Assembly: GCF_014842995.1 (NCBI RefSeq)
Contig: NZ_JACYXL010000001.1
Span: 187,183 to 251,182 of the forward strand
Direction: 5' to 3'
Length of the DNA: 64,000 nt
Origin: Rhodanobacter sp. 7MK24
GTDB lineage: Bacteria; Pseudomonadota; Gammaproteobacteria; Xanthomonadales; Rhodanobacteraceae
Shown here: positions 1 to 64,000 of the stretch, piece after piece
Layout: each line of letters begins with the position of its first letter
How positions within the stretch are numbered: the stretch's first letter is position 1
Translations under genes and position numbers: made by a program
Notes under the pieces: model-generated
The model's database searches: none
Told to the model about the DNA's origin: nothing
The model's input: only the letters and a program-made list of their open reading frames with translations

Positions 1-1070
1 CGATGCTGGCCTATCTCGGCGATCCGCTGGCGGACCGGCTGGAGCGCCTGCACATGGGCCGCACGCTGGCGGTGACCATCGTGTTCCTGGTGCTGCTCCT
101 GCTGCTGGGCGGTGCCTTGCTGCTGCTGATACCGCTGATCTCGCACCAGGTCGAAAACCTGATCCAGAACGTGCCGCGCTACGTGGACTGGGCTGAGCAC
201 ACGGCGTGGCCATGGCTGCAGGTGAAGCTGCACCTCGATCCGCGCACGTTCGACAGCGACCAGCTGATCGCCACCATCAAGGAGCACATCGGTTCAGTGG
301 GCGGCGTCGCCGGCCTGGTGCTGGGCAAGGTGTCGCGTTCCGGTCTGGGTTTCGTGCTGTGGCTCACCAACCTGGTGCTGGTCCCGGTGGTGGCGTTCTA
401 CCTGCTGCGCGACTGGGATCGGCTGGTAGCGGCCATCGACCGCCTGTTGCCGCGTTCGATCGAACCCACCATCGCCCACCTTGCGCGCGAAACGAATGCC
501 GTACTTGGCGCGTTCGTGCGCGGCCAATTGCTGGTGATGCTGGCGCTGGGCGTGTACTACGGAGGCTCGCTGTCGCTGGTCGCCGGGCTGTCGGTGGGTG
601 CGCTGATCGGCATGGTCGCTGGCCTGCTGAGCTTCGTGCCCTACCTCGGGTTCATCACCGGCTTCGGCGCGGCCATCATCGCCGCACTGGTGCAGTACGG
701 CGACTGGAACCATGTGCTGATTGTCTGCGGCGTATTCGTGGTGGGGCAGTTGCTGGAAGGCTACGTATTGGTGCCCAAGCTGGTGGGAGAGAAGATCGGC
801 CTGCATCCGGTGGCGGTGATTTTTGCGGTGCTGGCCGGCGGCGAGCTGTTCGGCTTCCTCGGTGTGTTGCTGGCGTTGCCGGCCGCGTCGGTGGTGATGG
901 TGTTGTTGCACTATCTGATGGAGCGTTACCGCCTGAGTGAGCTGTACACCGAAGAGGGCGAGGCCGACCCCGCCATCCATGAGACCGTCGTCGAAGTGGA
1001 TGTCGCCGTGAGCACTGCGTCTGACGCGGGGGAGACCGCGTCGCCGCACGAGCCATCCGCCCGGCCATGA
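1..1070 (+). CDS. AI-2E family transporter / PerM-like permease (5' truncated)
   Basis: Inner-membrane permease of the AI-2E exporter/PerM (UPF0118) family; the substrate cannot be told from sequence. The visible 355 residues open with an AYLGDPLADRLE segment, which in the family follows the first membrane helices, so the real start lies upstream of the window. Hydrophobic helices are seen at about residues 24-45, 113-135, 175-215, 220-250 and 270-305, with the usual soluble region between (about 48-110). The C-terminal tail after residue 315 is acidic and variable. The last codons overlap the next gene (hda) by ATGA, so the two are probably translationally coupled. The family call is firm, the substrate unknown. 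Confidence 0.85.
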   Translation, partial: MLAYLGDPLADRLERLHMGRTLAVTIVFLVLLLLLGGALLLLIPLISHQVENLIQNVPRYVDWAEHTAWPWLQVKLHLDPRTFDSDQLIATIKEHIGSVGGVAGLVLGKVSRSGLGFVLWLTNLVLVPVVAFYLLRDWDRLVAAIDRLLPRSIEPTIAHLARETNAVLGAFVRGQLLVMLALGVYYGGSLSLVAGLSVGALIGMVAGLLSFVPYLGFITGFGAAIIAALVQYGDWNHVLIVCGVFVVGQLLEGYVLVPKLVGEKIGLHPVAVIFAVLAGGELFGFLGVLLALPAASVVMVLLHYLMERYRLSELYTEEGEADPAIHETVVEVDVAVSTASDAGETASPHEPSARP

Positions 1071-1753
1071 TTCCGCAGCTGCCGCTTGCGTTGCGCTGGC
1101 CGCGCCGCCAGCGATTCGAACATTTCCATGCCGGCGCCAACGCCGCCGCACTCGCCGCGGTTGAACGGCTCGCGCGCGAGGCCGCTGCGCCATGGCTGTA
1201 CCTGCATGGACCGGCGGGCAGCGGCAAGAGCCATCTGCTGATGGCCGCATGCCAGGCCGCCGGCGACGCCGGGCGCAGCGTGCAGTACCTGCCGCTGGCG
1301 AAGTTTGCCGATCATGCCGCCGCGATCCGCGGCGTTGCGGGCGGTGCCTTGCTGGCGCTGGACGACCTCGGCGCCATCGCCGGCATCCGCGAGGCCGAGC
1401 ACGCGCTGTTCGACCTCTACAACCGCGCCAAGGCGGAAGGCGCAGCCCTGCTGTTCGCTGCCGAAACCACGCCTGCCCAGTTGGGCCTGGGGCTGCCCGA
1501 TCTTCGCTCGCGCCTCGGCGCCTGCACCCAGCTCGCGCTGCGACCGCTGGACGATGCCGAACGCCGCGACGTGCTCAAGGCGCAAGCCGCACTGCGCGGC
1601 ATCGAACTGGACGAAGGCGTGCTCGACTGGCTGTTCGCCCGCCATACCCGCGACCTCGGCGCGCTGCTGGACCTGCTGGACCGGCTGGACCAGGCTTCGC
1701 TGGCGGCGCAGCGGCGGGTGACGATCCCGTTCCTGCGCGAGCTGCTGAAATAG
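1067..1753 (+). CDS. hda: DnaA regulatory inactivator Hda
   Basis: AAA+ protein that works with the DNA-loaded beta clamp to stimulate ATP hydrolysis by DnaA and prevent re-initiation of replication (RIDA). The 228-residue length fits the family. The N-terminus carries the clamp-binding motif QLPLAL at residues 4-9. Walker A GPAGSGKSH is at 48-56 and Walker B LLALDDLG at about 95-102. The region is DnaA-like but lacks the DnaA DNA-binding domain, which separates Hda from DnaA. The start overlaps the stop of the permease gene (ATGA), and the clamp motif at the extreme N-terminus supports this start. Confidence 0.93.
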   Translation: MIPQLPLALRWPRRQRFEHFHAGANAAALAAVERLAREAAAPWLYLHGPAGSGKSHLLMAACQAAGDAGRSVQYLPLAKFADHAAAIRGVAGGALLALDDLGAIAGIREAEHALFDLYNRAKAEGAALLFAAETTPAQLGLGLPDLRSRLGACTQLALRPLDDAERRDVLKAQAALRGIELDEGVLDWLFARHTRDLGALLDLLDRLDQASLAAQRRVTIPFLRELLK

Positions 1754-1788
1754 CCGCAGAAGCCAACTGCACCCATGGTGGATTGCCC

Positions 1789-2043
1789 ATGCCCGACATC
1801 CAGTTCAGCAGCGACGAGAAGGAAATTCTCGTGCGCAAGATCAAGCTCTACTTCACGGAAGAGCTGAAGCAGGAGATCGGGCGCTTCGATGCCGAATTCC
1901 TGCTGGATTTCTTCGCGGGCGAAATCGGCGGCTATTTCTACAACCGCGGCCTGTACGACGCCCAGGCCATCCTCTCGGGCAAGCTGGACGAGCTGGGCGA
2001 AGCGATCTACCAGTTGGAGCGGCCGACCGAATTCCGGCGGTGA
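1789..2043 (+). CDS. DUF2164 family protein
   Basis: Small 84-residue acidic protein of the DUF2164 family, function unknown. The sequence is rich in short amphipathic helices and holds the family-like segments FDAEFLLDFFAGEIGGYFYNRG and YDAQ at about residues 33-58. No signal peptide or membrane segment is seen. It starts 35 nt after the hda stop and is probably cotranscribed. An ATG at 1775 is out of frame, so the start at 1789 is clear. The protein ends EFRR just before a TGA. Confidence 0.8.
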   Translation: MPDIQFSSDEKEILVRKIKLYFTEELKQEIGRFDAEFLLDFFAGEIGGYFYNRGLYDAQAILSGKLDELGEAIYQLERPTEFRR

Positions 2044-2131
2044 GGCCCGGTCTGCAACAAGGGTTTTCCTTGCGAAATTTGCCGGGTGAGCAGGAAGATG
2101 GGCCGCACGAATCGCGACGGAGACGCCTCCA

Positions 2132-2656
2132 ATGTCATGGATGCATGCCGGCCTGCTTGCTCCAGCGCTTCTCCTGGCAGCAGGCGCGGCCGATCCGTCG
2201 TCGTATGCGGCCACGCACCCGGCGGCCTATGCGGGAACCTACGTTCTTCGCGTGTGCCATGGCCCATGCACCGCAACGCCCGATTTCACCGGAACACTGG
2301 TGTTGTTCGAGCGTCCGATACGGAATGCGCAGGGGCGTCTCTTTCGTGCCGACCTCGACACGCAATATGCCAACGGCTGCTTCGTCTGGTCGAAAGCAAC
2401 AGGCGGCCCGTTTGGCAACGAGCGGCGCGGCTTCTTCTCATGGGCGTTGTTTGAAGGTGCCGCTGATCTTGAGCTGATGCGTTCGCCGGATGGTGGTTAC
2501 CGAGTACGCATGCAACTGACGCCGAAAGGCTTGCGTGGCGAAGCTGGGATCTGGGTTGATCCAGGCCCCGCAGATGCGGGGCACGAGGCTCGAGATCAAT
2601 TGATTGCTGAGCGTTTGGGTGAGCCGGATATCGCCGCGTGCAATTCGCCGCCTTGA
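2132..2656 (+). CDS. Hypothetical secreted protein
   Basis: I do not recognise a family. The 174-residue product begins with a hydrophobic, alanine-rich stretch (residues 4-20) that reads as a cleavable Sec signal peptide ending near AAGAADP, so a periplasmic or secreted location is inferred. The mature part has three cysteines (in the pattern VCHGPC and NGCFVW, plus AACN at the C-terminus) that could form disulfides, and a beta-rich look (YVLRV, FTGTLVLF, YRVRMQL). It sits between the hda group and the reverse-strand suhB, with only 22 nt to the suhB stop. Confidence 0.6.
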   Translation: MSWMHAGLLAPALLLAAGAADPSSYAATHPAAYAGTYVLRVCHGPCTATPDFTGTLVLFERPIRNAQGRLFRADLDTQYANGCFVWSKATGGPFGNERRGFFSWALFEGAADLELMRSPDGGYRVRMQLTPKGLRGEAGIWVDPGPADAGHEARDQLIAERLGEPDIAACNSPP

Positions 2657-2678
2657 TCTGGTGGTTCCGGTCGAGTGA

Positions 2679-3497
2679 TCAGGCTTTCAACAACTCTGGT
2701 GTCGCCTGGGCGCCGATCGCGTCGGTCATCGCCTTCGCCACGTTAAGGTTGCCGGCGATGATGTTGCCGCTTTCGGGGATGCCGTCGCGGCCGGCGAAGT
2801 CGCCGTAGCGCCCGCCCGCCTCGTGCACCAGCAGCACGCCGGCGGCCATGTCCCAGGGCTTGAGGCCGATCTCGAAGTAGCCGTCGTAGCGGCCGGCGGC
2901 GGTATAGGCGAGGTCAAGCGCGGCGGAGCCGGAGCGGCGGATGTCCTCGGCCTGGCCGAGCAGGGCGCGGGTCATCGCGAGCTGCGCGTCGAGGTGGGCG
3001 CGCTGGCGGTAGGGAAAGCCGGTGGCGATCATCGCGCCGCCCAGGTTCTCGCGCTTGCCGACGCGGACGCGCGTCGGGCCGGTGCCCTTGTCCAGATAGG
3101 CGCCGTCGCCCTTGCTGGCGGTGAACAGTTCGCCACGCAACGGATCGAACACCACTCCATAGACCGGCACGCCCTTGTCCAGCATGGCGATGGAGACGCT
3201 GAAATGCGGGATGCCGCGCAGGTAGTTGTGGGTGCCATCCAGCGGGTCGATCACCCAGGTGAGCGGGTTCTTCTTGCCGATGGCGCCGCTTTCCTCGGCG
3301 AGGATGCCGTGGTCGGGGTAGGCGCGGCGCAGTTCCTTGACGATCTCGGCCTCGGCCAGCTTGTCGACCTCGGAGGCGAAGTCCATGCGCTGCTTCTCGA
3401 CGACGGCGAGGCCTTCGATGCGGTTCATGTAGCGCAGGATCACGTTGCCGGCGGCGCGCGCGGCGCGCACCGCGATGGTGATGGCGGGTCGGGTCAT
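2679..3497 (-). CDS. suhB: Inositol-1-monophosphatase SuhB
   Basis: Mg-dependent inositol monophosphatase family enzyme; in E. coli SuhB also binds the NusA/RNA polymerase antitermination complex for rRNA synthesis. All family metal-binding motifs are present: GILAEES around residues 64-70 (Glu69), WVIDPLDGT at 81-89 (Asp84, Asp87) and KPWDMAAG at 213-220 (Asp216). The 272-residue length is typical. In enterobacteria suhB is divergent from trmJ. Here trmJ also lies on the other side, but with an extra gene between. RBS and start at 3497 look ordinary. Confidence 0.95.
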   Translation of the reverse strand: MTRPAITIAVRAARAAGNVILRYMNRIEGLAVVEKQRMDFASEVDKLAEAEIVKELRRAYPDHGILAEESGAIGKKNPLTWVIDPLDGTHNYLRGIPHFSVSIAMLDKGVPVYGVVFDPLRGELFTASKGDGAYLDKGTGPTRVRVGKRENLGGAMIATGFPYRQRAHLDAQLAMTRALLGQAEDIRRSGSAALDLAYTAAGRYDGYFEIGLKPWDMAAGVLLVHEAGGRYGDFAGRDGIPESGNIIAGNLNVAKAMTDAIGAQATPELLKA

Positions 3498-3683
3498 GGC
3501 TTCGGCTGTCGAAAGAACGGGTTGCGGCCGGCGATTCTAGCAGATATGGCCATCTGAACCATCAGGGATGGTGAAGGTCACCTGCTTGGCGTGACGCATG
3601 TTGTTTCGAGGTGTGCGTGGCTGACAAGCGGTGCTGCATACTGAGCAGATTGGCTTCCATGTGGTCATATCAAGGGGGAGTAA

Positions 3684-4238
3684 ATGACTGTTCGTCAGTT
3701 GGTTGGTCTCGGTTTGCGCCTGCTAGCTTTGTGGCTCTTTTTTGGAGCGCTAACTTGTTTCGGGCAAATTGGATCTGTCATGACGCGGGGTGCCGGCTTC
3801 ACGTCGTCGCCGGTGATTACTGGATCTGTTGTGGCATTGGCATTCCTGTTGTTTGGTCTGATGTTTTGGATATTCAGTGATGGCATAGCAGGCGCGTTGT
3901 TATCCGGACTTTCAAAGGACGTACAGATACAGATAGGGGCCTCCGACTTAATGGTTGTCGGGTGTGCGCTCACGGGCCTGTGGTGGCTAAGGAGTGCTGC
4001 GCTGCCACTAATTTCGATATGGCTCAGGTCTCTATACCTTTCAACGACGACGACGGATCAGTCGTCGTTGGACGTGATGAGTGCGTCTACCCGAATTGAC
4101 TGTGGTCTCTGTTTGCTTCAAATCGTCATAGCGTTAGCTCTTGTATGCCGTCCGCGATGGATTGCCAGTCGGCTGCTACGCGATACCGAACGAACTCCTC
4201 GTGAAACACATGAAAGCGAAAGATCAATGGGGTCATAA
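3684..4238 (+). CDS. Hypothetical AT-richer membrane protein between suhB and trmJ
   Basis: No family recognised. The 184-residue product has three or four hydrophobic helices: about residues 8-28, 45-68, 92-115 and 140-158. The remainder is short polar loops and a charged C-terminal tail (RDTERTPRETHESERS). A strong ribosome binding site (AAGGGGGAG) lies just before the ATG. Its DNA is clearly lower in GC and uses rarer A/T-ending codons than its neighbours, and it separates suhB from trmJ, which are adjacent in many gammaproteobacteria. This suggests recent acquisition. The stop at 4236-4238 is 4 nt before the chosen trmJ start. Confidence 0.6.
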   Translation: MTVRQLVGLGLRLLALWLFFGALTCFGQIGSVMTRGAGFTSSPVITGSVVALAFLLFGLMFWIFSDGIAGALLSGLSKDVQIQIGASDLMVVGCALTGLWWLRSAALPLISIWLRSLYLSTTTTDQSSLDVMSASTRIDCGLCLLQIVIALALVCRPRWIASRLLRDTERTPRETHESERSMGS

Positions 4239-4242
4239 GTTG

Positions 4243-5010
4243 ATGCCGATGACCGAAATTCACGACCTTACCTCCCTGTTCCGCTTCGTGCTGGTACGCA
4301 CCTCCCATCCGGGCAATATCGGCGGCGCGGCGCGGGCGATACGTACCATGGGCTTCACGCGGCTGGAACTGGTGGCGCCGCAGCGTTTCCCCGACCGCGA
4401 GGCGGACGCGCTGGCGGCGAACGCGGTGCAGGTGCTGGCCGAGGCCGGCGTGCACGAGACCCTGGTCGAGGGACTTTCCGGGGCGAGCTTCGCGCTGGGC
4501 CTGTCCGCACGCCGACGCGGGGTGAACCTGCCGGAGCTGTCGCCACGCGAGGGGGCCGCGCAGGCGCTGGCCGCAGCCGCGCGCGGCGAGCAGGTGGCGC
4601 TGCTGTTCGGCAACGAGCGCACCGGCCTGGAAAACGAGGAGCTGGCGACCTGCCATGCGATGGTGCGCATTCCCAGCGTGGACGACTTCAGTTCGTTGAA
4701 CCTTGCACAGGCGGTGCAGGTGATGGCCTACGAACTGCGCCTGGCGATGCTGGGCGATGCGCTGCCTGTGCCGCCGCCCGAGAACGACGAGCCGCCCGCC
4801 GATGCGGGGCAGATGGAACGCTTCTACGCCCATCTTGCCGAGACACTGGACGACATCGACTTCCACAAGGGGCGCGAGCCGACCACGATCATGCTGCGGT
4901 TGCGGAAGCTGTTTCAGCGTGCGCAGCCGGATCAGCGCGAGTTGCGTGTGCTGCACGGGATTCTGGCGGACGCGCAGCGGATGGCGATGCTGGCACGCGG
5001 AAAACGGTAG
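4243..5010 (+). CDS. trmJ: tRNA (cytidine/uridine-2'-O-)-methyltransferase TrmJ
   Basis: SPOUT-class methyltransferase that 2'-O-methylates nucleotide 32 in the anticodon loop of several tRNAs using SAM. SPOUT motif 1 is LVRTSHPGNIGGAARAIRTMG near residues 15-35. Motif 2 ALLFGNERTGLENEEL is near 120-136, and motif 3 IPSVDDFSSLNLAQAVQVM near 145-163 forms the SAM-binding trefoil knot. The start at 4243 is chosen because a GGGG ribosome-binding stretch sits about 10 nt upstream; ATG 4249 is also possible, and a longer TTG-initiated form from 4141 would run into the preceding gene. The TAG stop is the first part of a REP palindrome. Confidence 0.92.
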   Translation: MPMTEIHDLTSLFRFVLVRTSHPGNIGGAARAIRTMGFTRLELVAPQRFPDREADALAANAVQVLAEAGVHETLVEGLSGASFALGLSARRRGVNLPELSPREGAAQALAAAARGEQVALLFGNERTGLENEELATCHAMVRIPSVDDFSSLNLAQAVQVMAYELRLAMLGDALPVPPPENDEPPADAGQMERFYAHLAETLDDIDFHKGREPTTIMLRLRKLFQRAQPDQRELRVLHGILADAQRMAMLARGKR

Positions 5011-5084
5011 GAACACACCCTGTGCGCGATTGCCTTTCGCTTCGATCAGAGCGAAAAGCAATCGCGCACAGGGTGCACTCCTAC
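5007..5084. repeat. REP palindrome (GTAG type) spanning both stop codons of trmJ and the CorC-like gene
   Basis: A 78-nt imperfect palindrome beginning GTAGGAACACACCCTGTGCG and ending with the complementary arm CAGGGTGCACTCCTAC. It shares ACCCTGTGCGCGA and the GTAG/CTAC ends with the element at 47996-48072. This matches the GTAG-headed REP elements known from Stenotrophomonas/Xanthomonas that are linked to RAYT (TnpA-REP) transposases. It fills the convergent gap exactly: TAG at 5008-5010 is the trmJ stop, and CTA at 5081-5083 is the stop of the reverse-strand gene. It may act as a bidirectional terminator or transcript stabiliser. Confidence 0.85.
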
Positions 5085-6406
5085 CCTTCGGCTTCGTCCG
5101 TGCTCTCGCGCGTGGGTTCGCGGGTGACCAGCAGCTTGTCGATGCGCGCGCCGTCCAGATCCACCACTTCGAAGCGGATGCCTTGCCAGGCGAACACCTC
5201 GCCGACTTGCGGAATGTGACCGAGCGCGGCCATCACCATGCCGGCGGCGGTGCGGAATTCGTGCTCGGCTTCGCCGGGCAGGTGGTCGAGGCGCAGCAGT
5301 TCGCGCAGGTCGTCGGTGGCCAGGCTGCCGTCGATCAGCCAGCTGCCGTCGGCACGCTCGACGATGGGCGCGTTTTCCGCGGTGTCGCCGTGGGCGAGCT
5401 GGCTGGCGCCGACCACAGCGGCGAGCAGGTCGTTGACGGTGACCACGCCCTCGATGTCGCCGTATTCGTCCACCACCAGCGCCAGCGGGGTTTCGGCGTC
5501 GCGGAACTCTTCCAGCAAGTCGAGTGCACGCGCGGTGGCCGGCACGTACAGCGGCTTGGCAAGGTGCTCGAACAGTTGCGGGCGGCCCTCGGCGAAAGAC
5601 TGCAGCAGGCGCTTCACTTCGACCACGCCCACCACCTCGCTCTCGTCGCCGCGGTACACCGGGTAGCGCGAGTACGGCGTCTGCCGCAGCACTTCCACGT
5701 TCTCCTCGCGCGGCGCGGCCATGTCCAGCCACGCAATACGCACGCGTGGCGTCATCACGCTGTCCACGCTGCGGTCGCCGAGACGCAGCACGCGGTTGAC
5801 CATGGCGTGTTCGTCCGCGTCCAGCACGCCCTGTTCGGCGCTTTCGGCCACCAGCAGGCGGATTTCCTCTTCCGTGGCGGCGGCATGGCTGTGGCCGCGC
5901 ACGCCCAGCGCGCGCAGCAGCAGGTTGCTGGCGGTGTTGAGCAGCCACACGAACGGCGCGGTGGCGCGCGACAGCAGCAGCATAGGAATGGCCACGATGG
6001 CCGACACCTTCTCCGGTGCCGACAGCGCCAGGCGCTTGGGCACCAGTTCGCCCACCACGATCTGGATGAAGGAGATCAGCACGAAGCCCAGCACCACGCC
6101 GATGATGCGGGCGTAGGGCTCCAGCCACGCGGCGTGGCCACCGTGCAGCAGGTCGGCGATGTGCGCGCCCAGTGCGTCGCCGGCCACCGCGCCGGTGACC
6201 AGCATCATCAAGGTGATGCCGACCTGGATGGTGGAGAGGAAATATTCCGGATTCTCGGCATGCCGCAGCGCCACCGTCGCGCGGCGGCTGCTGCGCGCCA
6301 TCTGCTTGAGGCGGCTCTTGCGCGAGGCGACCAGCGCCATCTCGGACAGCGCGAAGAAGCCGTTGCACAGGGCGAGCACGAGGACGAGCGCGATTTCGGT
6401 CAGCAT
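5081..6406 (-). CDS. CNNM/CorC-HlyC family protein (DUF21-CBS-CBS-CorC_C)
   Basis: Inner-membrane protein of the CNNM/UPF0053 (HlyC/CorC) family, associated with Mg/Co homeostasis; the transported ion is not certain. Order in 441 residues: DUF21 membrane domain with about four helices (residues 1-190, opening LTEIALVLVLALCNGFFALSEMALVAS, the family signature with Glu in a helix), two CBS domains (about 205-325, including MTPRVRIAWLD and VVDEYGDIEGVVTVNDLL), and a CorC_HlyC transporter-associated domain (about 345-430). The gene runs towards trmJ and ends inside the REP palindrome. Divergent upstream from the DUF47-pit pair. Confidence 0.9.
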   Translation of the reverse strand: MLTEIALVLVLALCNGFFALSEMALVASRKSRLKQMARSSRRATVALRHAENPEYFLSTIQVGITLMMLVTGAVAGDALGAHIADLLHGGHAAWLEPYARIIGVVLGFVLISFIQIVVGELVPKRLALSAPEKVSAIVAIPMLLLSRATAPFVWLLNTASNLLLRALGVRGHSHAAATEEEIRLLVAESAEQGVLDADEHAMVNRVLRLGDRSVDSVMTPRVRIAWLDMAAPREENVEVLRQTPYSRYPVYRGDESEVVGVVEVKRLLQSFAEGRPQLFEHLAKPLYVPATARALDLLEEFRDAETPLALVVDEYGDIEGVVTVNDLLAAVVGASQLAHGDTAENAPIVERADGSWLIDGSLATDDLRELLRLDHLPGEAEHEFRTAAGMVMAALGHIPQVGEVFAWQGIRFEVVDLDGARIDKLLVTREPTRESTDEAEG

Positions 6407-6439
6407 CGCGTGGGGCGTGAGGCGGAATGCATTGAGGGA

Positions 6440-6454
6440 GTTTAGCGGCTAAAC
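6440..6454. promoter_or_regulatory. Palindrome GTTTAGC-G-GCTAAAC between divergent genes
   Basis: Perfect 7-1-7 inverted repeat in the 131-nt space between the divergent CorC-like gene (start 6406) and the DUF47 gene (start 6538). A second inverted pair GGCGCC...GGCGCC lies just downstream (about 6456-6474). Such symmetry is typical of a repressor site, but no regulator can be named. Confidence 0.3.
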
Positions 6455-6487
6455 CGGCGCCGTTACGGGGCGCCATGCTGCGATGCG

Positions 6488-6507
6488 AGGTAACTGTCCT
6501 GTAACAT
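6488..6507 (+). promoter_or_regulatory. Possible PhoB box upstream of DUF47-pit
   Basis: Two GTAAC cores occur at 6490-6494 and 6501-6505, exactly 11 bp apart (AGGTAAC, 4 nt, CTGTAAC-AT). The PhoB box is a pair of 7-bp repeats with an 11-bp period, and CTGTAACAT is a common half-site variant. The site is about 30-50 nt upstream of the phosphate uptake pair. The first repeat matches poorly, so this is a weak prediction supported mainly by spacing and context. Confidence 0.3.
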
Positions 6508-6537
6508 CGCCGCCATTCGACCCAAGGCGCGACCCGC

Positions 6538-7167
6538 ATGTTTTCACTGCAGACGATCTTCGGCAAAGGCGACAAGTTCTACGGCTTGCTGGAGCAGAGC
6601 GCCGAGGCGGCGCACGAAAGTGCCAAGGCGCTGCACGCGCTGGTCACCCAGGCCGATCACGCGCCGGTGATGGCCGCGTTCGCGGCGACCCGGGCGCGTG
6701 AGAAATCGCTGGCCTCGAAGATCAGCGAGGAACTGGTGAACACCTTCGTCACCGCGCTGGATCGCGAGGACATCGAGGCGCTGAATTCGGCCTTGTACAA
6801 GATCCCCAAATCGGTGGAGAAGTTCGCCGAGCGCTACGACATCGTGTCCGTGCGCCTGCAGGGCGTGGACTTCGGCCAGCGTGCACTGGTGCTGGAGCGC
6901 TCCGCCACCGTGGTGGTGGAGATGATCGGCGAACTGCGTCGCGGGCTGCGCATCGATCCGGTGAAGAAGCTGCAGGACCGCCTGCAGACGCTGGAATCCG
7001 AAGGCGACCGCATGCTGCTGGCGCCGTACCGCACGCTTTACGTGGAAGGCAACGACGCCATGAAGGCGATGCTCGCGAAGGACTTGTTCGAGCTGATCGA
7101 GAAGGCCATCGACAAGTGCCGCGACGTTGGCAACATCGTCTATTCGATCGTGCTAAAGAACTCATGA
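6538..7167 (+). CDS. DUF47 family protein (Pit accessory, PhoU-like)
   Basis: Cytoplasmic helical-bundle protein of the DUF47/TIGR00153 family, related to PhoU and usually encoded next to Pit phosphate transporters, where it is thought to modulate transport. The 209-residue product starts MFSLQTIFGKGDKFYGLLEQSAEAA and carries the typical pattern FVTALDREDIEAL (about 61-73) and a long amphipathic C-terminal helix (LAKDLFELIEKAIDKCRDVGNIV) holding the acidic residues typical of PhoU-like metal sites. The next gene starts at ATGA over its stop, so the two are translationally coupled. A possible PhoB box precedes it. Confidence 0.92.
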   Translation: MFSLQTIFGKGDKFYGLLEQSAEAAHESAKALHALVTQADHAPVMAAFAATRAREKSLASKISEELVNTFVTALDREDIEALNSALYKIPKSVEKFAERYDIVSVRLQGVDFGQRALVLERSATVVVEMIGELRRGLRIDPVKKLQDRLQTLESEGDRMLLAPYRTLYVEGNDAMKAMLAKDLFELIEKAIDKCRDVGNIVYSIVLKNS

Positions 7168-8288
7168 GCCTCGGACTCGTGGCAGTGGTGGTGCTGATCG
7201 CACTCGCCTTCACCTACATCAACGGCTTCCACGACACCGCCAACTCGATCGCCACGGTGGTGGCGACCAAGGTGCTCACGCCGGGTCAGGCGGTGCTGCT
7301 GGCGGCGGTGACCAACCTGATCGGCGCGCTGTGGGGCACGGCGGTGGCGGCCACCATCGCCGCCGGCATCGTCAACACCGGCGTGGTCGAGGCCGGTCCG
7401 CAGTTGCTGATCTGCGCACTGCTGGCAGCCATCGTGTGGAATCTCATCACGTGGTGGCTGGGCCTGCCTTCCAGCTCCAGCCATGCCCTGGTGGGAGCGC
7501 TGGTAGGTGCGGCAATGGCTGAAGCCGGCGACCATTTCAACGCGGTGATCTGGTCGCAGGGCGGCGCGCACTGGTGGCTGGGCAAAGGCGTGATCCCGAA
7601 GGTGGTGGTGCCGATGGTGGTGTCGCCGTTCGCGGGCCTGGTGATCGGCTTCCTGCTGATGGGCGGCCTTTATGCATTGTTGGCGTGGTTCTCGCGCCGC
7701 AGCGGCTGGTTGCGGCTGCTCGGCCGCACGCCCTTCGTCAACAGCTTCTTCGGCAAGGCGCAGATCGCCTCGGCCAGCGCCATGGGCCTGGCCCACGGCA
7801 TGAACGACGCGCAGAAGAGCATGGGCATCATCGCGCTGGCCCTGGCCAGCGCCACCGCGGCGGGCCAGTTCGATCATCTGCCGGGGTGGCTGCATTTCCT
7901 GCGCATCAGCGGCTCCGCCCACGGCGGCTTCGTGGTGCCGGCGTGGGTGGCGGTGGTTTGCGCGCTGACCATGGCCGGCGGTACGGCTGGTGGCGGCTGG
8001 CGCATCATCAAGACACTGGGCCACAAGATGGTGAAGCTGCATCCGATCAACGGCTTCGCGGCCGAGGGCAGTTCGGCCATCGTGATCCTGGGCGCTTCGG
8101 CGTTCGGCCTGCCGGTGTCCACCACCCACGTGGTGTCGTCCGCGATCATGGGCGTGGGCTCGGCAAAGCGTTCCAACGCCATCCGGTGGTCGGTGGTGGA
8201 ACGCATGGTGTGGGCATGGATCCTCACCTTGCCGATCACCGCGCTGGTCGCATGGGGCTTCGTCCGGATCGCCCGCCTGCTGGGCTAG
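7164..8288 (+). CDS. pit: Inorganic phosphate transporter Pit
   Basis: Low-affinity proton-coupled phosphate (metal-phosphate) symporter in the inner membrane, PiT/PHO4 family. Both duplicated family signatures are present: GFHDTANSIATVVATKVL near residues 17-34 and AHGMNDAQKSMGIIALAL near 211-228, with about ten hydrophobic helices in 374 residues. The start at 7164 overlaps the DUF47 stop (ATGA); an upstream in-frame ATG at 7116 would lie deep inside DUF47 and is rejected. The TAG stop lies in the left end of the inverted-repeat element 8285-8453. Confidence 0.94.
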   Translation: MSLGLVAVVVLIALAFTYINGFHDTANSIATVVATKVLTPGQAVLLAAVTNLIGALWGTAVAATIAAGIVNTGVVEAGPQLLICALLAAIVWNLITWWLGLPSSSSHALVGALVGAAMAEAGDHFNAVIWSQGGAHWWLGKGVIPKVVVPMVVSPFAGLVIGFLLMGGLYALLAWFSRRSGWLRLLGRTPFVNSFFGKAQIASASAMGLAHGMNDAQKSMGIIALALASATAAGQFDHLPGWLHFLRISGSAHGGFVVPAWVAVVCALTMAGGTAGGGWRIIKTLGHKMVKLHPINGFAAEGSSAIVILGASAFGLPVSTTHVVSSAIMGVGSAKRSNAIRWSVVERMVWAWILTLPITALVAWGFVRIARLLG

Positions 8289-8453
8289 GAGCGTGGGCGG
8301 TAGAAGCCGTCCAGGCTGCGAAGCCCGCCACGCAGTCCATTTTCCCGCCGCTTCTTGGCCCATAGCGCCGACTATGGGCCGGCGAACCGTCGAAAAACTG
8401 TCCTCGCGCGACAGGCTTCTCGCCGCGAACGTTTCTACCGCCCACGCTCCTAG
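8285..8453. repeat. 169-nt near-complete inverted repeat carrying the stop codons of both flanking genes
   Basis: The outer arms are a perfect 21-bp inverted repeat (8285-8305 and 8433-8453), beginning CTAGGAGCGTGGGCGG. The two centres coincide: the inner arms GGCCCATAG (8357-8365) and CTATGGGCC (8372-8380) are also perfect. The intervening arms align imperfectly over most of their length, so the entire segment can fold into one long hairpin. TAG at 8286-8288 ends pit, and CTA at 8450-8452 is the stop of the reverse-strand gene. It could be a bidirectional terminator or a MITE/REP-like mobile palindrome; there is no coding capacity. Confidence 0.8.
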
Positions 8454-8854
8454 AACGCGTCGCTGCCGCTGGCGACCAGTTGTTCGAGCTGGTCGCCCAA
8501 CCGGCCCAGTTCCACGATCAAGCGCTGCAGCTCGCCCTCATCGAGCAATTCGTAGGGGCGGTTTTCGCACAGGTGCAGGTAGGGCGCGCCATCCAGGTCG
8601 GCCACGGCGAGGAAGCCGCAGCGCTGCTCCCAGTTGAAGCGCAGGCAGCGCTGCGCATCCGTGCCCGCCAACGGGCCTATGGGCGTGGAGATGCGCAGAT
8701 AGCGGTGGCCCGATTCGGTTTCCAGTTCGGCCAGATAGATGCCCTGATGGCGGCCATGCGGCAGGCTCAGATCGAAGCTGATGAGGTAGGGATCGTTCTG
8801 GCGCAGCCCGTGCAAGCTGCCCAGGTGGGAACGCACGGCTTCGAAGTGGTGCAT
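8450..8854 (-). CDS. Hypothetical protein
   Basis: No family recognised with confidence. The 134-residue cytoplasmic product lacks signal or membrane segments. Its first hundred residues look like a mixed alpha/beta fold (YLISFDLSL, HQGIYLAELE, YLRISTPIG, CGFLAVADLDGAPYLHLCENRPYELLD) and the end is an amphipathic helix (ELQRLIVELGRLGDQLEQLV). The alternation of strands and a terminal helix resembles small chaperone-like (CesT/YbjN-type) folds, but that is only an impression. It is convergent with pit and its stop lies in the inverted-repeat element. Confidence 0.6.
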   Translation of the reverse strand: MHHFEAVRSHLGSLHGLRQNDPYLISFDLSLPHGRHQGIYLAELETESGHRYLRISTPIGPLAGTDAQRCLRFNWEQRCGFLAVADLDGAPYLHLCENRPYELLDEGELQRLIVELGRLGDQLEQLVASGSDAF

Positions 8855-8933
8855 AGGTTGCCCCCGAGGCTGACCATGGCGCTGCTACTCTGACACGTTT
8901 GCCACCCGGCTTGGTCAAGGCTCTGTTATCGCC

Positions 8934-9269
8934 ATGCAAGACAGCCACGCCCGCGTCTATGCCGCCATCGCCGCGATTCCACCCGGGCGCGTGGCCAGCT
9001 ACGGCGCCATTGCCGCCCGTGCCGGCCTGCCGGGGCGGGCGCGGCTGGTTGGCAAGCTGCTGGGCGAAGTGCCCGATGGCATGGAGTTGCCGTGGTTCCG
9101 CGTCCTGCGTTCCTCGGGCGAGATCGCCCTGCCCAAGGGCAGCCGCGGCTTCCGCGAACAGGTGCGGCGGTTGCGCGCCGAGGGTGTGGAAGTGAAGAAC
9201 GGCCGCGTGGCGCTCAGCGCGTTCGGGCTGGATGCCGATCTCGACCGTGCGCTGTGGGGCGCTATTTGA
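8934..9269 (+). CDS. Alkyltransferase-like protein (ATL, MGMT family)
   Basis: DNA-repair protein of the ATL family, related to O6-alkylguanine methyltransferases but non-enzymatic. ATLs bind O6-alkylguanine in DNA and hand the lesion to nucleotide excision repair. In the 111-residue product the MGMT active-site motif PCHRV is replaced by PWFRVL at residues 53-58, so the reactive cysteine is a tryptophan (Trp54). The arginine finger region GRARLVG (about 34-40) and the DNA-binding tyrosine motif VASYGAIAARAG (20-31) are kept. The usual ATL motif is PWHRV; here the His is a Phe. Confidence 0.88.
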   Translation: MQDSHARVYAAIAAIPPGRVASYGAIAARAGLPGRARLVGKLLGEVPDGMELPWFRVLRSSGEIALPKGSRGFREQVRRLRAEGVEVKNGRVALSAFGLDADLDRALWGAI

Positions 9270-9375
9270 GCGGGGTCGCAGCGAATCAGGTCGACGCGAT
9301 GCCGGCCGCACCGAACGCGGCGGGGCCATGCATACGTTTCGAATCCTGTTTTCGAATGCTGCGCGACCGAGCCCG

Positions 9376-9954
9376 TCAGCCCAGGCGGGTGCGCCACAGC
9401 AGCAGCCATGACGTGCCCCACAGCACTGCAGCCATCACCAAGCCCACGCATAGCAGGCGCAGCGCCATGTCGGGAATCAGCAGGCAGGCAAGGACGCCGA
9501 GTACGCTGAAGATGCCGGTGCCGTAATAGATCGGTGCGGCGAATACGCGGGCCAGCGGCAGAAAGTGGATGCCGACGATGAGTGCCGCCGTCGCGGGTAT
9601 CCACAGCCCCAGTCCGCCGCGCGCAAGCAACACCGAGCTGATGGCGATCAGCGCGGCCTCGGCTCCGAAGATGATGCCGAACCAGATGCCGGCGCGTTTG
9701 CCGGCTGCGGATGCGGCTGGGTCGTCGGCGCTGCGGGTTCGGCGCGTTGCCAACAGGCGGGCGGCGCACAGGCCGAGCAGGGCGATGGTTGCGACCATGG
9801 CGCCCGGTATGGCCCAGGCGGAGCGGGCGTTCCAGTTGAGCAGCGCGGCAAAACACCAGGCCGCACCGCCTGCACCGAGCACGGTCGCGCCGCTGAGGAT
9901 GCCGCGCGTACGCGCCACGTTCGTTTCGTCCACTTTTCCCAGTAGCAGCGACAT
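9376..9954 (-). CDS. Hypothetical multi-pass membrane protein
   Basis: No named function. The 192-residue product is dominated by six hydrophobic helices (about residues 22-40, 47-68, 88-105, 113-130, 142-160, 165-187) with a short arginine-rich loop near 66-80. The N-terminal motif MSLLLGKVDETNVARTRG precedes the first helix. It stands alone on the reverse strand between the ATL gene and phaZ, with 220 nt upstream that may hold its promoter. Location in the inner membrane is inferred from hydrophobicity only. Confidence 0.6.
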   Translation of the reverse strand: MSLLLGKVDETNVARTRGILSGATVLGAGGAAWCFAALLNWNARSAWAIPGAMVATIALLGLCAARLLATRRTRSADDPAASAAGKRAGIWFGIIFGAEAALIAISSVLLARGGLGLWIPATAALIVGIHFLPLARVFAAPIYYGTGIFSVLGVLACLLIPDMALRLLCVGLVMAAVLWGTSWLLLWRTRLG

Positions 9955-10174
9955 GGCAGGTACCCCGTCAAGGCATCGGAAGAAGCGGATGCGCTACGTC
10001 GCGCACCCAGCCGGATGCGGTGATTCTGCGAGCCTCGCCCCTGCGCCGGCAGTGACGCTTGTCATCCGCTTGCCGTGAAACCAGGCAGGAGGCGGAGCGC
10101 CGTGTCGGCATGGGTATCGTCACGTCCCCTGTTCGAAAACGGGTTGGGTAGCGCGTATTTGTCCTGCCTGTCGC

Positions 10175-11428
10175 TCAGACCGTCGGCTTGTCGAAGCGAC
10201 GGATGAAGTCGCGCACCTGCGGATAGACGATCTCGCGCCAGCGTCGGCCGCTGAAGATGCCGTAGTGGCCGGCACCCTCGATCACCTTGTGCGCCCGGCG
10301 CTTGGCCGGGATGCTGCTGCACAGATCGTGCGCGGCCTGGGTCTGGCCGAGGCCGGAGATGTCGTCCAGCTCGCCTTCCACGGTGAACAGGGCGCTGGTC
10401 CTGATCGCGGCAGGCGTCACGCGCTCGCCGTTCACGTCCCACAGGCCGCGCGGCAGCAGGAACTGCTGGAACACCGCTGCGATGGTGTCGAGATAGAACT
10501 CCGCCGGCAGGTCGAGCACGGCGTTGTATTCGTCGTAGAACTTGCGGTGCGACTGGGCGTCGTCCAGGTCGCCGCGCAGCAGGTTCTCGTAGAAATCCCA
10601 GTGCGATTGCAGATGGCGGCCCGGATTCATCGCGATGAATCCGGCATGCTGCAGGAAGCCTGGATACACCTCGCGACCGCGGCCGGGATAGTTCGGCGGC
10701 ACGGTGTGGATCACGCTGCCCTTGAACCACGACAGCGGTTGCGTAGTGGCGAGATTGTTGACGCTGGTTGGGCTGCGCCGCGGGTCGATCGGGCCGCCCA
10801 TCATGGTAAGGCTGCGCGGCGTGGGCTCGCCGCGCGCCGCCATCAGCGATACCGCTGCCAGCACCGGTACGGTGGGCTGGCATACCGAGATCACGTGCAG
10901 CGATTCGGCGCCGATATGGCGGATGAAGCGCTCGATCAACGCCACGTAGTCGTCCAGTCCGAACGGTCCCGCCTCTGCCGGCACCATGCGCGCGTCCACC
11001 CAGTCGGTGACGTACACCTTGTGCTCGCGCAACAGGGTGCGCACGGTGTCGCGCAACAGGGTGGCGTGGTGCCCGGACAGCGGTGCGACCACCAGCACTA
11101 CCGGGTCGTTCTTCATCGTCTCGACGATGGCCTGCTCGTCGCTGAAGCGCTTGAAGCGCTTCAGCTGGCAAAACGGCGTATCCAGCGCCACGCGCTCGAT
11201 CACCGCGATCTCATGGCCGTGCGCTTCGACCTGATGGATGCCGAAAGCCGGCTTCTCGTAATCCTTGCCGAGGCGATGGATCAGCTCATAGCCGGCGGCC
11301 AGCCGTTGCGTGGCAGGCCAGGAGGCGAACGGGTTGTTCGCATCGTTGAGCATCTGCGCGCTGGCGTCGGCGAAATGGCTGAGCGGGCCCAGGAAGGCGC
11401 GTTGCCACTCGTGGATCTGATAGAGCAT
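10175..11428 (-). CDS. phaZ: Intracellular polyhydroxyalkanoate (PHB) depolymerase
   Basis: Cytoplasmic alpha/beta-hydrolase that mobilises native PHB granules. The 417-residue length matches the PhaZ1 family. The catalytic triad is visible as Cys183 in SVCQPTVP, which replaces the serine of the lipase box as in Ralstonia PhaZ1, an Asp in VEGELDDISG (about residue 355), and His in EGAGHYGIFSG (about 388). The N-terminal MLYQIHEWQRAFLGPLS is typical and fixes the start at 11428. No PHA synthase or phasin gene is in the window. Monocistronic by position; downstream is a membrane protein gene 220 nt away. Confidence 0.94.
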   Translation of the reverse strand: MLYQIHEWQRAFLGPLSHFADASAQMLNDANNPFASWPATQRLAAGYELIHRLGKDYEKPAFGIHQVEAHGHEIAVIERVALDTPFCQLKRFKRFSDEQAIVETMKNDPVVLVVAPLSGHHATLLRDTVRTLLREHKVYVTDWVDARMVPAEAGPFGLDDYVALIERFIRHIGAESLHVISVCQPTVPVLAAVSLMAARGEPTPRSLTMMGGPIDPRRSPTSVNNLATTQPLSWFKGSVIHTVPPNYPGRGREVYPGFLQHAGFIAMNPGRHLQSHWDFYENLLRGDLDDAQSHRKFYDEYNAVLDLPAEFYLDTIAAVFQQFLLPRGLWDVNGERVTPAAIRTSALFTVEGELDDISGLGQTQAAHDLCSSIPAKRRAHKVIEGAGHYGIFSGRRWREIVYPQVRDFIRRFDKPTV

Positions 11429-11514
11429 GAGGCGATCCGCCTGGCTAAAAGTTCGCCATTTTAGCGCGGACCGCCGATTTCTGCTGCGCCGCCGCATGAC
11501 GGCCGCCGGATCGC

Positions 11515-12012
11515 TCAGGAGGCGGGCAGGCGACGTACTTCGGTATCCGCGGCGATGTCGTGCAGCGCACGGCGGCGCGGATCGAGCAACGCCACCCCGA
11601 ACCACAAGGCCCACGCAGCCAGCACCGCCCACAGCGTCGTGTGCAGGCCGAGCGTCGGCTCCAGCGCCAGCAGCAGCATGGGCGCGGCGGCCGCCGATAC
11701 GCGAACCACGGCTTGCAGCAAGCTGATCGTGCCGCCGTCGTCGCGGCTCACCCGGATGCGCCAGGGACGCATGCCGACGGTCTGGCCGCCGCGCCGCCAG
11801 GAAGCGACGAAGTACGCAGCCACCACCACGCATTGCAGTGCCTGATACCACAGCGGAACCATGGCATGCGTGCCAGTGGCGATCAGCTCGCCGCCGGTGG
11901 CGAGCTGACACAGCAGGCCGACCACCATCACGATCGCGACCACGATCAGGAGGTCGTAGACCAGCGCGACCAGGCGACGCCACAGCGGGCAGGGCAGGTT
12001 GGCGGCGTTCAT
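11515..12012 (-). CDS. RDD family membrane protein
   Basis: Inner-membrane protein of the RDD family (165 residues), often linked to solute or ion transport but without a defined role here. Family markers are RRLVALVYDLLIVVAI at 12-27 (Arg and Asp in helix 1), the loop GQTVGMRPWRIRV at about 77-89, and DPRRRALHDIAADTEV near the C-terminus, which has the conserved Arg/Asp pattern after the last helix. Three or four membrane helices are seen. It is divergent from xerD with only 26 nt between start codons, so their promoters must overlap the coding ends. Confidence 0.85.
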   Translation of the reverse strand: MNAANLPCPLWRRLVALVYDLLIVVAIVMVVGLLCQLATGGELIATGTHAMVPLWYQALQCVVVAAYFVASWRRGGQTVGMRPWRIRVSRDDGGTISLLQAVVRVSAAAAPMLLLALEPTLGLHTTLWAVLAAWALWFGVALLDPRRRALHDIAADTEVRRLPAS

Positions 12013-12038
12013 CGGGCGGCTTGCACTCGCTTGGCGCC

Positions 12039-12971
12039 ATGTCCAGCATGGCGCGCATGAAGAAGGAAGATTCTCCCAGTATCGCCGAAGCAGATGCCGC
12101 GAACATCGACGCCTTCATCGAGCGCGTGTGGTCGGAGGACGGCCTCGCCGACCGCACGCTGGAGGCGTATCGCCGCGATCTCGAAGCGCTTGCGCGCTGG
12201 CTGGCCGGGCGCGGGCGATCGCTGCACGATGCGCGGCGCGAGGACATTTCCGCCTACCACGGCATGCAGCCGGCGGCGGTGCGCTCGATGGCGCGGCGGC
12301 AATCGGCATTTCGCCGCTACTACGCGCTCCGTTCACGCGAGACGCCGGGTGCAGACGACCCCACGTTGCTGATCGAGCGTCCGCGCATGCCGCGCAGCCT
12401 GCCCAAGGCGCTGGCCGAGCGCGAGATCGAGGCCCTGCTGAACGCGCCGGACACCGACGGCATGTTGGGCCTGCGTGATCGCGCGATGCTGGAGCTGATG
12501 TACGCCTCGGGCCTGCGTGTGTCCGAACTGGTGGAGTTGCCGCTGGCCGCGTTGAACCCGCGGCAGGGTGTGCTGCGCATCACCGGCAAGGGCGGCAAGG
12601 ATCGTCTCGTGCCGGTGGGCGAGGTCGCGCTGGGTTGGATCGAGAACTATCTCGCGAGCGCGCGGCCCGCGCTGGCGAGAGGACGCCAGCCCGTGGCGCT
12701 GTTCCTCAGCAAGCGTGGCGAAGGCATGACGCGGCAGATGTTCTGGACGCTGGTGAAACGCCATGCGCTCAAGGTCGGCATCCAGTCGAAGCGCATCTCG
12801 CCGCACGTGTTGCGCCACTCCTTCGCCACCCATCTGCTCAACCACGGCGCGGACCTGCGCGCACTGCAGATGCTGCTGGGCCATAGCGCGCTCAGCACCA
12901 CGCAGATCTACACCCTGGTCGCGAAGGAGGGGTTGAAGCGGCTGCATGCACAGCACCATCCGCGTGGTTGA
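12039..12971 (+). CDS. xerD: Site-specific tyrosine recombinase XerD
   Basis: Tyrosine recombinase that, with XerC, resolves chromosome dimers at dif during FtsK-driven segregation. The 310 residues hold a SAM-like N-terminal core-binding domain (about 20-105) and the catalytic domain. The catalytic set is complete: Arg160 (SGLRVSEL), Lys184 (TGKGGK), His256 and Arg259 (HVLRHSF), His282 (LLGHS) and nucleophile Tyr291 (QIYTLV). Start 12039 gives a slightly extended N-terminus; ATG at 12048 or 12057 are alternatives. It is followed by dsbC as in E. coli (xerD-dsbC-recJ), which supports XerD over XerC. Confidence 0.93.
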   Translation: MSSMARMKKEDSPSIAEADAANIDAFIERVWSEDGLADRTLEAYRRDLEALARWLAGRGRSLHDARREDISAYHGMQPAAVRSMARRQSAFRRYYALRSRETPGADDPTLLIERPRMPRSLPKALAEREIEALLNAPDTDGMLGLRDRAMLELMYASGLRVSELVELPLAALNPRQGVLRITGKGGKDRLVPVGEVALGWIENYLASARPALARGRQPVALFLSKRGEGMTRQMFWTLVKRHALKVGIQSKRISPHVLRHSFATHLLNHGADLRALQMLLGHSALSTTQIYTLVAKEGLKRLHAQHHPRG

Positions 12972-13050
12972 GACGCCGGTTCACAGGCGAGAAGGGCGGT
13001 TGTGCGAAAATCGGGACGCTGCCGTCTCCCCGCGGCCATCGAGGTGCAAG

Positions 13051-13824
13051 ATGTTGAAGAAGTTGTTGCTGGCCGCGTGCGTCAGCGGATTCGTCCTGAC
13101 TGCCTGTGCGGCCGGCAACTCCGCTGCGGCCACGACGCTGGGTAGTGGCGTCGACGCATCCGCGGTGCAGGTGGTGCAGCGGGCACTCGCCAAGCTGGCG
13201 CCGGGCGTGCAGGTGGACGTGGTGAACCGTGCGCCGCTGCCCGGTTTCTACCAGGTGATCGCCTCCGGCCAGCTGCTTTACGTGAGCGCCGACGGCAAGT
13301 ACCTGATGAACGGCGAACTGGTCGATCTCGACGCGAAGAAGAGCGTCAACGATGCCGCGTGGGCGGCGTTTCGCAAGGCCGAGCTGGCCAAGGTGCCGGC
13401 AGCCGCGCGCATCGAGTACGCACCCGCCAATCCGAAATACCGCATCACCGTGTTCACCGACGTCACCTGCCCGTATTGCCGGGTACTGCACGAACACATG
13501 GCCGAGCTGAACCAGGCCGGCATCGCGGTCGACTACATGGCATGGCCGCGCTCGGGCGTGGAAGACGAGACGGGACGCCCCACGGAAACCTACAAGGCCA
13601 TGGTGTCGGCCTGGTGTGCCGCCGACCCCAAGGCCGCGCTCGATGGTGCGTTTGCCGGGCGCGAACCCAAGCCCGCCAGTTGCGCCAACCCTGTGCAGCA
13701 GGAGTTTGATCTGGGCATGCGGCTGGGCGTCAACGGCACGCCGGCCATCTTTACCGCCAGCGGGCGCCAGATTGGGGGCTATCTCACGCCGTTGCAGTTG
13801 CTGCAGGCGTTGCAGAAGGATTGA
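13051..13824 (+). CDS. dsbC: Thiol:disulfide isomerase DsbC, predicted lipoprotein
   Basis: Periplasmic disulfide isomerase of the DsbC/DsbG family (257 residues) that rearranges wrong disulfides in exported proteins. It has an N-terminal dimerisation domain (about 35-105) and a thioredoxin fold with active site CPYC at residues 140-143 and the cis-Pro segment GVNGTPAIF near the C-terminus. The signal sequence ends in the lipobox LTAC (Cys19), so the protein is predicted to be lipid-anchored, unlike soluble E. coli DsbC. CPYC is the DsbG-type active site, so a DsbG-like role is possible. Start 13051 chosen for the clean signal peptide. Confidence 0.9.
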   Translation: MLKKLLLAACVSGFVLTACAAGNSAAATTLGSGVDASAVQVVQRALAKLAPGVQVDVVNRAPLPGFYQVIASGQLLYVSADGKYLMNGELVDLDAKKSVNDAAWAAFRKAELAKVPAAARIEYAPANPKYRITVFTDVTCPYCRVLHEHMAELNQAGIAVDYMAWPRSGVEDETGRPTETYKAMVSAWCAADPKAALDGAFAGREPKPASCANPVQQEFDLGMRLGVNGTPAIFTASGRQIGGYLTPLQLLQALQKD

Positions 13825-14040
13825 GCTGGTGCAGGCAGTCGCCGGAAACCGCTCCGTCGCTTGCAACAAAATCCCGAACCTGCAACGAAAAGCGCCAAAA
13901 GACCGCCAAAACGCCATGCAGGCGAGCCGCCGCGGCTCCTCGGTCGCACAAACATCCGGGAGAGCACCCCTCCCCCGGTTATGCCGTACTGCAGCATCAG
14001 CTAGAATGTGCGTTTCCACTCGCATAGCTCCGTTCCCCGC

Positions 14041-17000
14041 ATGATCGCACTCGACGGGCAGAGCGCCCTTTCGTCCTTCCGCCTCGAACGCCTCAACGCC
14101 CGCCTCGATGCACTGCATCGCGGGGCGCACGTGCAGGCGGCCTGGTACGTGTATTTCCTCGATGCCGCCGCGCCGCCGGAGGGTGCGTTGCGCCAGCGCC
14201 TGCTGGAAGTACTGGAGGCCAAGGATGCCGCTCCCGCACCGGCCACGCTCTGGGTAGTGCCACGGCTGGGCACGATCTCGCCATGGTCGAGCAAGGCCAC
14301 CGACATCCTGCATGGCGCCGGTTTCGACCTGCGCCGGGTGGAGCGCGGAATGGCGTGGCAGCTCGCCGGCATGCCTGCGGCGAATACGCCTGCCCACGAC
14401 GCGGTGCTGAGTCTCCTGCACGACGCGATGACCCAGTCGGTGCTGGATTCGCTGGCTGGCGCGCAGAGCCTGTTCCTTGCCGGCCAGCCAGGCGATCTGG
14501 TGCATATCGCGCTGGGTGGCGACGCCGGGGCGGCGCTTTCGCGGGCAAACAAGGAACTGGGCCTGGCGCTGGCCGAGGACGAAATCGACTATCTCGCCGC
14601 GCGGTACGCCGAACTGGGCCGCGACCCTACCGACGCCGAGCTTTTCATGTTCGCCCAGGCGAACTCCGAGCACTGCCGCCACAAGGTGTTCAACGCCAGC
14701 TGGACGGTGGACGGTCAGGAACAGGACAAGAGCCTGTTCGCCATGATCAAGAACACGCACCAGCATTCGCCCGCTCACACGTTGTCCGCCTACAAGGACA
14801 ACGCGGCGGTGATCGAAGGCAGCATCGGCAAGCGCTTTTTCAGCGACGAGAGCGGTGTGTGGCGCGCGCGCGAAGAGCAGATCGACTACGCGATCAAGGT
14901 CGAGACGCACAACCATCCCACCGCCATCGCGCCGTGGCCCGGCGCTGCGACGGGTGCCGGTGGCGAGATCCGCGATGAAGGCGCGACCGGCCGTGGCGCC
15001 AAGCCCAAGGCCGGCCTTACCGGCTTCTCGGTATCCGATCTGCGCATCCCCGGTCGTCCGCAGCCGTGGGAAGTGGATCGCCCGTTGCCGCCGCGCATGG
15101 CCAGCGCGTTCGAGATCATGCGCGACGGCCCGCTGGGTGCCGCGGCGTTCAACAACGAATTCGGCCGTCCGTGCCTCGGCGGTTATTTCCGCACCTACGA
15201 GCACGAGACCGGCGAAGCCGGCGTGCGCCGCGGCTACGACAAGCCCATCATGCTGGCGGGCGGTCTCGCCAACATCCGCAGCGCGGATGTGCAGAAGCAC
15301 GAGATCCGGCCCGGCCACGCGGTGATCGTGCTGGGCGGTCCGGCGATGCTGATCGGCCTCGGCGGCGGCGCGGCCTCCTCGGTGGCTTCCGGTGCGTCGA
15401 GCGCCGAGCTGGACTTCGCTTCCGTGCAGCGCGACAACGCCGAGATGGAGCGCCGCTGCCAGCAGGTGATCGACGCCTGCTGGGCGCGCGGCAGCAACAA
15501 TCCCATCGTCAGCATCCACGACGTGGGCGCGGGCGGCCTGTCCAATGCGATTCCCGAACTGCTCAACGATGCCGGCGTGGGCGGCGAGATCGACCTCTCC
15601 AAAGTGCCCTGCGACGATCCTTCGCTGTCGCCGATGCAGGTATGGAGCAACGAGTCGCAGGAACGCTACGTGCTCGGCATCGCGCAGGAAAACCTGCCGG
15701 AGTTCGAGGCGTATTGCGTGCGCGAACGCTGCCCGTACGCCGTGGTCGGCACGGCCACGGAAGCGCGCGTGCTGCGCGTCACCGATCCGCGCCGCGACCT
15801 CACGGTGATCGACCTGCCGATGGACGTGCTGTTCGGCAAGCCGCCGCGCATGCATCGCGAGGCGAAGCGCATCAAGCCGCGCGTGGACCTGGTGCCCGAC
15901 CTCACCGGCATCGGCATGGACGAGGCGCTGTTGCGCGTGCTGCGCCTGCCCACCGTGGGCAGCAAGAGCTTCCTGATCAATATCGGCGACCGCACCGTGG
16001 GCGGCCTCAATCACCGCGACCCGATGGTCGGTCCGTGGCAGGTGCCGGTGGCTGATTGCGCGGTGACGATGGCGGATTTCGACGGCTATCGTGGCGAGGC
16101 GATGGCGATGGCCGAACGCGCGCCGGTGGCGCTGCTCGGCAGTGCCGATGCCGCGCGGCTGGCCGTGGGCGAAGCGATCACCAACCTCGCCGCGGCGCCG
16201 ATTGCTTCGCTGGGCGAGATCCGTTTGTCGGCGAACTGGATGGCTGCGGTGAATCACCCCGGCGACGACGCCGCATTGTTCGATGCGGTGAAGGCCGTCG
16301 GCATGGAGCTGTGCCCGCAGCTGGACATCTCCATTCCGGTGGGCAAGGACTCGCTCTCCATGCAGACCGTGTGGAAGGACGGCGCGACCGCACAACGTAC
16401 TGTTGCGCCGGTGTCGCTGGTCATCACCGGCTTCGCCCGCGTGGACGACGTGCGCCGCACGCTCACGCCGCAGCTCAAGCTCGACCGCGGCGACACCGAC
16501 CTGTGGCTGCTCGACCTCGGCGCCGGCCGCGACCGTCTCGGTGCCTCCGCGCTGACCCAGGTGTTCAACCGCAGCGGCGGCGTGCCGCCGGATCTGGACG
16601 ACGCCAAGCGCCTGCGCTCGCTGTTCGAGCTGGTGCAGGAGGCGAACCGCAGCGGCCTGCTGCTGGCTTACCACGACCGTTCCGACGGCGGCGTCATCGT
16701 CACCCTGCTGGAGATGGCCTTCGCTGGCCACTGCGGCCTGGAAATCCAGCTCGACGGCTGGGCCGACGCCGCGCTGCGCGCGCTGTTCAACGAGGAACTG
16801 GGCGCGGTGCTGCAGGTGGCCAAGGCGAACCGCGAAGCCTTCGAGGCGCTGCTGGTGAAGCACGATCTCGCCGGCATGAGCTATCGCATCGGCCGCCCCA
16901 AGGAGAAGCTGGGCATCAAGCTCTTCGCGGGCGGCGAGACGTTGTTCAAGTGGAACTGGAGCACCTTGTACCGCGCGTGGAACGAAACCAGCCACGCCAT

Positions 17001-17913
17001 GCAGCAGTTGCGCGACAACCCCGCCAGCGCGGACGCCGAACTGGAATGGCGGTTGGACGACGCCGATCCCGGCCTCAATCCCAAGCTCACGTTCGACCCG
17101 GCAGAAGACATCGCCGCGCCGCTGATCCACGCGGCGATCGCCGGTGGCGCGAAGCCGCGCGTGGCGATCCTGCGCGAGCAGGGCGTCAACGGCCAGGTGG
17201 AAATGGCCGCCGCGTTCACCCGCGCCGGCTTCGAGGCGGTGGACGTGCACATGTCCGACCTCGCCAGCGGGCGCATCAAGCTCTCCGACTTCCGCGGTTT
17301 CGCAGCATGCGGCGGCTTCTCCTACGGCGACGTGCTCGGTGCGGGCCGCGGCTGGGCCACTTCGATCCTTTACAACGACTACCTGCGCGCGGAGTTCACC
17401 GCGTTCTTTGCCGACCCGACGAAGTTCGCGCTGGGCGTGTGCAACGGTTGCCAGATGATGAGCCAGCTCAAGGACATCATCCCCGGTGCGCAGCACTGGC
17501 CGAAGTTCCTGCGCAACGCCTCCGAGCAGTACGAGGCGCGCGTGGCGACGCTGGAGTTGCTGGATTCGCCCAGCCTGTTCTTCAAGGGCATGGCCGGTTC
17601 GCGCATCCCGGTGGCGGTGGCGCATGGCGAGGGGCGTGTGCATTTCCCCAACACGTGCAGCCCGTCCAAGGCGCAGGCTGCGGTGCGTTTCGTGGACAAC
17701 CGCGGCAAGCCGACCGAACACTTCCCGCTCAATACCAACGGCTCGCCCGGTGGCCTGGCTGGCTTCACCGCCGCCGATGGCCGCGTGACCATCCTGATGC
17801 CGCATCCGGAGCGCGTGTTCCGCAGTGTGCAGATGAGCTGGCATCCGGAGAAGTGGGGCGAGGATTCGCCGTGGATGCGCATGTTCCGCAACGCTAGGGT
17901 GTGGTGCGGCTGA
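14041..17913 (+). CDS. purL: Phosphoribosylformylglycinamidine synthase PurL
   Basis: Large single-chain FGAM synthase (1290 residues, the usual length for gammaproteobacteria) that converts FGAR and glutamine to FGAM, the fourth step of purine synthesis. Domains in order: N-terminal PurS-like region (1-160), linker, duplicated AIRS-like ATP-binding halves (about 215-970, including [21 protein letters not shown] and [17 protein letters not shown]), and a class I glutamine amidotransferase with Cys1134 (GVCNGCQMM), His1255 and Glu1257 (PHPERVF). Transcribed alone after a 216-nt spacer; a TAGAAT near 14001 could be its -10 box. A hairpin follows the stop. Confidence 0.97.
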
Positions 17914-17931
17914 GCAAGCCCGCATAAAGGT

Positions 17932-17954
17932 GCCGGTAGCCGATGGCTGCCGGC
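17932..17954 (+). terminator. Hairpin downstream of purL
   Basis: GCCGGTAGCC, loop GAT, GGCTGCCGGC: a 10-bp stem with a single G-T pair and a 3-nt loop, 18 nt after the purL stop. The following GCTTCCTCTCC is pyrimidine-rich but not a true T-run, so terminator strength is uncertain. Confidence 0.55.
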
Positions 17955-18027
17955 GCTTCCTCTCCGGGCGAGACGGAATGGCCGACCTGGTACACCCGCT
18001 GCACATTTCCTGCCGCATACTTGCGCC

Positions 18028-18906
18028 GTGAACATACCTTCTCCCTTCTCGCCATTGCCGCTCAGCGTCATCGTGGTGTCCGCCGACAGCGGCCCGGGGC
18101 TGCGCGACTGCGTGCGCCACGTGCTTGCCTGCACCACGTCGCTGGAGCTGTTGCTGATCGACAACGCCTCGGCTGACGGCGTGCCGCAAGCGGTGGCGCG
18201 CGCGCGCGAGCACGATCCGCGATTTCGATTGATCCAGAGCCATACCAACCTCGGCTTTGGTCGGGCGGTGAACCGCGCGGCGGCGCAGGTGAAGGGCGAG
18301 TTGCTGCTGGTGCTCAATCCCGATTGCCTGCTCGAGCAGACCAGCCTCGACCGCCTGCTTGCCGTGTTCGCGAGCGAGAAGCAGGTTGGCCTGCTTGGCG
18401 CCGTGGCCTGCGATGAGCAGGGCGTGCCCGATCCCGCCTCGCATCGGCGCGATCCGCTGTTGCGTCGCGCGCTGGCCAGCCTCTCCGGCGGCAAGGGCGA
18501 GCGTGTCGAAGTCGAGGGCGCGATGCCGGATGGTCTGGTCGAAGCCGAGGCGGTGTCCGGCGCATTGATGCTGCTGCCGCGCCACGTGTTCGAGCGGTTG
18601 CATGGTTTCGACGAGGGTTATTTCCTGCATTGCGAGGATCTGGACCTGTGCCGCCGCGTGCGCGATGCCGGCTGGCGCGTGATGCTGGCGGGCGACGTGC
18701 GCGTACCGCACACCAAGGGCGGGTCCAGCCGGCACCGGCCGATTTTCGTGAGTCGCCACAAGCATCGCGGCATGTGGCGCTGGTTCCGCAAGTTCGATCC
18801 CGCCGCCCGCAATCCGCTCGTGGCGGCAACGGTGTGGCTGGGCATCTGGGCGCACTTTCTTGTGCAGCTTCCCGGCCAGCTGATGCGAAGAGCGTCGGGA
18901 AAATAG
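18028..18906 (+). CDS. Glycosyltransferase family 2
   Basis: Rhamnosyltransferase-like GT2 enzyme (292 residues), likely acting on a lipid-linked or surface polysaccharide intermediate at the membrane; the acceptor is unknown. The GT-A fold shows in PLSVIVVSADSG (11-22), LLLIDNASADG (41-51), a DxD-like metal motif in LVLNPDCLL (about 93-101) and the acceptor-side motif HCEDLDLCRRVRDAGW (about 200-215). A single hydrophobic segment near the C-terminus (VAATVWLGIWAHFLVQ) may tether it. The start is GTG at 18028 with a weak ribosome binding site. No other polysaccharide genes are adjacent. Confidence 0.85.
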   Translation: MNIPSPFSPLPLSVIVVSADSGPGLRDCVRHVLACTTSLELLLIDNASADGVPQAVARAREHDPRFRLIQSHTNLGFGRAVNRAAAQVKGELLLVLNPDCLLEQTSLDRLLAVFASEKQVGLLGAVACDEQGVPDPASHRRDPLLRRALASLSGGKGERVEVEGAMPDGLVEAEAVSGALMLLPRHVFERLHGFDEGYFLHCEDLDLCRRVRDAGWRVMLAGDVRVPHTKGGSSRHRPIFVSRHKHRGMWRWFRKFDPAARNPLVAATVWLGIWAHFLVQLPGQLMRRASGK

Positions 18907-18961
18907 GCGAGCGATCCGCGGCATCACGCTTCTCCCACGTCACCCCGCCACTCCTCGCCCG

Positions 18962-19858
18962 ATGACCTCACGCACCAGCTTCCTTCCCACCCTCGGCCTG
19001 CTGGCGATGACCGCCGTGTGGGGCTCCACCTTCGTGCTCATCAAGGACGTGGTGGCGCGCATGCCGGTGGCTGATTTCCTGGCCGTGCGCTTCGCCGTCG
19101 CTGCGCTGGCGATGCTGGCGTTGTTCCCTCGCCATGTCTGGCGCCTGGGACGCACGGGCATGGTGCGTGGCCTCGCGCTGGGCGCCATCTACGGTTGCGG
19201 CCAGTTGCTGCAGACGTGGGGGCTGGCATTGATCTCGCCCAGCGTCAGCGGCTTCGCTACTGGCATGTACGTGGTGTTCACGCCCATCCTCGCGACGCTG
19301 CTGCTTGGTCAGCGCATGGCTGGCGTGGTGTGGTTCGCGGTGGGGTTGGCCACGGCAGGCCTCGCATTGCTTTCGCTCAACGGGATGTCGGTGGATGCGG
19401 GCGTATGGCTCACGCTGGCCTCGGCCGTGCTGTATGCGCTGCACATCGTGTTGCTGGGACAGTGGTCGCGCCCGGACGTGGCCTTCGGCTTGACCTCGTT
19501 GCAAATGGTCGCCATCGCACTGGTCTGCCTGCTCGCCACGTGGCCGCACGGCGGCCCCATGCTGCCGCCGGACCGCGCCGCATGGCTGGCCGTGCTCTAC
19601 ATGGGGCTGGTCGCCGGCGCCGGCGCGATTCTGGTGCAGACCTGGGCGCAGGCCCACCTGCCCGCCACCCGCGCCGCCATCGTGATGACCACCGAGCCCG
19701 TGTTCGCCGCCGCCTTCGCGGTGGCCTTGGGCAGCGACGTGCTTACCTGGCGCATGCTCGCCGGTGGCGCACTGGTGCTGGGGGCGATGTATCTGGTGGA
19801 ACTGATGCCGCGCCGGTCAGCGGCCTTGGGGGCGGAGGCGGCGCATCACGAGGTGTGA
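18962..19858 (+). CDS. DMT family transporter (EamA, 10 TM)
   Basis: Inner-membrane drug/metabolite transporter superfamily protein with two EamA repeats, about ten helices in 298 residues. The first repeat opens LGLLAMTAVWGSTFVLIKDVVARMP (10-34), the typical EamA entry with WGS. The second starts near residue 150 and ends with TTEPVFAAAFAVALGSDVLTWRMLAGGALVLGAM, the family's last two helices. Substrate is unknown; family members export amino acids or metabolites. The 3' end overlaps the convergent DUF2127 gene by 13 nt. Confidence 0.88.
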   Translation: MTSRTSFLPTLGLLAMTAVWGSTFVLIKDVVARMPVADFLAVRFAVAALAMLALFPRHVWRLGRTGMVRGLALGAIYGCGQLLQTWGLALISPSVSGFATGMYVVFTPILATLLLGQRMAGVVWFAVGLATAGLALLSLNGMSVDAGVWLTLASAVLYALHIVLLGQWSRPDVAFGLTSLQMVAIALVCLLATWPHGGPMLPPDRAAWLAVLYMGLVAGAGAILVQTWAQAHLPATRAAIVMTTEPVFAAAFAVALGSDVLTWRMLAGGALVLGAMYLVELMPRRSAALGAEAAHHEV

Positions 19859-20382
19859 GAGCGGACGGGCTCGAGTGGCCTGCCCGGCGCCACTTTGCGC
19901 ATCTCCCGCGTATGCAGCGCCACACGTACCAGATACACCACGATCACTACGTTGCCGACCAGCGTGGCGAATTTCACCCATCCGAAATGGCGCACTGTCT
20001 CGTAGAGCTCCAGCGGTATCAGCGAACCCGTGGCGATCACGGTGAACCATTCCGCCCAGTACTTGCCCATCAACAGGCCTACGCCCTCGATGCCGAACAG
20101 TACCGCGTAGACCAGCGCCACCAGTCCCACTGCCACGAAGCGGCTGGGGCCGAAGTTCTGCAGTGCATCCACCAGGCGCCAGCGCAGTTCGTTGCTGTCG
20201 GTGAGCGTCAGGTGTCCCAGCCAGTACACCAGCCGGTCGAAGTTCTGCTGGTGCTCTAGGTGGAAGGCGGCAATGGCCACCAGCACGAGGCAGGTGGTCT
20301 TGATGATTTCGTAGACCGCGATCACTCGCAGGCCGGTGCGATGTTGCGAAGGGGTTGTGATGGCGGTTTTGGTATGGAGCAT
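19846..20382 (-). CDS. DUF2127 family membrane protein
   Basis: Four-helix inner-membrane protein (178 residues) of the DUF2127 family; function unknown. The family start motif HRTGLRVIAVYEIIKTTCLVLVAIAAF at about 14-40 is clear, followed by helices near 78-100, 105-130 (including GKYWAEWFTVIATGSLIPLELYE) and 135-155. The tail is basic. It starts 10 nt upstream of the next gene's end in the same direction, so it lies just downstream of its divergent neighbours' region and upstream of the GGDEF-EAL stop at 20393; it does not overlap that gene. Confidence 0.83.
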   Translation of the reverse strand: MLHTKTAITTPSQHRTGLRVIAVYEIIKTTCLVLVAIAAFHLEHQQNFDRLVYWLGHLTLTDSNELRWRLVDALQNFGPSRFVAVGLVALVYAVLFGIEGVGLLMGKYWAEWFTVIATGSLIPLELYETVRHFGWVKFATLVGNVVIVVYLVRVALHTREMRKVAPGRPLEPVRSHTS

Positions 20383-20392
20383 GAGGAACCGT

Positions 20393-22534
20393 TCAGGGCG
20401 CGCTCAAGGGCGCGGCGTTGGTGGCGTGGCATGCAGCCAGCCAGTGCTGGAATTCTTCCGCGGGCATGGGCATCCCGATGAAATGGCCCTGCATGAGGTT
20501 GCAGCCCAGCGCGGCCAGCATGGTCCGTTGCTCGTCGGTTTCCACGCCCTCGGCCACAGTGATCATGCCCAGCCGCTTGCCGATGTCGACGATGAAGCCG
20601 GCCAGCGGGTTGGTGCTGTCGGGCTGCAGCGCGACGACGAAGGAGCGGTCGATCTTCAACTCGTCCAGCGGTAACTGCTGCAGGCTGGCGAGCGACGAGT
20701 AGCCGGTACCGAAGTCGTCCAGCGACAACCGGAAACCTGCATCGGACAGCTGTTGCAGCGTCTGCCGGGCCGCATCGAAATCACCCAGCAGGGCGCTCTC
20801 GGTCAACTCAAGGGTCAGCGCGGAGGGTTCGATGCCCGCGGCCAGGACGCGCGCGGCGAGGTCGTCCGCGAACTGCGGCTGGGCGATTTGCCAGGGGCTG
20901 ACGTTAATCGAGAGATGGATGCCGTCGGCGAGGCCCAGTCGGTACCACTCCCGCAACTGGCTGCAAGCGGCATCGACCACCCACTGGCCCAGGGCGTGGA
21001 TCAGCCCGGTTTCCTCGGCAATGTGGATGAAGCCGCCGGGCAGTAGCATGCCGAGCGTCGGATTGCGCCAGCGCAGCAGGGCTTCGGCACCGGCAAGCCG
21101 GCCCTCGGCATCCACCTGCGGCTGGAAGTACAAAGTCAGTTCGTCGCGCTGCAGGGCAAGGCGCAGGCCACGTTCCAATTCCAGCCGGGCATCCGCCTCG
21201 GCCTGCATCTGCGGTTCGAACAGCCGCGCCGCATGGCGCCCGGAGGTCTTGGTGCGATGCAGGGCGATGTCGGCGCGTCGGACGATGTCGGCGGCACTGA
21301 CGCCGGCGTCGGGAAAGGTCGCCACGCCGATGCTGGCGCCGATGGCCAGCGGGCGGCGCTCGATCACCAGCGGCTTGGCCAGGTGGGCGAGCACGTGCGT
21401 GGCCATGGCCATGCCGCGTCGCGCGGCGGTGGCGGCGTCGGCCGAGGAAGGGCTCAGCAGCACCAGGAATTCGTCACCACCGAGCCGCGCCACGGTGATG
21501 GCATCAGGCACCGCATCGGGCAGGCGTTCGGCGACGGCCTGCAGCAGCAGGTCGCCGAAGCGGTGACCCAGCGATTCGTTGATGGTCTTGAAATGATCGA
21601 GGTCGACCAGCAGCACGCTGCCGTGCAGACCGTTGCGCGTGGCATCGTCGAGCAGGCCGCATAGCCTGTCCTGCGCATGCAGGCGGTTGGGCAGGCCGGT
21701 CAACGCGTCGTACCAGGCGGCGTGGCGCAGGCTTTGTTCGGCCTGGTGGCGCGTTGCCGCTTCTGCACGCAATTGCGTGGCCGTGCGTTCGAGTTGTGCC
21801 GTATGCATGCGCATCTGACCGACCAGCGACAGGCCCATCAATAGCACGAAGGAGAGGAAGGCGAAGGCATCGGTGGCGGGGTAGGGGCGCCCCATCGCGT
21901 CGATCACGACGCTGCTCCACAACAGGGCGAGGAACTGCACCAGCAGGCAGGCCAGCAGCATGCCGCCGCGCAGACGCTGACCATCCATCACGCATTGGCG
22001 GGATGCGCGGTAGAACGCCCACGCGAAGGCCGCATAACAGAGCCAGTAGAACACCTGCCCGGATGCCGAGTGCGCGCCATCGATGGCGTAGAGCGTTTCG
22101 CCCCAGGGCAGTTGTATTGGCATGCGCGTCCGTACCGAGGCGTACAGTACGGTGCCCGGTTCGAGCAGGTTGAGCACGGACATGGCCAGCGTCAGCAGCA
22201 GCACAACCATGACCAGACGCTGCGACATGGGCCGGTTCGTGTAGCCTGCGACGAAGAACATCAGCGTCGGCAGCGCGAGCAGGACGGTGCCGGCCAGCAC
22301 GCGCAGGGCGCGCATGGCCTGGGGCAGCGTCTGTGCGGAGTAGATGCCTACGCGGCCGAGCGCGATCACCGCGACGCACAGGCACAGCACGGCGAAGGCC
22401 AGGGACGTGCGGTCGCTCCCGCGGCGCCAGCCGACCAGCAGAAACTGGATGCCCGCAGCCACCGCTACCGCGGCCGTGGCGATCAGCGCGGTGGCGAAGT
22501 AACCGAAGTTGGTGAAGTTCGTCGCTACAGGCAT
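20393..22534 (-). CDS. Membrane GGDEF-EAL protein (c-di-GMP synthase/phosphodiesterase)
   Basis: Cyclic-di-GMP turnover protein of 713 residues. The N-terminal 270 residues form about seven to eight helices (a membrane sensor, possibly MASE/MHYT-like) followed by a short coiled linker. The GGDEF domain has an intact active site RLGGDEF near 347-353, but no RxxD inhibitory site before it, so product inhibition is probably absent. The EAL domain keeps EALLRW, NVSPWQ, LELTES, DDFGTGYSS and the AEGVET loop, so phosphodiesterase activity is plausible. Start 22534 (MPVATNF) is chosen because residues upstream of it look like non-coding translation. Confidence 0.88.
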   Translation of the reverse strand: MPVATNFTNFGYFATALIATAAVAVAAGIQFLLVGWRRGSDRTSLAFAVLCLCVAVIALGRVGIYSAQTLPQAMRALRVLAGTVLLALPTLMFFVAGYTNRPMSQRLVMVVLLLTLAMSVLNLLEPGTVLYASVRTRMPIQLPWGETLYAIDGAHSASGQVFYWLCYAAFAWAFYRASRQCVMDGQRLRGGMLLACLLVQFLALLWSSVVIDAMGRPYPATDAFAFLSFVLLMGLSLVGQMRMHTAQLERTATQLRAEAATRHQAEQSLRHAAWYDALTGLPNRLHAQDRLCGLLDDATRNGLHGSVLLVDLDHFKTINESLGHRFGDLLLQAVAERLPDAVPDAITVARLGGDEFLVLLSPSSADAATAARRGMAMATHVLAHLAKPLVIERRPLAIGASIGVATFPDAGVSAADIVRRADIALHRTKTSGRHAARLFEPQMQAEADARLELERGLRLALQRDELTLYFQPQVDAEGRLAGAEALLRWRNPTLGMLLPGGFIHIAEETGLIHALGQWVVDAACSQLREWYRLGLADGIHLSINVSPWQIAQPQFADDLAARVLAAGIEPSALTLELTESALLGDFDAARQTLQQLSDAGFRLSLDDFGTGYSSLASLQQLPLDELKIDRSFVVALQPDSTNPLAGFIVDIGKRLGMITVAEGVETDEQRTMLAALGCNLMQGHFIGMPMPAEEFQHWLAACHATNAAPLSAP

Positions 22535-22588
22535 GCATTGCACCTGGAAGCCGGCGCAACCGCCGCCGGCGTCCGTCGGGAAACGCGC

Positions 22589-22616
22589 GGCCCCGCCTGA
22601 TTGCTGCGGCGGGGCC
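22589..22616 (-). terminator. GC-rich hairpin downstream of ybdD
   Basis: Perfect 9-bp inverted repeat GGCCCCGCC...GGCGGGGCC with a 10-nt loop, between the ends of the cstA-ybdD operon and the start of the GGDEF-EAL gene. No T-run follows on either strand, so it is at best a weak or Rho-assisted terminator for the reverse-strand operon. Confidence 0.4.
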
Positions 22617-22708
22617 ACGAAAGCCTGACATTCTAGGGCCTGTCGGCGGCTTATAAGCGCTGCTCATGAGCTCACCGTGCGGAATGCCCGGAGATCGTGA
22701 ACGGATTC

Positions 22709-22909
22709 TCAGCAGCAGCGTCCGCCACCGCCCTTGTAGCGAGCTTCCTGCCGCTCGCGGAAGAATTCGGCGTAGCTGGGCACCCTGCGCTCGGGATGAT
22801 GCTCGCGCAGGTGTCGCACGTAGGCGTCGTAGTCGGGTATGCCGCAGCAGAGGCGGGCGGTTTGCACCGCCCACTTGCGTACGGATTGCAGTCGCGCCTG
22901 GAGGTTCAT
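22709..22909 (-). CDS. YbdD/YjiX family protein
   Basis: Small (66-residue) soluble protein of the YbdD/YjiX family, nearly always encoded directly after a CstA/BtsT transporter and required with it for pyruvate uptake in E. coli. The family features CCGIPDYDAYVRHLREHHPERRVPSYAEFFRERQEARY occupy residues 21-58, and the protein ends in a GGGGRCC cysteine pair. It begins only 4 nt after the cstA stop, so cotranscription and translational coupling are near certain. Confidence 0.92.
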   Translation of the reverse strand: MNLQARLQSVRKWAVQTARLCCGIPDYDAYVRHLREHHPERRVPSYAEFFRERQEARYKGGGGRCC

Positions 22910-22913
22910 GGCG

Positions 22914-24998
22914 TCAATGATGCGCGGCCAGGCTCGCCCCTGTCAGAGCCACGTACGGTTCCTCATGGGCCGTGGGGTGGTTGGTGTGCCAGGCCTGCAA
23001 CAGGGCGCGCAGACAGAACAGCGTCATCACCACGACCAGTGCCATGAAGATCGCAGTCATCGCCATGTCGACGCGATTGTTGGTGATGATCTGCTGCATG
23101 GCCGCCGCGGTCTTGGCCGGCGCCAGCATCTGCCCTTGCGCCAGCGCGGCGGCGTACTTGTCGGCGGCCGCGGTGAAGCTGATCGGCCCGACCAGCTTCT
23201 CGTAGCCGGCCGCCAGTGTGCAGGTGATCAGCCAGATCGCCGGGACGCCGGGCACCCATACGTAGCGTTCGCGCTTCAGCTTCACCACCACCACCGTGGC
23301 CAGCATCAGCGCAATGGCGGCGAGCATCTGGTTGGCGATGCCGAACAGCGGCCACAGCGTATTGATGCCGCCCAACGGATCGACCGCACCCTGGTAGAGG
23401 AAGTAGCCCCACAGTCCCACGCAGATCGCGGTGGCGAGCAGGTTGCCAGACCACGATTCGGACTCCTGCAGGGGCTTGTGGATGAGGCCGGCGATCTCCT
23501 GGATCATGAAGCGGCCCACGCGGGTGCCGGCATCCACCGTGGTGAGGATGAACAGCGCCTCGAACAGGATGGCGTAGTGGTACCAGAACGCCATCATGCC
23601 TTCGCCCGGCAGGATGTTGTGCAGCAGCTGCGCCATGCCCACCGCGAGCGTGGGTGCGCCGCCGGCGCGGCTGAGGATGCTCTGTTCGCCGACGTCCTTC
23701 GCGGTCTGCACCAGCGCATCCGGAGTCACCACGAAGCCCCACTGGCTGATCACCTGTGCCGCGTGTTCCGCTGTTGTGCCGATGAGCGCGCCCGGCGCAT
23801 TCATCGCGAAATACACGCCCGGGTGCAACGACACTGCCGCCACCAGCGCCATGATGGCCACGAAGGCCTCGCACAGCATGCCGCCATAACCGACCAGGCG
23901 CGCCTGGCCTTCGTTCGCCAGCAGCTTGGGCGTGGTGCCCGAAGCGATGATCGAATGCCAGCCCGACACCGCGCCGCAGGCGATGGTGATGAACAGGAAC
24001 GGGAACAGGTTGCCCTGGAACACCGGGCCGGTGCCGTCGATGAACTTCGTCACCGCCGGCATCTGCAGCATCGGCGCGGCGAGGAAGATCGCCAGCGCCA
24101 GCAGGGCGATGGTGCCGATCTTGAGGAAGGTGCTGAGGTAGTCGCGCGGCGCCAGCAGCAGCCACACCGGCAGCACCGAGGCGCAGAAACCGTAGCCGAT
24201 CAGCCACCACGCCAGCGCCTTGGCGTCGAGGTCGAAGACCGGTGCCAGCGTGGCCGACTCGGCCACGAAGCGGCCGGCCCAGATCGACAGCAGCAATAGC
24301 GCGAGGCCGATGATCGACACCTCGAGGATGCGTCCCGGCCGCAGCCAGCGCAGGTAGCCGCCCATCAGCAGTGCGATCGGGATCGTCGCCGCCACCGTGA
24401 AGGTGCCCCACGGACTGTGCGTGAGCGCCTTCACCACCACCAGCGCCAGCACCGCCAGCACGATCATCATCAGCACCAGCACGCCCACCATCGCGACGAT
24501 GCCGGGCAACGGCCCCAGCTCCTCGCGCAGCATGTGCCCCAGCGAGCGGCCGTCGCGGCGCAGCGAGAGACCGAGGATCATGAAGTCCTGCACCGCTCCG
24601 GCGAACACCACGCCGAACAGGATCCACATCGTGCCGGGCAGGTAGCCCATCTGCGCCGCCAGCACCGGCCCCACCAGCGGACCGGCGCCTGCGATGGCGG
24701 CGAAGTGGTGGCCGAACACCACCCACTTGTCGGTGGGCACATAATCCAGACCGTCGTTGCGCAGCACCGAAGGCGGCGCCCGGGTGGGATCCAGGCGCAG
24801 CACGCTGTGCTCGATGAACTTGGCGTAGAAGCGGTAGCCGATCAGGAACACGCACAGCGACGCGGCCACGAGCCAGATCGCATTGATCGATTCACCGCGA
24901 CGCAAGGCCACCACGCCGAGGCACCAGGCGCCCACGATGGCGATGGCGACCCACAGGATCTTCGCCGCCGGGCTGGGTTTGACGGTCGCGCTGTGCAT
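22914..24998 (-). CDS. cstA: Carbon starvation protein CstA (pyruvate/peptide transporter)
   Basis: Large inner-membrane transporter of the CstA family (694 residues, about 16-18 helices) for pyruvate and/or peptides during carbon starvation. The conserved region GPVLAAQMGYLPGTMWILFG is near residues 95-115, and HYAILFEALFILTTVDAGTRVGRFM lies near 490-514. Start 24998 is preceded by a good ribosome binding site (GGGAGAGACCCC on the coding strand); an upstream ATG at 25025 would lack one. Followed by ybdD. The gap to the divergent def gene contains a 20-bp palindrome. Confidence 0.95.
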   Translation of the reverse strand: MHSATVKPSPAAKILWVAIAIVGAWCLGVVALRRGESINAIWLVAASLCVFLIGYRFYAKFIEHSVLRLDPTRAPPSVLRNDGLDYVPTDKWVVFGHHFAAIAGAGPLVGPVLAAQMGYLPGTMWILFGVVFAGAVQDFMILGLSLRRDGRSLGHMLREELGPLPGIVAMVGVLVLMMIVLAVLALVVVKALTHSPWGTFTVAATIPIALLMGGYLRWLRPGRILEVSIIGLALLLLSIWAGRFVAESATLAPVFDLDAKALAWWLIGYGFCASVLPVWLLLAPRDYLSTFLKIGTIALLALAIFLAAPMLQMPAVTKFIDGTGPVFQGNLFPFLFITIACGAVSGWHSIIASGTTPKLLANEGQARLVGYGGMLCEAFVAIMALVAAVSLHPGVYFAMNAPGALIGTTAEHAAQVISQWGFVVTPDALVQTAKDVGEQSILSRAGGAPTLAVGMAQLLHNILPGEGMMAFWYHYAILFEALFILTTVDAGTRVGRFMIQEIAGLIHKPLQESESWSGNLLATAICVGLWGYFLYQGAVDPLGGINTLWPLFGIANQMLAAIALMLATVVVVKLKRERYVWVPGVPAIWLITCTLAAGYEKLVGPISFTAAADKYAAALAQGQMLAPAKTAAAMQQIITNNRVDMAMTAIFMALVVVMTLFCLRALLQAWHTNHPTAHEEPYVALTGASLAAHH

Positions 24999-25080
24999 GG
25001 GGTCTCTCCCGGAAAGTCCCTGCAAGAGTCTCGCCGGGCGTGGCAGGGGTCAATGCCGCAAGGTGTAGCCTTTGGTCGAA

Positions 25081-25100
25081 TGCCGGTGGCGCCACCGGCA
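25081..25100. promoter_or_regulatory. Perfect 20-bp palindrome between cstA and def
   Basis: TGCCGGTGGC followed directly by its reverse complement GCCACCGGCA. It lies about 80 nt upstream of cstA and 196 nt upstream of def in a 298-nt divergent gap that is otherwise without a gene. A further inverted pair GTCCGCC...GGCGGAC (25148-25154, 25173-25179) is nearby. It may be an operator for carbon-dependent control of cstA or a short REP half; no regulator can be named. Confidence 0.4.
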
Positions 25101-25296
25101 AGCGGGCTGCGGTATGTGCATGGCGGCCGCCAATGCCTTGGCCAGTTGTCCGCCTTGCAGAGGTTATTGCGGGGCGGACGGTATGGCGCAAGGCCGCCTC
25201 CACCGGTTTCACCGGCGTGTATCGATGTTGCTGCTATAAGTCGGAACGCTCGCCGGCCTGTGGCTTCGGGCCGGTACCGCTTCCGACGAGGCCCGC

Positions 25297-25833
25297 ATGA
25301 TCCGCGAAATCCTGAAGATGGGCGACCCGCGCCTGCTGCGCGTGGCGCCGCCGGTGCCCGACGAAATGATCGGCAGCACCGAGCTGCAGAATCTGATCGA
25401 CGACATGTTCGACACCATGCACGATGCCGGCGGCGTGGGCTTGGCCGCGCCGCAGATCGGCGTGGACCTGCAACTGGTGATCTTCGGCTTCGAGCGATCG
25501 GAGCGCTACCCCGATGCACCTGCCGTGCCGCAGACCATCCTGCTCAACCCCGTCATCACCCCGCTGTCGCAGGACATGGAGGAGGGCTGGGAAGGTTGCC
25601 TCTCCGTGCCCGGCCTGCGCGGCGCGGTAAATCGCTACAGCCTGATCCGCTACCAGGGCAGCGACCCGCATGGCGCACCCATTGATCGCGATGCCGAAGG
25701 CTTTCATGCCCGTGTGGTGCAGCACGAGTGCGACCATTTGATCGGCCGCCTGTATCCCTCGCGCATCACCGACTTCAGCAAGTTCGGCTACACCGACGTA
25801 CTGTTTCCGGGTATGGGCGTGGCGGACGAATAG
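25297..25833 (+). CDS. def: Peptide deformylase
   Basis: Removes the N-formyl group from nascent proteins, using Fe2+ or another divalent metal. All three signatures are present in the 178 residues: [10 protein letters not shown] at 46-55, EGCLS at 99-103 (metal ligand Cys101), and QHECDH at 142-147 (ligands His143, His147, catalytic Glu144). The C-terminal extension [20 protein letters not shown] is typical of non-E. coli type forms. It is not next to fmt here, so it may be a second copy; that cannot be judged from the window. Convergent with the MFS gene (5-nt gap). Confidence 0.94.
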
Positions 25834-25838
25834 CTGGC

Positions 25839-27071
25839 TCAGGGTGCGCAGACAGCAATCCGTGGCGAGGGAACGCGGCGACGCAGACCGCTGATCAGCG
25901 CCGCCAGCCCAAAACCCAAGGCTGCCAGACAGGTGCCGTCCCAACCCGCGCGAGCCCAGGCGAATCCGGCCAGTGCCGAGCCGACCGCACCACCGACGAA
26001 GAACACGCCGGTATACAGGCCGTTGATGCGTCCGCGTGCTTCCGGCCGCAACAGATTGATCTCGCGCCGTCCCAGGGTGAGGTCGCCGATAGTGCCGGCA
26101 TCGAGCAGGATCGCCGCGAACACCAGCGTCGCCAGTGCAGACGTCGGTGATGCAAACAACCCTGCGTTTCCACCCAGCCAAGCCAGCAGCGTTGCCAGCA
26201 CTACACAGGTGTGCGCCGCCAGTGTGGCAATGCGCGCCTTGCCGGCGTCGCCCAGTCGTCCGGCCAGTGGCGCGCTGATCGCACCGCTTACCCCGGCGAG
26301 CGCGAACAGCGCAATGCCGTTCGCATGCAGTCCGAACGGCGTTGCCGTCAGGCGTAGCGCCACCATTCCCCAGAAGGCGCTGAACGCGCCGAAGCACAGT
26401 GCCACCGACAGCGCGCGTTCGCGCAGCAGCGGTTCCGCGCGCCACAGCGCGGCCAACGAAGAGAGCAGGGCCGGATACGCCATGCGTTGCCGCGGCGGCA
26501 GGCGGGGCATCGAGCGCGCCAGCGCGAAGAGCAATACCACGATGGCTATCGCCAGCACGGCGTAGCTGGCGCGCCAGCCCAGGTAGCCGGCGATCACGCT
26601 GGCCAGCGGGCGCGACAACATGATGCCCAGCATCATGCCGCTGGTGATGTTGCCGATCACGCGGCCACGCTGCGCCTCTGCCGTCATCGCGGCGGCCAGC
26701 GGGATCAGCATCTGGATCACCGTGGCGCTGAAACCCGCCAGCAGGCTGGTGGCGAGGAAGACCGGTGCCGACACCGGCAGCGCGGCAACCAGCAGGGTGA
26801 GTGCGTTGATCGCGAGCGTCGCCAGTACCAGTCGACGGTTCTCCACCAGGTCGCACAGCGGTACCAGCAGGAACAGGCCGAGCGCGTAACCGAGCAGGGC
26901 CAGCGTGGCGACCAGGCTCACCACCGCGGGCGGCAGGCCCAGCGAGTGGGCGATCACGCCCACCAGCGGCTGGGCCACATACAGACTCTGCACGATCACA
27001 CCGGTGGCCAGCGCAAACAACAGCACCGGGGCTTGCGCAGCCGGTGCGGAGACGGTCCCTGCCGTGTTCAT
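25839..27071 (-). CDS. MFS transporter (12 TM, drug/sugar exporter type)
   Basis: Major facilitator superfamily protein of 410 residues with twelve helices. The loop 2-3 motif of antiporters is partly visible in the segment ALGLFLLVPLCDLVENRRLVLATLAINAL (about 68-96), and LAGRLGDAGKARIATL marks the start of the second half. It resembles arabinose-efflux/YgaY-type permeases, substrate unknown. Its start overlaps the stop of the NTF2-like gene by ATGA, so it is the second gene of a two-gene operon opposite the LysR gene. Confidence 0.85.
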   Translation of the reverse strand: MNTAGTVSAPAAQAPVLLFALATGVIVQSLYVAQPLVGVIAHSLGLPPAVVSLVATLALLGYALGLFLLVPLCDLVENRRLVLATLAINALTLLVAALPVSAPVFLATSLLAGFSATVIQMLIPLAAAMTAEAQRGRVIGNITSGMMLGIMLSRPLASVIAGYLGWRASYAVLAIAIVVLLFALARSMPRLPPRQRMAYPALLSSLAALWRAEPLLRERALSVALCFGAFSAFWGMVALRLTATPFGLHANGIALFALAGVSGAISAPLAGRLGDAGKARIATLAAHTCVVLATLLAWLGGNAGLFASPTSALATLVFAAILLDAGTIGDLTLGRREINLLRPEARGRINGLYTGVFFVGGAVGSALAGFAWARAGWDGTCLAALGFGLAALISGLRRRVPSPRIAVCAP

Positions 27072-27529
27072 CGCACGGCCTCTTGATAAGCGGAGAGCAG
27101 GGCAGCGTCGTCGAAGGAGCCGTGGTGGTGCACCTGCCGCCAGGCGCCATCGATGCGGCGGAACAGCCGGCTGGTGCGGATCGCCGGTTCCAGCCGCAGA
27201 CCATCGCGCACCAGCGTGCCGCGCTCGCGGCCGACGGCGTAGAACATGTCGCCAGCCACGTGCAGCGTGTAGTCGTGGAACGCCACGTGCACCCGTGCCC
27301 GGCCTTCGAAGATGCGCTGATACACCGCGCGGATCGCCGTCCAGCCACGCGCGATGCCGCCCAGTGGGTTGCTCATCGACGCGTCGGCCTCGTCATGCCA
27401 GTTGCGCGCCATCGCTTCGATGTCGCGGTTGTTGAAGGCGCGATAGAAGGCGCTCAGCGCGGCCAGCGGCGAAGCGGAGTCGAGGTCGGTTTCGTTGCCG
27501 TCGATGGCGGCGGGAAGCAGGGTGGACAT
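27068..27529 (-). CDS. NTF2-like / DUF4440 (SgcJ/EcaC-type) protein
   Basis: Soluble 153-residue protein with the cystatin-like NTF2 fold: N-terminal helix with the pattern LSAFYRAFNNRDIEAMARNW (about 22-42), then strands ending in HVAFHDYTLHVAGDMFYAVGRERGTLV and SRLFRRIDGAWRQVHHHGSF, which match SnoaL/SgcJ-like proteins. It could be a ketosteroid isomerase-like enzyme or a binding protein; the substrate is unknown. Start 27529 is preceded by a GGAGACACC ribosome binding site; an ATG 36 nt further upstream is less good. Confidence 0.82.
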   Translation of the reverse strand: MSTLLPAAIDGNETDLDSASPLAALSAFYRAFNNRDIEAMARNWHDEADASMSNPLGGIARGWTAIRAVYQRIFEGRARVHVAFHDYTLHVAGDMFYAVGRERGTLVRDGLRLEPAIRTSRLFRRIDGAWRQVHHHGSFDDAALLSAYQEAVR

Positions 27530-27603
27530 GGGTGTCTCCTCGGGTGGGAATGGCGTTGGAGCCATTCTTCGGCGAAAGGCAGTCGGAGAGAATCAGCGTT
27601 AGG

Positions 27604-27620
27604 ATGGATTGACTATCCAT
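27604..27620. promoter_or_regulatory. ATGGAT-N5-ATCCAT operator-like palindrome between divergent LysR and NTF2/MFS genes
   Basis: Perfect 6-5-6 inverted repeat in the 108-nt gap between the NTF2-like start (27529) and the LysR start (27638). LysR regulators usually bind a partly palindromic site between themselves and a divergent target and control both. The site overlaps where the regulator's own promoter or leader would be. This is a good candidate but rests on symmetry and position alone. Confidence 0.5.
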
Positions 27621-27637
27621 CAAATCGAGATAATGCC

Positions 27638-28534
27638 GTGGCCAACCTGGATGACTACCGCGTCTTTGTCGCCATCGTGGAGCAGGGCAATCTCACCGCT
27701 GCGGCGCGACACCTGCGCCGTTCGCTGCAGGCGGTGAGCCGTTCGCTGCAGGTACTGGAGCGCGAGCTCGGGGTGGAGCTGATCCAGCGCACCACACGCC
27801 GGGTGCAGCCCACCGCGGCGGGACTGGCTTTCCATGCGCGGATCAGGACGGCGCTGGCCGACATCGACCTGGCCCGCTCGGCACTCGCCGAGCATGGTGC
27901 GCGCATCGACGGCACCCTGCGCATCGGCGGTTCCACCCAGTTCAGCGCGCCCTATCTCGTGCCGCTGGTGGCAGCCTTCATGGAGCGCTATCCCGACGTG
28001 ATCGTGGAGCTGGTGGTCACCGACCAGCACGTCGACCTGCAGCGCGAAAAGCTGGACGCCACCGTGCGGTTGGGCGAGCTGGCATCCAGCCGGTTGCATG
28101 CGCGCCAGCTCGGCACGATGCGCATGCTTACTGTCGGAGCTCCCGGCTACTTTGCACAGCATGGCCGCCCACGCAAGCCTTCCGAGCTGGGAGGGCACGA
28201 CTGCATCGCGCGCCAGGGCAACGGCACGAAGCAGCGCTGGGAATATCGCCGCGGCAATCGCCGCGAATCGGTGGAAGTGCATGGCCGCTTCAGTGCGAAC
28301 AATGCCGCTGCCTGCAACGCGGCGGCGGTGGCAGGCCTTGGCATCGCGATGGCGGCGGCGTGGCAGGTGCGCCCGCTGCTCGACCTGGGGCGGCTGGAAA
28401 CCGTACTCGACGACTGGCAGGCGCCTGGATTGCCGCTGCACATCGTCTGGCCGCCCGGCAAGCAATTGCCTGCGCGTACGCGCGCCTTCATCGATTTCGC
28501 CGCCGCGCGCTGGACCGCAGAACCGCCGGGCTGA
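27638..28534 (+). CDS. LysR family transcriptional regulator
   Basis: DNA-binding regulator of 298 residues. The winged HTH is residues 3-62 (DYRVFVAIVEQGNLTAAARHLRRSLQAVSRSLQVLERELGVELIQRTTRRVQPT), and a LysR substrate-binding domain covers about 90-290 (the segment DVIVELVVTDQHVDLQREKLDATVRLG is typical). The start is GTG at 27638; the Asp-Asp in NLDDYR overlaps no other start. It is most likely the regulator of the divergent NTF2-like/MFS operon, with the ATGGAT palindrome as operator; the inducer is unknown. Confidence 0.9.
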   Translation: MANLDDYRVFVAIVEQGNLTAAARHLRRSLQAVSRSLQVLERELGVELIQRTTRRVQPTAAGLAFHARIRTALADIDLARSALAEHGARIDGTLRIGGSTQFSAPYLVPLVAAFMERYPDVIVELVVTDQHVDLQREKLDATVRLGELASSRLHARQLGTMRMLTVGAPGYFAQHGRPRKPSELGGHDCIARQGNGTKQRWEYRRGNRRESVEVHGRFSANNAAACNAAAVAGLGIAMAAAWQVRPLLDLGRLETVLDDWQAPGLPLHIVWPPGKQLPARTRAFIDFAAARWTAEPPG

Positions 28535-28604
28535 CGCAGAGGGTGGCTTGCCCGCCATCCTCCGTGCCGCCACCATCGCGGTTCGACACGACGGGGCAGG
28601 GTGC

Positions 28605-29771
28605 ATGCGCGATACGGTTCGTTCCACGGCAACGAAGGGTGCGGTATCCCGCAATCCCGGCATCGACCTGTTGCGCGGACTGGCCATCGTGCTGGTGGTG
28701 TTCAACCACCTCGGCATACGCATTCCGCTGGAGAAGAGCGCGTTGGCCGATGTGCTGCCGACATGGCTGCTGAACCGATTGAACTGGAACGGCTACGAGG
28801 CCGTGTACGTATTCTTCGTGATCTCGGGCTTCCTGATCGCGGGCAACGCGTTGCGCCGCTGGGGCAGCCTCGCGGCCATCGACCCGCGAGCGTTCTATGC
28901 GCGGCGTTTCGCGCGCATCGTGCCCTGTCTGCTTGCATTGCTCGCCGTGCTGAGCGTGCTGCACCTGCTCGGCGTGCAGGACTACGTGATCCATCGCGCC
29001 GGCCAGTCGTTGCCGGGCGCGTTGCTGTCGGCGCTGGGCCTGCATCTCAACTGGTACGAAGGGCATACCGGCTACCTGCCCGGTTCGTGGGACGTGTTGT
29101 GGTCGCTCTCGATCGAGGAGGCGTTCTACCTTGGCTTTCCGCTGGCCTGCTTGCTGTTGCGGCGGCGCGTATTGCTGGTGCCCCTGCTGGTGTTGCTCGC
29201 GCTGTCGCTGCCGTGGGCGCGCGCAGCGTTGCACGGCAACGAGATCTGGCTGGAAAAAGCCTACCTGCCGGGCATGGCGGCGATTGCCACCGGCGTGCTC
29301 GGCGCGCTGCTGGCCGACGCCTGCCGTCCGCCGCGGCGCACCGCCTTGCTGCTTGGCTGGCTGGGTGCCTTGGGCCTGGTGGCGGTGATTCTCGATGGCT
29401 GGGCGATGTGGCACTGGCTGCGCGACGGCTACATGCTCCTGCTCACGTTTTCTACCCTATGCCTGCTGCTGTGCTGCCAGTGGCGTGCCGAAGCGGGTGG
29501 TGTGTCGCCGTTGCGCGGTTTCGGCTGGCTGCGCTCCTGGGGGCGGATGAGCTACGAGATCTACCTCACCCACATGTTCGTGGTGTTCGCCGTGATACGC
29601 GCGTATCACGCCTTGGATGGCCATCCGGCACGCGGCTGGCTGTGGTACCTGCCGGCGCTGGTGTCGTGCTGGGTGCTGGGCGCGGCGGTGGAGCGCTGGT
29701 TTTCCGTGCCATGCGAGCGCCGGTTGCGGATGCGCCTGTCGGGCGCCACCCATTGCGACGCAGTTCGCTGA
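28605..29771 (+). CDS. Acyltransferase 3 (OafA/YrhL-like) membrane protein
   Basis: Integral membrane O-acyltransferase of the acyltransferase_3 family (388 residues, about ten helices), which transfers acetyl or other acyl groups to surface polysaccharides, peptidoglycan or small molecules. Family motifs: NPGIDLLRGLAIVLVVFNHLG (residues 15-35, with the catalytic His in FNHLG), FVISGFLIAGNALRRWG (about 70-86), ARRFARIVPCL (about 101-111) and SWDVLWSLSIEEAFYLGFPL (about 162-181). It starts at an ATG with a GGCAGGG site just upstream. Substrate unknown. Confidence 0.88.
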   Translation: MRDTVRSTATKGAVSRNPGIDLLRGLAIVLVVFNHLGIRIPLEKSALADVLPTWLLNRLNWNGYEAVYVFFVISGFLIAGNALRRWGSLAAIDPRAFYARRFARIVPCLLALLAVLSVLHLLGVQDYVIHRAGQSLPGALLSALGLHLNWYEGHTGYLPGSWDVLWSLSIEEAFYLGFPLACLLLRRRVLLVPLLVLLALSLPWARAALHGNEIWLEKAYLPGMAAIATGVLGALLADACRPPRRTALLLGWLGALGLVAVILDGWAMWHWLRDGYMLLLTFSTLCLLLCCQWRAEAGGVSPLRGFGWLRSWGRMSYEIYLTHMFVVFAVIRAYHALDGHPARGWLWYLPALVSCWVLGAAVERWFSVPCERRLRMRLSGATHCDAVR

Positions 29772-29924
29772 TCGGGGCCGCCAAAGCCGGCAAGCTCGTA
29801 TGAATGGCCTCGCGCGAATTTAACTCTTGAGTCGGTACTTTCGAAACCGTCCGCATAGTCGTGTGCGGCGTGCATCCACGAAATATTTTGCGGTGCCAAT
29901 GTCAGGCCAGGAATTCCCTCCGGC

Positions 29925-30293
29925 ATGAGCCATTCAAGCAAACCGCCATCCGGCAACGTCGTGGATTGGAACAATCCGGATCTCCAGTCTCTGCTCAGCA
30001 AGACCGAGGGCTGGAGCCTGGACAAGCGTGGCGTGTACACCCCTACGGCGTGCGAGCTGCACGTTGGCTGGGGCGCGGGTACGGGGCGGCCCGCCACCCT
30101 GGTCTACGAGCGCGATGCCGTGTTGGTGGTGGAGACGCGTTTCGCGATCCCCAAGGGCGAGCACGTGCGTGTGGATCGCGTCCGCTCAGGGACGATGAGT
30201 TCGACTTGGGGCATCGTGGCGGATGGTCGCGAAGGCTTTCGCGACGAAGACCGGGTCAACGGCGTCTACGTGCATTGGGTGCACACGCGCTGA
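29925..30293 (+). CDS. Hypothetical protein
   Basis: No family recognised. A soluble 122-residue product, without signal or membrane segment, that looks beta-rich from about residue 45: LHVGWGAG, ATLVYERDAVLVVETRFAIP, HVRVDRV, TWGIVADGREGF, GVYVHWVHTR. Tryptophans are frequent (six). It lies between the acyltransferase gene and a convergent secreted-protein gene. An ordinary start at 29925 follows a stretch that reads as non-coding. Confidence 0.55.
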   Translation: MSHSSKPPSGNVVDWNNPDLQSLLSKTEGWSLDKRGVYTPTACELHVGWGAGTGRPATLVYERDAVLVVETRFAIPKGEHVRVDRVRSGTMSSTWGIVADGREGFRDEDRVNGVYVHWVHTR

Positions 30294-30399
30294 TCGAAGC
30301 CGCGGGTCCGACTGACGCGCATACCGCGCCTGCGGGCATGCTGTTCGACCACCGGCACGTGCATGTGCGTTCGCTGGCAGATGCCTGGCCGAGCAGCTG

Positions 30400-31095
30400 T
30401 CATTGTCGATCTTGCTGGCTTCCGTGCGTCGCATGCATGCGTTGAATGCGCGCGATGCTGCCGCCTTCGTACGTCACCACGTAGGTGGCGCCTTCGTGCG
30501 ATTGCCGGGCGACCCGCACCGGGTCGCTCCGGATGGCCTTCTGCAGGACTTCCTGATGGAACGCCGCCAGGCCGCCGCTCGGAATCAGCACCAGCGGCGG
30601 GCTGATCTGCTGGAAGCTGGTGAAGTGACTGCCGCACTGGGTGGTGTCGCTGCTGAACTTGAGCCAGCCCTGGCCGCAGCTCTGGCCCGATACGTCGGGG
30701 AGGCGCTTCAGCCAGATGAAATACTTGTTCTCGTGCGTGATCCGCACGCGGTTGTAGCGCGCGTCGCCTCCGCCGATGTTGTCGGCCGTCCAGAAGCGCA
30801 CGACGCTGGCCTCGCGGCAATCGGCCGATGCGCACTCCTGCAACACCAGGTATTCGTCGTCCTGCAGGGACACCGGTTCGATGCTGAGGATGTCGCCCTT
30901 CACCAGAGCCTGCGCGGGGAACACCACCGATGGCATGCGCGGGTCGACCTTGAAGTCCCCGGAAACCAGGTAGCCGCCATGCTGCGACGAGAACGGTGGC
31001 GCGGTGACCTTGACGGCGGGGAGATCGGTTTGCGCCAGGGCAGCAAAACTCGCCAACACGCAGCAACCCAGGAACGCGATATCCATGGTCTTCAT
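30400..31095 (-). CDS. Hypothetical secreted protein
   Basis: 231-residue product with a Sec signal peptide: residues 1-21, MKTMDIAFLGCCVLASFAALAQ, with likely cleavage after ALA. The mature part is beta-rich and has a few Cys (VLQECASADCREASV; VSGQSCGQGW; TQCGSHF) that suggest periplasmic disulfides. Start 31095 is preceded by GGAGC at a good distance. It starts 40 nt after the hemE stop on the same strand and may be the last gene of the WGR-hemE transcript. No function can be assigned. Confidence 0.65.
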   Translation of the reverse strand: MKTMDIAFLGCCVLASFAALAQTDLPAVKVTAPPFSSQHGGYLVSGDFKVDPRMPSVVFPAQALVKGDILSIEPVSLQDDEYLVLQECASADCREASVVRFWTADNIGGGDARYNRVRITHENKYFIWLKRLPDVSGQSCGQGWLKFSSDTTQCGSHFTSFQQISPPLVLIPSGGLAAFHQEVLQKAIRSDPVRVARQSHEGATYVVTYEGGSIARIQRMHATHGSQQDRQ

Positions 31096-31135
31096 GAAAG
31101 CTCCAATGGTTACCCGCCGGCGACCCGCTTGACGA

Positions 31136-32212
31136 TCAGGCTGGCGCGCCGCGCAGCACCCGCCCGTAAGTGTGCACCTCATCGACCAGTACGCGCACGT
31201 GCTCGGGATCGACCTCCGGCGTGATGCCGTGGCCCAGATTGAACACGTGGCCGGGGTGGTTGCCATAACTGTCGAGCACGGTACGTGCTTCGCGGCGGAT
31301 CACCTCAGGAGCGGCGCGCAGGATCGCGGGATCGAGGTTGCCCTGCAGTGCGACCTTGCCGGCCACTGCTCGGCGCGCAGCGGCGAGATCGGTTGTCCAG
31401 TCCACGCCCAGTGCGGCGCAACCGGTATCGGCCATCGCAGCGAGGTGAGCGCCGGCGCCCTTGGAGAACAGGATCAGCGGCAGCTCGCGTGCGTGCGTGT
31501 CGGTGTTCAGTTCGCCGACGATCTGCGCCATGTAGCGCAGCGAGAACTCGCGGAACGGCGCGGGGCCGAGCAGGCCGCCCCAGGTATCGAAGATCATCAG
31601 CGCCTGTGCGCCGGCGGCGGCCTGCGCCGAGAGATAGGCGGCCACGCTGCGCGCCAGCACGTCGAGCAAGCGGTGGACCAGCGCAGGCTCGTCCCAGCAC
31701 ATCGCCTTGAGCGTGGCGAAGTCGCGCGAGCCGCCGCCTTCCACCATGTAGCAGGCCAGCGTCCATGGGCTGCCCGAGAAACCGATCAGCGGCACGCGGC
31801 CGTCCAGTTCCCTGCGGATCAGGCGCACCGCGTCCATCACGTAGCGCAGCTCGCCGTCCATGTCGGGCACGGTCAGCTGCGCGACGTCGGCAGCGGTGCG
31901 CACGGTACGCGCGAACTGCGGCCCCTCCCCCTGCGCGAAGCTGAGGCCGAGGCCCATCGCGTCGGGAATGGTGAGGATGTCGGAGAAAAGGATCGCGGCG
32001 TCGAGGTCGAAGCGCGCCAATGGCTGCAGCGTCACTTCGCAGGCGAACTCGGGATTCTGCGCCAGGCCCATGAAACTGCCGGCGCGTTCCCGCGTGGCGC
32101 GGTATTCGGGCAGATAGCGTCCGGCCTGGCGCATCACCCAGATCGGCGTGGTGTCGACGGGTTCGCGGCGTAGCGCGCGCAGGAAGCGGTCGTTCTTCAG
32201 TGCCGCATTCAT
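31136..32212 (-). CDS. hemE: Uroporphyrinogen decarboxylase
   Basis: Converts uroporphyrinogen III to coproporphyrinogen III in haem synthesis (358 residues). The catalytic signature near the N-terminus [16 protein letters not shown] is at about 23-38 and includes the substrate-binding arginines. The second signature [16 protein letters not shown] is near 148-163, and the C-terminal [19 protein letters not shown] is present at about 325-343. Start 32212 ([17 protein letters not shown]) is chosen over ATG 32227. Downstream of a WGR-domain gene (4-nt gap). Confidence 0.96.
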
Positions 32213-32216
32213 CGGG

Positions 32217-32477
32217 TCAACGGCCATAGGGGCCGTCGAGGCCCTGGCTGAACATCAGGCGGTAGCCGCGCTTGAGCTGGGCGTCGCGTGCTTTCTCGAA
32301 CGCGGCGATGGCCTCGTCGCGTTCCAGGAACTGCTCGCGCTTGAGCGTGGCCTTGCCGCCCTGCTGGCCCGTCTCGCGATACAGCGTCCAGCCGCCGAGC
32401 AGGTCCTGCTCCAGCACGATCTGGACATAGCGTGGCGGCTCGGCGCTGCCGGGCAGGTTTTGCAGATAGAGGCGCAT
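32217..32477 (-). CDS. WGR domain protein
   Basis: Single WGR domain of 86 residues ([48 protein letters not shown]...), a nucleic-acid-binding module found in PARPs and bacterial DNA-associated proteins. The first strand Y-V-Q-I-V-L and the [12 protein letters not shown] turn match the WGR signature. Function unknown; probably cotranscribed with hemE (4 nt apart). Confidence 0.85.
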
Positions 32478-32535
32478 GGGGCAGGGCGTTGGGCGTGAGC
32501 CGGAGTTCAGAGTTTATAGGACGCGCCTCCGCTTT

Positions 32536-32546
32536 GTAGGAGCGCG
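32536..32546 (+). repeat. Half REP (GTAGGAGCGCG)
   Basis: GTAGGAGCGCG is identical in its first nine bases to the head of the full REP at 47996. No complementary CTAC arm follows in the gap, so it looks like a remnant or half element upstream of the WGR-hemE genes. Low information by itself; listed because the full elements in this window share the same head. Confidence 0.4.
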
Positions 32547-32567
32547 TTCTGCGGGGACGGATTGTCG

Positions 32568-32843
32568 TCAATGGAGCGGTCGGGCTGGCGATGCGAAATT
32601 GTTGTGGATGGCCATGGCAGTCCACGCGCAGAGCAGTACGCCCAAGCCGGTCAGAGCGCCGCGATCGGCATCGCGTGCGAGGGCCGGACCGTGAGGATGG
32701 CGCCCGAGCGTGCAGCGCAGCGGGGTGCCGCGGCCCAGATTGAACAGCACGAATTGCCAGATCAGCGAGACCGGCAGAAAGCGGTCCAGCTCACGGAGGG
32801 CAACGGTGAGGGAGTCGGGCGCGGTCTGGATTGCCCAGAGCCG
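32568..32843 (-). other. Open frame of about 91 codons in frame behind the aroB stop, no canonical start
   Basis: Reading on from the aroB TAA in the same frame gives an uninterrupted stretch to a TGA at 32568-32570: RLWAIQTAPDSLTVALRELD..., then two hydrophobic segments (FLPVSLIWQFVLFNLG and ALTGLGVLLCAWTAM) with a basic loop between. Codon third positions are strongly G/C, as in real genes here. There is no ATG, GTG or TTG before the first helix (the first GTG is in FVLFNLG; ATG is late). It could be a pseudogene that lost its start, a gene using a rare start, or a readthrough extension of AroB. It fills most of the 366-nt gap between aroB and the WGR gene. Confidence 0.4.
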
Positions 32844-33941
32844 TTAACCGGCGATCGCTGCTTGGAGCGTGGCGAGCACGTCATCCTCGCCCACGCCAGC
32901 CACGATTTCGGCCTTGCCGATGCCGCGCCACAGGATCAGCCGCAGCGTGCCCGCGGTGTTCTTCTTGTCCAGCCGCATCAGTGCCAGGAGTTGCTGGGCG
33001 TCCATGCCCGGAGGGATGGCCACGGGCAGGCCCACGGTTTCCAGCAGGCGCTGCAGGCGCGCAGTGTCGGCGGCCGAACTCATCTCAAGCCGCTCGGACA
33101 GCCGCGCGGCGAGCAGCATGCCGATGGCGACGCCTTCGCCGTGCAGCAGCATGGTGTAGTTTCCGGCGGTTTCCAGCGCGTGGCCGAAGGTGTGGCCGAG
33201 GTTGAGCAGGGCGCGTTCGCCCTGTTCGGTTTCGTCGCGCGCCACCACGCCGGCCTTGTAGCGCAGCTTGCGGGCGATGGCTTCGACCACGGCGTTGTCG
33301 TCGCGCGCGGCCAGCGCGTCGGCATGCGTTTCCAGCCACGCGAAGAACGGCTCGTCGCCGATGGCCGCGCCCTTGATGACCTCGGCCAGCCCGGCGCGGT
33401 ATTCGCGATCCGGCAGGGTGGCCAGGGTGTCGATGTCGGCCACCACCGCGCGCGGCTGGTGGAAGGCGCCGACCAGGTTCTTGCCGGCAGGCAGGTTCAC
33501 GCCGGTCTTGCCGCCCACGGAAGAGTCCACCATCGACAGCAAGGTGGTGGGCATCTGGATGAAATCGATGCCGCGCATCCAGCATGCCGCGCTGAAGCCG
33601 GCGAGGTCGCCCACCACGCCGCCGCCCAGGGCGATCACGCAGGCGTCGCGGGTGGCACCGAGTTCGGCCAGTGCAGCCAGCGCGCGTTCCACGTTGGCGA
33701 AGCTCTTGTGCGCCTCGCCGTCCTCTATCAGGAAGCTGGACCACTTCAGGCCTTCGAGGCCGCGCGTCACGCGATCCAGGTAAAGCGGCGCCACCGTGGT
33801 GTTGCTGATGACCAGCACGTGGCGGCCGCGCAGGCGTTCGCGCCAGCGCGCGGTATCGGCCAGCAGGCCGCGACCGATCCATACCGGGTAGCTGCGTGCG
33901 CCGAGGGTGACGTCGAGGGTGGTCGGGCTGTTCTGGTTCAT
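32844..33941 (-). CDS. aroB: 3-dehydroquinate synthase
   Basis: NAD-dependent, zinc-containing shikimate pathway enzyme (365 residues) that cyclises DAHP to 3-dehydroquinate. The NAD-binding and metal-binding signatures are [21 protein letters not shown] (about 104-124), [20 protein letters not shown] (about 131-150), and the zinc ligands in [10 protein letters not shown] and [12 protein letters not shown]. Start 33941 overlaps the aroK stop (ATGA), as in the usual aroK-aroB operon. The frame continues beyond the TAA stop into the open frame of the previous entry. Confidence 0.96.
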
Positions 33942-34477
33942 GCGATGGACGTCTGACGTTGCCAGTGTTGGTCGATCAAGGCGATGGCCTGCGTGCTGAC
34001 GGCTGCGATGCCGTGGATGGCCGGCAGGGCCAGGTCGGCGGTTGCGCGGTACAGCGGTTCGCGGATCGCCACCATCGCCTCCAGCCGCGCGCGGCGATCC
34101 GCGCCGGCCAGCAACGGGCGCTTGGTGTCGTGCACCAGCCGTTCCAGCTGCTGGTCGATGGTGGCCTGCAGCCATAACACATAGCCGCGCTCGGTCAGCA
34201 GCGCGCGATTGTGCTCGGCCAGCACCACGCCGGCACCGGTGGCGATCAGCACGCCTTCGCCTGCGCCGAACTCGGCCAGCAGCGTGCTCTCGCGCTGGCG
34301 GAAGCCGGCCTCGCCTTCGATCTCGAACACCGTGGCCACAAGGGTGCCGGTACGACGCTCGATCTCGCGGTCCAGGTCGACGAAGCGCAGGCCATAATGC
34401 GCGGCGAGGCGACGGCCGAGCGAGGTCTTGCCGGCGCCGGTCGGGCCAATCAGGAACAGGTTGCGCGACGGATTCAT
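33938..34477 (-). CDS. aroK: Shikimate kinase
   Basis: Phosphorylates shikimate with ATP (179 residues). P-loop GPTGAGKT at 11-18, the shikimate-binding [11 protein letters not shown] at about 34-44, and [15 protein letters not shown] near 80-94 where most enzymes have GGG, so the second glycine is an Ala. The lid region [31 protein letters not shown] is complete. Start 34477 is 27 nt from the divergent epimerase gene, so the two promoters must be close together. The stop overlaps aroB by ATGA. Confidence 0.95.
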
Positions 34478-34504
34478 TCCTTCACTTTAGCAGCAGGCGT
34501 TTGG

Positions 34505-35338
34505 ATGGCTGAACGGATTTTGCTCGCAGGTTGCGGCGATGTGGGGTTGCGGGTCGCCGCAGGCCTGCTGGCGCGAGGCGATGAAGTGTGGGCGTTGCGC
34601 CGCAGCCCGTTGCGCGAAAACGTGCCCGGCTTGCGCTGGCTGGGCGTCGACCTCACGGAGCCGCGCACCTTGGGAAACCTGCCTGCCGGCATCGACCGCG
34701 TGGTCTACCTGCCTGCCCCCGACGTGCGGGACAAGGCGGCGTATCGCGCGCTGTTCGTGGATGGCCTGCGCCATCTGCTGGAGGCGCTGGATACGCATGC
34801 GCTGAAGCAGGTGCTGCTGGTGTCCTCCAGTGCGGTGTACGGTGAGCACGACGGCGATTGGGTGGACGAGGACACGCCGCCCGCGCCCCTGGGCTTCAAC
34901 GGCGCGTTGCTGCTGGAAGCGGAGCAGTGGCTGGCGGCGCAGGCCGTGCCGTCCACCGTTTTGCGCCTCGCGGGACTGTATGGGCCAGGCCGGATGCAGC
35001 TGGTCGAGCGCCTGCGCTCCGGTGCGCAGCGCGTACCGCGCGAGATACCCCATTGGGCCAACCGCATCCACGTCGACGATGCGGCGGCGGCCATCGGGCA
35101 TCTGCTGCGCCTGCCTGCGCCGTCGCCGCTTTACCTGGGCGTGGACGATACGCCGCTGCTGCTGGACGAGTTGTGCGACTTCATCGCTCAACTGCTCGAC
35201 GCGCCGCTGCCGCGTGAGGGTGCGGCGCCCGTCGGCGTGGGCAGCAAGCGGCTCGGCAATGCGCGCCTGCGGGCGAGCGGCTGGGCGCCGCGGTGGCCGG
35301 ATGCACGCGACGGCTACGCGGCCTTGCTGGATACTTGA
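34505..35338 (+). CDS. NAD(P)-dependent epimerase-like SDR (YeeZ-like)
   Basis: Extended short-chain dehydrogenase of 277 residues, similar to E. coli YeeZ. Rossmann glycines [17 protein letters not shown] at about 9-25, second strand VWALRRS (28-34), a catalytic Ser region [11 protein letters not shown] with Tyr in SAVYGEHDG (about 104-116), although the YxxxK lysine is not visible. Substrate unknown. Divergent from aroK-aroB. Start 34505 follows a GGATGG site and the previous upstream ORF reads through the aroK promoter. Confidence 0.82.
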
Positions 35339-35363
35339 GACTTCCCACCACTGGAGTCCGCTC

Positions 35364-35714
35364 ATGGTCAACTTACCGATCCCGCACGGCATGGTCACCA
35401 CCGGCAACGACCTGCACGGCTATCGCGTCACTCGCACGCTGGGCATCGTGCGCGGCATCACGGTGCGTTCGCGCAGCGTGGTGGGCAATATCGGCGCCGC
35501 GCTGCAGACCCTGGTGGGCGGCAACATCACGATCTACACGGAACTGTGCGAGAAGGCGCGCGAGGAGGCCTTCGAGCTGATGCTGCAGCATGCCGCCGCG
35601 ATGGGTGCGAACGCGGTGGTGGCGATGCGCTACGACGCCAACGACGTCGCCGAGGGCGTCACCGAGGTGCTGTCCTATGGCACGGCGGTGCAGGTGGAGC
35701 CGGCTCAGACTTGA
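35364..35714 (+). CDS. YbjQ/UPF0145 family protein
   Basis: Small 116-residue cytoplasmic protein of the YbjQ (UPF0145, putative heavy-metal-binding) family, which forms pentamers; no biochemical role is established. The family core [63 protein letters not shown] is seen at about 11-75, followed by [11 protein letters not shown]. Begins 25 nt after the epimerase-like gene with a GGAG site upstream. A rho-independent terminator follows. Confidence 0.9.
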
Positions 35715-35720
35715 GTGTCA

Positions 35721-35751
35721 CGAATCGCTCCGCAAGGAGTGATTCGCTTTT
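35721..35751 (+). terminator. Rho-independent terminator after the YbjQ gene
   Basis: CGAATCGCTCC (35721-35731), loop GCAA, GGAGTGATTCG (35736-35746), then CTTTT. An 11-bp stem with one G-T pair and a short T-run, 7 nt after the stop. Good terminator form. Confidence 0.82.
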
Positions 35752-35904
35752 GAGATTGGGGTTGCCAGGTCGCTTGCTACTTGCTTGGCAAGTGTTCTCG
35801 TGTCTGTTGCCCGACCGCCGCAGTGTTTTGAATTACTAATGTAATCTGATAGCGCCACATCAATCGATGGATGGCAGGCATGCGGGATCACCCAGGGAAA
35901 TTGA

Positions 35905-37245
35905 ATGCTTCGCTACAACCTCGAACTGGCCCTGCATGGCTTGAGGCGCTTTCCAAAGAGCACCGTGTTGGTGGTGTTGACGACGGCGCTGGGCATGGCG
36001 GCATGCATGACCACGCTCATTTTGTTGCATGTGCTTTCGGCCGACCCGTTGCCGGGCCGTAGCCAGAGCCTGTATCTGGCATGGGTGGATACCGTTCTGG
36101 CAAAGCCGGCGGCCAACTCGGAAGACGATGCACTCAACGGGTTCAAGAACAACAACCTCCACCGCATCAAGTTGGCCGATGCACAGGCGTTGCTGGCAGC
36201 GCGCCGCGCGGTACGGCAGACCGTAGTGACCGATATGGCCGCCGATGAGGTGTCCGACGACGGCAAGCATGTGCAGGGCCAGCAATTAGTGTTGGCGACG
36301 ACCTCGGACTTCATCCCGATGTTTGGTGTGACCCTGCACGATGGTCGTGACTGGACGCCCGCCGAGGATGCTGCTCGCATGCCGGTGGCAGTGATCGACA
36401 CCGATCTGGCGAGGAAGCTGTTCGGTACGGCAGATGCGCTGGGACGCAGCGTGCGCCTCAAGAACACGCTGTTCCGCGTGGTGGGTGTGATCCAGCCTTT
36501 TGTGACGCAGCCAAGGTTCTATACCTTGAGTGTGGGGGCCTACAGCCGCGACGGCGGGGAAAACCTCTACGTACCTTATGCCGCTGCACTGGATGCGGGG
36601 CTGGTGCCTTACGCTACGGACGATTGCGACGCGTCGTATAAGGGTTCCATCAGTACCCCTGTCGATCCAGTGCGTTGCGCCTCGCTGGGTGTTTGGGTGC
36701 GACTCGACACGCCGCAACAGGTATTGGCTTACCGCAGCTTCCTGCAGAACTACGTAGAGCAGCAGGCAGCGCTGGCCGGTTTCGGCAAGAAGCCGCGTTC
36801 GGAACTGACTGGTGTGACAGGCTGGCTGAAGCAGAACGACGTGGTGCCCGACAGCGTGCGCCTGAACGTGTGGTTGGCCGGCTCGTTCCTGCTGTTGTGC
36901 ATGTTCAATGTGGCAGGCCTGCTATCCGCGCGTTTCCTGCGCCGCAGCGGTGATGTGGGCATACGCCGTGCGCTGGGGGCGCCGCGGCGAGCGGTGTTCA
37001 TGCAGCATGTGCTGGAGTCGGGATTAGTCTGCCTGGTTGGCGGCATGCTCGCGCTGCCGCTGACGTTGCTGGGACTTTGGATACTGCGCCAGCAAGACAA
37101 CGGATTCTCCGGCTTGGCGCGACTTGATCCTGCGATGTTCGGCGCGTTGTTCGCGCTTGCACTGACGGTGGGGGTGTTGGTGGGTCTAGTGCCTGCGTGG
37201 CGGATGTCGATGATCGACCCGGGTCTGCAGATCAAGAGCGAGTGA
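35905..37245 (+). CDS. FtsX/MacB-type ABC transporter permease
   Basis: Permease subunit (446 residues) of the MacB/LolCE class, which couples cytoplasmic ATPase activity to periplasmic work. One N-terminal helix (about 14-38), a MacB periplasmic core domain (about 45-310), and three C-terminal helices (about 318-340, 368-390, 415-437). The conserved loop RRSGDVGIRRALGAPRRAVFMQHVLESG after the second helix is the FtsX signature. RBS AGGGAAATTG precedes the ATG. A second, similar gene starts 9 nt after its stop. No ATP-binding subunit is in this operon or in the window. Confidence 0.87.
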   Translation: MLRYNLELALHGLRRFPKSTVLVVLTTALGMAACMTTLILLHVLSADPLPGRSQSLYLAWVDTVLAKPAANSEDDALNGFKNNNLHRIKLADAQALLAARRAVRQTVVTDMAADEVSDDGKHVQGQQLVLATTSDFIPMFGVTLHDGRDWTPAEDAARMPVAVIDTDLARKLFGTADALGRSVRLKNTLFRVVGVIQPFVTQPRFYTLSVGAYSRDGGENLYVPYAAALDAGLVPYATDDCDASYKGSISTPVDPVRCASLGVWVRLDTPQQVLAYRSFLQNYVEQQAALAGFGKKPRSELTGVTGWLKQNDVVPDSVRLNVWLAGSFLLLCMFNVAGLLSARFLRRSGDVGIRRALGAPRRAVFMQHVLESGLVCLVGGMLALPLTLLGLWILRQQDNGFSGLARLDPAMFGALFALALTVGVLVGLVPAWRMSMIDPGLQIKSE

Positions 37246-37254
37246 GGGATTGGC

Positions 37255-38484
37255 ATGTCGCTGCGCATCCATTTTTCCACCTTGCGCCGGCAAAGCCTGA
37301 TGCCTTTGCTGGTGCTGCTGCAGGTGACATTGGCCTGCGCCATCCTTTGTAACGTGATGTTCCTCACCTGGCAGCAAATGGAGCCGATGCTGGCATCCAG
37401 CGGCGTCGACACAGCCAACCTGATCTTGATCGACCAGCTGGTCGCCGCCGACGGTAAATGGACGGCCGCAGACGTGCGGGCTGGCACGAGGGCGCTGCAC
37501 GAAGTGCCTGGCGTGCGCGCGGTCAGTCCAGCACACAGCCTCCCGATGACATTCAGTACTATCTATGCCTTTGGCATGCTGGGATCGACCGGCGTCAAGG
37601 TGGGCGTCAACGTGTACGCTGGCGAGGGGCTGCGCAATACCTTGGACATCCCCATGGTGGAGGGGCGCGATTTCCTGTCCGGCGAATATCGGGCCATGGA
37701 TGGCTACAAGGGCGTGCCGATGCCGGTGATCGTCACGCAGGCGTTGGCGCGCAAGTTGTTCGGTAATGCAGATGCACTGGGGCAGCAGGTGGCCGACCCC
37801 GATGAGCCGGCAGGTGCCGGGTACCGGATCGTCGGCATCGTGCGCCACCTGCTGCGCAACCAGCTCGACATGGCCACCAGTGGTCGTGCGGACGACACCA
37901 TGTTGATGCCGCAGCGCGTGGGCGATACGGCCATGCCGCTTTCCTACGCGGTACGGGTCGATCCAGCCATGCGTGAGGTGGCGCTGCGTGATGTGAGCAA
38001 GGCTATCCAGAGTCAGTTCGGCATGCGGCAGGCGGAAGGGGTAAAGGTGCAGGTCAGCTTCTACGACACGCGCAGCGGCGCAGCCTTCAAAAGCCGACGC
38101 GCCGCACTGTGGCTGTTCGGCGGTGTGTCGCTGACGGTGGTGATCGTCACCGTGATCGGCATCATGGGCCTTACCGGCTTCTGGGTGCAGAAACGCACGC
38201 GGCACATAGGTATACATCGTGCGCTGGGTGCGCGGCGCATCGATATCCTGCATTACTTCCTTGCCGAAAATGCACTTATCGTCGGCATTGGCGTGGTGCT
38301 TGGCATGGCGCTGGCGTACTTCGGCAACGCCTGGTTGATGCGCTACTACGAACTGCAGCGCCTGCCATGGCCCTTCCTCGCCTATGGTGCAGCGTTGATG
38401 CTGATGCTCGGCCAGGTCGCCGTGTTGTCTCCCGCGTTGCGTGCTGCGCGCGTACCACCCGTGATGGCGACGCGCGGGATCTGA
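37255..38484 (+). CDS. FtsX/MacB-type ABC transporter permease (second copy)
   Basis: 409-residue permease of the same class as the gene before it: N-terminal helix about 18-40, MacB periplasmic core, three C-terminal helices (about 280-302, 340-362, 375-398), and the loop KRTRHIGIHRALGARRIDILHYFLAENAL. The pair probably forms a heterodimeric permease of one exporter or efflux machine. The expected ATPase is missing here and may be encoded elsewhere. The spacing of 9 nt suggests translational coupling. Confidence 0.87.
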   Translation: MSLRIHFSTLRRQSLMPLLVLLQVTLACAILCNVMFLTWQQMEPMLASSGVDTANLILIDQLVAADGKWTAADVRAGTRALHEVPGVRAVSPAHSLPMTFSTIYAFGMLGSTGVKVGVNVYAGEGLRNTLDIPMVEGRDFLSGEYRAMDGYKGVPMPVIVTQALARKLFGNADALGQQVADPDEPAGAGYRIVGIVRHLLRNQLDMATSGRADDTMLMPQRVGDTAMPLSYAVRVDPAMREVALRDVSKAIQSQFGMRQAEGVKVQVSFYDTRSGAAFKSRRAALWLFGGVSLTVVIVTVIGIMGLTGFWVQKRTRHIGIHRALGARRIDILHYFLAENALIVGIGVVLGMALAYFGNAWLMRYYELQRLPWPFLAYGAALMLMLGQVAVLSPALRAARVPPVMATRGI

Positions 38485-38541
38485 GGCGAGAGTGTCGCAG
38501 TGCACGCGGTGCTGCTCGTCAGGATGACAATGAGGCGCTCG

Positions 38542-39381
38542 TCACGCGTGCGTGAGTCCGGTCATATGTCGGTCGTCGTCGTATTCCACGACGCTGTCCG
38601 CGAGCGCAGGCAGAGTGACTAGCGCATGGCGGCTGAGCCGCTCGAAGTGCTGCAGGAAACGCGTCATGGTGGCGGCGTCCATCGCCAGCGGGGCATGCCG
38701 TGCCAGCAGTTCTTCCTCGGTCCCGCCGCGCCAGCGGCGCACAACGTTCCAGCTTGGCGCCTGCAGCACGATCAGCGCGTCGAATTTGCGCCACAGCGGC
38801 TGATAGCCGCGCAACTGCTTGTTGACCCAGTGTCGCCAGCTGCCGTCGGGATCCTCTTCGCGTTCCAGCTGGTTCACGGGTTCTTCCAGCGCGGCCTGCA
38901 CCTGCGGCCGGATGCCCAGCGCCCAGCCTTCCACGATCACCAGCTTCGGTGGTCGCGTCACGCGGGGCCAGCGCGAGGGTTGTACGCGCGTGTCGCGCCC
39001 CTTGTCGAAGCGCGGCCATGCCACCGGCAGCTTTTCCGAAGCCTGCGGCAGCGCGGCCAGCACGGAGAGCAGCAGCTCGATCTCGTGCGTGCCCGGCACG
39101 CCGCGGGTACGCAGCAGCGGATGGATCTGGTGGGCCATCAGTTCGCGGTCGGCACGCGCGTAATAGAAGTCGTCCAGCGACAGGATTTCGGTGGCCCAGC
39201 CGCGCGCCTCGGCCTGTGCCTTCATTTCGCGCGCCAGCGTGCTCTTGCCGCTGCCCTGCAGGCCGGACAGGCCGATGATGTAGGGGCGGCGCGAGCGGGC
39301 GATGCGCCCGGCGTACTGGTCCAGCAGGTGCCCGGCCAGCGAGGCGTTCGGTGCGGGCGGATGCGGCTTGGCGGCCGTCAT
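38542..39381 (-). CDS. P-loop kinase, D-glycerate 3-kinase-like
   Basis: 279-residue nucleotide kinase of the family that contains plant D-glycerate 3-kinase and yeast Tda10. Walker A GLQGSGKST at about 38-46, SLDDFYYARADRELMAHQIHPLLRTRGVPGTHEIEL (the region after the DDFY motif is strongly conserved in this family) at about 68-103, RFDKGRDTR, and VEGWALGIRPQ at 150-160. The family phosphorylates glycerate or a related small molecule; I infer this without a pathway context. Start 39381, no clear operon partners; divergent from pdxH. Confidence 0.8.
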   Translation of the reverse strand: MTAAKPHPPAPNASLAGHLLDQYAGRIARSRRPYIIGLSGLQGSGKSTLAREMKAQAEARGWATEILSLDDFYYARADRELMAHQIHPLLRTRGVPGTHEIELLLSVLAALPQASEKLPVAWPRFDKGRDTRVQPSRWPRVTRPPKLVIVEGWALGIRPQVQAALEEPVNQLEREEDPDGSWRHWVNKQLRGYQPLWRKFDALIVLQAPSWNVVRRWRGGTEEELLARHAPLAMDAATMTRFLQHFERLSRHALVTLPALADSVVEYDDDRHMTGLTHA

Positions 39382-39516
39382 CGGCAGGCTTCCGCCATGG
39401 ATGGGTGAAGGCCGCCGCGCACAAGGGCGGAAATGGGGATTGCGTTAAGATAAGCGGGCTTCATCCGCGTCATGATGGCGCGGTCGCGCCACGATTCAAG
39501 GAAAAATTTTCCAGCC

Positions 39517-40104
39517 ATGCTGAACCCAGAGATTCTGCAGACTTTCCGGCAGTTGCTGGACGAGGCGAAGGCCTCCGGCGACCCCGAGCCCACCGCGATG
39601 AACCTGGCCAGCCTGGGCGCCGACGGCCGCGTGGCTTCGCGCATCGTGCTGCTCAAGGGTGTGGACGAGCGTGGTTTCCGTTTTCATACCAACTACGAGA
39701 GCGACAAGGGTGGCCAGTTGGCGGCACATCCGCAGGTGGCGTTGTGCTTCCACTGGAAGCAGTTGCGCCATGGCGTGCAGGTGCGCGTGGAGGGTGTGGC
39801 GCGCAAGCTGCAGGCGGAGGAATCCGATGCCTACTTTGCCACCCGCCCCCGCGGCAGCCAGATCGGCGCCTGGGCCTCGCTGCAATCGCAGACCCTGCCC
39901 GACCGGCACAGCTTCGACGAGCGCGTGACGCGCTACGAGCACGAGTTCGAGGGCCGCGACGTGCCGCGCCCACCGCACTGGGGCGGCTTCCTGATCGAAC
40001 CGGACATGGTCGAGTTCTGGTACGGCGCCGAGTTCCGCCTGCATGACCGCGTGCGCTGGAGCCGGCACGGGCAGACCTGGACACACCGGTTGCTGTATCC
40101 GTGA
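39517..40104 (+). CDS. pdxH: Pyridoxamine 5'-phosphate oxidase
   Basis: FMN enzyme that oxidises PNP/PMP to pyridoxal phosphate (195 residues, shorter than the 218 of E. coli because the N-terminal arm is trimmed). FMN-binding RIVLLKGVDERGFRFHTNYESDKGGQL at about 42-68, active-site RPRGSQIGAWASLQSQ at about 113-128, and the C-terminal WGGFLIEPDMVEFWYGAEFRLHDRV signature, with the active-site Arg and His in LHDR. Start 39517 (MLNPEILQTF) is chosen; two ATGs 45 and 42 nt upstream are possible. It is the first gene of a tight group with yjbQ and a corrinoid-binding protein. Confidence 0.93.
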   Translation: MLNPEILQTFRQLLDEAKASGDPEPTAMNLASLGADGRVASRIVLLKGVDERGFRFHTNYESDKGGQLAAHPQVALCFHWKQLRHGVQVRVEGVARKLQAEESDAYFATRPRGSQIGAWASLQSQTLPDRHSFDERVTRYEHEFEGRDVPRPPHWGGFLIEPDMVEFWYGAEFRLHDRVRWSRHGQTWTHRLLYP

Positions 40105-40117
40105 AGATGTCCCCGCC

Positions 40118-40558
40118 ATGAGCCGTTCCGTGCCTGCAGAGCACGTTGCGCAGCACGGCTTCACGGTGCACGCACGTGGCCGCGGCTTCACCGAGATCAC
40201 CGGCCAGGTCGCCGACAGGGTGACTGCCAGCGGCGTGTGCGTCGGCATCGCCCACGTGTTCACCGCACATACCAGTTGCTCACTGCTGCTCAGCGAGAAC
40301 GCCGACCCCGCGGTGCGCGAGGATCTCGAGCGCTGGCTGGCCCGCGCGGTGCCAGACGGTGATGCGATCTTCGAACACGATGCCGAAGGGCCGGACGACA
40401 TGCCTGCGCACGTGCGCTCTGTGCTCACCGGCGCGAGCCTCGTCGTGCCCGTGCATGGCGGCAGGCTGCAGCTGGGCACCTGGCAGGGCCTGTTCCTGTG
40501 GGAACATCGCCGCGACCCGCATCAACGCAAGGTCATCGTGACCGTGCTGGGGCATTGA
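40118..40558 (+). CDS. YjbQ/UPF0047 family protein (secondary thiamine-phosphate synthase)
   Basis: Soluble 146-residue protein of the YjbQ family, which has weak thiamine-phosphate synthase activity and an uncertain physiological role. The conserved metal/active-site motif HVFTAHTSCSLLLSENADP lies at about 48-66, and the C-terminal GTWQGLFLWEHR with the catalytic His-Arg is present near 124-135. It begins 13 nt after pdxH and ends 2 nt before the next gene, so the three are an operon. Confidence 0.9.
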   Translation: MSRSVPAEHVAQHGFTVHARGRGFTEITGQVADRVTASGVCVGIAHVFTAHTSCSLLLSENADPAVREDLERWLARAVPDGDAIFEHDAEGPDDMPAHVRSVLTGASLVVPVHGGRLQLGTWQGLFLWEHRRDPHQRKVIVTVLGH

Positions 40559-40560
40559 GC

Positions 40561-41364
40561 ATGGCGGATGCCTTCCCGCAGCGCATCGTCTGTCTCACCG
40601 AAGAACCCACCGAAGTGCTCTACGCATTGGGCGAGCAGCAGCGCATCGTGGGCATCTCCGGTTTCACCGTGCGTCCGCCGCGGGCACGCAGGGAGAAGCC
40701 CAAGGTTTCCGCTTTCACCAGCGCGAAGATCGGCGAGATCCTGAAGCTGGAGCCGGACCTGGTCATCGGCTTTTCCGACATCCAGGCCGACATCGCGCGC
40801 GAGCTGGTGAAGGCCGGTATCGAGGTGTGGATCAGCAACCACCGCAGCGTGGACGGCATCCTTGCCTATATCCGCCGCCTCGGTGCGATGGTCGGCGCAC
40901 ACGAGAAGGCCGAGGTTTACGCGCGGCGCGCCGAGCAGCACATCGCCGACATTCGCGTCGCTGCGGCGCGGCTGCCGCGCCGGCCCAAGGTGTACTTCGA
41001 GGAATGGGACGAGCCCATCATCACCGGCATCCGCTGGGTGGCCGAGCTGGTGCAGATCGCCGGCGGCGAGGATTGCTTCCCCGAACTGGCGCGCGAGCCG
41101 CTGGCGAAGCAGCGCATCCTCGCCAACGGCGACGAAGTGGTGCGACGCGCGCCGGACATCGTCCTTGGCTCGTGGTGCGGCAAGCGCTTCCGGCCGGAGA
41201 AGGTGGCGGCGCGGCCGGGCTGGGAGGCGATTCCCGCGGTGCGCGACGGCGAACTGCACGAGATCAAGTCGCCGATCATCCTGCAGCCGGGGCCGGCGGC
41301 GCTGTTCGACGGGCTGGACGCGATCCATCGCATCATCGTGGCGTGGGCGGGTCGCCCGGGCTGA
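40561..41364 (+). CDS. Cobalamin-binding (BtuF-like) protein without signal peptide
   Basis: Helical-backbone metal/corrinoid-binding fold (267 residues), similar to BtuF and other periplasmic binding proteins of ABC transporters: RIVCLTEEPTEVLYALG at 9-25, PDLVIGFSDIQADIARELV at about 64-82, RPKVYFEEWDEP near 140-151. No signal peptide is seen, as MADAFPQRIVCL starts directly at the first strand; the protein would then be cytoplasmic. No permease or ATPase is nearby. It begins 2 nt after yjbQ in the pdxH group, which is an odd place for an uptake protein. Confidence 0.82.
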   Translation: MADAFPQRIVCLTEEPTEVLYALGEQQRIVGISGFTVRPPRARREKPKVSAFTSAKIGEILKLEPDLVIGFSDIQADIARELVKAGIEVWISNHRSVDGILAYIRRLGAMVGAHEKAEVYARRAEQHIADIRVAAARLPRRPKVYFEEWDEPIITGIRWVAELVQIAGGEDCFPELAREPLAKQRILANGDEVVRRAPDIVLGSWCGKRFRPEKVAARPGWEAIPAVRDGELHEIKSPIILQPGPAALFDGLDAIHRIIVAWAGRPG

Positions 41365-41403
41365 CCCGCATCATGTGACGCGAGTCAGCCCGAGCATCGT
41401 TGC

Positions 41404-43533
41404 TTACCAGACCTGCACGCGGTCCTTGGCGTCGCGCCACATCGGCTGGCCGGGCTTGACGTCGAACGCCTCGTAGAAATCGGGGATGTTCGACAGCGGC
41501 CCGTTCACGCGCCACTTCGCCGGGGCGTGCACGTCGCTGAGCAGGGACTGGCGCAGCATGGCGTCGCGTTCTTCGAAGATCCACGACAGCGCGTAGCCGA
41601 GGAAGAAGCGCTGCAGCGGTGTGTAACCGGCGACCTTGTCGCCCTTCTTGTATTCCTCGGTCTGCTTGAATGCATCCAGGCCGATCAGCACGCCGCCCAG
41701 GTCGGCCATGTTCTCGCCGAGGCTCGCGCTGCCGTTGATGTGCAGGCCGGGCAGCGGTTCGTAGGCGTCGAACTGCTTCGCCAGCACGTCGGCACGCTGG
41801 GTGAATTTCTGCGCGTCCTGCTTCGTCCACCAGTCGGCGAGGTTGCCCTTGGCGTCGAACTGACGGCCCTGGTCATCGAAGCCGTGGGTGATCTCGTGGC
41901 CGATGGTCGAGGCGGCGGCATAGCCGTACACGACGGCGTCGTCGACCTCGCCGTCGCTGAAACCCGGGATCATGAACTGCGCGGCCGGCAGCACGATCTC
42001 GTTGTTCGACGGGTTGTAGTAGGCGTTGTAGGTCTGCGGCGTCATGTCCCATTCGCTGCGGTCGACCGGCTTGCCGAACTTCGACACCTGGTCGTTGAAG
42101 GCCCAGCGCCGTGCGCTCATCTCGTTCTGCGCCCAGGAGTCGCGACCGATCTGCAGCGCGGAATAGTCCTTCCACTTGTCCGGGTAGCCCACCTTCTTGG
42201 TCACCGCGGCGAGCTTCTCGTGCGCCTTGGCCTTGGTGGCGGGGCTCATCCAGTCCAGCTTGTCGATGCGCGCGCCATACGCGGTGCGGATGGCCTCCAC
42301 CAGGGCGTTGTAGCGCTGCTTGGTTTCCGCGGAGAAATAATCATGCACGTAGATGCGGCCGAGGATCATGCCGATCGCACGGTTCTCCGCGCGCAGCGCA
42401 CGCTTCCATCGTGGCTGCTGTTCCTGTTGGCCGGTGAGCACGCGGCCGTAGAAGTCGAAATGCTCGTCGTCGAAGGGTTTGCTGAGTGTTGCGGCGTAAT
42501 CGTCGACCAGGTGCACGCGCAGGTAATCGCGCAGCACCGGCACCGGCGTCTGCCCGAGCAGCTTCTGCAGGCCGCCGAAGAATTCGGGCTGGCCGACGAT
42601 GACGTAGGACGGATCCAGCTTCCACGCCTGCAACTGCCGGTTCCACGCGATGCCCGGCGTGTACTTGCGGGTCAGGTCGGCGGGAGACATTTTGTTGTAG
42701 TTCTTCTGCGGATCGCGCAGGTCGGCCAGCGGACGGGACACTTTGGCCAGCGCGGTCTCGAAGGCCATCACCTTGTCTGCGCTGGCGCCTGCCGTGGCAT
42801 CATCTTCGCCCAGCAGCTTGAACATGTGCTGCAGGTGCACAACATAGGCAGCGCGGGCCTTGGCCACGCCGGGTTCGGTGTTGAAGTAGTAGTCGCGTTC
42901 GGGCAGGCCCAGTCCGCCCTGTTCGAGGTAGACCGCCATCACGTCGCTCTGCTTCTCGTCCTGCTGCACGCCGAAGTCGAACAAGGCATCGACGCCCAGC
43001 GACTGCAGGGCGAAGGCTTCGTCGAGCGCGCCCGGCACGTCCTTGACGGCGTCGATGCGGTCAAGCTCCGGCTTCAGCGGCGCCAAGCCCTGGCGGTCGG
43101 CCAGGTCGGTGTCCATCGCAGTGCTCCAGAAGTCGCCGATCTTCTGCTCGTCGCTGCCAGGCGCGGCATCCTTCTCCGCGGCGGCATCCTCGCTGATCTT
43201 GCGCAGCTTGCCGTACAGGTCCTCCTGCACCAGCTTGCCGATGCCCCAGGTGGCCTCGGATGCAGGGATGGGATTTTTCTTGAGCCATGCGCCGTTCGCG
43301 TAGCTGAAGAAATCGTCGCCGGGGCTCACCGAGGCATCGATGTTCGCGGCAACCACGTCTGCCTTCGCCGCGGGAACCGCCGCCGCCGTCGCAGCGTGGG
43401 CCGGGGCAGTGGTGGCTGCGGGTGCGGCAGTGTTCGATGCCTGCGGTGGCGTCGCGTTGTTGCAGCCGCCGAGGGCGATGGCGACGGATGCGGCCAGCAG
43501 GCAACAGGACAGGCGGCGTGGGTTCGCTTTCAT
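41404..43533 (-). CDS. M13 family metallopeptidase (PepO-like), predicted lipoprotein
   Basis: Zinc peptidase of the neprilysin/PepO family (709 residues), which cuts short peptides. The signal peptide ends in the lipobox IALGGC (Cys about 22), followed by an Ala/Pro-rich linker, so the protein should be lipid-anchored in the periplasm. Zinc motif HEITHGFDDQGRQFD at about 545-559, second ligand motif ENMADLGG near 606, and the substrate-binding NAYYNPSNNEIVLPAAQ near 500. The C-terminus KDRVQVW matches the family end CRVW/VQVW. Start 43533 is chosen for the lipoprotein signal; upstream ATGs are unlikely. Confidence 0.93.
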   Translation of the reverse strand: MKANPRRLSCCLLAASVAIALGGCNNATPPQASNTAAPAATTAPAHAATAAAVPAAKADVVAANIDASVSPGDDFFSYANGAWLKKNPIPASEATWGIGKLVQEDLYGKLRKISEDAAAEKDAAPGSDEQKIGDFWSTAMDTDLADRQGLAPLKPELDRIDAVKDVPGALDEAFALQSLGVDALFDFGVQQDEKQSDVMAVYLEQGGLGLPERDYYFNTEPGVAKARAAYVVHLQHMFKLLGEDDATAGASADKVMAFETALAKVSRPLADLRDPQKNYNKMSPADLTRKYTPGIAWNRQLQAWKLDPSYVIVGQPEFFGGLQKLLGQTPVPVLRDYLRVHLVDDYAATLSKPFDDEHFDFYGRVLTGQQEQQPRWKRALRAENRAIGMILGRIYVHDYFSAETKQRYNALVEAIRTAYGARIDKLDWMSPATKAKAHEKLAAVTKKVGYPDKWKDYSALQIGRDSWAQNEMSARRWAFNDQVSKFGKPVDRSEWDMTPQTYNAYYNPSNNEIVLPAAQFMIPGFSDGEVDDAVVYGYAAASTIGHEITHGFDDQGRQFDAKGNLADWWTKQDAQKFTQRADVLAKQFDAYEPLPGLHINGSASLGENMADLGGVLIGLDAFKQTEEYKKGDKVAGYTPLQRFFLGYALSWIFEERDAMLRQSLLSDVHAPAKWRVNGPLSNIPDFYEAFDVKPGQPMWRDAKDRVQVW

Positions 43534-43677
43534 GCGCAGGGTTCCGGAAGAATGTCGGCGCATGCTAGCGGATCGTGGTATCGCTGGATCCGGGCGAGAG
43601 GCATGACTTTCGACGTGGATCGATCGAACGTCGCCGCCGGAAATTCGCCCATCCATGGCCGCCGTTGAGCAGTTCTA

Positions 43678-43700
43678 GCGTGCCTGCCGCGGGGGCACGC
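43678..43700 (-). terminator. Hairpin after yggT
   Basis: Inverted repeat GCGTGCC...GGCACGC with a 9-nt loop, 18 nt downstream of yggT on the reverse strand. No T-run, so a weak terminator or transcript-stabilising hairpin. Confidence 0.4.
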
Positions 43701-43717
43701 GTTCCTTCCCGCGAATA

Positions 43718-44293
43718 TCAGCCGACCACCGCCAACTGCGTCCCGAGGTCGAGCAACGGTTGCGCCACCAGCATCCTCGCCAGCAACAGGGCGACGATCA
43801 CCACCGTCGGCGAAAAATCGATCATTCCCACCTGCAACTTGCCGCGCAGCGGGCGCAGCAGAGGGTCGACGATCGTGCCCAGCAGGCGTTGCAGCGGGTG
43901 GTAAGGATCGGGCGCGAACATGCTCATGAGCGACCAGCCGAACACCAAGACGAGATAGAACAGCAGGGCATAGTCCAGCAGTTCCGCCAAGGACAGCACG
44001 AACAAGCCGAGCGGATGCGCCACCAACCCCACCAGCGCGAACAGCACGATGCGCTTCAGCAGCATCGCCAGCCACGCCACCAGCAAGGCGGCGAGGTTGA
44101 TGCGCCGCCAGTTCGGCAGCACGCGGCGCAGCGGCGCCAGCACGGGGTTGGTGGTGCGGTAGATGAACTGGCTGAGCGGGTTGTGAAAGTCCGCGCGGCA
44201 GGCCTCGGCGGCGAGGCGCAGCAGGAACAGCGTGGCGACGGCGTCGAAGGCCAGCTCGACCAGCAGGGCGATGGCGTTGAGCAGGTAACTCAC
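43718..44293 (-). CDS. YggT family membrane protein
   Basis: 191-residue protein with two YGGT repeats, each with two helices. It starts GTG at 44293: MSYLLNAIALLVELAFDAVATLFLLRLAAEACR, then HNPLSQFIYRTTNPVLAPLRRVLPNWRRINLAALLVAW at about 37-73, and a second copy PDPYHPLQRLLGTIVDPLLRPLRGKLQVGMIDFSPTVVIVALLL near 131-173. YggT is linked to osmotic stress and cell-envelope functions. In most proteobacteria it follows proC (and yggS). Here an inverted-repeat element separates it from proC. Confidence 0.92.
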   Translation of the reverse strand: MSYLLNAIALLVELAFDAVATLFLLRLAAEACRADFHNPLSQFIYRTTNPVLAPLRRVLPNWRRINLAALLVAWLAMLLKRIVLFALVGLVAHPLGLFVLSLAELLDYALLFYLVLVFGWSLMSMFAPDPYHPLQRLLGTIVDPLLRPLRGKLQVGMIDFSPTVVIVALLLARMLVAQPLLDLGTQLAVVG

Positions 44294-44297
44294 GGAT

Positions 44298-44568
44298 TAG
44301 AGCCTGGTTGTGATCTCCAAGCACTCCGCGCCGAGAGCTGTTTGCGCGCGAGCCGAGGAAGAGCGGGGGAGTGGACGTCGGTCCATGGCGGAGTAATGAC
44401 GCAGGGATGCGGGCAAACAACCACGGCCCGTGCAGGTTGCCATCGAGCGGTAGCCATGCGGTAGCGAACGGCCTGACCAGCCAGCCACGCAGGCCATGCG
44501 CCACGCCCTGCCGTCTGACGGCCACTTGATGGCAATGCGGAGTGCTTGGAGATCATAAACAGGCTCTA
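44298..44568. repeat. 271-nt element with 32-bp terminal inverted repeats and two internal hairpins
   Basis: The ends are inverted repeats of 32 bp with about two mismatches (TAGAGCCTGGTTGTGATCTC at 44298-44317 against its complement ending at 44568). Two internal hairpins fill the inside: (i) GTTTGCGCGC (44340-44349) with GCGGGCAAAC (44409-44418), with a nested TGGAC/GTCCA stem sharing the same centre; (ii) GTTGCCATCGAGCGG (44436-44450) with CCACTTGATGGCAAT (44522-44536). The fold is a closed three-stem shape like a cloverleaf. CTA at 44566-44568 is the proC stop. No transposase. A MITE-like element or structured RNA. Confidence 0.75.
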
Positions 44569-45387
44569 GGTCTCCTTGTCCAGGGCGTCGGCCAGTTCCG
44601 CGCCGCGACGGGTGGCCGCGGCGACGGCACGGGCCGTGACGCGCGGCAGGTCGTCGGCAGCGAAACTTTCCAGCGCGGCCTGCGTGGTGCCGTTGGGCGA
44701 GGTGACGCGGCGGCGCAGTTCGGCGGGATCCTCGCCGCTTTCCACCAGCATGCGGCCTGCGCCCAGGCAGGTCTGCGCGGCCAGCGCGCGGGCGGTGTCG
44801 CGAGGCATGCCTTGTGCCACGGCGGCGTCTTCCAGCGCCTCGACCAGGGCGAAGAAGTAGGCGGGACCGGAACCGGAGAGCGCGGTGACGGTGTCCATCA
44901 GCGACTCGTCGGCGATCCAGCGGGTCAGGCCGGCGGCATCCATGATGTGTTGCGCCAGCGCCTTCTGGGCAGGGCTGACGCGGCCGTTGGCGCACAGGCC
45001 GGTGGCGCCGGCGCCGATCAAGGCGGGTGTGTTCGGCATGCAGCGCACGATGGGCAGGTTGCCCAGCCAGCGTTCCAGCTGGTCCAGCCGCACGCCGGCG
45101 GCGATCGAGATGACCAGCGGTCGCTGGCCCTGCATGGCCATGCGCAGCTCGGCCTGCACTTTGGGCATGGCCTGCGGCTTCACCGCCAGCACGATCACCT
45201 CGGCGTCGGCCACGGCCAGCCGGTTCTCGGCAAAAGTGGCTATGCCGAAGTCATGGCCCAGCTTGTCGCGCGTCTCGGCCAGCGGTTCGGCCACGCGGAT
45301 GTCGGCGGGCGCCAGGCCGGTGGCGAGCAGGCCGCCGATCAGGCTGCGTGCCATGTTGCCGCCGCCGACGAAGGCGATACGTGTCAT
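44566..45387 (-). CDS. proC: Pyrroline-5-carboxylate reductase
   Basis: Last enzyme of proline synthesis (273 residues), NAD(P)H-dependent. Rossmann motif IAFVGGGNMARSLIGGLL at 4-21, the segment CMPNTPALIGAGATGL at about 115-130, and the P5C-binding ALSGSGPAYFFALVEAL at about 162-178 with the helix RRRVTSPNGTTQAALESF. Start 45387 (MTRIAFVG) chosen over ATG 45420. The TAG stop is the last three bases of the inverted-repeat element. Divergent from pilT by 259 nt; yggS, usually between them, is absent. Confidence 0.95.
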   Translation of the reverse strand: MTRIAFVGGGNMARSLIGGLLATGLAPADIRVAEPLAETRDKLGHDFGIATFAENRLAVADAEVIVLAVKPQAMPKVQAELRMAMQGQRPLVISIAAGVRLDQLERWLGNLPIVRCMPNTPALIGAGATGLCANGRVSPAQKALAQHIMDAAGLTRWIADESLMDTVTALSGSGPAYFFALVEALEDAAVAQGMPRDTARALAAQTCLGAGRMLVESGEDPAELRRRVTSPNGTTQAALESFAADDLPRVTARAVAAATRRGAELADALDKET

Positions 45388-45481
45388 GAAGGCACCTGGG
45401 TTGGGGGGGAACGGTCGCATACCTTACCGGAGTGGGCGTCGTCCTGGGGTGCCGCGGTTTCGGTGACGCGGTGCGCAAACC

Positions 45482-45506
45482 GGGGCGAAGGCTGGCCGTT
45501 CGCCCC
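45482..45506. other. Hairpin in the 259-nt proC/pilT divergent gap
   Basis: GGGGCGAA (45482-45489), loop GGCTGGCCG, TTCGCCCC (45499-45506): a perfect 8-bp stem. It is probably a regulatory or leader hairpin for pilT, or part of a divergent promoter; a possible -10 box TAGTAT lies after it. The rest of the gap (45388-45646) shows nothing else I recognise. Confidence 0.3.
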
Positions 45507-45646
45507 GTGCCGCGAGTAGTATCGACTCGCTGCAAGGGGGGGATGGCCAGAGGTGTCCGCGCGTCGGTGGCGCGCCGCGTCCGCGCATCGTCCTTTCGCC
45601 GCAGCCATTGCCACAGCATCCGACGACTGGTCGAGGGGAACCACAG

Positions 45647-46684
45647 ATGGATATCGCCGAACTGCTTGCCTTCTCGGTGAAGAACAAGGCTTCGGACCTG
45701 CACCTGTCCGCGGGCCTGCCGCCGATGATCCGCGTCGACGGCGACGTGCGCCGCATAAACATTCCCGCGCTGGAGCACAAGCAGGTGCACTCGCTGGTGT
45801 ACGACATCATGTCGGACAAGCAGCGGCGCGATTACGAGGAGTTCCTGGAGACCGACTTCTCGTTCGAGATCCCTGGCCTTGCCCGTTTCCGCGTCAATGC
45901 GTTCACCCAGAATCGCGGTTCCGGTGCGGTGTTCCGTACCATTCCGTCCGAAGTGCTGACGCTGGAGGATCTCGCCTGCCCGCGCGTGTTCAAGGAGCTG
46001 ATCGAACAGCCGCAGGGCCTGATCCTGGTGACCGGTCCCACCGGCTCGGGCAAGTCCACCACGCTGGCGGCGATGGTCGACCACATCAACAAGAACGAAT
46101 ACGGGCACATGCTCACGATCGAGGATCCGATCGAGTTCGTGCACACCTCGCAGAAGTGCCTGGTCAACCAGCGCGAAGTCCACCGCGACACGCATGGCTT
46201 CAACGAGGCGCTGCGTTCGGCGCTGCGCGAAGACCCGGACTACATCCTCGTCGGCGAATTGCGCGACCTGGAAACCATCCGGCTGGCGCTCACCGCCGCG
46301 GAAACCGGCCACCTGGTGTTCGCCACCGTACATACCAGCTCGGCGGCCAAGACCATCGACCGCATCATCGACGTATTCCCCGCGGGCGAAAAGCCGATGG
46401 TGCGCTCGATGCTGTCCGAGTCGCTGCGCGCGGTGATCTCGCAGTCGCTGCTGAAGAAGACCGGCGGCGGCCGCATCGCGGCGCACGAGATCATGGTCGC
46501 GGTGCCCGCCATCCGCAACCTGATCCGCGAAGACAAGGTGGCGCAGATGTATTCGGCGATCCAGACCGGCCAGCAGTTCGGCATGCAGACGCTGGACCAA
46601 TGCCTGCAGGACCTGGTGAAGCGTGGCCTGGTGTCGCGCCAGGAAGCGGGCAGCTATGCCAAGAACAAGGATCTGTTCAAGTAA
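45647..46684 (+). CDS. pilT: Type IV pilus retraction ATPase PilT
   Basis: Hexameric cytoplasmic ATPase that powers retraction of type IV pili for twitching motility (345 residues). N-terminal PAS-like domain (1-100), Walker A GPTGSGKST at about 130-138, Asp box ECGDPIEFVHTSQ-like IEDPIEFVHT near 160-170, Walker B LVGELRD near 203-209, His box HTSSAAKTIDRIIDVFP at about 230-246, and the PilT-specific AIRNLIRE motif near 290-297 needed for retraction. RBS GAGGGGAA precedes the ATG. Followed by pilU. Confidence 0.97.
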   Translation: MDIAELLAFSVKNKASDLHLSAGLPPMIRVDGDVRRINIPALEHKQVHSLVYDIMSDKQRRDYEEFLETDFSFEIPGLARFRVNAFTQNRGSGAVFRTIPSEVLTLEDLACPRVFKELIEQPQGLILVTGPTGSGKSTTLAAMVDHINKNEYGHMLTIEDPIEFVHTSQKCLVNQREVHRDTHGFNEALRSALREDPDYILVGELRDLETIRLALTAAETGHLVFATVHTSSAAKTIDRIIDVFPAGEKPMVRSMLSESLRAVISQSLLKKTGGGRIAAHEIMVAVPAIRNLIREDKVAQMYSAIQTGQQFGMQTLDQCLQDLVKRGLVSRQEAGSYAKNKDLFK

Positions 46685-46692
46685 GTAATGGA

Positions 46693-46740
46693 ATAGCAGA
46701 TGGGGCGCGGGGAATGGGGGTCGACACCCCGCGCTGCTAT
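46693..46740 (+). other. Hairpin in the pilT-pilU spacer
   Basis: Outer arms ATAGCAG (46693-46699) and CTGCTAT (46734-46740), inner arms GCGCGGGG (46705-46712) and CCCCGCGC (46727-46734). The loop is 14 nt. Lies 10 nt after the pilT stop in a 131-nt spacer before pilU. No T-run follows. It could lower readthrough or protect the pilT transcript end and uncouple PilT and PilU levels. Confidence 0.5.
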
Positions 46741-46815
46741 GCCCCGGCTCCACGGGGCGGTGGGTTTCGCGTTTGGCGAGCCCTGGGCTCCACCTTTTGA
46801 CTCCCGGACAAAGCC

Positions 46816-47982
46816 ATGAGCGACTTCGACTTCACTTCCTTCCTCAAGCTGATGGTGCACAAACAGGCTTCCGACCTGTTCATCACCGCGGGTGTGGCGC
46901 CGTCGATGAAGGTGCAGGGCCGCATCGTGCCGATCACGCAGAGCCCGCTGTCCATGCAGCAGTCGCGCGACATGGTGCTCAACGTGATGACGCCCTCGCA
47001 GCGCGAGGAGTTCGAGAAGACCCACGAGTGCCAGTTCGCGATCTCCGCACAAGGGGTGGGCCGATTCCGCGTGTCGTGCTTCTACCAGCGCAATTGCGTG
47101 GGCATGGTGCTGCGCCGGATCGAGTCGAAGATCCCCACCATCGAGGAGCTGACCCTGCCGCCGGTGATCAAGCAACTGGCGATGACCAAGCGCGGCATCA
47201 TCATCTTCGTGGGCGGTACCGGCACCGGCAAATCCACCTCGCTGGCCTCGATGATCGGCTACCGCAATGCCAATTCGACCGGCCACATCATCACCATCGA
47301 GGACCCGATCGAATACGTGCACAAGCACGAGGGCTGCATCATCACCCAGCGCGAGATCGGCATCGACACCGACAGCTGGGAGAACGCGCTGAAGAACACC
47401 CTGCGCCAGGCGCCCGACGTGATCATGATCGGCGAAGTGCGCACGCGCGAGACGATGGAGCACGCGATCAATTTCTCCGAGACCGGCCACCTGTGCCTGT
47501 GTACGCTGCACGCGAACAATGCCAACCAGGCGATGGACCGCATCCTGCATTTCTTCCCCGAGGATCGTCGCCAGCAACTGTTCATGGACCTGTCGCTGAA
47601 CCTCAAAGGCGTGGTGGCGCAGCAGCTGATCCCCACGCCTGACGGCAAGGCGCGACGCGTGGCGGTGGAAGTGCTGCTGGGCACGCCGCTGGTGCAGGAC
47701 TACATCCGCCAGGGCGAGATCCACAAGCTCAAGGACGTGATGAAGGAATCCAACCTGCTCGGCATGAAGACGTTCGACCAGAGCCTGGTCGAGCTGTACC
47801 ACGCCGGCGAGATCAGCTACGAGGACGCACTGCGCCACGCCGACAGCTCGAACGAAGTGCGTCTGCGCATCAAGCTGGCGCACGGTGGCGATGCGCACAC
47901 GTTGTCGCAGGGTCTGGAAGGCGTGGAGGTGGAGCAGCCTCGCGGTGGCGACAGTTTCGGCGGCGGTTTGCTGCAACGTTGA
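46816..47982 (+). CDS. pilU: Type IV pilus retraction ATPase PilU
   Basis: PilT-dependent accessory retraction ATPase (388 residues). Walker A GGTGTGKSTS near residues 133-142, Asp box TIEDPIEYVHKHEGC near 164-178, Walker B VIMIGEVRTRETME near 206-219, His box LCTLHANNANQAMDRILHFFP near 229-249. The C-terminal tail of about 30 residues (RLRIKLAHGGDAHTLSQGLEGVEVEQP) is the PilU-type extension lacking in PilT. Second gene of the pilT-pilU pair, followed by a REP and a strong bidirectional terminator. Confidence 0.96.
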   Translation: MSDFDFTSFLKLMVHKQASDLFITAGVAPSMKVQGRIVPITQSPLSMQQSRDMVLNVMTPSQREEFEKTHECQFAISAQGVGRFRVSCFYQRNCVGMVLRRIESKIPTIEELTLPPVIKQLAMTKRGIIIFVGGTGTGKSTSLASMIGYRNANSTGHIITIEDPIEYVHKHEGCIITQREIGIDTDSWENALKNTLRQAPDVIMIGEVRTRETMEHAINFSETGHLCLCTLHANNANQAMDRILHFFPEDRRQQLFMDLSLNLKGVVAQQLIPTPDGKARRVAVEVLLGTPLVQDYIRQGEIHKLKDVMKESNLLGMKTFDQSLVELYHAGEISYEDALRHADSSNEVRLRIKLAHGGDAHTLSQGLEGVEVEQPRGGDSFGGGLLQR

Positions 47983-47995
47983 ACCATGCCTGCCA

Positions 47996-48072
47996 GTAGG
48001 AGCGCACCCTGTGCGCGAAAGCTTTTGCCTTGATCGAAGCGCAAGGCAGTCGCGCACAGGGTGGGCTCCTAC
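47996..48072. repeat. REP palindrome (GTAG type) after pilU
   Basis: 77-nt imperfect palindrome: GTAGGAGCGCACCCTGTGCG... paired with ...CGCGCACAGGGTGGGCTCCTAC, loop region GCTTTTGCCTTGATCGAAGC. Shares its arms with the REP at 5007-5084. It lies between pilU and a terminator; the pilU stop is 13 nt upstream, not inside the element. No RAYT gene in the window. Confidence 0.87.
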
Positions 48073-48082
48073 AGATGCGTGG

Positions 48083-48119
48083 AAAAGAAGAAGGCGCCCA
48101 TTGGGCGCCTTCTTCTTTT
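48083..48119. terminator. Perfect bidirectional terminator between pilU and the lipoprotein gene
   Basis: AAAAGAAGAAGGCGCCCA (48083-48100) and TGGGCGCCTTCTTCTTTT (48102-48119) are exact reverse complements, giving an 18-bp stem with A-run on one side and T-run on the other. It ends transcription of pilU on the plus strand and of the reverse-strand lipoprotein gene (stop at 48138-48140). Confidence 0.9.
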
Positions 48120-48137
48120 CGTTCGCGCAACTCCAAA

Positions 48138-49937
48138 TTACTGCTTGAGCGTCGTGTGGCTGGTGACGACGATTCCGCTGTCGGTCACATGCATTTCGGC
48201 ATCAATGCCGTCCACGCGCTGCGCCTGCGCTTCCATCGCGGCGAATTGCGCCTTGCTGCGGGCGGCATCGGCGGCGGCCTGCGCGGCTTCGTTGGCCGGC
48301 GAGGGTTCGCCATTGGCAGGGGGTTCGTCGTTCTTGCTCATTTCCGCGGCAGCGGCGGCGAGGCTGTCGGATTTCTTCTCCATGAACTTCAGCCAGTCCA
48401 GGTACATCGCTCCGGAGAGGTGCATGCGCGCCATCTGGCCGGGTTCGCCCGACGCATCGTGCAAGGTGCCAGCGAGCTTGGCGTCTTCGCCAGAGCCGAT
48501 GCCAAGTGCGAGCGCTTTGTCGCCGCTGGCCAGCCAGCTCGGCTGGCCGAGCATGCCGGTCACATCCTTCGGCAGGGCCACCGGTGCGGCATTGGCGGCT
48601 GTCTTCACCGTGGCCAATGCGGGGACCATCATCTGGCCGGTGGCGAGCAGGCCGGCGGGGTCACTGGTGCCCAGCACGATGCGGCCGGTGAAGTCGGGCA
48701 GGCTGCTGGTGCTGTCGGTGCCCAGCGTGTCCAGCGCGACACGCAGGCCGAGCAGGTTGCCGAACGGCGGGATGGCCGTCTTCGGCAGCGCGTCGCCCAG
48801 CTTGGCAAAGCTGTCGTTGAGGTCGGTGAGCATGGGGCAGGCGAACGGCTTGGCCGCCACCGCTTCGGCCTGTGCCGACCAGAACGTGCGCAGGGCGGCC
48901 ACCGGCAGGGCGAGACTGAAGTCGAACGGTGCCGTACTGGCGCCGCTACCCAACCCCGGCAATTCCACCTTGAGGCCGCTGAAGGCCTTGGCGATGTCAT
49001 CGGCCAGTGCGAGGTCGAAGCGCGCGTCCTGGTGTGTGGCATCCAGCCTCGTGTAGCCGAAGCTCATGGCCGGCACGCGCGCGGCAATGCGGCTGGCTTC
49101 GGGGGCGCAGTCGGGCGAGTTCTTCAGCAGGTTCGCCACCGGCTCGCCAGTCTGGGCCGACTCGGCGCTGGCACGGGCCTTCTCCACCGCGGCGACCAGC
49201 GGATCGGAGCCTGTGAGCACCAGCGGCAGCGCACGGGTGAGGTCGAACTGGCCCACCAGCCACTTCGCATAACCCTTGTCACTGGCCAGTGTGTCGAGGC
49301 GGCCGTCGTCCTGCAGACTCTTCGCCGGGCGGTCCAGGCCCAGCGTCTGGCGCAGCAGCGGCGTGGCGGCGTCGGCCGGGAGCAGGGCGCCCACCATCTG
49401 CTTGCCGACCACGGCCAGCACCAGCTCCGCGCCGGAGGCAGGGAACACGTGCAGGCGGTAGGTCTGCTTGCCGATGGTGGCGGTGTCCAGCTTCTTGCCG
49501 TAGGCGGTTTCAAGCCGGGCTACGAAGCCATCGAAGGCAGCCGGGTCGCTCAGTTCGACGCGCAGCACCGGCGCCATGCCTTCGCCGTACAGCGCGAAGC
49601 GGCCCTTGAGGTCGAAGCCGGTGGACTGGGCGAAGCCTTCCACGGTCTTGCCCTTGTACTCGGCGGCGAAGGCCTGCACGAGGCGCGCGGCGTCAGGGTC
49701 GCTGGCCTGCAGGCGGGTCGCATAGGCCTCCATCTGCGCGACCTGCGACGGCAGCTGCAGATTGGCCTGGGCGAGCAGCGCCTTGCGGGTGTCGTCGTCC
49801 AGCACGGCCAGGTTGGCGGCCACGTAGGGCGTATCCGCGGGCACGAAGGCCAGCGGTGCGTCCTTGTCCTTGTGCGAGCAGGCCGCCAATGCGGCGCAGG
49901 CCAGACCCAGCGCGATGAAGCGCGTCCTCGATTGCAT
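48138..49937 (-). CDS. Large predicted lipoprotein of unknown function in the pil locus
   Basis: 599-residue protein with a lipoprotein signal ending ALAAC (Cys20), then SHKDKDAPLAFVPADTPYVAANL. No catalytic motif is recognised. The protein has a repeated alternating strand-helix pattern with many ALP-rich segments, a long Ala/Asn/Gln/Glu-rich low-complexity stretch near 540-575, and a C-terminal MHVTDSGIVVTSHT. An anchored periplasmic role is inferred. The gene stands alone between pilU and pyrB, where P. aeruginosa has other genes. Conserved function unknown. Confidence 0.65.
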   Translation of the reverse strand: MQSRTRFIALGLACAALAACSHKDKDAPLAFVPADTPYVAANLAVLDDDTRKALLAQANLQLPSQVAQMEAYATRLQASDPDAARLVQAFAAEYKGKTVEGFAQSTGFDLKGRFALYGEGMAPVLRVELSDPAAFDGFVARLETAYGKKLDTATIGKQTYRLHVFPASGAELVLAVVGKQMVGALLPADAATPLLRQTLGLDRPAKSLQDDGRLDTLASDKGYAKWLVGQFDLTRALPLVLTGSDPLVAAVEKARASAESAQTGEPVANLLKNSPDCAPEASRIAARVPAMSFGYTRLDATHQDARFDLALADDIAKAFSGLKVELPGLGSGASTAPFDFSLALPVAALRTFWSAQAEAVAAKPFACPMLTDLNDSFAKLGDALPKTAIPPFGNLLGLRVALDTLGTDSTSSLPDFTGRIVLGTSDPAGLLATGQMMVPALATVKTAANAAPVALPKDVTGMLGQPSWLASGDKALALGIGSGEDAKLAGTLHDASGEPGQMARMHLSGAMYLDWLKFMEKKSDSLAAAAAEMSKNDEPPANGEPSPANEAAQAAADAARSKAQFAAMEAQAQRVDGIDAEMHVTDSGIVVTSHTTLKQ

Positions 49938-50046
49938 GGTGTTCCCCGGTAATGAAAGCCGTCGCAGGCATTATGCCCGTTTTGTATGCTTGTTGCGGTG
50001 CAAGATTAGGGCCGCCCGGCTGTCGGGCAGACCTATCCGCGGGTGT

Positions 50047-50973
50047 TCAACGTGCCAGCAGCTCGCCCAGCACGGCCATCCGCACGAACACGCCGTTGGC
50101 CACCTGCTCGAGGATGCGCGACTGTGCGCCGTCGGCCACCGCGTCGGCGATTTCGATGCCGCGGTTGAGCGGGCCTGGATGCATCACCAGGCAGCCCTTC
50201 GCGGCAAGGGCGAGGCGGCGGCTGTCGAGGCCGTAGTGGCGGAAGTAGGCAGCCTCGTCGGGCAGGTCGGTGGAGGCCATGCGCTCTTTCTGAAGGCGTA
50301 GCATGATCGCCACGTCGGCACCTGCGATGGCGCTGTCGAAATCCTCGGTAAGGCGGCATTGCGGGAGTTCGTCCGCTTCCGGCAGCAGTGCGGCGGGCCC
50401 GCACAAGCGGATTTCGCCCACGCCCAGCGCGGCGAGCGCGTGCACGTCCGAGCGCGCCACGCGCGAGTGGCGGATGTCGCCGCAGATCGTCACAACGAGA
50501 TTCTCGAAATCCGGCCGGTGCTGGCGGATGGTCAGCGCATCGAGCAGGCCCTGGGTGGGATGGGCGCGGTTGCCGTCGCCGGCATTGATGACCGACACGC
50601 CGCTCATCGCATGGCGCACCAGTTCCTCCGGTGTGCCGGACACCTTGTGGCGCACGACGATGGCATCGAGGTGCATGGCCTCCAGCGTGTGCAAGGTGTC
50701 GTAGAGCGCTTCACCCTTGGTGGTGGAAGAGAAGCCGATGTCGAAGTTCACCACGTCGGCGCCGAGCCGGCGCGCGGCCAGCTCGAACGAGGTGCGCGTG
50801 CGCGTGGACGGTTCGAAGAACAGGTTGAGCACGGTGCGCCCGGCCAGCGTGTCCAGCTTGCGGGTGCCATGCGCGCAGGCGTCGCGCAGCGCGATGGCGC
50901 GGTCGAGCAGGTGCTCGATGCTGGCGCGTGGCAGGTGTTCCAGCGTGGTGAGGTGGCGCAGGCGTGGGCTCAT
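50047..50973 (-). CDS. pyrB: Aspartate carbamoyltransferase catalytic subunit
   Basis: Condenses carbamoyl phosphate and aspartate in de novo pyrimidine synthesis (308 residues). Carbamoyl-phosphate loop FFEPSTRTRTSFE at about 52-64, DGNRAHPTQGLLDALTI near 130-146, and the aspartate/CP loop MHPGPLNRG at about 264-272. Start 50973 overlaps the ruvX stop (ATGA). In P. aeruginosa a pyrR gene lies between ruvX and pyrB, and pyrC follows; neither is here. Confidence 0.95.
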   Translation of the reverse strand: MSPRLRHLTTLEHLPRASIEHLLDRAIALRDACAHGTRKLDTLAGRTVLNLFFEPSTRTRTSFELAARRLGADVVNFDIGFSSTTKGEALYDTLHTLEAMHLDAIVVRHKVSGTPEELVRHAMSGVSVINAGDGNRAHPTQGLLDALTIRQHRPDFENLVVTICGDIRHSRVARSDVHALAALGVGEIRLCGPAALLPEADELPQCRLTEDFDSAIAGADVAIMLRLQKERMASTDLPDEAAYFRHYGLDSRRLALAAKGCLVMHPGPLNRGIEIADAVADGAQSRILEQVANGVFVRMAVLGELLAR

Positions 50974-51422
50974 GGAGAGGATGCTTGGGCAGGGAAAGTT
51001 GAAGTGGTGTCGGCCAGCCAGCGTTCGAGGATCACGGCGGCGGCCTCGGCGTCGATGGTGGCGGTGTCGCGGCGGCGCTTGAGGCCGGCAGCGCGTGCGC
51101 CGGCAAAACGGCGTGCGGCTTCGTGCGAGCTGTGGCGTTCGTCCACCAGCGCAACGGCGGTGCCGTAGCGGGCCCCGAGTTGTTCGGCAAAGCGGCGGGC
51201 TCGGCGCGTGGCGGGCTGCTCCTCGCCGGCGAGTGTCAGCGGAAGGCCTACCACCAGGGCCTCGGGCAGCCATTGCGCCTGCATGGCATCGAGTGCGGGC
51301 CAGTCGGGCGAGCCGTCACGCATCGCCACCACGCCCAGCGCACGTGCACTGGCGGTAAGCGCATTGCCCACGGCGACGCCGATCAGCTTGCTGCCAACGT
51401 CGAAGCCGAAGGCGCAGTTCAT
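50970..51422 (-). CDS. ruvX: Holliday junction resolvase-like RuvX (YqgF)
   Basis: RNase H-fold nuclease (150 residues), implicated in 16S rRNA maturation and/or Holliday junction resolution. Active-site Asp in FGFDVGSKLIGVAVGN at 5-20, Glu/Arg region VVGLPLTLAGEEQPATRRARRFAEQL, conserved DERHSSHEAARRF (about 97-109) and the final acidic Asp in TIDAEAAAVILERWL (about 124-138). Overlaps yqgE and pyrB by ATGA-type overlaps, so these are one operon. Confidence 0.94.
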   Translation of the reverse strand: MNCAFGFDVGSKLIGVAVGNALTASARALGVVAMRDGSPDWPALDAMQAQWLPEALVVGLPLTLAGEEQPATRRARRFAEQLGARYGTAVALVDERHSSHEAARRFAGARAAGLKRRRDTATIDAEAAAVILERWLADTTSTFPAQASSP

Positions 51423-51988
51423 GCGTGGCCCGCGTAACCGGCGAGTTGCAGCGGATCGACGCCGACCAGGCCGGCGGCGGCGCTCCAGCGCTCCTCCAGC
51501 GGGGTATCGAAGATCACCCGTTCGCTGGCTTCCACGGTGAGCCACGCGTTGGCCATCAGCTCCTGTTCCAGCTGGCCGGCGTCCCAGCCTGCGTAGCCCA
51601 GCGCCATGATCGCCTGGCGCGGACCTTCGCCCGCGGCCATCGCCACCAGGATGTCGCGCGAGGTGGTCACCGACCACTGTGCGTTGATGCGATAGCTGGA
51701 ATCCCAGTGGCCCGGCTCGCGATGCAGCACGAAGCCGCGTTCCTGCTGCACCGGGCCGCCGATCAGCACCGGGGCGTCGACCAGATCGGGGTCGCTGCAC
51801 TCCAGTTTCATCTGCGCCAGCACGTCGCCGAAGCGGTAGTGCGAAAGCTGGTTTACCAGAAGGCCAACCGCGCCTTCCTCGTTGTGCTGGCAGAGCAGGG
51901 CCACCCCGCGCGAGAACGGCGGTTCGGCCAGGCCGGGCATGGCGATCAGGAAGTGGCCGGTGAGGGTAGGCGGTTCGGTGCGGCTCAT
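51419..51988 (-). CDS. yqgE: YqgE/AlgH family protein (UPF0301)
   Basis: DUF179 family protein (189 residues) with the family start TGHFLIAMPGLAEPPFSRGVALLCQHNEEGAVGLLVNQ at 10-46 and a later GPVQQERGFVLHREPG. Called AlgH in Pseudomonas and YqgE in E. coli; the biochemical role is not established. It always sits upstream of ruvX, as here, with a 4-nt overlap. Confidence 0.93.
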   Translation of the reverse strand: MSRTEPPTLTGHFLIAMPGLAEPPFSRGVALLCQHNEEGAVGLLVNQLSHYRFGDVLAQMKLECSDPDLVDAPVLIGGPVQQERGFVLHREPGHWDSSYRINAQWSVTTSRDILVAMAAGEGPRQAIMALGYAGWDAGQLEQELMANAWLTVEASERVIFDTPLEERWSAAAGLVGVDPLQLAGYAGHA

Positions 51989-52012
51989 GCGCGCATTGTA
52001 AACCGCCCGACG

Positions 52013-52873
52013 TTATTTGCTCCGCAGCACATTGCCGGGCAGGAACTGCCAGGTGCGCGTTATGTAGAGCTGGTCCACCTTCGCCTCGGGCGGCAGCGGG
52101 GGGAACGGCGCGGCCAGTTGCACGATGCGCTTGGCGGCGGCATCCAGCAGCGGCTGGCCGGAGCTCTGGATCACGTCGATGCTGCTGATGCTGCCGTCGC
52201 GATTGATGCATACGGTGAGCAGCAAGTCGCCATGCAATTCCCGCCGGCGTGCCTCTTCCGGATAGTTGAGGTTGCCCACCCGTTCGACGCGGTCGGACCA
52301 GCCGCGCATGTAGGCGGCATAGACGTATTCGCGGGTGTTGGCCGATATGTATTTCTTGCGCGGGCGCTTGGCGTAGTCCTCGATCGCCTGGCGCCGTTCG
52401 GCGGAGAGCTGCGCCATTTCCTGCTGGCGGCGCAGATCCTCGGCGGTAGGGGCATCCTGGGGCGGGACTTCGGTGTGGGCGGTGTCGCTGGCAACGCTGA
52501 AATTGCTTTGCCCGCTGGTGGTCACCATGCGCTGCGGAGTGGCCTCGCGGGGCAGAGGCGTGGCGGCTTCGGTCGACTGCATGGCCGTGCCCGGAAATGG
52601 CTTGGGCAACGCGCCGGAGAGCGGTTGCGACGGTCGCGCGGCCTGGTCGCTCTGGCCACCGCCGCGATTGTTCGCCTGCGCCAGGAAATCAGCCTGATCC
52701 GGCGCTTCCCGGTTGGCCACGTTGACGAGGGTGACGTCCAGCGTGGGCAGGCCCGGATCGATCTTGGCAAAATGAAAGGTGATGCCCAGCAGCAGCACGC
52801 CATGCAGCAGCAGCGAGAACAGCAGGGTGGCGCCGATGGGGGCGGCGCTGGGGCGTACGGCGGCAGGACTCAC
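52013..52873 (-). CDS. TonB family energy transducer protein
   Basis: 286-residue protein with an N-terminal membrane helix at about 13-33 (TLLFSLLLHGVLLLGITFHFA), a Pro/Gln/Ala-rich periplasmic middle of about 130 residues, a predicted coiled stretch (LRRQQEMAQLSAERRQAIEDYAKRPR, 147-172), and a TonB C-terminal domain (YISANTREYVYAAYMRGWSDRVERVGNLNYPEEARRRELHGDLLLTVCINRDGSISSI...). In P. aeruginosa the matching gene (tonB3) is needed for twitching motility. Overlaps gshB by ATGA. Confidence 0.88.
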   Translation of the reverse strand: MSPAAVRPSAAPIGATLLFSLLLHGVLLLGITFHFAKIDPGLPTLDVTLVNVANREAPDQADFLAQANNRGGGQSDQAARPSQPLSGALPKPFPGTAMQSTEAATPLPREATPQRMVTTSGQSNFSVASDTAHTEVPPQDAPTAEDLRRQQEMAQLSAERRQAIEDYAKRPRKKYISANTREYVYAAYMRGWSDRVERVGNLNYPEEARRRELHGDLLLTVCINRDGSISSIDVIQSSGQPLLDAAAKRIVQLAAPFPPLPPEAKVDQLYITRTWQFLPGNVLRSK

Positions 52874-53832
52874 GAAGCGGTGTTCTCGATGGCGTCGAAC
52901 AGCAGGCCTGCGATATTAAGGCCGAACTGCGCATCCAGCTCGCGCACGCAGGTCGGCGATGTGACGTTGATCTCGGTGAGGTAATCCCCGATCACGTCCA
53001 GGCCCACGAAGCGCAGGCCGCGCCGACACAGCTCCGGCGCCACCTGGGCGACGATCCAGCGGTCGCGCTCGCTCAGCGGCACGCCCTCGCCGCGGCCGCC
53101 GGCGGCGAGGTTGCCGCGGAACTCGTCGCCTTGCGGGATGCGCGCCAGCGCATACGGAACCGGCTCGCCGTCGATCAGCAGGATGCGCTTGTCGCCTGCG
53201 CTGATCGCCGGGATGAACTTCTGCGCGATGGCGAACTGCCGCCCCTCGCCGTGCGGGCCGCCGGCCAGCAGGGTTTCCAGCATGGAGTTGAGGTTGCTGT
53301 CGCCGGCTTTCACCTTGAAGATGCCGCGTCCGCCCATGCCATCCAGCGGTTTCAGCACCGCCTCGCCGCATTCGGCGACGAAACGGCGCAGCTCGCCGGC
53401 ATCACGACTCACCAGGGTGGGGGCGATGCACTGCGGGAACTGCAGCGCGAACAGCTTCTCGTTGCAGTCGCGCAGCGCACGCGGATCGTTCACCACCGCC
53501 AGGCCGCCGCGCTGGGCTGTTTCCAGCACCATGGTGTCGTAGACGAACTGCGCGTCGACCGGCGGATCCTTGCGCATCAGCACCACGTCCAGTTCGCGCA
53601 GGTCGCGCCATTGCGCCTCGCCCAGCGTGGACCAGTCGTGCTGGTCGTCGCGCACCGCCAGCGGGCGCAGCCGGGCCCACGGTGCGCCATCGCGCAGGGC
53701 CAGGTCGCCCTGTTCCATGTAGAACAGGGTGTGGCCGCGGCGCTGAGCTTCCAGCAGCATGGCCAGGGTGGTGTCCTTGGCCGGCTTGATCGTGCCGATG
53801 GGATCCATCAGCACCGCGACTGAAAGTGGCAT
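52870..53832 (-). CDS. gshB: Glutathione synthetase
   Basis: ATP-grasp enzyme that joins gamma-glutamylcysteine and glycine (320 residues). N-terminal SVAVLMDPIGTIKPAKDTTLAMLLEAQRRGH (4-34), the ATP-grasp segments VLKPLDGMGGRGIFKVKAGD (about 155-174) and ALARIPQGDEFRGNLAAGGRGEG (about 228-250), and the metal-binding DVIGDYLTEINVTSPTCVRELD (about 279-300). Start 53832 is chosen; an upstream ATG at 53952 gives a poor, arginine-rich extension. First gene of the gshB-tonB-yqgE-ruvX-pyrB operon, divergent from the pilG operon. Confidence 0.96.
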   Translation of the reverse strand: MPLSVAVLMDPIGTIKPAKDTTLAMLLEAQRRGHTLFYMEQGDLALRDGAPWARLRPLAVRDDQHDWSTLGEAQWRDLRELDVVLMRKDPPVDAQFVYDTMVLETAQRGGLAVVNDPRALRDCNEKLFALQFPQCIAPTLVSRDAGELRRFVAECGEAVLKPLDGMGGRGIFKVKAGDSNLNSMLETLLAGGPHGEGRQFAIAQKFIPAISAGDKRILLIDGEPVPYALARIPQGDEFRGNLAAGGRGEGVPLSERDRWIVAQVAPELCRRGLRFVGLDVIGDYLTEINVTSPTCVRELDAQFGLNIAGLLFDAIENTAS

Positions 53833-54174
53833 CGTGATTCTCCGCGAAAGGTTTTGCGGCGCGGCACGCCGGCGACAGGGTGACGATGTTCGCCCACGCG
53901 GCAGGTCGCGACAAGCGCGCATGGGCCCCGCATGCCGCGGGAGGTCCGACATGGCCGGTGAAGGTCACATTGCGCGCCGACGGATGCTTGACGATGCGAA
54001 TGTTGCTTGACGCCATGGCAGGCAGGCAGTAAACAACGACTGCTAGCGCATCCCGCCGCAGAGCGGGGTCGTGTGCTGCAATACCAAGTGTTGTTTTGTC
54101 ATGTGCATCAGCGGCATGCTTGTTGCCTGCCTTGCTGATTGTCCTGGGCCCGGTGTTGGGCGACAGGGGGAGAA
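53833..54174. other. 342-nt divergent gap between gshB and pilG
   Basis: No convincing gene. It must hold the promoters of both operons. Structures seen: a short CCCGC/GCGGG hairpin at 54052-54067, and the 8-nt complementary pair GGCAGGCA (54021-54028) and TGCCTGCC (54124-54131). A strong RBS (GGGGGAGAA) precedes pilG. A reverse-strand frame from 54016 (start MASSNIRIVKHPSARNVTF) has no convincing family match. Confidence 0.5.
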
Positions 54175-54585
54175 ATGAATCTGAACGCGAACGCGAATGG
54201 TCTGGCCGGCCTGCGGGTCATGGTGATCGACGATTCCAAGACCATCCGTCGCACGGCAGAGACCCTGCTGAAGAAGGAAGGCTGCGACGTACTGACCGCC
54301 GTGGACGGCTTCGAGGCGCTCGCCAAGATCGCCGACCAGAAGCCTGCCATCATCTTCGTCGACATCATGATGCCGCGGCTGGACGGCTACCAGACCTGCG
54401 CGCTGATCAAGAACAACCCGCAGTTCCGCGCCACGCCGGTGATCATGCTCAGCTCCAAGGATGGCCTGTTCGACAAGGCGCGCGGCCGCGTCGTGGGCGC
54501 TGAGCAGTACCTCACCAAGCCGTTCACGCGTGACGAGTTGCTGGGTGCCATCCAGCAGCACGTCGGCGCGGCGACCGGTCGCTGA
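54175..54585 (+). CDS. pilG: Twitching motility response regulator PilG
   Basis: Single-domain CheY-like response regulator (136 residues) of the Chp system; in Pseudomonas it promotes pilus extension, polarity and cAMP signalling. Phospho-acceptor Asp63 (FVDIMMP), acidic pocket VIDDSKT at 18-24, Thr/Ser switch MLSSK near 91-95, Lys115 (TKPF). Start 54175 has a strong RBS (GGGGGAGAA); the longer form from 54139 lacks one. First gene of pilGHIJ-chpA. Confidence 0.96.
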   Translation: MNLNANANGLAGLRVMVIDDSKTIRRTAETLLKKEGCDVLTAVDGFEALAKIADQKPAIIFVDIMMPRLDGYQTCALIKNNPQFRATPVIMLSSKDGLFDKARGRVVGAEQYLTKPFTRDELLGAIQQHVGAATGR

Positions 54586-54606
54586 CCGCGGAACTCAGGG
54601 GGAACC

Positions 54607-54984
54607 GTGGCCAATATCCTCATCATCGACGACTCCCCGACCGACGTGCGCGTGCTAACCACGCTGCTCGAACGTGCGGGGCATCAGGTCGCCTCGGTCG
54701 GCAACGCCGAGGAAGGCATCGAGCGCGTGCGCAGCGCGCCGCCGGCGCTGGTCATCATGGACGTCATCATGCCCGGCATGAACGGCTTCCAGGCGACCCG
54801 CACGCTTACCCGCGACCCTGCCACCGCCGCGGTGCCGATCGTAATGATCACCACCAAGGCGATGGAAACCGACCGCGTGTGGGGCCTGCGCCAGGGCGCG
54901 CGCGCCTTCATCACCAAGCCGGTGAACGAGGGCGAGTTGCTCGCCTGCATCAACCAATTGCTGTCCAGCGCGAGCGCGGCATGA
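54607..54984 (+). CDS. pilH: Twitching motility response regulator PilH
   Basis: Second CheY-like regulator (125 residues), which in Pseudomonas limits PilG output and favours retraction. GTG start: MANILIIDDSPTD (acidic pocket at 8-9), Asp52 (VIMDVIMPG), Thr82-Thr83 switch region ITTKA, Lys104 (ITKPV). 21 nt after pilG; its stop overlaps the pilI start (ATGA). Missing from the FimX branch, but typical of Chp clusters. Confidence 0.96.
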   Translation: MANILIIDDSPTDVRVLTTLLERAGHQVASVGNAEEGIERVRSAPPALVIMDVIMPGMNGFQATRTLTRDPATAAVPIVMITTKAMETDRVWGLRQGARAFITKPVNEGELLACINQLLSSASAA

Positions 54985-55526
54985 ACGCAACCCCTGGCCT
55001 TACCCCTTTCGAAATCCTGGCTAGCTACGAGCGGTTGTCCCTGGCGCATGCCTCGGATACCCGCGAGCGGATGGATGCGCCCGGTCTGTGGCGCGGCATC
55101 GGCTACCGCGTGGGGCAGCGCATGCTGGTCAGCGAAATCGGCGAGATCAATGAATTGCTGGCGATGCCCCCGCTCACCGCCGTGCCCCGCACGCAGCCAT
55201 GGCTGCTCGGCGTGGCCAACGTGCGCGGCAACCTGATGCCGGTAGTGGATTTCGGCCGCTTCCTGTTTGGCGAGCGCACCCCGCAAACCGACCGCGCGCG
55301 CCTGCTGGTGGTGCGCCAGGGTGGCGGCAGCGTGGCACTGCTGGTGGACGAGGTGTTCGGCCAGCGCACGGTGGACGAAGAGCAGCGGCGCGCGGCTGGG
55401 CAGGAGGACGATCCACGGCTGGCCCGCTTCGCCGAGCAGTTGGTGGGCGACGGCGGGCAGCAGATGGCGATATTCAGCATGGGCAGGCTGGTGCGTGCCC
55501 CGGACTTCCGTCAGGCCGCGGCCTGA
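54981..55526 (+). CDS. pilI: CheW-like adaptor PilI
   Basis: 181-residue CheW-domain scaffold linking the receptor PilJ to the ChpA kinase. Features: GIGYRVGQRMLVSEIGEINELLAMPPLTAVPRTQPWLLGVANVRGNLMPVVDFGRFL at about 38-95, then LLVVRQGGGSVALLVDEVFG at about 106-125. The start ATGA overlaps pilH, so the two are translationally coupled. Confidence 0.95.
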   Translation: MNATPGLTPFEILASYERLSLAHASDTRERMDAPGLWRGIGYRVGQRMLVSEIGEINELLAMPPLTAVPRTQPWLLGVANVRGNLMPVVDFGRFLFGERTPQTDRARLLVVRQGGGSVALLVDEVFGQRTVDEEQRRAAGQEDDPRLARFAEQLVGDGGQQMAIFSMGRLVRAPDFRQAAA

Positions 55527-55653
55527 GCCCGGACGGTTGCAGACAACAGGTTCGGTGCCGCCAAGGGCCGGCAATTCCAAGATGGCAGACCAAGGATCCG
55601 ATGCCGCCCCAGTAGGCGGAACGGATCCGGCGAAGTAGACGGACGAGGTGAAC

Positions 55654-57684
55654 ATGAGCACTACAGGGGGCGTCGGCAAAGAGCGGGGGAACACCGCGCT
55701 CATTGTCATGTTGCTGGTCGCGATCGGTTTCGCGGCCCTGGATTTCTGGCAGCTCAACGTGAAGAACGGCGAAGACCGGCAAGCCGTAGCGCTGACCACG
55801 CAGATCCAGGTGCTGTCGCAGCAGACCGCGAAATTCGCGCTGGAATCGTCCGACGGCAACGCCGATTCGTTCAAGGAGCTGGAAAGCACCCGCAACGCGA
55901 TCGATTCCGCCGTGCGCAAGCTGAACAGGGGCGATGCGACCACCGGCATGCATGCCTACGCCGACAACAACACCTCGCTGGTCGGCCGCTCGTACAGCGC
56001 GCTGGATGGCGCGTGGAAGCAGCTGGACAGCGACATCGGCAAGATCCTGTCGAACCGGTCCGTGGTGCTCGACTCCGGCCAGAACGCGGCCACCGTGTCG
56101 CAGCAGATGCCCTTGCTCAACTCCAGCATGGAGCAGGTGGTCACCATCCTGCAGCAGCGCAACGGCAGCGCCGACCAGATGCTGGGCACCTCGCGCCAGA
56201 TGCTGTCGGCCGACCGCATCATCCGCCGCGTGCAGGAAGTGCTGCAGGGCGGCGACAACGCCCAGGCGGCTGCTGACGGCCTGCAGCGCGATGCCCAGCA
56301 GTACGGCAACGTGCTGCAGGGCCTGACCGAGAACAATGCGAACAGCGGCGTGAAGCCGATTGCCGACGCCAACGCCCACAAGATCCTCACCGACATGCAG
56401 GGCGGCTGGAGCAAGCTGGCCGATCCGCTGGCCAAGCTGGTGTCCGCTTCCGGCAACCTGGCGGCGGTGAAGCAGGCAGGCACTCAGGCCTCGCTGGATT
56501 CGCAGTCGGTGCTGCTGCGCGCGAACGATCTCGCCGACCAGATCGGCAAGCTGCCGCTGCGCCGCCTGTTTCCGAACGTGTGGTGGGGCCTCCTGGCCGC
56601 CATCGGTGCGGTGGCCTTCGCCCTGTTGCTGGTGGTCAGCCTGGTGCGCGACCAGCGCCGCCGATTCGCCGAATCTACCTCGCTCAACCAGCGCAACCAG
56701 GAGGCGATCATGCGCCTGCTGGACGAGATGGGCGCGCTCGCCGAAGGCGACCTGACGGTGAAGACCACGGTGACCGAGGAAATCACCGGCGCCATCGCCG
56801 ACTCGGTGAACTACGCCATCGACGAGTTGCGTACCCTGGTGACCACGATCAACGAAACCTCCGAGCAGGTCTCTTCGTCGGCGCAGGAAACGCAGACCAC
56901 CGCCCGCCATCTGGCCGCCTCGGCCGAGCAGCAGGCGCAGCAGATCAGCACCGCGACCAGCGCGATCAACGAGATCGCCAACTCGATGGACCACGTGTCG
57001 AAGAACTCCGCCGAATCGGCCGACGTGGCCGAGCGCTCGGTGCAGATTGCCTCGCACGGCGCCGAGGTGGTGCGCGAGACGATCTCCGGCATGGACTCGA
57101 TCCGCGACCAGATCCAGGAAACCTCCAAGCGCATCAAGCGGCTGGGTGAGTCTTCGCAGGAAATCGGCTCCATCGTGGAACTCATCAACGACATCGCCGA
57201 GCAGACCAACATCCTCGCCTTGAACGCGGCCATCCAGGCGGCTTCGGCCGGCGAGGCGGGCCGCGGTTTCGCGGTGGTGGCGGACGAAGTGCAGCGACTG
57301 GCGGAACGCTCCACCAGCGCCACGAAGCGAATCGAGACACTGGTGCAGACCATTCAGTCCGATACCAACGAAGCGGTGAATTCGATGGAGCAGACCACCG
57401 CCGAAGTGGTGGCCGGCGCCCGCAAGGCGGAGGATGCAGGCAGCGCGCTGGGCGACATCGAACGCGTGTCGCATGACCTGTCCGCGCTGATTCAGAACAT
57501 CTCCAGCGCGGCACGCCAGCAGTCGGCGGCGGCGACGGACATTTCGCAATCGATGAACGCGATCCGGGAAATCACCTCGCAGACCTCGCAGGGTGCCAGC
57601 CGGACCGCGGACTCGATCGGTACGTTGGCGCAGTTGGCCAGCGATCTGCGTCGCTCGGTGGCCCACTTCAAGCTGCCGGGCTGA
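55654..57684 (+). CDS. pilJ: Methyl-accepting chemotaxis protein PilJ
   Basis: Receptor of the Chp twitching chemosensory system (676 residues). Two membrane helices: near residues 14-32 ([19 protein letters not shown]) and 308-330 ([21 protein letters not shown]) flank a PilJ-type periplasmic helical domain that contacts pilin. A HAMP-like segment follows (about 330-395), then the signalling hairpin with tip [41 protein letters not shown] near 512-552. Start ATG 55654 has GAGG just before it; GTG 55648 is an alternative two codons upstream. In the next gene direction, pilK is missing. Confidence 0.96.
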
Positions 57685-57765
57685 CGGTTTGGCGGCGACA
57701 TTTACTGACTGGGGCAGTCTCGATGGTGGCGTGGCGACTCGCCGCGCAACCGCTGAGGGAAGTGC

Positions 57766-60700
57766 ATGAGACTTCAAGACAATATCGATTTCACCACCCT
57801 GCAGTGGGTTCGCCCCGAGCTGGAGCAGACACTGGCCAGCGCCCGCGAGTCGCTGGAGTCCTACGTGGCCAATCCGGCCCGCGGCGACGCCATGCGATCC
57901 TGCGCCGACAGCCTGCATCAGGTGCAAGGCACGCTGCGGATGGTCGAGCTGCCTGGCCCCGCCATGGTGGCGACGGAGATGGAAGAGCTTGCCATCGCGC
58001 TGCTGCAGGACAAGGTCGCGCAACGCGAGGACGCCTACGCCGCGATGATGCGCGGCCTGATGCAGTTGCCCGACTACCTTGAACGCGTCGCCAGCGGCCA
58101 TCGCGACGTGCCGGTGGTGCTGTTGCCGCTGCTGAACGACCTGCGGGCCAGCCGTGGCGAGGAGGAGCTGTCGGAGGCGGCGCTGTTCCGCCCGAACCTC
58201 GACGCCTTCCTGCCTACCCAGGCGCCCGCCGCGATGAGCGAGGCGCAGGCGCGGGAGCGTCGCGGCGAGCTGGTGGCACTGCGCCTGCAGTTCCAGCAGC
58301 ACATGCTCGCGTGGTTCCGCGGCCAGTCGCAGGCGCAGCCGCTGGCCGGCATGCGCAAGACTTTGCTGGCGATCGCCGCGCGCTGCTACCACGTGCATGG
58401 GCGACGCCTGTGGTGGATCGCCGCCGGTGTGGTGGAGGGGCTGGAGCACGGCATGCTCGGCGCCTATTCCACCGAGTTGCGCCAGCTGATCGGCAAGGCC
58501 GATCGCCATATACGGCAGTTGATCGAACAGGGCGAGGACAGCCTGCGCGGCGGCGACGCCGACGACCTGTGCAACCGGCTGCTCTACATCGTGGCGCAGT
58601 CGCGCCAGCACAGCCCGAGCATGGAGCTGCTGCGCCGCACCTATTCGCTGGACAGCCTGCTGCCCGGCGCCGAGGAACTGGAGCACGCCCGCGGTTCCAT
58701 GGCCGGGCACAACCGGGCCTTGCTCGACTCGGTGGCCAAGGCGCTCAAGGAGGACCTGCTGCGCGTCAAGGAAGCGCTCGACCTGTTCCAGCGCCAGCCG
58801 AACGCCGATCCGGCCTCGCTGGAGCCGCAATGCGAATTGCTGGGCCGTGTCGCCGATACCCTCGGCATGCTGGCCCTTGCCGTGCCGCGCCGGGTGGTGG
58901 ACGAGCAGCGTCGCGTGCTCGAGGAAGTCACCAACAAGCTGCGCGCCGTCGACGAGGAAACCCTGCTCGACGTGGCCGGTGCGCTGCTGTACGTGGAAGC
59001 ATCGCTGGACGATCACATCGAGAGCCTCGGCGCAATCGAAGAATCGAAGGACGGCGAGGCCGACGCGTCGAGCCTGCCGCGCAGCGAAGTGCAGGGCATC
59101 CTCAGCACGGTGATGCAGGAAGCGATCCGCAACACCGGAAAGGTGAAGGAAGCCATCGTCGCCTTCGTCGAGTCCGGCTGGGATCACGCCGGGCTGGCCG
59201 AAGCGCCGGCGCAGATGGCCGAGGTGGCCGGTGCCGCGCGCATGCTGTCCGCCGATCGCACGGCCGAGCTGGCCGAAGGCATCGGCCGCTTCATCCACAA
59301 CGAATTGCTGGTCGACCGGCGCGTACCCAGCAGCGTGCAGATGGATCATCTGGCCGATGCGCTGGCCGCGCTGGAGTACTACCTGGAAGCCGCGCGCGAG
59401 CACCGTGGCGGCCTGGCGCACATCATCGACGTCGCCGAACACAGCCTCGGCCAGCTCGGCTACTGGCCGCTGCCGGCCGAGCGCCCGCTGCCGGGCGCCG
59501 ATGCGTCGGCGATGCCGGAGGGGCATGCTCACGAAGCCCTGTCCGAGCCGGTGAGCATCTATCCGGGCAGCGATGCCAGCCACCTGTTCGTTGCGCCGGA
59601 AGCGCCACAGCCGGTGCATACCCACGACATCGATGGCCTGCGCTTCGCGCAGACCGAGCCCACCGCGCCGCCCGCACCGGCCGCTGCCGCTGGCGACGAG
59701 TGGATCGAAGTCGAGGAGGAAATCGAGGAACAGGTGCCGGTGGACGGTGCTCTGGCCGAAGGCTTCCGCTTCGACCAGCAGGCCGAAAGCATCGACGACG
59801 ACATCCGCGACATCTTCCTCGAGGAAATGCAGGAAGAGATCGACAACCTGCGCAGCGCCGAGAGCGCGTGGCTGACCGATCCCGCGCAGCTCGCCGCGCT
59901 CACGCCGATCCGCCGTTCCTTCCACACGCTCAAGGGTTCCGGCCGGCTGGTCGGCGTTCCCGCGCTGGGCGAGTTTGCGTGGAAGGTGGAGGACATGCTC
60001 AACCGCGTGCTCGACCACACCATCGAGCCGCACGAGGGTGTGCGGGCCGTGGTGCACCATGCCATCGCCGCGCTGCCGCAACTGCTGGCCTCGCTGAAGG
60101 GCGAAGGCGTGCCGCATGCGCCGGTCGAGGCGATCATGCAGACCGCCGGCAAGCTCGCTGCCGGTGACGCTACCGCCCGCATAGAGGATCACGCGCCGGT
60201 CGCGATGGAAACCGTGCGTCGCATCGTGCGCCGTCGCGTGCCGCGGTTCGACGCCGCTGCCGCAGGGATTCCCGCTGCCGGCATCACCGATGCCGGCAGC
60301 ATCGCCACCCCGGAACCGGTCGAGCCGCCGGCAATGGCGACGTTCGCCATCTCGCCGTTGCCCTCGGTCGACCCGGTCTTGCTGGAAATCCTGCGCAGCG
60401 AGGTCGCGCAGTACCTGCAGGCCATTCGCACCGCGATCCACCGCAGCGGCGGCGAACTGCCAGTGGGCGAAGACCTGCTGCGCGCCGTGCACACGTTGCA
60501 TGGCGCCATCGCGATGGTCGACATCCCGTTGCTCATCCAGCTGCTGTCGCCGCTCGAAACCTTGCTCAAGCGTTTGCGGCACACCGCGCAGTCGTTGCCG
60601 GTGGAGGGCGTGCGCCTGCTCGACCGTACCGCCGATGTGGTCGACCAGACCATGGCGCAGTTCGACGTGGCTCTGCCGCAATTGCCCAATGTCGACCAGC

Positions 60701-63700
60701 TGACGCTCCAACTGATCGAGCTGCGTGACCGCTATCCGGAAGTGCAGGGGGCGCACATCATCGCCGAGCATCCGGTGGAAGCCGCACAGCCGCCGGTGGA
60801 ACCCGCCGTCGACGAGGTTGCGGAAGAGGCCGCCGAGGACGACCACGAAGTGGTTGCAGCCGAGGAGCATGCATCGCCGTTGCTGGACGACGGCTCGCAC
60901 GACCACTATGCCAGCGAACTGATGGCTGCCTTGGGCGCCTTCGAGCCGAATGCGCCGACTGAGGCCGAACCGGTCGACGACGAGCAGCACGCTCGCGAAA
61001 TTGCGGAACAGGAAGCGGCCGAGCACGCCGCAGCCGAAGAGCGGGAGGCACAGGCGAAGGCTGAGCAGGAGCAGGCTGAGCAGGAGCAACAACGCCTCGA
61101 ACAGGAGCGCGTCGAGCAGGAGCGTCTGGAACAAGAACGCATCGAGCAGGAGCGCATCGAGCAGGAAGAACGCGCCGAGCAGGCCCGGTTGGCGCAGGAG
61201 CGCGCCGCACGCGAGGCCGCCGAAGCGCAGATGCGCGCGGCGGCCGAGAAAGCGGCGGCCGAGCAGCGCGCCGCGGAAGCCGCAGCGGCGGAACAGGCTC
61301 GGCAGGAAGCGGAACGCGCGGCCGAGGCCGCTCGTCGCGCTGCCAACGAAGCCGTGCGCGCCGCGCCGGCGGTCGATGCGTCGGCCACGAACGCTGGCAT
61401 GCCGATTGACGCCGATCTGCTCGAGGTCTTCGTCGAAGAAGCGCGAGAGATACTCGACCACGCCGATGGCGTACTGGCGCAGTGGCATGCCGAGCCGACG
61501 GCAGCCGGTCATCTGGGCGAACTGCAGCGCGACCTGCACACGCTCAAGGGCGGCGCGCGCATCGCCGGCATGATGTCGGTGGGCGACCTGGCCCATGCCA
61601 TCGAAACGCTGCTGGAAAAGCCAGTGGCGGGCGTGGCGCAGGTGATGCCGCTGATCGCCGTGTTGGAGGCCAGCTTCGACCAATTGCACACCATGGTGCA
61701 ACAGGTGGGGCAGGGGCTGGTGCCGGCTCATCCGCAGGCCGCGATCGAGCACCTGCTGGCGTTGTCTGGCGAGCAGGAGTTCGCCGACGAAGCGGCATTG
61801 GCTGCCCGGATGGCGCCTGCGGAGGCGCAGCCTGCCGAGGTGGCACATGCGGCAGCCGCTGCCGAGCCGTTGCCCGAGCTGCTGCCAACGGAGCAGGGTG
61901 CCGATGCGGCTTCGTCGCAGGAACAGATCCGAGTCCGCGCCGAACTGCTCGACAATCTGGTGAACCATGCCGGCGAGGTGGCGATCTACCGTTCGCGCCT
62001 GGAACAGCAGGTGTCCGGCTACCGCTTCAACCTGGTCGAACTGGATCAGACCGTGCAACGCTTGCGCGGCCAGTTGCGCATGCTGGAAATCGAAACCGAG
62101 GCGCAGATCATCGCGCGTTTCCAGCGCGAGCACCGCGAGGCCGGCAGCGCCACCGCCTTCGATCCGCTCGAGCTCGACCGTTTCTCGCAATTGCAGCAGT
62201 ACTCGCGCTCGCTGGCCGAGTCGGTGTCCGACTTGGTGTCCATCCAGGGCGTGCTGGACGAATTGACCCGCCAGGCCGAAAACCTGCTGGTGCAGCAGTC
62301 CCGCGTCAGCACCGAGTTGCAGGAGGGCTTGCTGCGCACGCGCATGCTGCCGTTCGACACCATGGTGCCGAATCTGCGTCGCACCCTGCGCCAGGCTGCG
62401 CAGGAGGAAGGCAAGAGCGCGCAGCTCTATGTGGACGGCGCACACGGCGAAATGGATCGCAACCTGCTTGATCGCATCAAGGCGCCGTTCGAGCACATGC
62501 TGCGCAACGCCGTGGCGCATGGCTTCGAATCGCCGGAAGATCGCCGCAAGGCAGGCAAGCCGGCAGAGGGTGCGGTACGCATCCGCGTGACGCGCGAAGC
62601 CACCGAGGTGGTGGTGCGCGTCAGCGACGACGGCCGCGGCCTCGACCGCGAGGCCATTCGCAAGCGCGGCGTGGAACGCGGCCTCATCGGCGCTGATGCC
62701 CGCCTGAGCGACGACCAGGTGCTCGCCCTCATCACCCAGCCCGGATTCTCCACCGCCAGCACGGTCACCCAGTTGGCCGGCCGCGGCGTGGGCATGGACG
62801 TGGTAGCGAACGAGATCAAGCAGCTGGGCGGTTCGCTGGCGATCGAGTCGCAACAGGGCCAGGGCACCACCTTCGTATTGCGCCTGCCATTCACCCTTGC
62901 CGTGACCCAGGCCATCCTGGTGCGCATCGGCGAAAGCACCTTCGCGATCCCGATGACCTCGGTGCAGGGCGTCGCGCGCGTCGACGTCGACGAGCTGACC
63001 TCGCGCATGGCCGAACACGAGCCCGTGTTCGCACACGGCGACGAGCAGTTCGGCATCCACGACCTGGCCGAATTGCTCGGTCTGCCGCCTGGCGTGATGC
63101 CGGAAGGCGAGCAACCGCCGTTGCTGCTTGCCCGCACCGGCGACCTGCGTGCGGCGATCCGCGTCGACGCGGTGCTGGGTTCGCGCGAAATCGTGGTGAA
63201 GTCGGTCGGCCCGCAGGTGAGCTCGGTGCCGGGCGTGCTTGGCGCCACCATCATGGGCGACGGTTCGGTGCTGGTGATTCTCGACCTGGCGCCGCTGGTG
63301 CGCCATGGCGTGGTGCGCCGCGAACAGCGCCTGTCCGAGGGCCTCACCGCGGTCGAGTTGCCGAAGATCGAGGAGCAGCGCACCCGCCCGCTGGTCATGG
63401 TGGTGGACGATTCGATCACCATGCGCAAGGTCACCGGTCGAGTGCTGGAGCGCCACGAATACGAAGTGGGCACCGCGAAGGACGGTGTGGACGCGCTGGA
63501 GAAGCTGCACGAGCGCGTGCCCGACCTGATGCTGCTGGACATCGAGATGCCGCGCATGGACGGCTACGAGCTGGCCACCCATATGAAGGCGGATCCGCGC
63601 CTGCGCGACGTGCCAATCATCATGATCACCTCCCGTACCGGCGACAAGCATCGCCAGCGTGCGTTCGACATCGGCGTGGATCGTTACCTCGGCAAGCCCT

Positions 63701-63810
63701 ACCAGGAAGCCGAACTGCTGTCGCAGATCACCGAAGTGCTGGATCAGCGCGCCGAGATGTTGGAGCGGCGCGCCGTCGAACAGCTTTCGCAGGAGCCGCA
63801 CCATGGTTGA
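57766..63810 (+). CDS. chpA: ChpA/PilL giant hybrid histidine kinase
   Basis: 2014-residue CheA-type hybrid kinase that phosphorylates PilG and PilH. N-terminal FimL-like domain (1-140) with LHQVQGTLRMV (His51). A degenerate region follows to about residue 650. Canonical Hpt domains are seen with SFHTLKGSG (His720), AVHTLHGAI (His909) and DLHTLKGGA (His1258). Between the last two lies an Ala/Glu/Gln/Arg-rich coiled coil (about 1078-1205). The kinase core has P3 dimerisation (1390-1530), N box HMLRNAVAHGFE (1577-1588), G boxes DDGRGLD, GRGVGMDVV and GQGTTF, a CheW domain (about 1700-1850), and REC with Asp1925. It is shorter than the P. aeruginosa protein (about 2500 residues). Confidence 0.95.
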   Translation: MRLQDNIDFTTLQWVRPELEQTLASARESLESYVANPARGDAMRSCADSLHQVQGTLRMVELPGPAMVATEMEELAIALLQDKVAQREDAYAAMMRGLMQLPDYLERVASGHRDVPVVLLPLLNDLRASRGEEELSEAALFRPNLDAFLPTQAPAAMSEAQARERRGELVALRLQFQQHMLAWFRGQSQAQPLAGMRKTLLAIAARCYHVHGRRLWWIAAGVVEGLEHGMLGAYSTELRQLIGKADRHIRQLIEQGEDSLRGGDADDLCNRLLYIVAQSRQHSPSMELLRRTYSLDSLLPGAEELEHARGSMAGHNRALLDSVAKALKEDLLRVKEALDLFQRQPNADPASLEPQCELLGRVADTLGMLALAVPRRVVDEQRRVLEEVTNKLRAVDEETLLDVAGALLYVEASLDDHIESLGAIEESKDGEADASSLPRSEVQGILSTVMQEAIRNTGKVKEAIVAFVESGWDHAGLAEAPAQMAEVAGAARMLSADRTAELAEGIGRFIHNELLVDRRVPSSVQMDHLADALAALEYYLEAAREHRGGLAHIIDVAEHSLGQLGYWPLPAERPLPGADASAMPEGHAHEALSEPVSIYPGSDASHLFVAPEAPQPVHTHDIDGLRFAQTEPTAPPAPAAAAGDEWIEVEEEIEEQVPVDGALAEGFRFDQQAESIDDDIRDIFLEEMQEEIDNLRSAESAWLTDPAQLAALTPIRRSFHTLKGSGRLVGVPALGEFAWKVEDMLNRVLDHTIEPHEGVRAVVHHAIAALPQLLASLKGEGVPHAPVEAIMQTAGKLAAGDATARIEDHAPVAMETVRRIVRRRVPRFDAAAAGIPAAGITDAGSIATPEPVEPPAMATFAISPLPSVDPVLLEILRSEVAQYLQAIRTAIHRSGGELPVGEDLLRAVHTLHGAIAMVDIPLLIQLLSPLETLLKRLRHTAQSLPVEGVRLLDRTADVVDQTMAQFDVALPQLPNVDQLTLQLIELRDRYPEVQGAHIIAEHPVEAAQPPVEPAVDEVAEEAAEDDHEVVAAEEHASPLLDDGSHDHYASELMAALGAFEPNAPTEAEPVDDEQHAREIAEQEAAEHAAAEEREAQAKAEQEQAEQEQQRLEQERVEQERLEQERIEQERIEQEERAEQARLAQERAAREAAEAQMRAAAEKAAAEQRAAEAAAAEQARQEAERAAEAARRAANEAVRAAPAVDASATNAGMPIDADLLEVFVEEAREILDHADGVLAQWHAEPTAAGHLGELQRDLHTLKGGARIAGMMSVGDLAHAIETLLEKPVAGVAQVMPLIAVLEASFDQLHTMVQQVGQGLVPAHPQAAIEHLLALSGEQEFADEAALAARMAPAEAQPAEVAHAAAAAEPLPELLPTEQGADAASSQEQIRVRAELLDNLVNHAGEVAIYRSRLEQQVSGYRFNLVELDQTVQRLRGQLRMLEIETEAQIIARFQREHREAGSATAFDPLELDRFSQLQQYSRSLAESVSDLVSIQGVLDELTRQAENLLVQQSRVSTELQEGLLRTRMLPFDTMVPNLRRTLRQAAQEEGKSAQLYVDGAHGEMDRNLLDRIKAPFEHMLRNAVAHGFESPEDRRKAGKPAEGAVRIRVTREATEVVVRVSDDGRGLDREAIRKRGVERGLIGADARLSDDQVLALITQPGFSTASTVTQLAGRGVGMDVVANEIKQLGGSLAIESQQGQGTTFVLRLPFTLAVTQAILVRIGESTFAIPMTSVQGVARVDVDELTSRMAEHEPVFAHGDEQFGIHDLAELLGLPPGVMPEGEQPPLLLARTGDLRAAIRVDAVLGSREIVVKSVGPQVSSVPGVLGATIMGDGSVLVILDLAPLVRHGVVRREQRLSEGLTAVELPKIEEQRTRPLVMVVDDSITMRKVTGRVLERHEYEVGTAKDGVDALEKLHERVPDLMLLDIEMPRMDGYELATHMKADPRLRDVPIIMITSRTGDKHRQRAFDIGVDRYLGKPYQEAELLSQITEVLDQRAEMLERRAVEQLSQEPHHG

Positions 63811-64000
63811 AGCACTGCCTTCGGTGGCATTGCTGTTCGACGACGCCGAGCTGGGGGGGCACCTGCGCCAGACGTTGCAGGAGCGCGGCGCGCGCATCGT
63901 GCACGAAGGTGCCGTCGCGGGGTTCGATGCCGGACTGCTGCGTCAGCTCGATCCCGACGTGCTGGTGGTGAACCTGGACGAAGAGGACGACGAGGCTTTC
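63803..64000 (+). CDS. CheB-like chemotaxis protein ChpB (3' truncated by window)
   Basis: The start ATG overlaps the chpA stop by 8 nt. The 66 residues in the window (MVEALPSVALLFDDAELGGHLRQTLQERGARIVHEGAVAGFD...) look like the receiver-like first domain of the CheB-type methylesterase that follows chpA in Xanthomonas and Pseudomonas. The typical phospho-acceptor Asp environment is degenerate (LLFDDAELG; VLVVNLDEED). Identity as ChpB rests mainly on position; the catalytic methylesterase domain would be outside. Confidence 0.6.
   Translation, partial: MVEALPSVALLFDDAELGGHLRQTLQERGARIVHEGAVAGFDAGLLRQLDPDVLVVNLDEEDDEAF

Follow-up and report, generated by a model that had tools for sequence, protein, structure and literature searches.

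A decayed MITE-like element with a twin-hairpin interior separates proC and yggT in Rhodanobacter sp. 7MK24

MITEs are usually regarded as leftovers whose interior is unimportant. REP and BIME elements are dispersed palindromes located near the 3′ ends of genes, and NEMIS and RUP are intergenic mobile repeats giving rise to transcripts that fold and may be processed. Similar properties are ascribed to Correia, ERIC and BOX sequences, which are intergenic and mobile, their transcripts being foldable and possibly subjected to processing (relevant portion of PMC10969869). With respect to termini and targets, the closest described group is the IS1031 subgroup of the IS5 family, for which ends of GAACCTGTCTAGTATCT type and TNA targets are specified (PMC12016507). 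Here, we consider a 271-nt segment (44298-44568) found between proC and yggT within a 64,000-nt stretch of the Rhodanobacter sp. 7MK24 genome (hereafter, the window), which is a decayed copy of a mobile element family and very probably represents a non-autonomous MITE-like element moved in trans by IS5-family transposases.

Structure of the element and its insertion between proC and yggT

The initial annotation, made from the sequence of the segment, proposed 32-bp TIRs with about two mismatches, a folded three-stem structure with two inner hairpins, and the lack of a transposase or recognisable coding content. The 32-nt terminal repeats are indeed matched in 30 of 32 positions (94% complementary), and the segment, folding into a TIR stem and two inner hairpins, has an MFE of -144.7 kcal/mol versus the mean of -109.2 for shuffled sequences (z -6.9, none of 200 shuffles folding as well). 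The number of inner hairpins thus proved to be correct, but not the length of 10-15 nt assigned to their paired arms, as each hairpin occupies about 100 nt with many interruptions. The resulting layout is TIR, hairpin, centre, inverted hairpin, TIR (Table 1), with an interior made of two inverted, diverged copies of one hairpin: positions 138-237 of the family consensus match the arm-1 side of the window copy in reverse (70.6%, E 5e-5, BLAST). On the side of arm 1, the covariance model R1, whose alignment excluded the window copy, matches positions 44329-44438 with E of 6e-17. The outer TA bases of the segment belong to the target and not to the mobile unit proper.

Table 1. Features of the window locus
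Feature	Coordinates	Strand	Basis
Mobile unit GAGCC...GGCTC, 267 nt	44300..44566	.	Boundary common to aligned copies
Left TIR including two target bases	44298..44329	+	Inverted-repeat comparison; TIR matches elsewhere
Right TIR including two target bases	44537..44568	-	Inverted-repeat comparison; TIR matches elsewhere
Arm 1 hairpin; four tandem G.A in Lysobacterales consensus, 5/8 G.A remain here	44330..44427	+	Fold, copy alignment, covariance model R1
Centre: decayed CCC-(TNC or GNA)-GGG mini-hairpin	44428..44435	.	Sequence and family comparison
Arm 2: inverted, diverged copy of arm 1	44436..44536	-	Fold; arm-1 model; BLAST
Left target bases TTA (TNA type)	44297..44299	.	Sequence; family TNA statistics
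Right target bases TAG	44567..44569	.	Sequence
proC; TAG stop formed by target TA and the first base of the element	44566..45420	-	Pfam P5CR_dimer
yggT, GTG start	43718..44293	-	Pfam YGGT

The window copy shows evident traces of decay. It is approximately 83% identical to the family consensus and retains five of eight G.A mismatches, versus seven or eight in 106 of the 111 copies described below, while at its flanks a TA/TA duplication is left and a perfect 3-bp one is absent.

The last three bases of the segment were noticed from the beginning to form the proC stop codon (TAG at 44568-44566), and the interruption of the proC-yggT pair proposed at the same time is confirmed by relatives, where the junction is empty. 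Among 29 other proC loci, ranging from the genus to the order and obtained by a search of 41 genomes, neither BLAST nor the arm model detected the element (at one of them, in G007, no yggT is found beside proC in the stretch inspected). In 10 of 14 same-genus loci the genes overlap, so that the proC stop TGA and the yggT start GTG share the GTGA sequence; the distance from the last proC Glu codon to the yggT GTG, estimated by eye, is 8 nt in all ten of them and 278 nt in the window, and the additional 270 nt equal the 267-nt element plus 3 bp. Insertion therefore hit the proC/yggT overlap of this lineage, set the genes 270 bp apart and created a new proC stop, the GTG of yggT beginning 3-4 nt past the target on the other side of the element (minus strand). 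Since the overlap of genes was broken, their translational coupling presumably was lost as well.

The location between both genes together with the strong fold might indicate a structured RNA that serves the proC-yggT transcript specifically, as had been suggested initially. At this locus such a role finds no support and appears highly improbable, given that the element is missing from each of the 29 other proC loci, some of the conserved detail has disappeared from the window copy, the family is spread over many loci, and no Rfam family corresponds to it: the window copy and nine other loci gave Rfam matches only far below gathering scores. The more general idea of a structured nucleic acid is justified at the level of the family, where the structure is clearly conserved, but not for the proC/yggT locus, and the window copy, which is decaying, probably does little besides separating the two genes.

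Dispersal, target sites and partner insertion sequences

A search with the 271 nt gave 54 alignment pieces in the genome of origin at E<=10, of which 15 cover at least 226 of 271 positions; the pieces include parts of single copies and arm-to-arm echoes, so the copy number is lower. A family consensus built from 15 own-genome copies matched 13 of 15 genomes of the genus (E<=0.001), 75 of 147 genomes of the family representing 20 of 26 genera (E<=0.001, five candidates scored per genome), and 32 of 250 genomes of the order (E<=1e-6, three candidates scored per genome), the own genome being included in each case. In a named genome collection, a 49-nt arm pattern was found in 49 stretches labelled as Rhodanobacter, Fulvimonas, Frateuria, Dyella, one “Lysobacterales bacterium” and one “Proteobacteria bacterium”. 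Among plasmids, one query produced a single partial match, in Methylophaga frappieri and over 43% of its length, and two further queries produced none, nor were matches obtained in phages and E. coli genomes with one query each. Thus, the BLASTN survey recommended by the initial annotation revealed many dispersed copies, which covary in structure, and not a unique copy devoid of covariation; together with TNA target duplications and empty sites this bears out the non-autonomous mobile element it had suspected.

For comparative analysis, 111 full-length copies were retained from 192 BLAST matches (query positions 1-3 to 266-268, 20-nt flanks, duplicates removed); their loci are a chosen subset of the places matched and include two certain ortholog pairs, so that the copies are not fully independent. 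This set also allowed evaluating whether the segment might be coding or represent a piece of an autonomous IS. Most of the window copy is spanned by an open frame of 88 aa on the minus strand, and 57 of the 111 copies have one minus-strand frame without any interruption. In the other 54 it is broken, though, variability has no clear codon rhythm, no transposase coding is seen, as the initial annotation had stated, and lengths of 267 and 268 nt are both common (24 and 73 of 111, respectively). The coding reading was rejected on account of the broken frames and unclear codon rhythm, and the probability that coding or IS-derived remains explain the segment is close to negligible.

The triplets at the ends correspond to TNA in 83 (left) and 77 (right) of 111 copies and on both sides in 61, the middle base being identical in 39 of these 61 versus a mean of 17.1 and a maximum of 28 in 5000 shuffles, and a perfect 3-bp target match is observed in 40 copies of the whole set. 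In G012 and G016, copies occupying different loci are 98.9-99.3% identical, indicating that the family was recently active in some genomes. Terminal inverted repeats, dispersed copies with presence/absence polymorphism and the lack of a transposase gene are all characteristic of MITEs, and the target-site duplication, reduced to TA/TA in the window copy, is evident at the level of the family.

Several structural variants accompany the full-length copies. TIR-only forms (L235 in G002, L236 in G005 and L237 in G012) have a central 50-55 nt with nearly joined ends and TNA-like flanks, and G012 also has forms of only about 160-200 nt in which one arm is missing or truncated (L238-L242), implying that the arms can change separately. 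A variant of the own genome has approximately 45 extra nucleotides in arm 1 (L014, L019, L020, L022-L024 and L030), several representatives carrying a further palindrome GAGTCCATGGATGGACTC, and other genomes have matches about 312 nt long that may belong to the same form. In the subfamily L223-L234, from other genera and in one case from G002, the inner half of both TIRs is altered jointly, e.g., TTCATATGCC in place of TTCACGATCTCC. In the second family, the same insertion sites with similar flanks are occupied in pairs of genomes—L316 (G301) and L317 (G269), L313 (G237) and L321 (G269)—most of arm 2 being absent from L321.

Of the features that define the IS1031 subgroup, the element shares the TNA target, the 3-bp duplication and ends resembling GA.CCTGT (PMC12016507), but encodes no IS5 transposase of its own in two overlapping frames; it carries IS1031-type ends but is not such an IS itself. 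Candidate partners are available elsewhere. An IS of G012 has ends AGAGCCTGTTCAAAGTCTC and transposase frames matching DUF4096 and DDE_Tnp_1 with IS5_3 as the best NCBIfam match, and its homologues in G046 are associated with TAA and TCA duplications. Five copies of another IS of about 808 bp, with ends GGGCGTGTTAACACTA and the same best NCBIfam match, IS5_3, were seen in G470, which also carries twin-hairpin elements with ends GGGCCTGTTAACACTA. In G016, where recently active copies reside, the transposase of L361 is flanked by TIR-like sequences of the other end type. As a separate observation, the left and right ends of the IS5-family element of G012 (L093, 1078-2316) are partly duplicated in tandem. 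Searches of the own genome gave no IS with matching ends, one weak match to PF01609 and no counterpart of the G012 transposase at 1e-30. Of 147 family genomes, 4 have the G012-type transposase (E<=1e-30) and 75 the element (E<=0.001), so that this candidate partner could cover a small part of the genomes carrying the element. Transposition would proceed through binding of the matching ends by the transposase of an IS5-family element that is, or once was, resident. Judging from sequence comparisons, such mobility in trans is well supported by the ends, the targets, the polymorphism and the existence of partner-type elements.

Conservation of the inner fold

Over 104 pairs of the consensus fold, Watson-Crick combinations are more numerous than in column shuffles for the TIR (3190 versus 2608), arm 1 (3601 versus 3419) and arm 2 (3841 versus 3371). 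In 52 disjoint nearest pairs of copies, compensated double changes amount to 98, 17 and 57 in the TIR, arm 1 and arm 2, respectively, whereas independent changes would yield 16, 5 and 10 doubles, counting those of every kind. The interior has a further peculiarity: four tandem G.A/A.G mismatches of arm 1 are retained in 98-110 of 111 copies, and the pairs intervening between them covary. Variability of the G.A columns is 0.025 versus 0.122 over all columns (P 0.0002 against random columns and 0.012 within arm 1, relatedness uncorrected).

Ten elements from other lineages, of which six represent a second family and four belong to two further genera of the first one, carry the same interior between different ends; these are the whole elements with other ends among 20 regions retrieved, L318, L320 and L321 being shortened and L326-L332 left out. 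In the arm-1 set uniting both families (alignment A1, 33 of 37 references, with L018, L040, L048 and the window copy L110 excluded), each of the eight G.A pairs is retained in 27-33 of the 33 sequences, and 93.7% of pair cells do pair versus 29-39% when the alignment is slid. R1 also gives opposite-strand matches to arm 2 (E values: L347, 6.5e-9; L336, 1.8e-7; L341, 2e-6; L346, 2.5e-6; L337, 4e-5), more weakly in Rhodanobacteraceae copies (e.g., 0.001 for L034) and with many loci where no such match is reported.

On the scale of the class, R1 matches 31 of 274 sampled genomes belonging to 28 genera, own included, and among the other 30 there are 16 with at least two matches, five of these having 8-14. 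One match corresponds to one arm; at least two genomes have neighbouring matches of opposite orientation that are the two arms of one element. The loci inspected contain whole elements, and 13 of the 14 measured are 256-279 nt long, 11 of them falling into the range of 264-267 (e.g., 266 nt in L337), with the short form L352 of 189 nt; these 14 were taken from 19 loci after exclusion of L334, L336, L340, L344 and L351 situated at contig ends or having short flanks. In the alignment of these 19 best loci, which is fitted to the model and hence leans to it, standard pairs make up 96.0% of the pair cells, and a compensated change occurs at 30 of 33 pairs. Retention of the mismatches is uneven: among the four G.A tandems, only the third persists well (18 and 17 of 19), the first one has G.A in 19 and mostly C.A (16) at its other pair, the second survives in 10 and 12, and the fourth is mostly lost. 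Many families of the class preserve the hairpin shape, with the sequence and the ends varying.

Covariation may, in principle, be purely mutational, provided that palindrome arms are corrected by template switching and selection is not involved. The agreement of TIRs, 93% within one copy versus 76% between copies, joint changes of whole blocks and the lack of an overall strand preference in wobbles are all compatible with that. Correction would erase mismatches, however, yet the tandem G.A pairs of Lysobacterales are among the most conserved columns—a conservation limited class-wide to one tandem—and the total length is conserved too, making template switching alone unlikely as the explanation. 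Since the mismatches in Lysobacterales are among the best-kept features, the inner hairpins are probably maintained by more than palindrome correction alone, and selection may be responsible for keeping them.

Strand preference was assessed via single changes at consensus Watson-Crick pairs. They yielded 224 G.U and 274 A.C, without overall strand preference, but the wobbles of the two arms lean to opposite strands. For the plus strand, changes to G.U and to A.C relate as 13/8 on internal and 60/40 on terminal branches in arm 1, 7/29 and 43/77 in arm 2, and 19/15 and 42/51 in the TIR. With such opposite leanings one folded RNA does not explain both arms, and the dyad symmetry of the element fits them. 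A variant of the strand test on pairs of the plus-strand fold (G.U 362, A.C 293) was dropped as biased toward the plus strand. At least 91 of 111 copies have either TNC or its reverse complement GNA as the loop of the centre; as a side observation, the coexistence of TNC in some copies and GNA in others looks as though this 3-nt loop had been repeatedly inverted.

Orientation, possible role of the hairpins and known repeats

The genomic context of the copies was deduced using gene calls from a codon model trained on the window, with flank scores above 25 for 173 of 221 flanks and for both flanks in 71 of 111 copies. A gene points at the element in 75 copies, and in 34 copies the stop codon of a gene lies at the TNA (29 flanks) or one base inside the element (5 flanks). 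Since TNA covers TAA, TGA and their complements, stop codons are natural targets; in the window, 36 of 236 intergenic TNA sites are stop codons according to a crude gene finder (ten more overlap another gene), and among those with C before or G after the proportion is 26 of 112. Placement at stop codons is only approximately twice the expectation from available TNA sites.

Orientation is biased. Among 51 copies situated between codirectional genes, arm 2 comes first in the transcript in 42 and arm 1 in 9 (P 3e-6), and in 98 of 111 copies the more stable fold belongs to the strand that the common orientation exposes to transcription, the mean advantage being 8 kcal/mol; the window copy reverses this trend, its other strand being slightly more stable (-143.4 versus -138.9). 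Movement of the replication fork was rejected as the cause of the bias, as 20 copies are oriented with it and 22 against it (42 listed copies from six genomes, the origin being placed at dnaA and the terminus assumed opposite, with three of six chromosome lengths rounded and G018 left out, although its dnaA was located).

Regardless of which strand is transcribed, the RNA would include the hairpin in sense orientation immediately inside the element. Being structured and hard for Rho or nucleases to use, such hairpin RNA would make the insertion tolerable or even useful in operon transcripts. We consider retention of the hairpins for this reason a tentative hypothesis, drawn from sequence patterns, whose chance of being right is only a little below even. 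The main rival assumes that the hairpins operate as single-stranded or cruciform DNA in transposition or replication and not as RNA, each end of the element being composed of a TIR and, on the strand that reads inward, an inner hairpin. Dyad symmetry, with the arm-1 model matching arm 2 on the opposite strand as would be the case for two equivalent ends, the reverse-complementary TNC and GNA loops of the centre and wobbles lacking overall strand preference are in line with a function in DNA. Nevertheless, the arm model found no match at nine IS loci with ends of this kind (from G012, G046, G016 and G470), so these transposases make no use of the hairpin in moving their own element, short forms missing one or both arms exist, and orientation tracks transcription (42 versus 9) and not replication (20 versus 22). 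The DNA-level function is possible but somewhat less than probable, and since orientation follows transcription, the effect on the transcript is favoured over the role in transposition.

In a broader formulation, the twin-hairpin elements might constitute class-wide mobile structured nucleic acids, in which the shape and the length (about 265 nt with two inverted G.A hairpins) would be inherited under selection instead of the sequence, the ends would be changed to suit the local IS5-family transposase, and dyad symmetry would ensure functional hairpin RNA for either way of insertion in an operon. This formulation is made less likely by the fact that only one G.A tandem is well kept class-wide, and we regard it as rather doubtful.

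Contrary to the usual perception of MITEs, the mismatches are kept in nearly all Lysobacterales copies, pairs are compensated across many families, and the length is nearly fixed at differing ends. The question why a parasite's parasite preserves an elaborate fold, whether to move itself or to act on the host transcript, thereby becomes testable, and the covariance model could be used to annotate unexplained intergenic repeats in many genomes.

A MITE combining a conserved double hairpin with differing ends was not encountered in searches of the open-access literature or in Rfam. Unlike REP/BIME, the twin-hairpin element possesses target duplications and DDE-type terminal inverted repeats. The likeness to Correia/NEMIS, ERIC, BOX and RUP is drawn from descriptions of these repeats, and two inverted G.A hairpins with IS1031-type ends do not figure in the portion of PMC10969869 devoted to Correia, ERIC and BOX. 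The closest resemblance is with IS5-family MITEs of the IS1031 subgroup, which are also small and non-coding, have TIRs starting with GAGCCTGT, a TNA target and partner-type elements of the IS5 family. Unlike them, our element contains a conserved inverted hairpin pair, keeps a length near 265 nt class-wide and has the same interior carried by more than one end type; it is a kind of MITE, distinguished by a conserved double-hairpin interior with differing ends.
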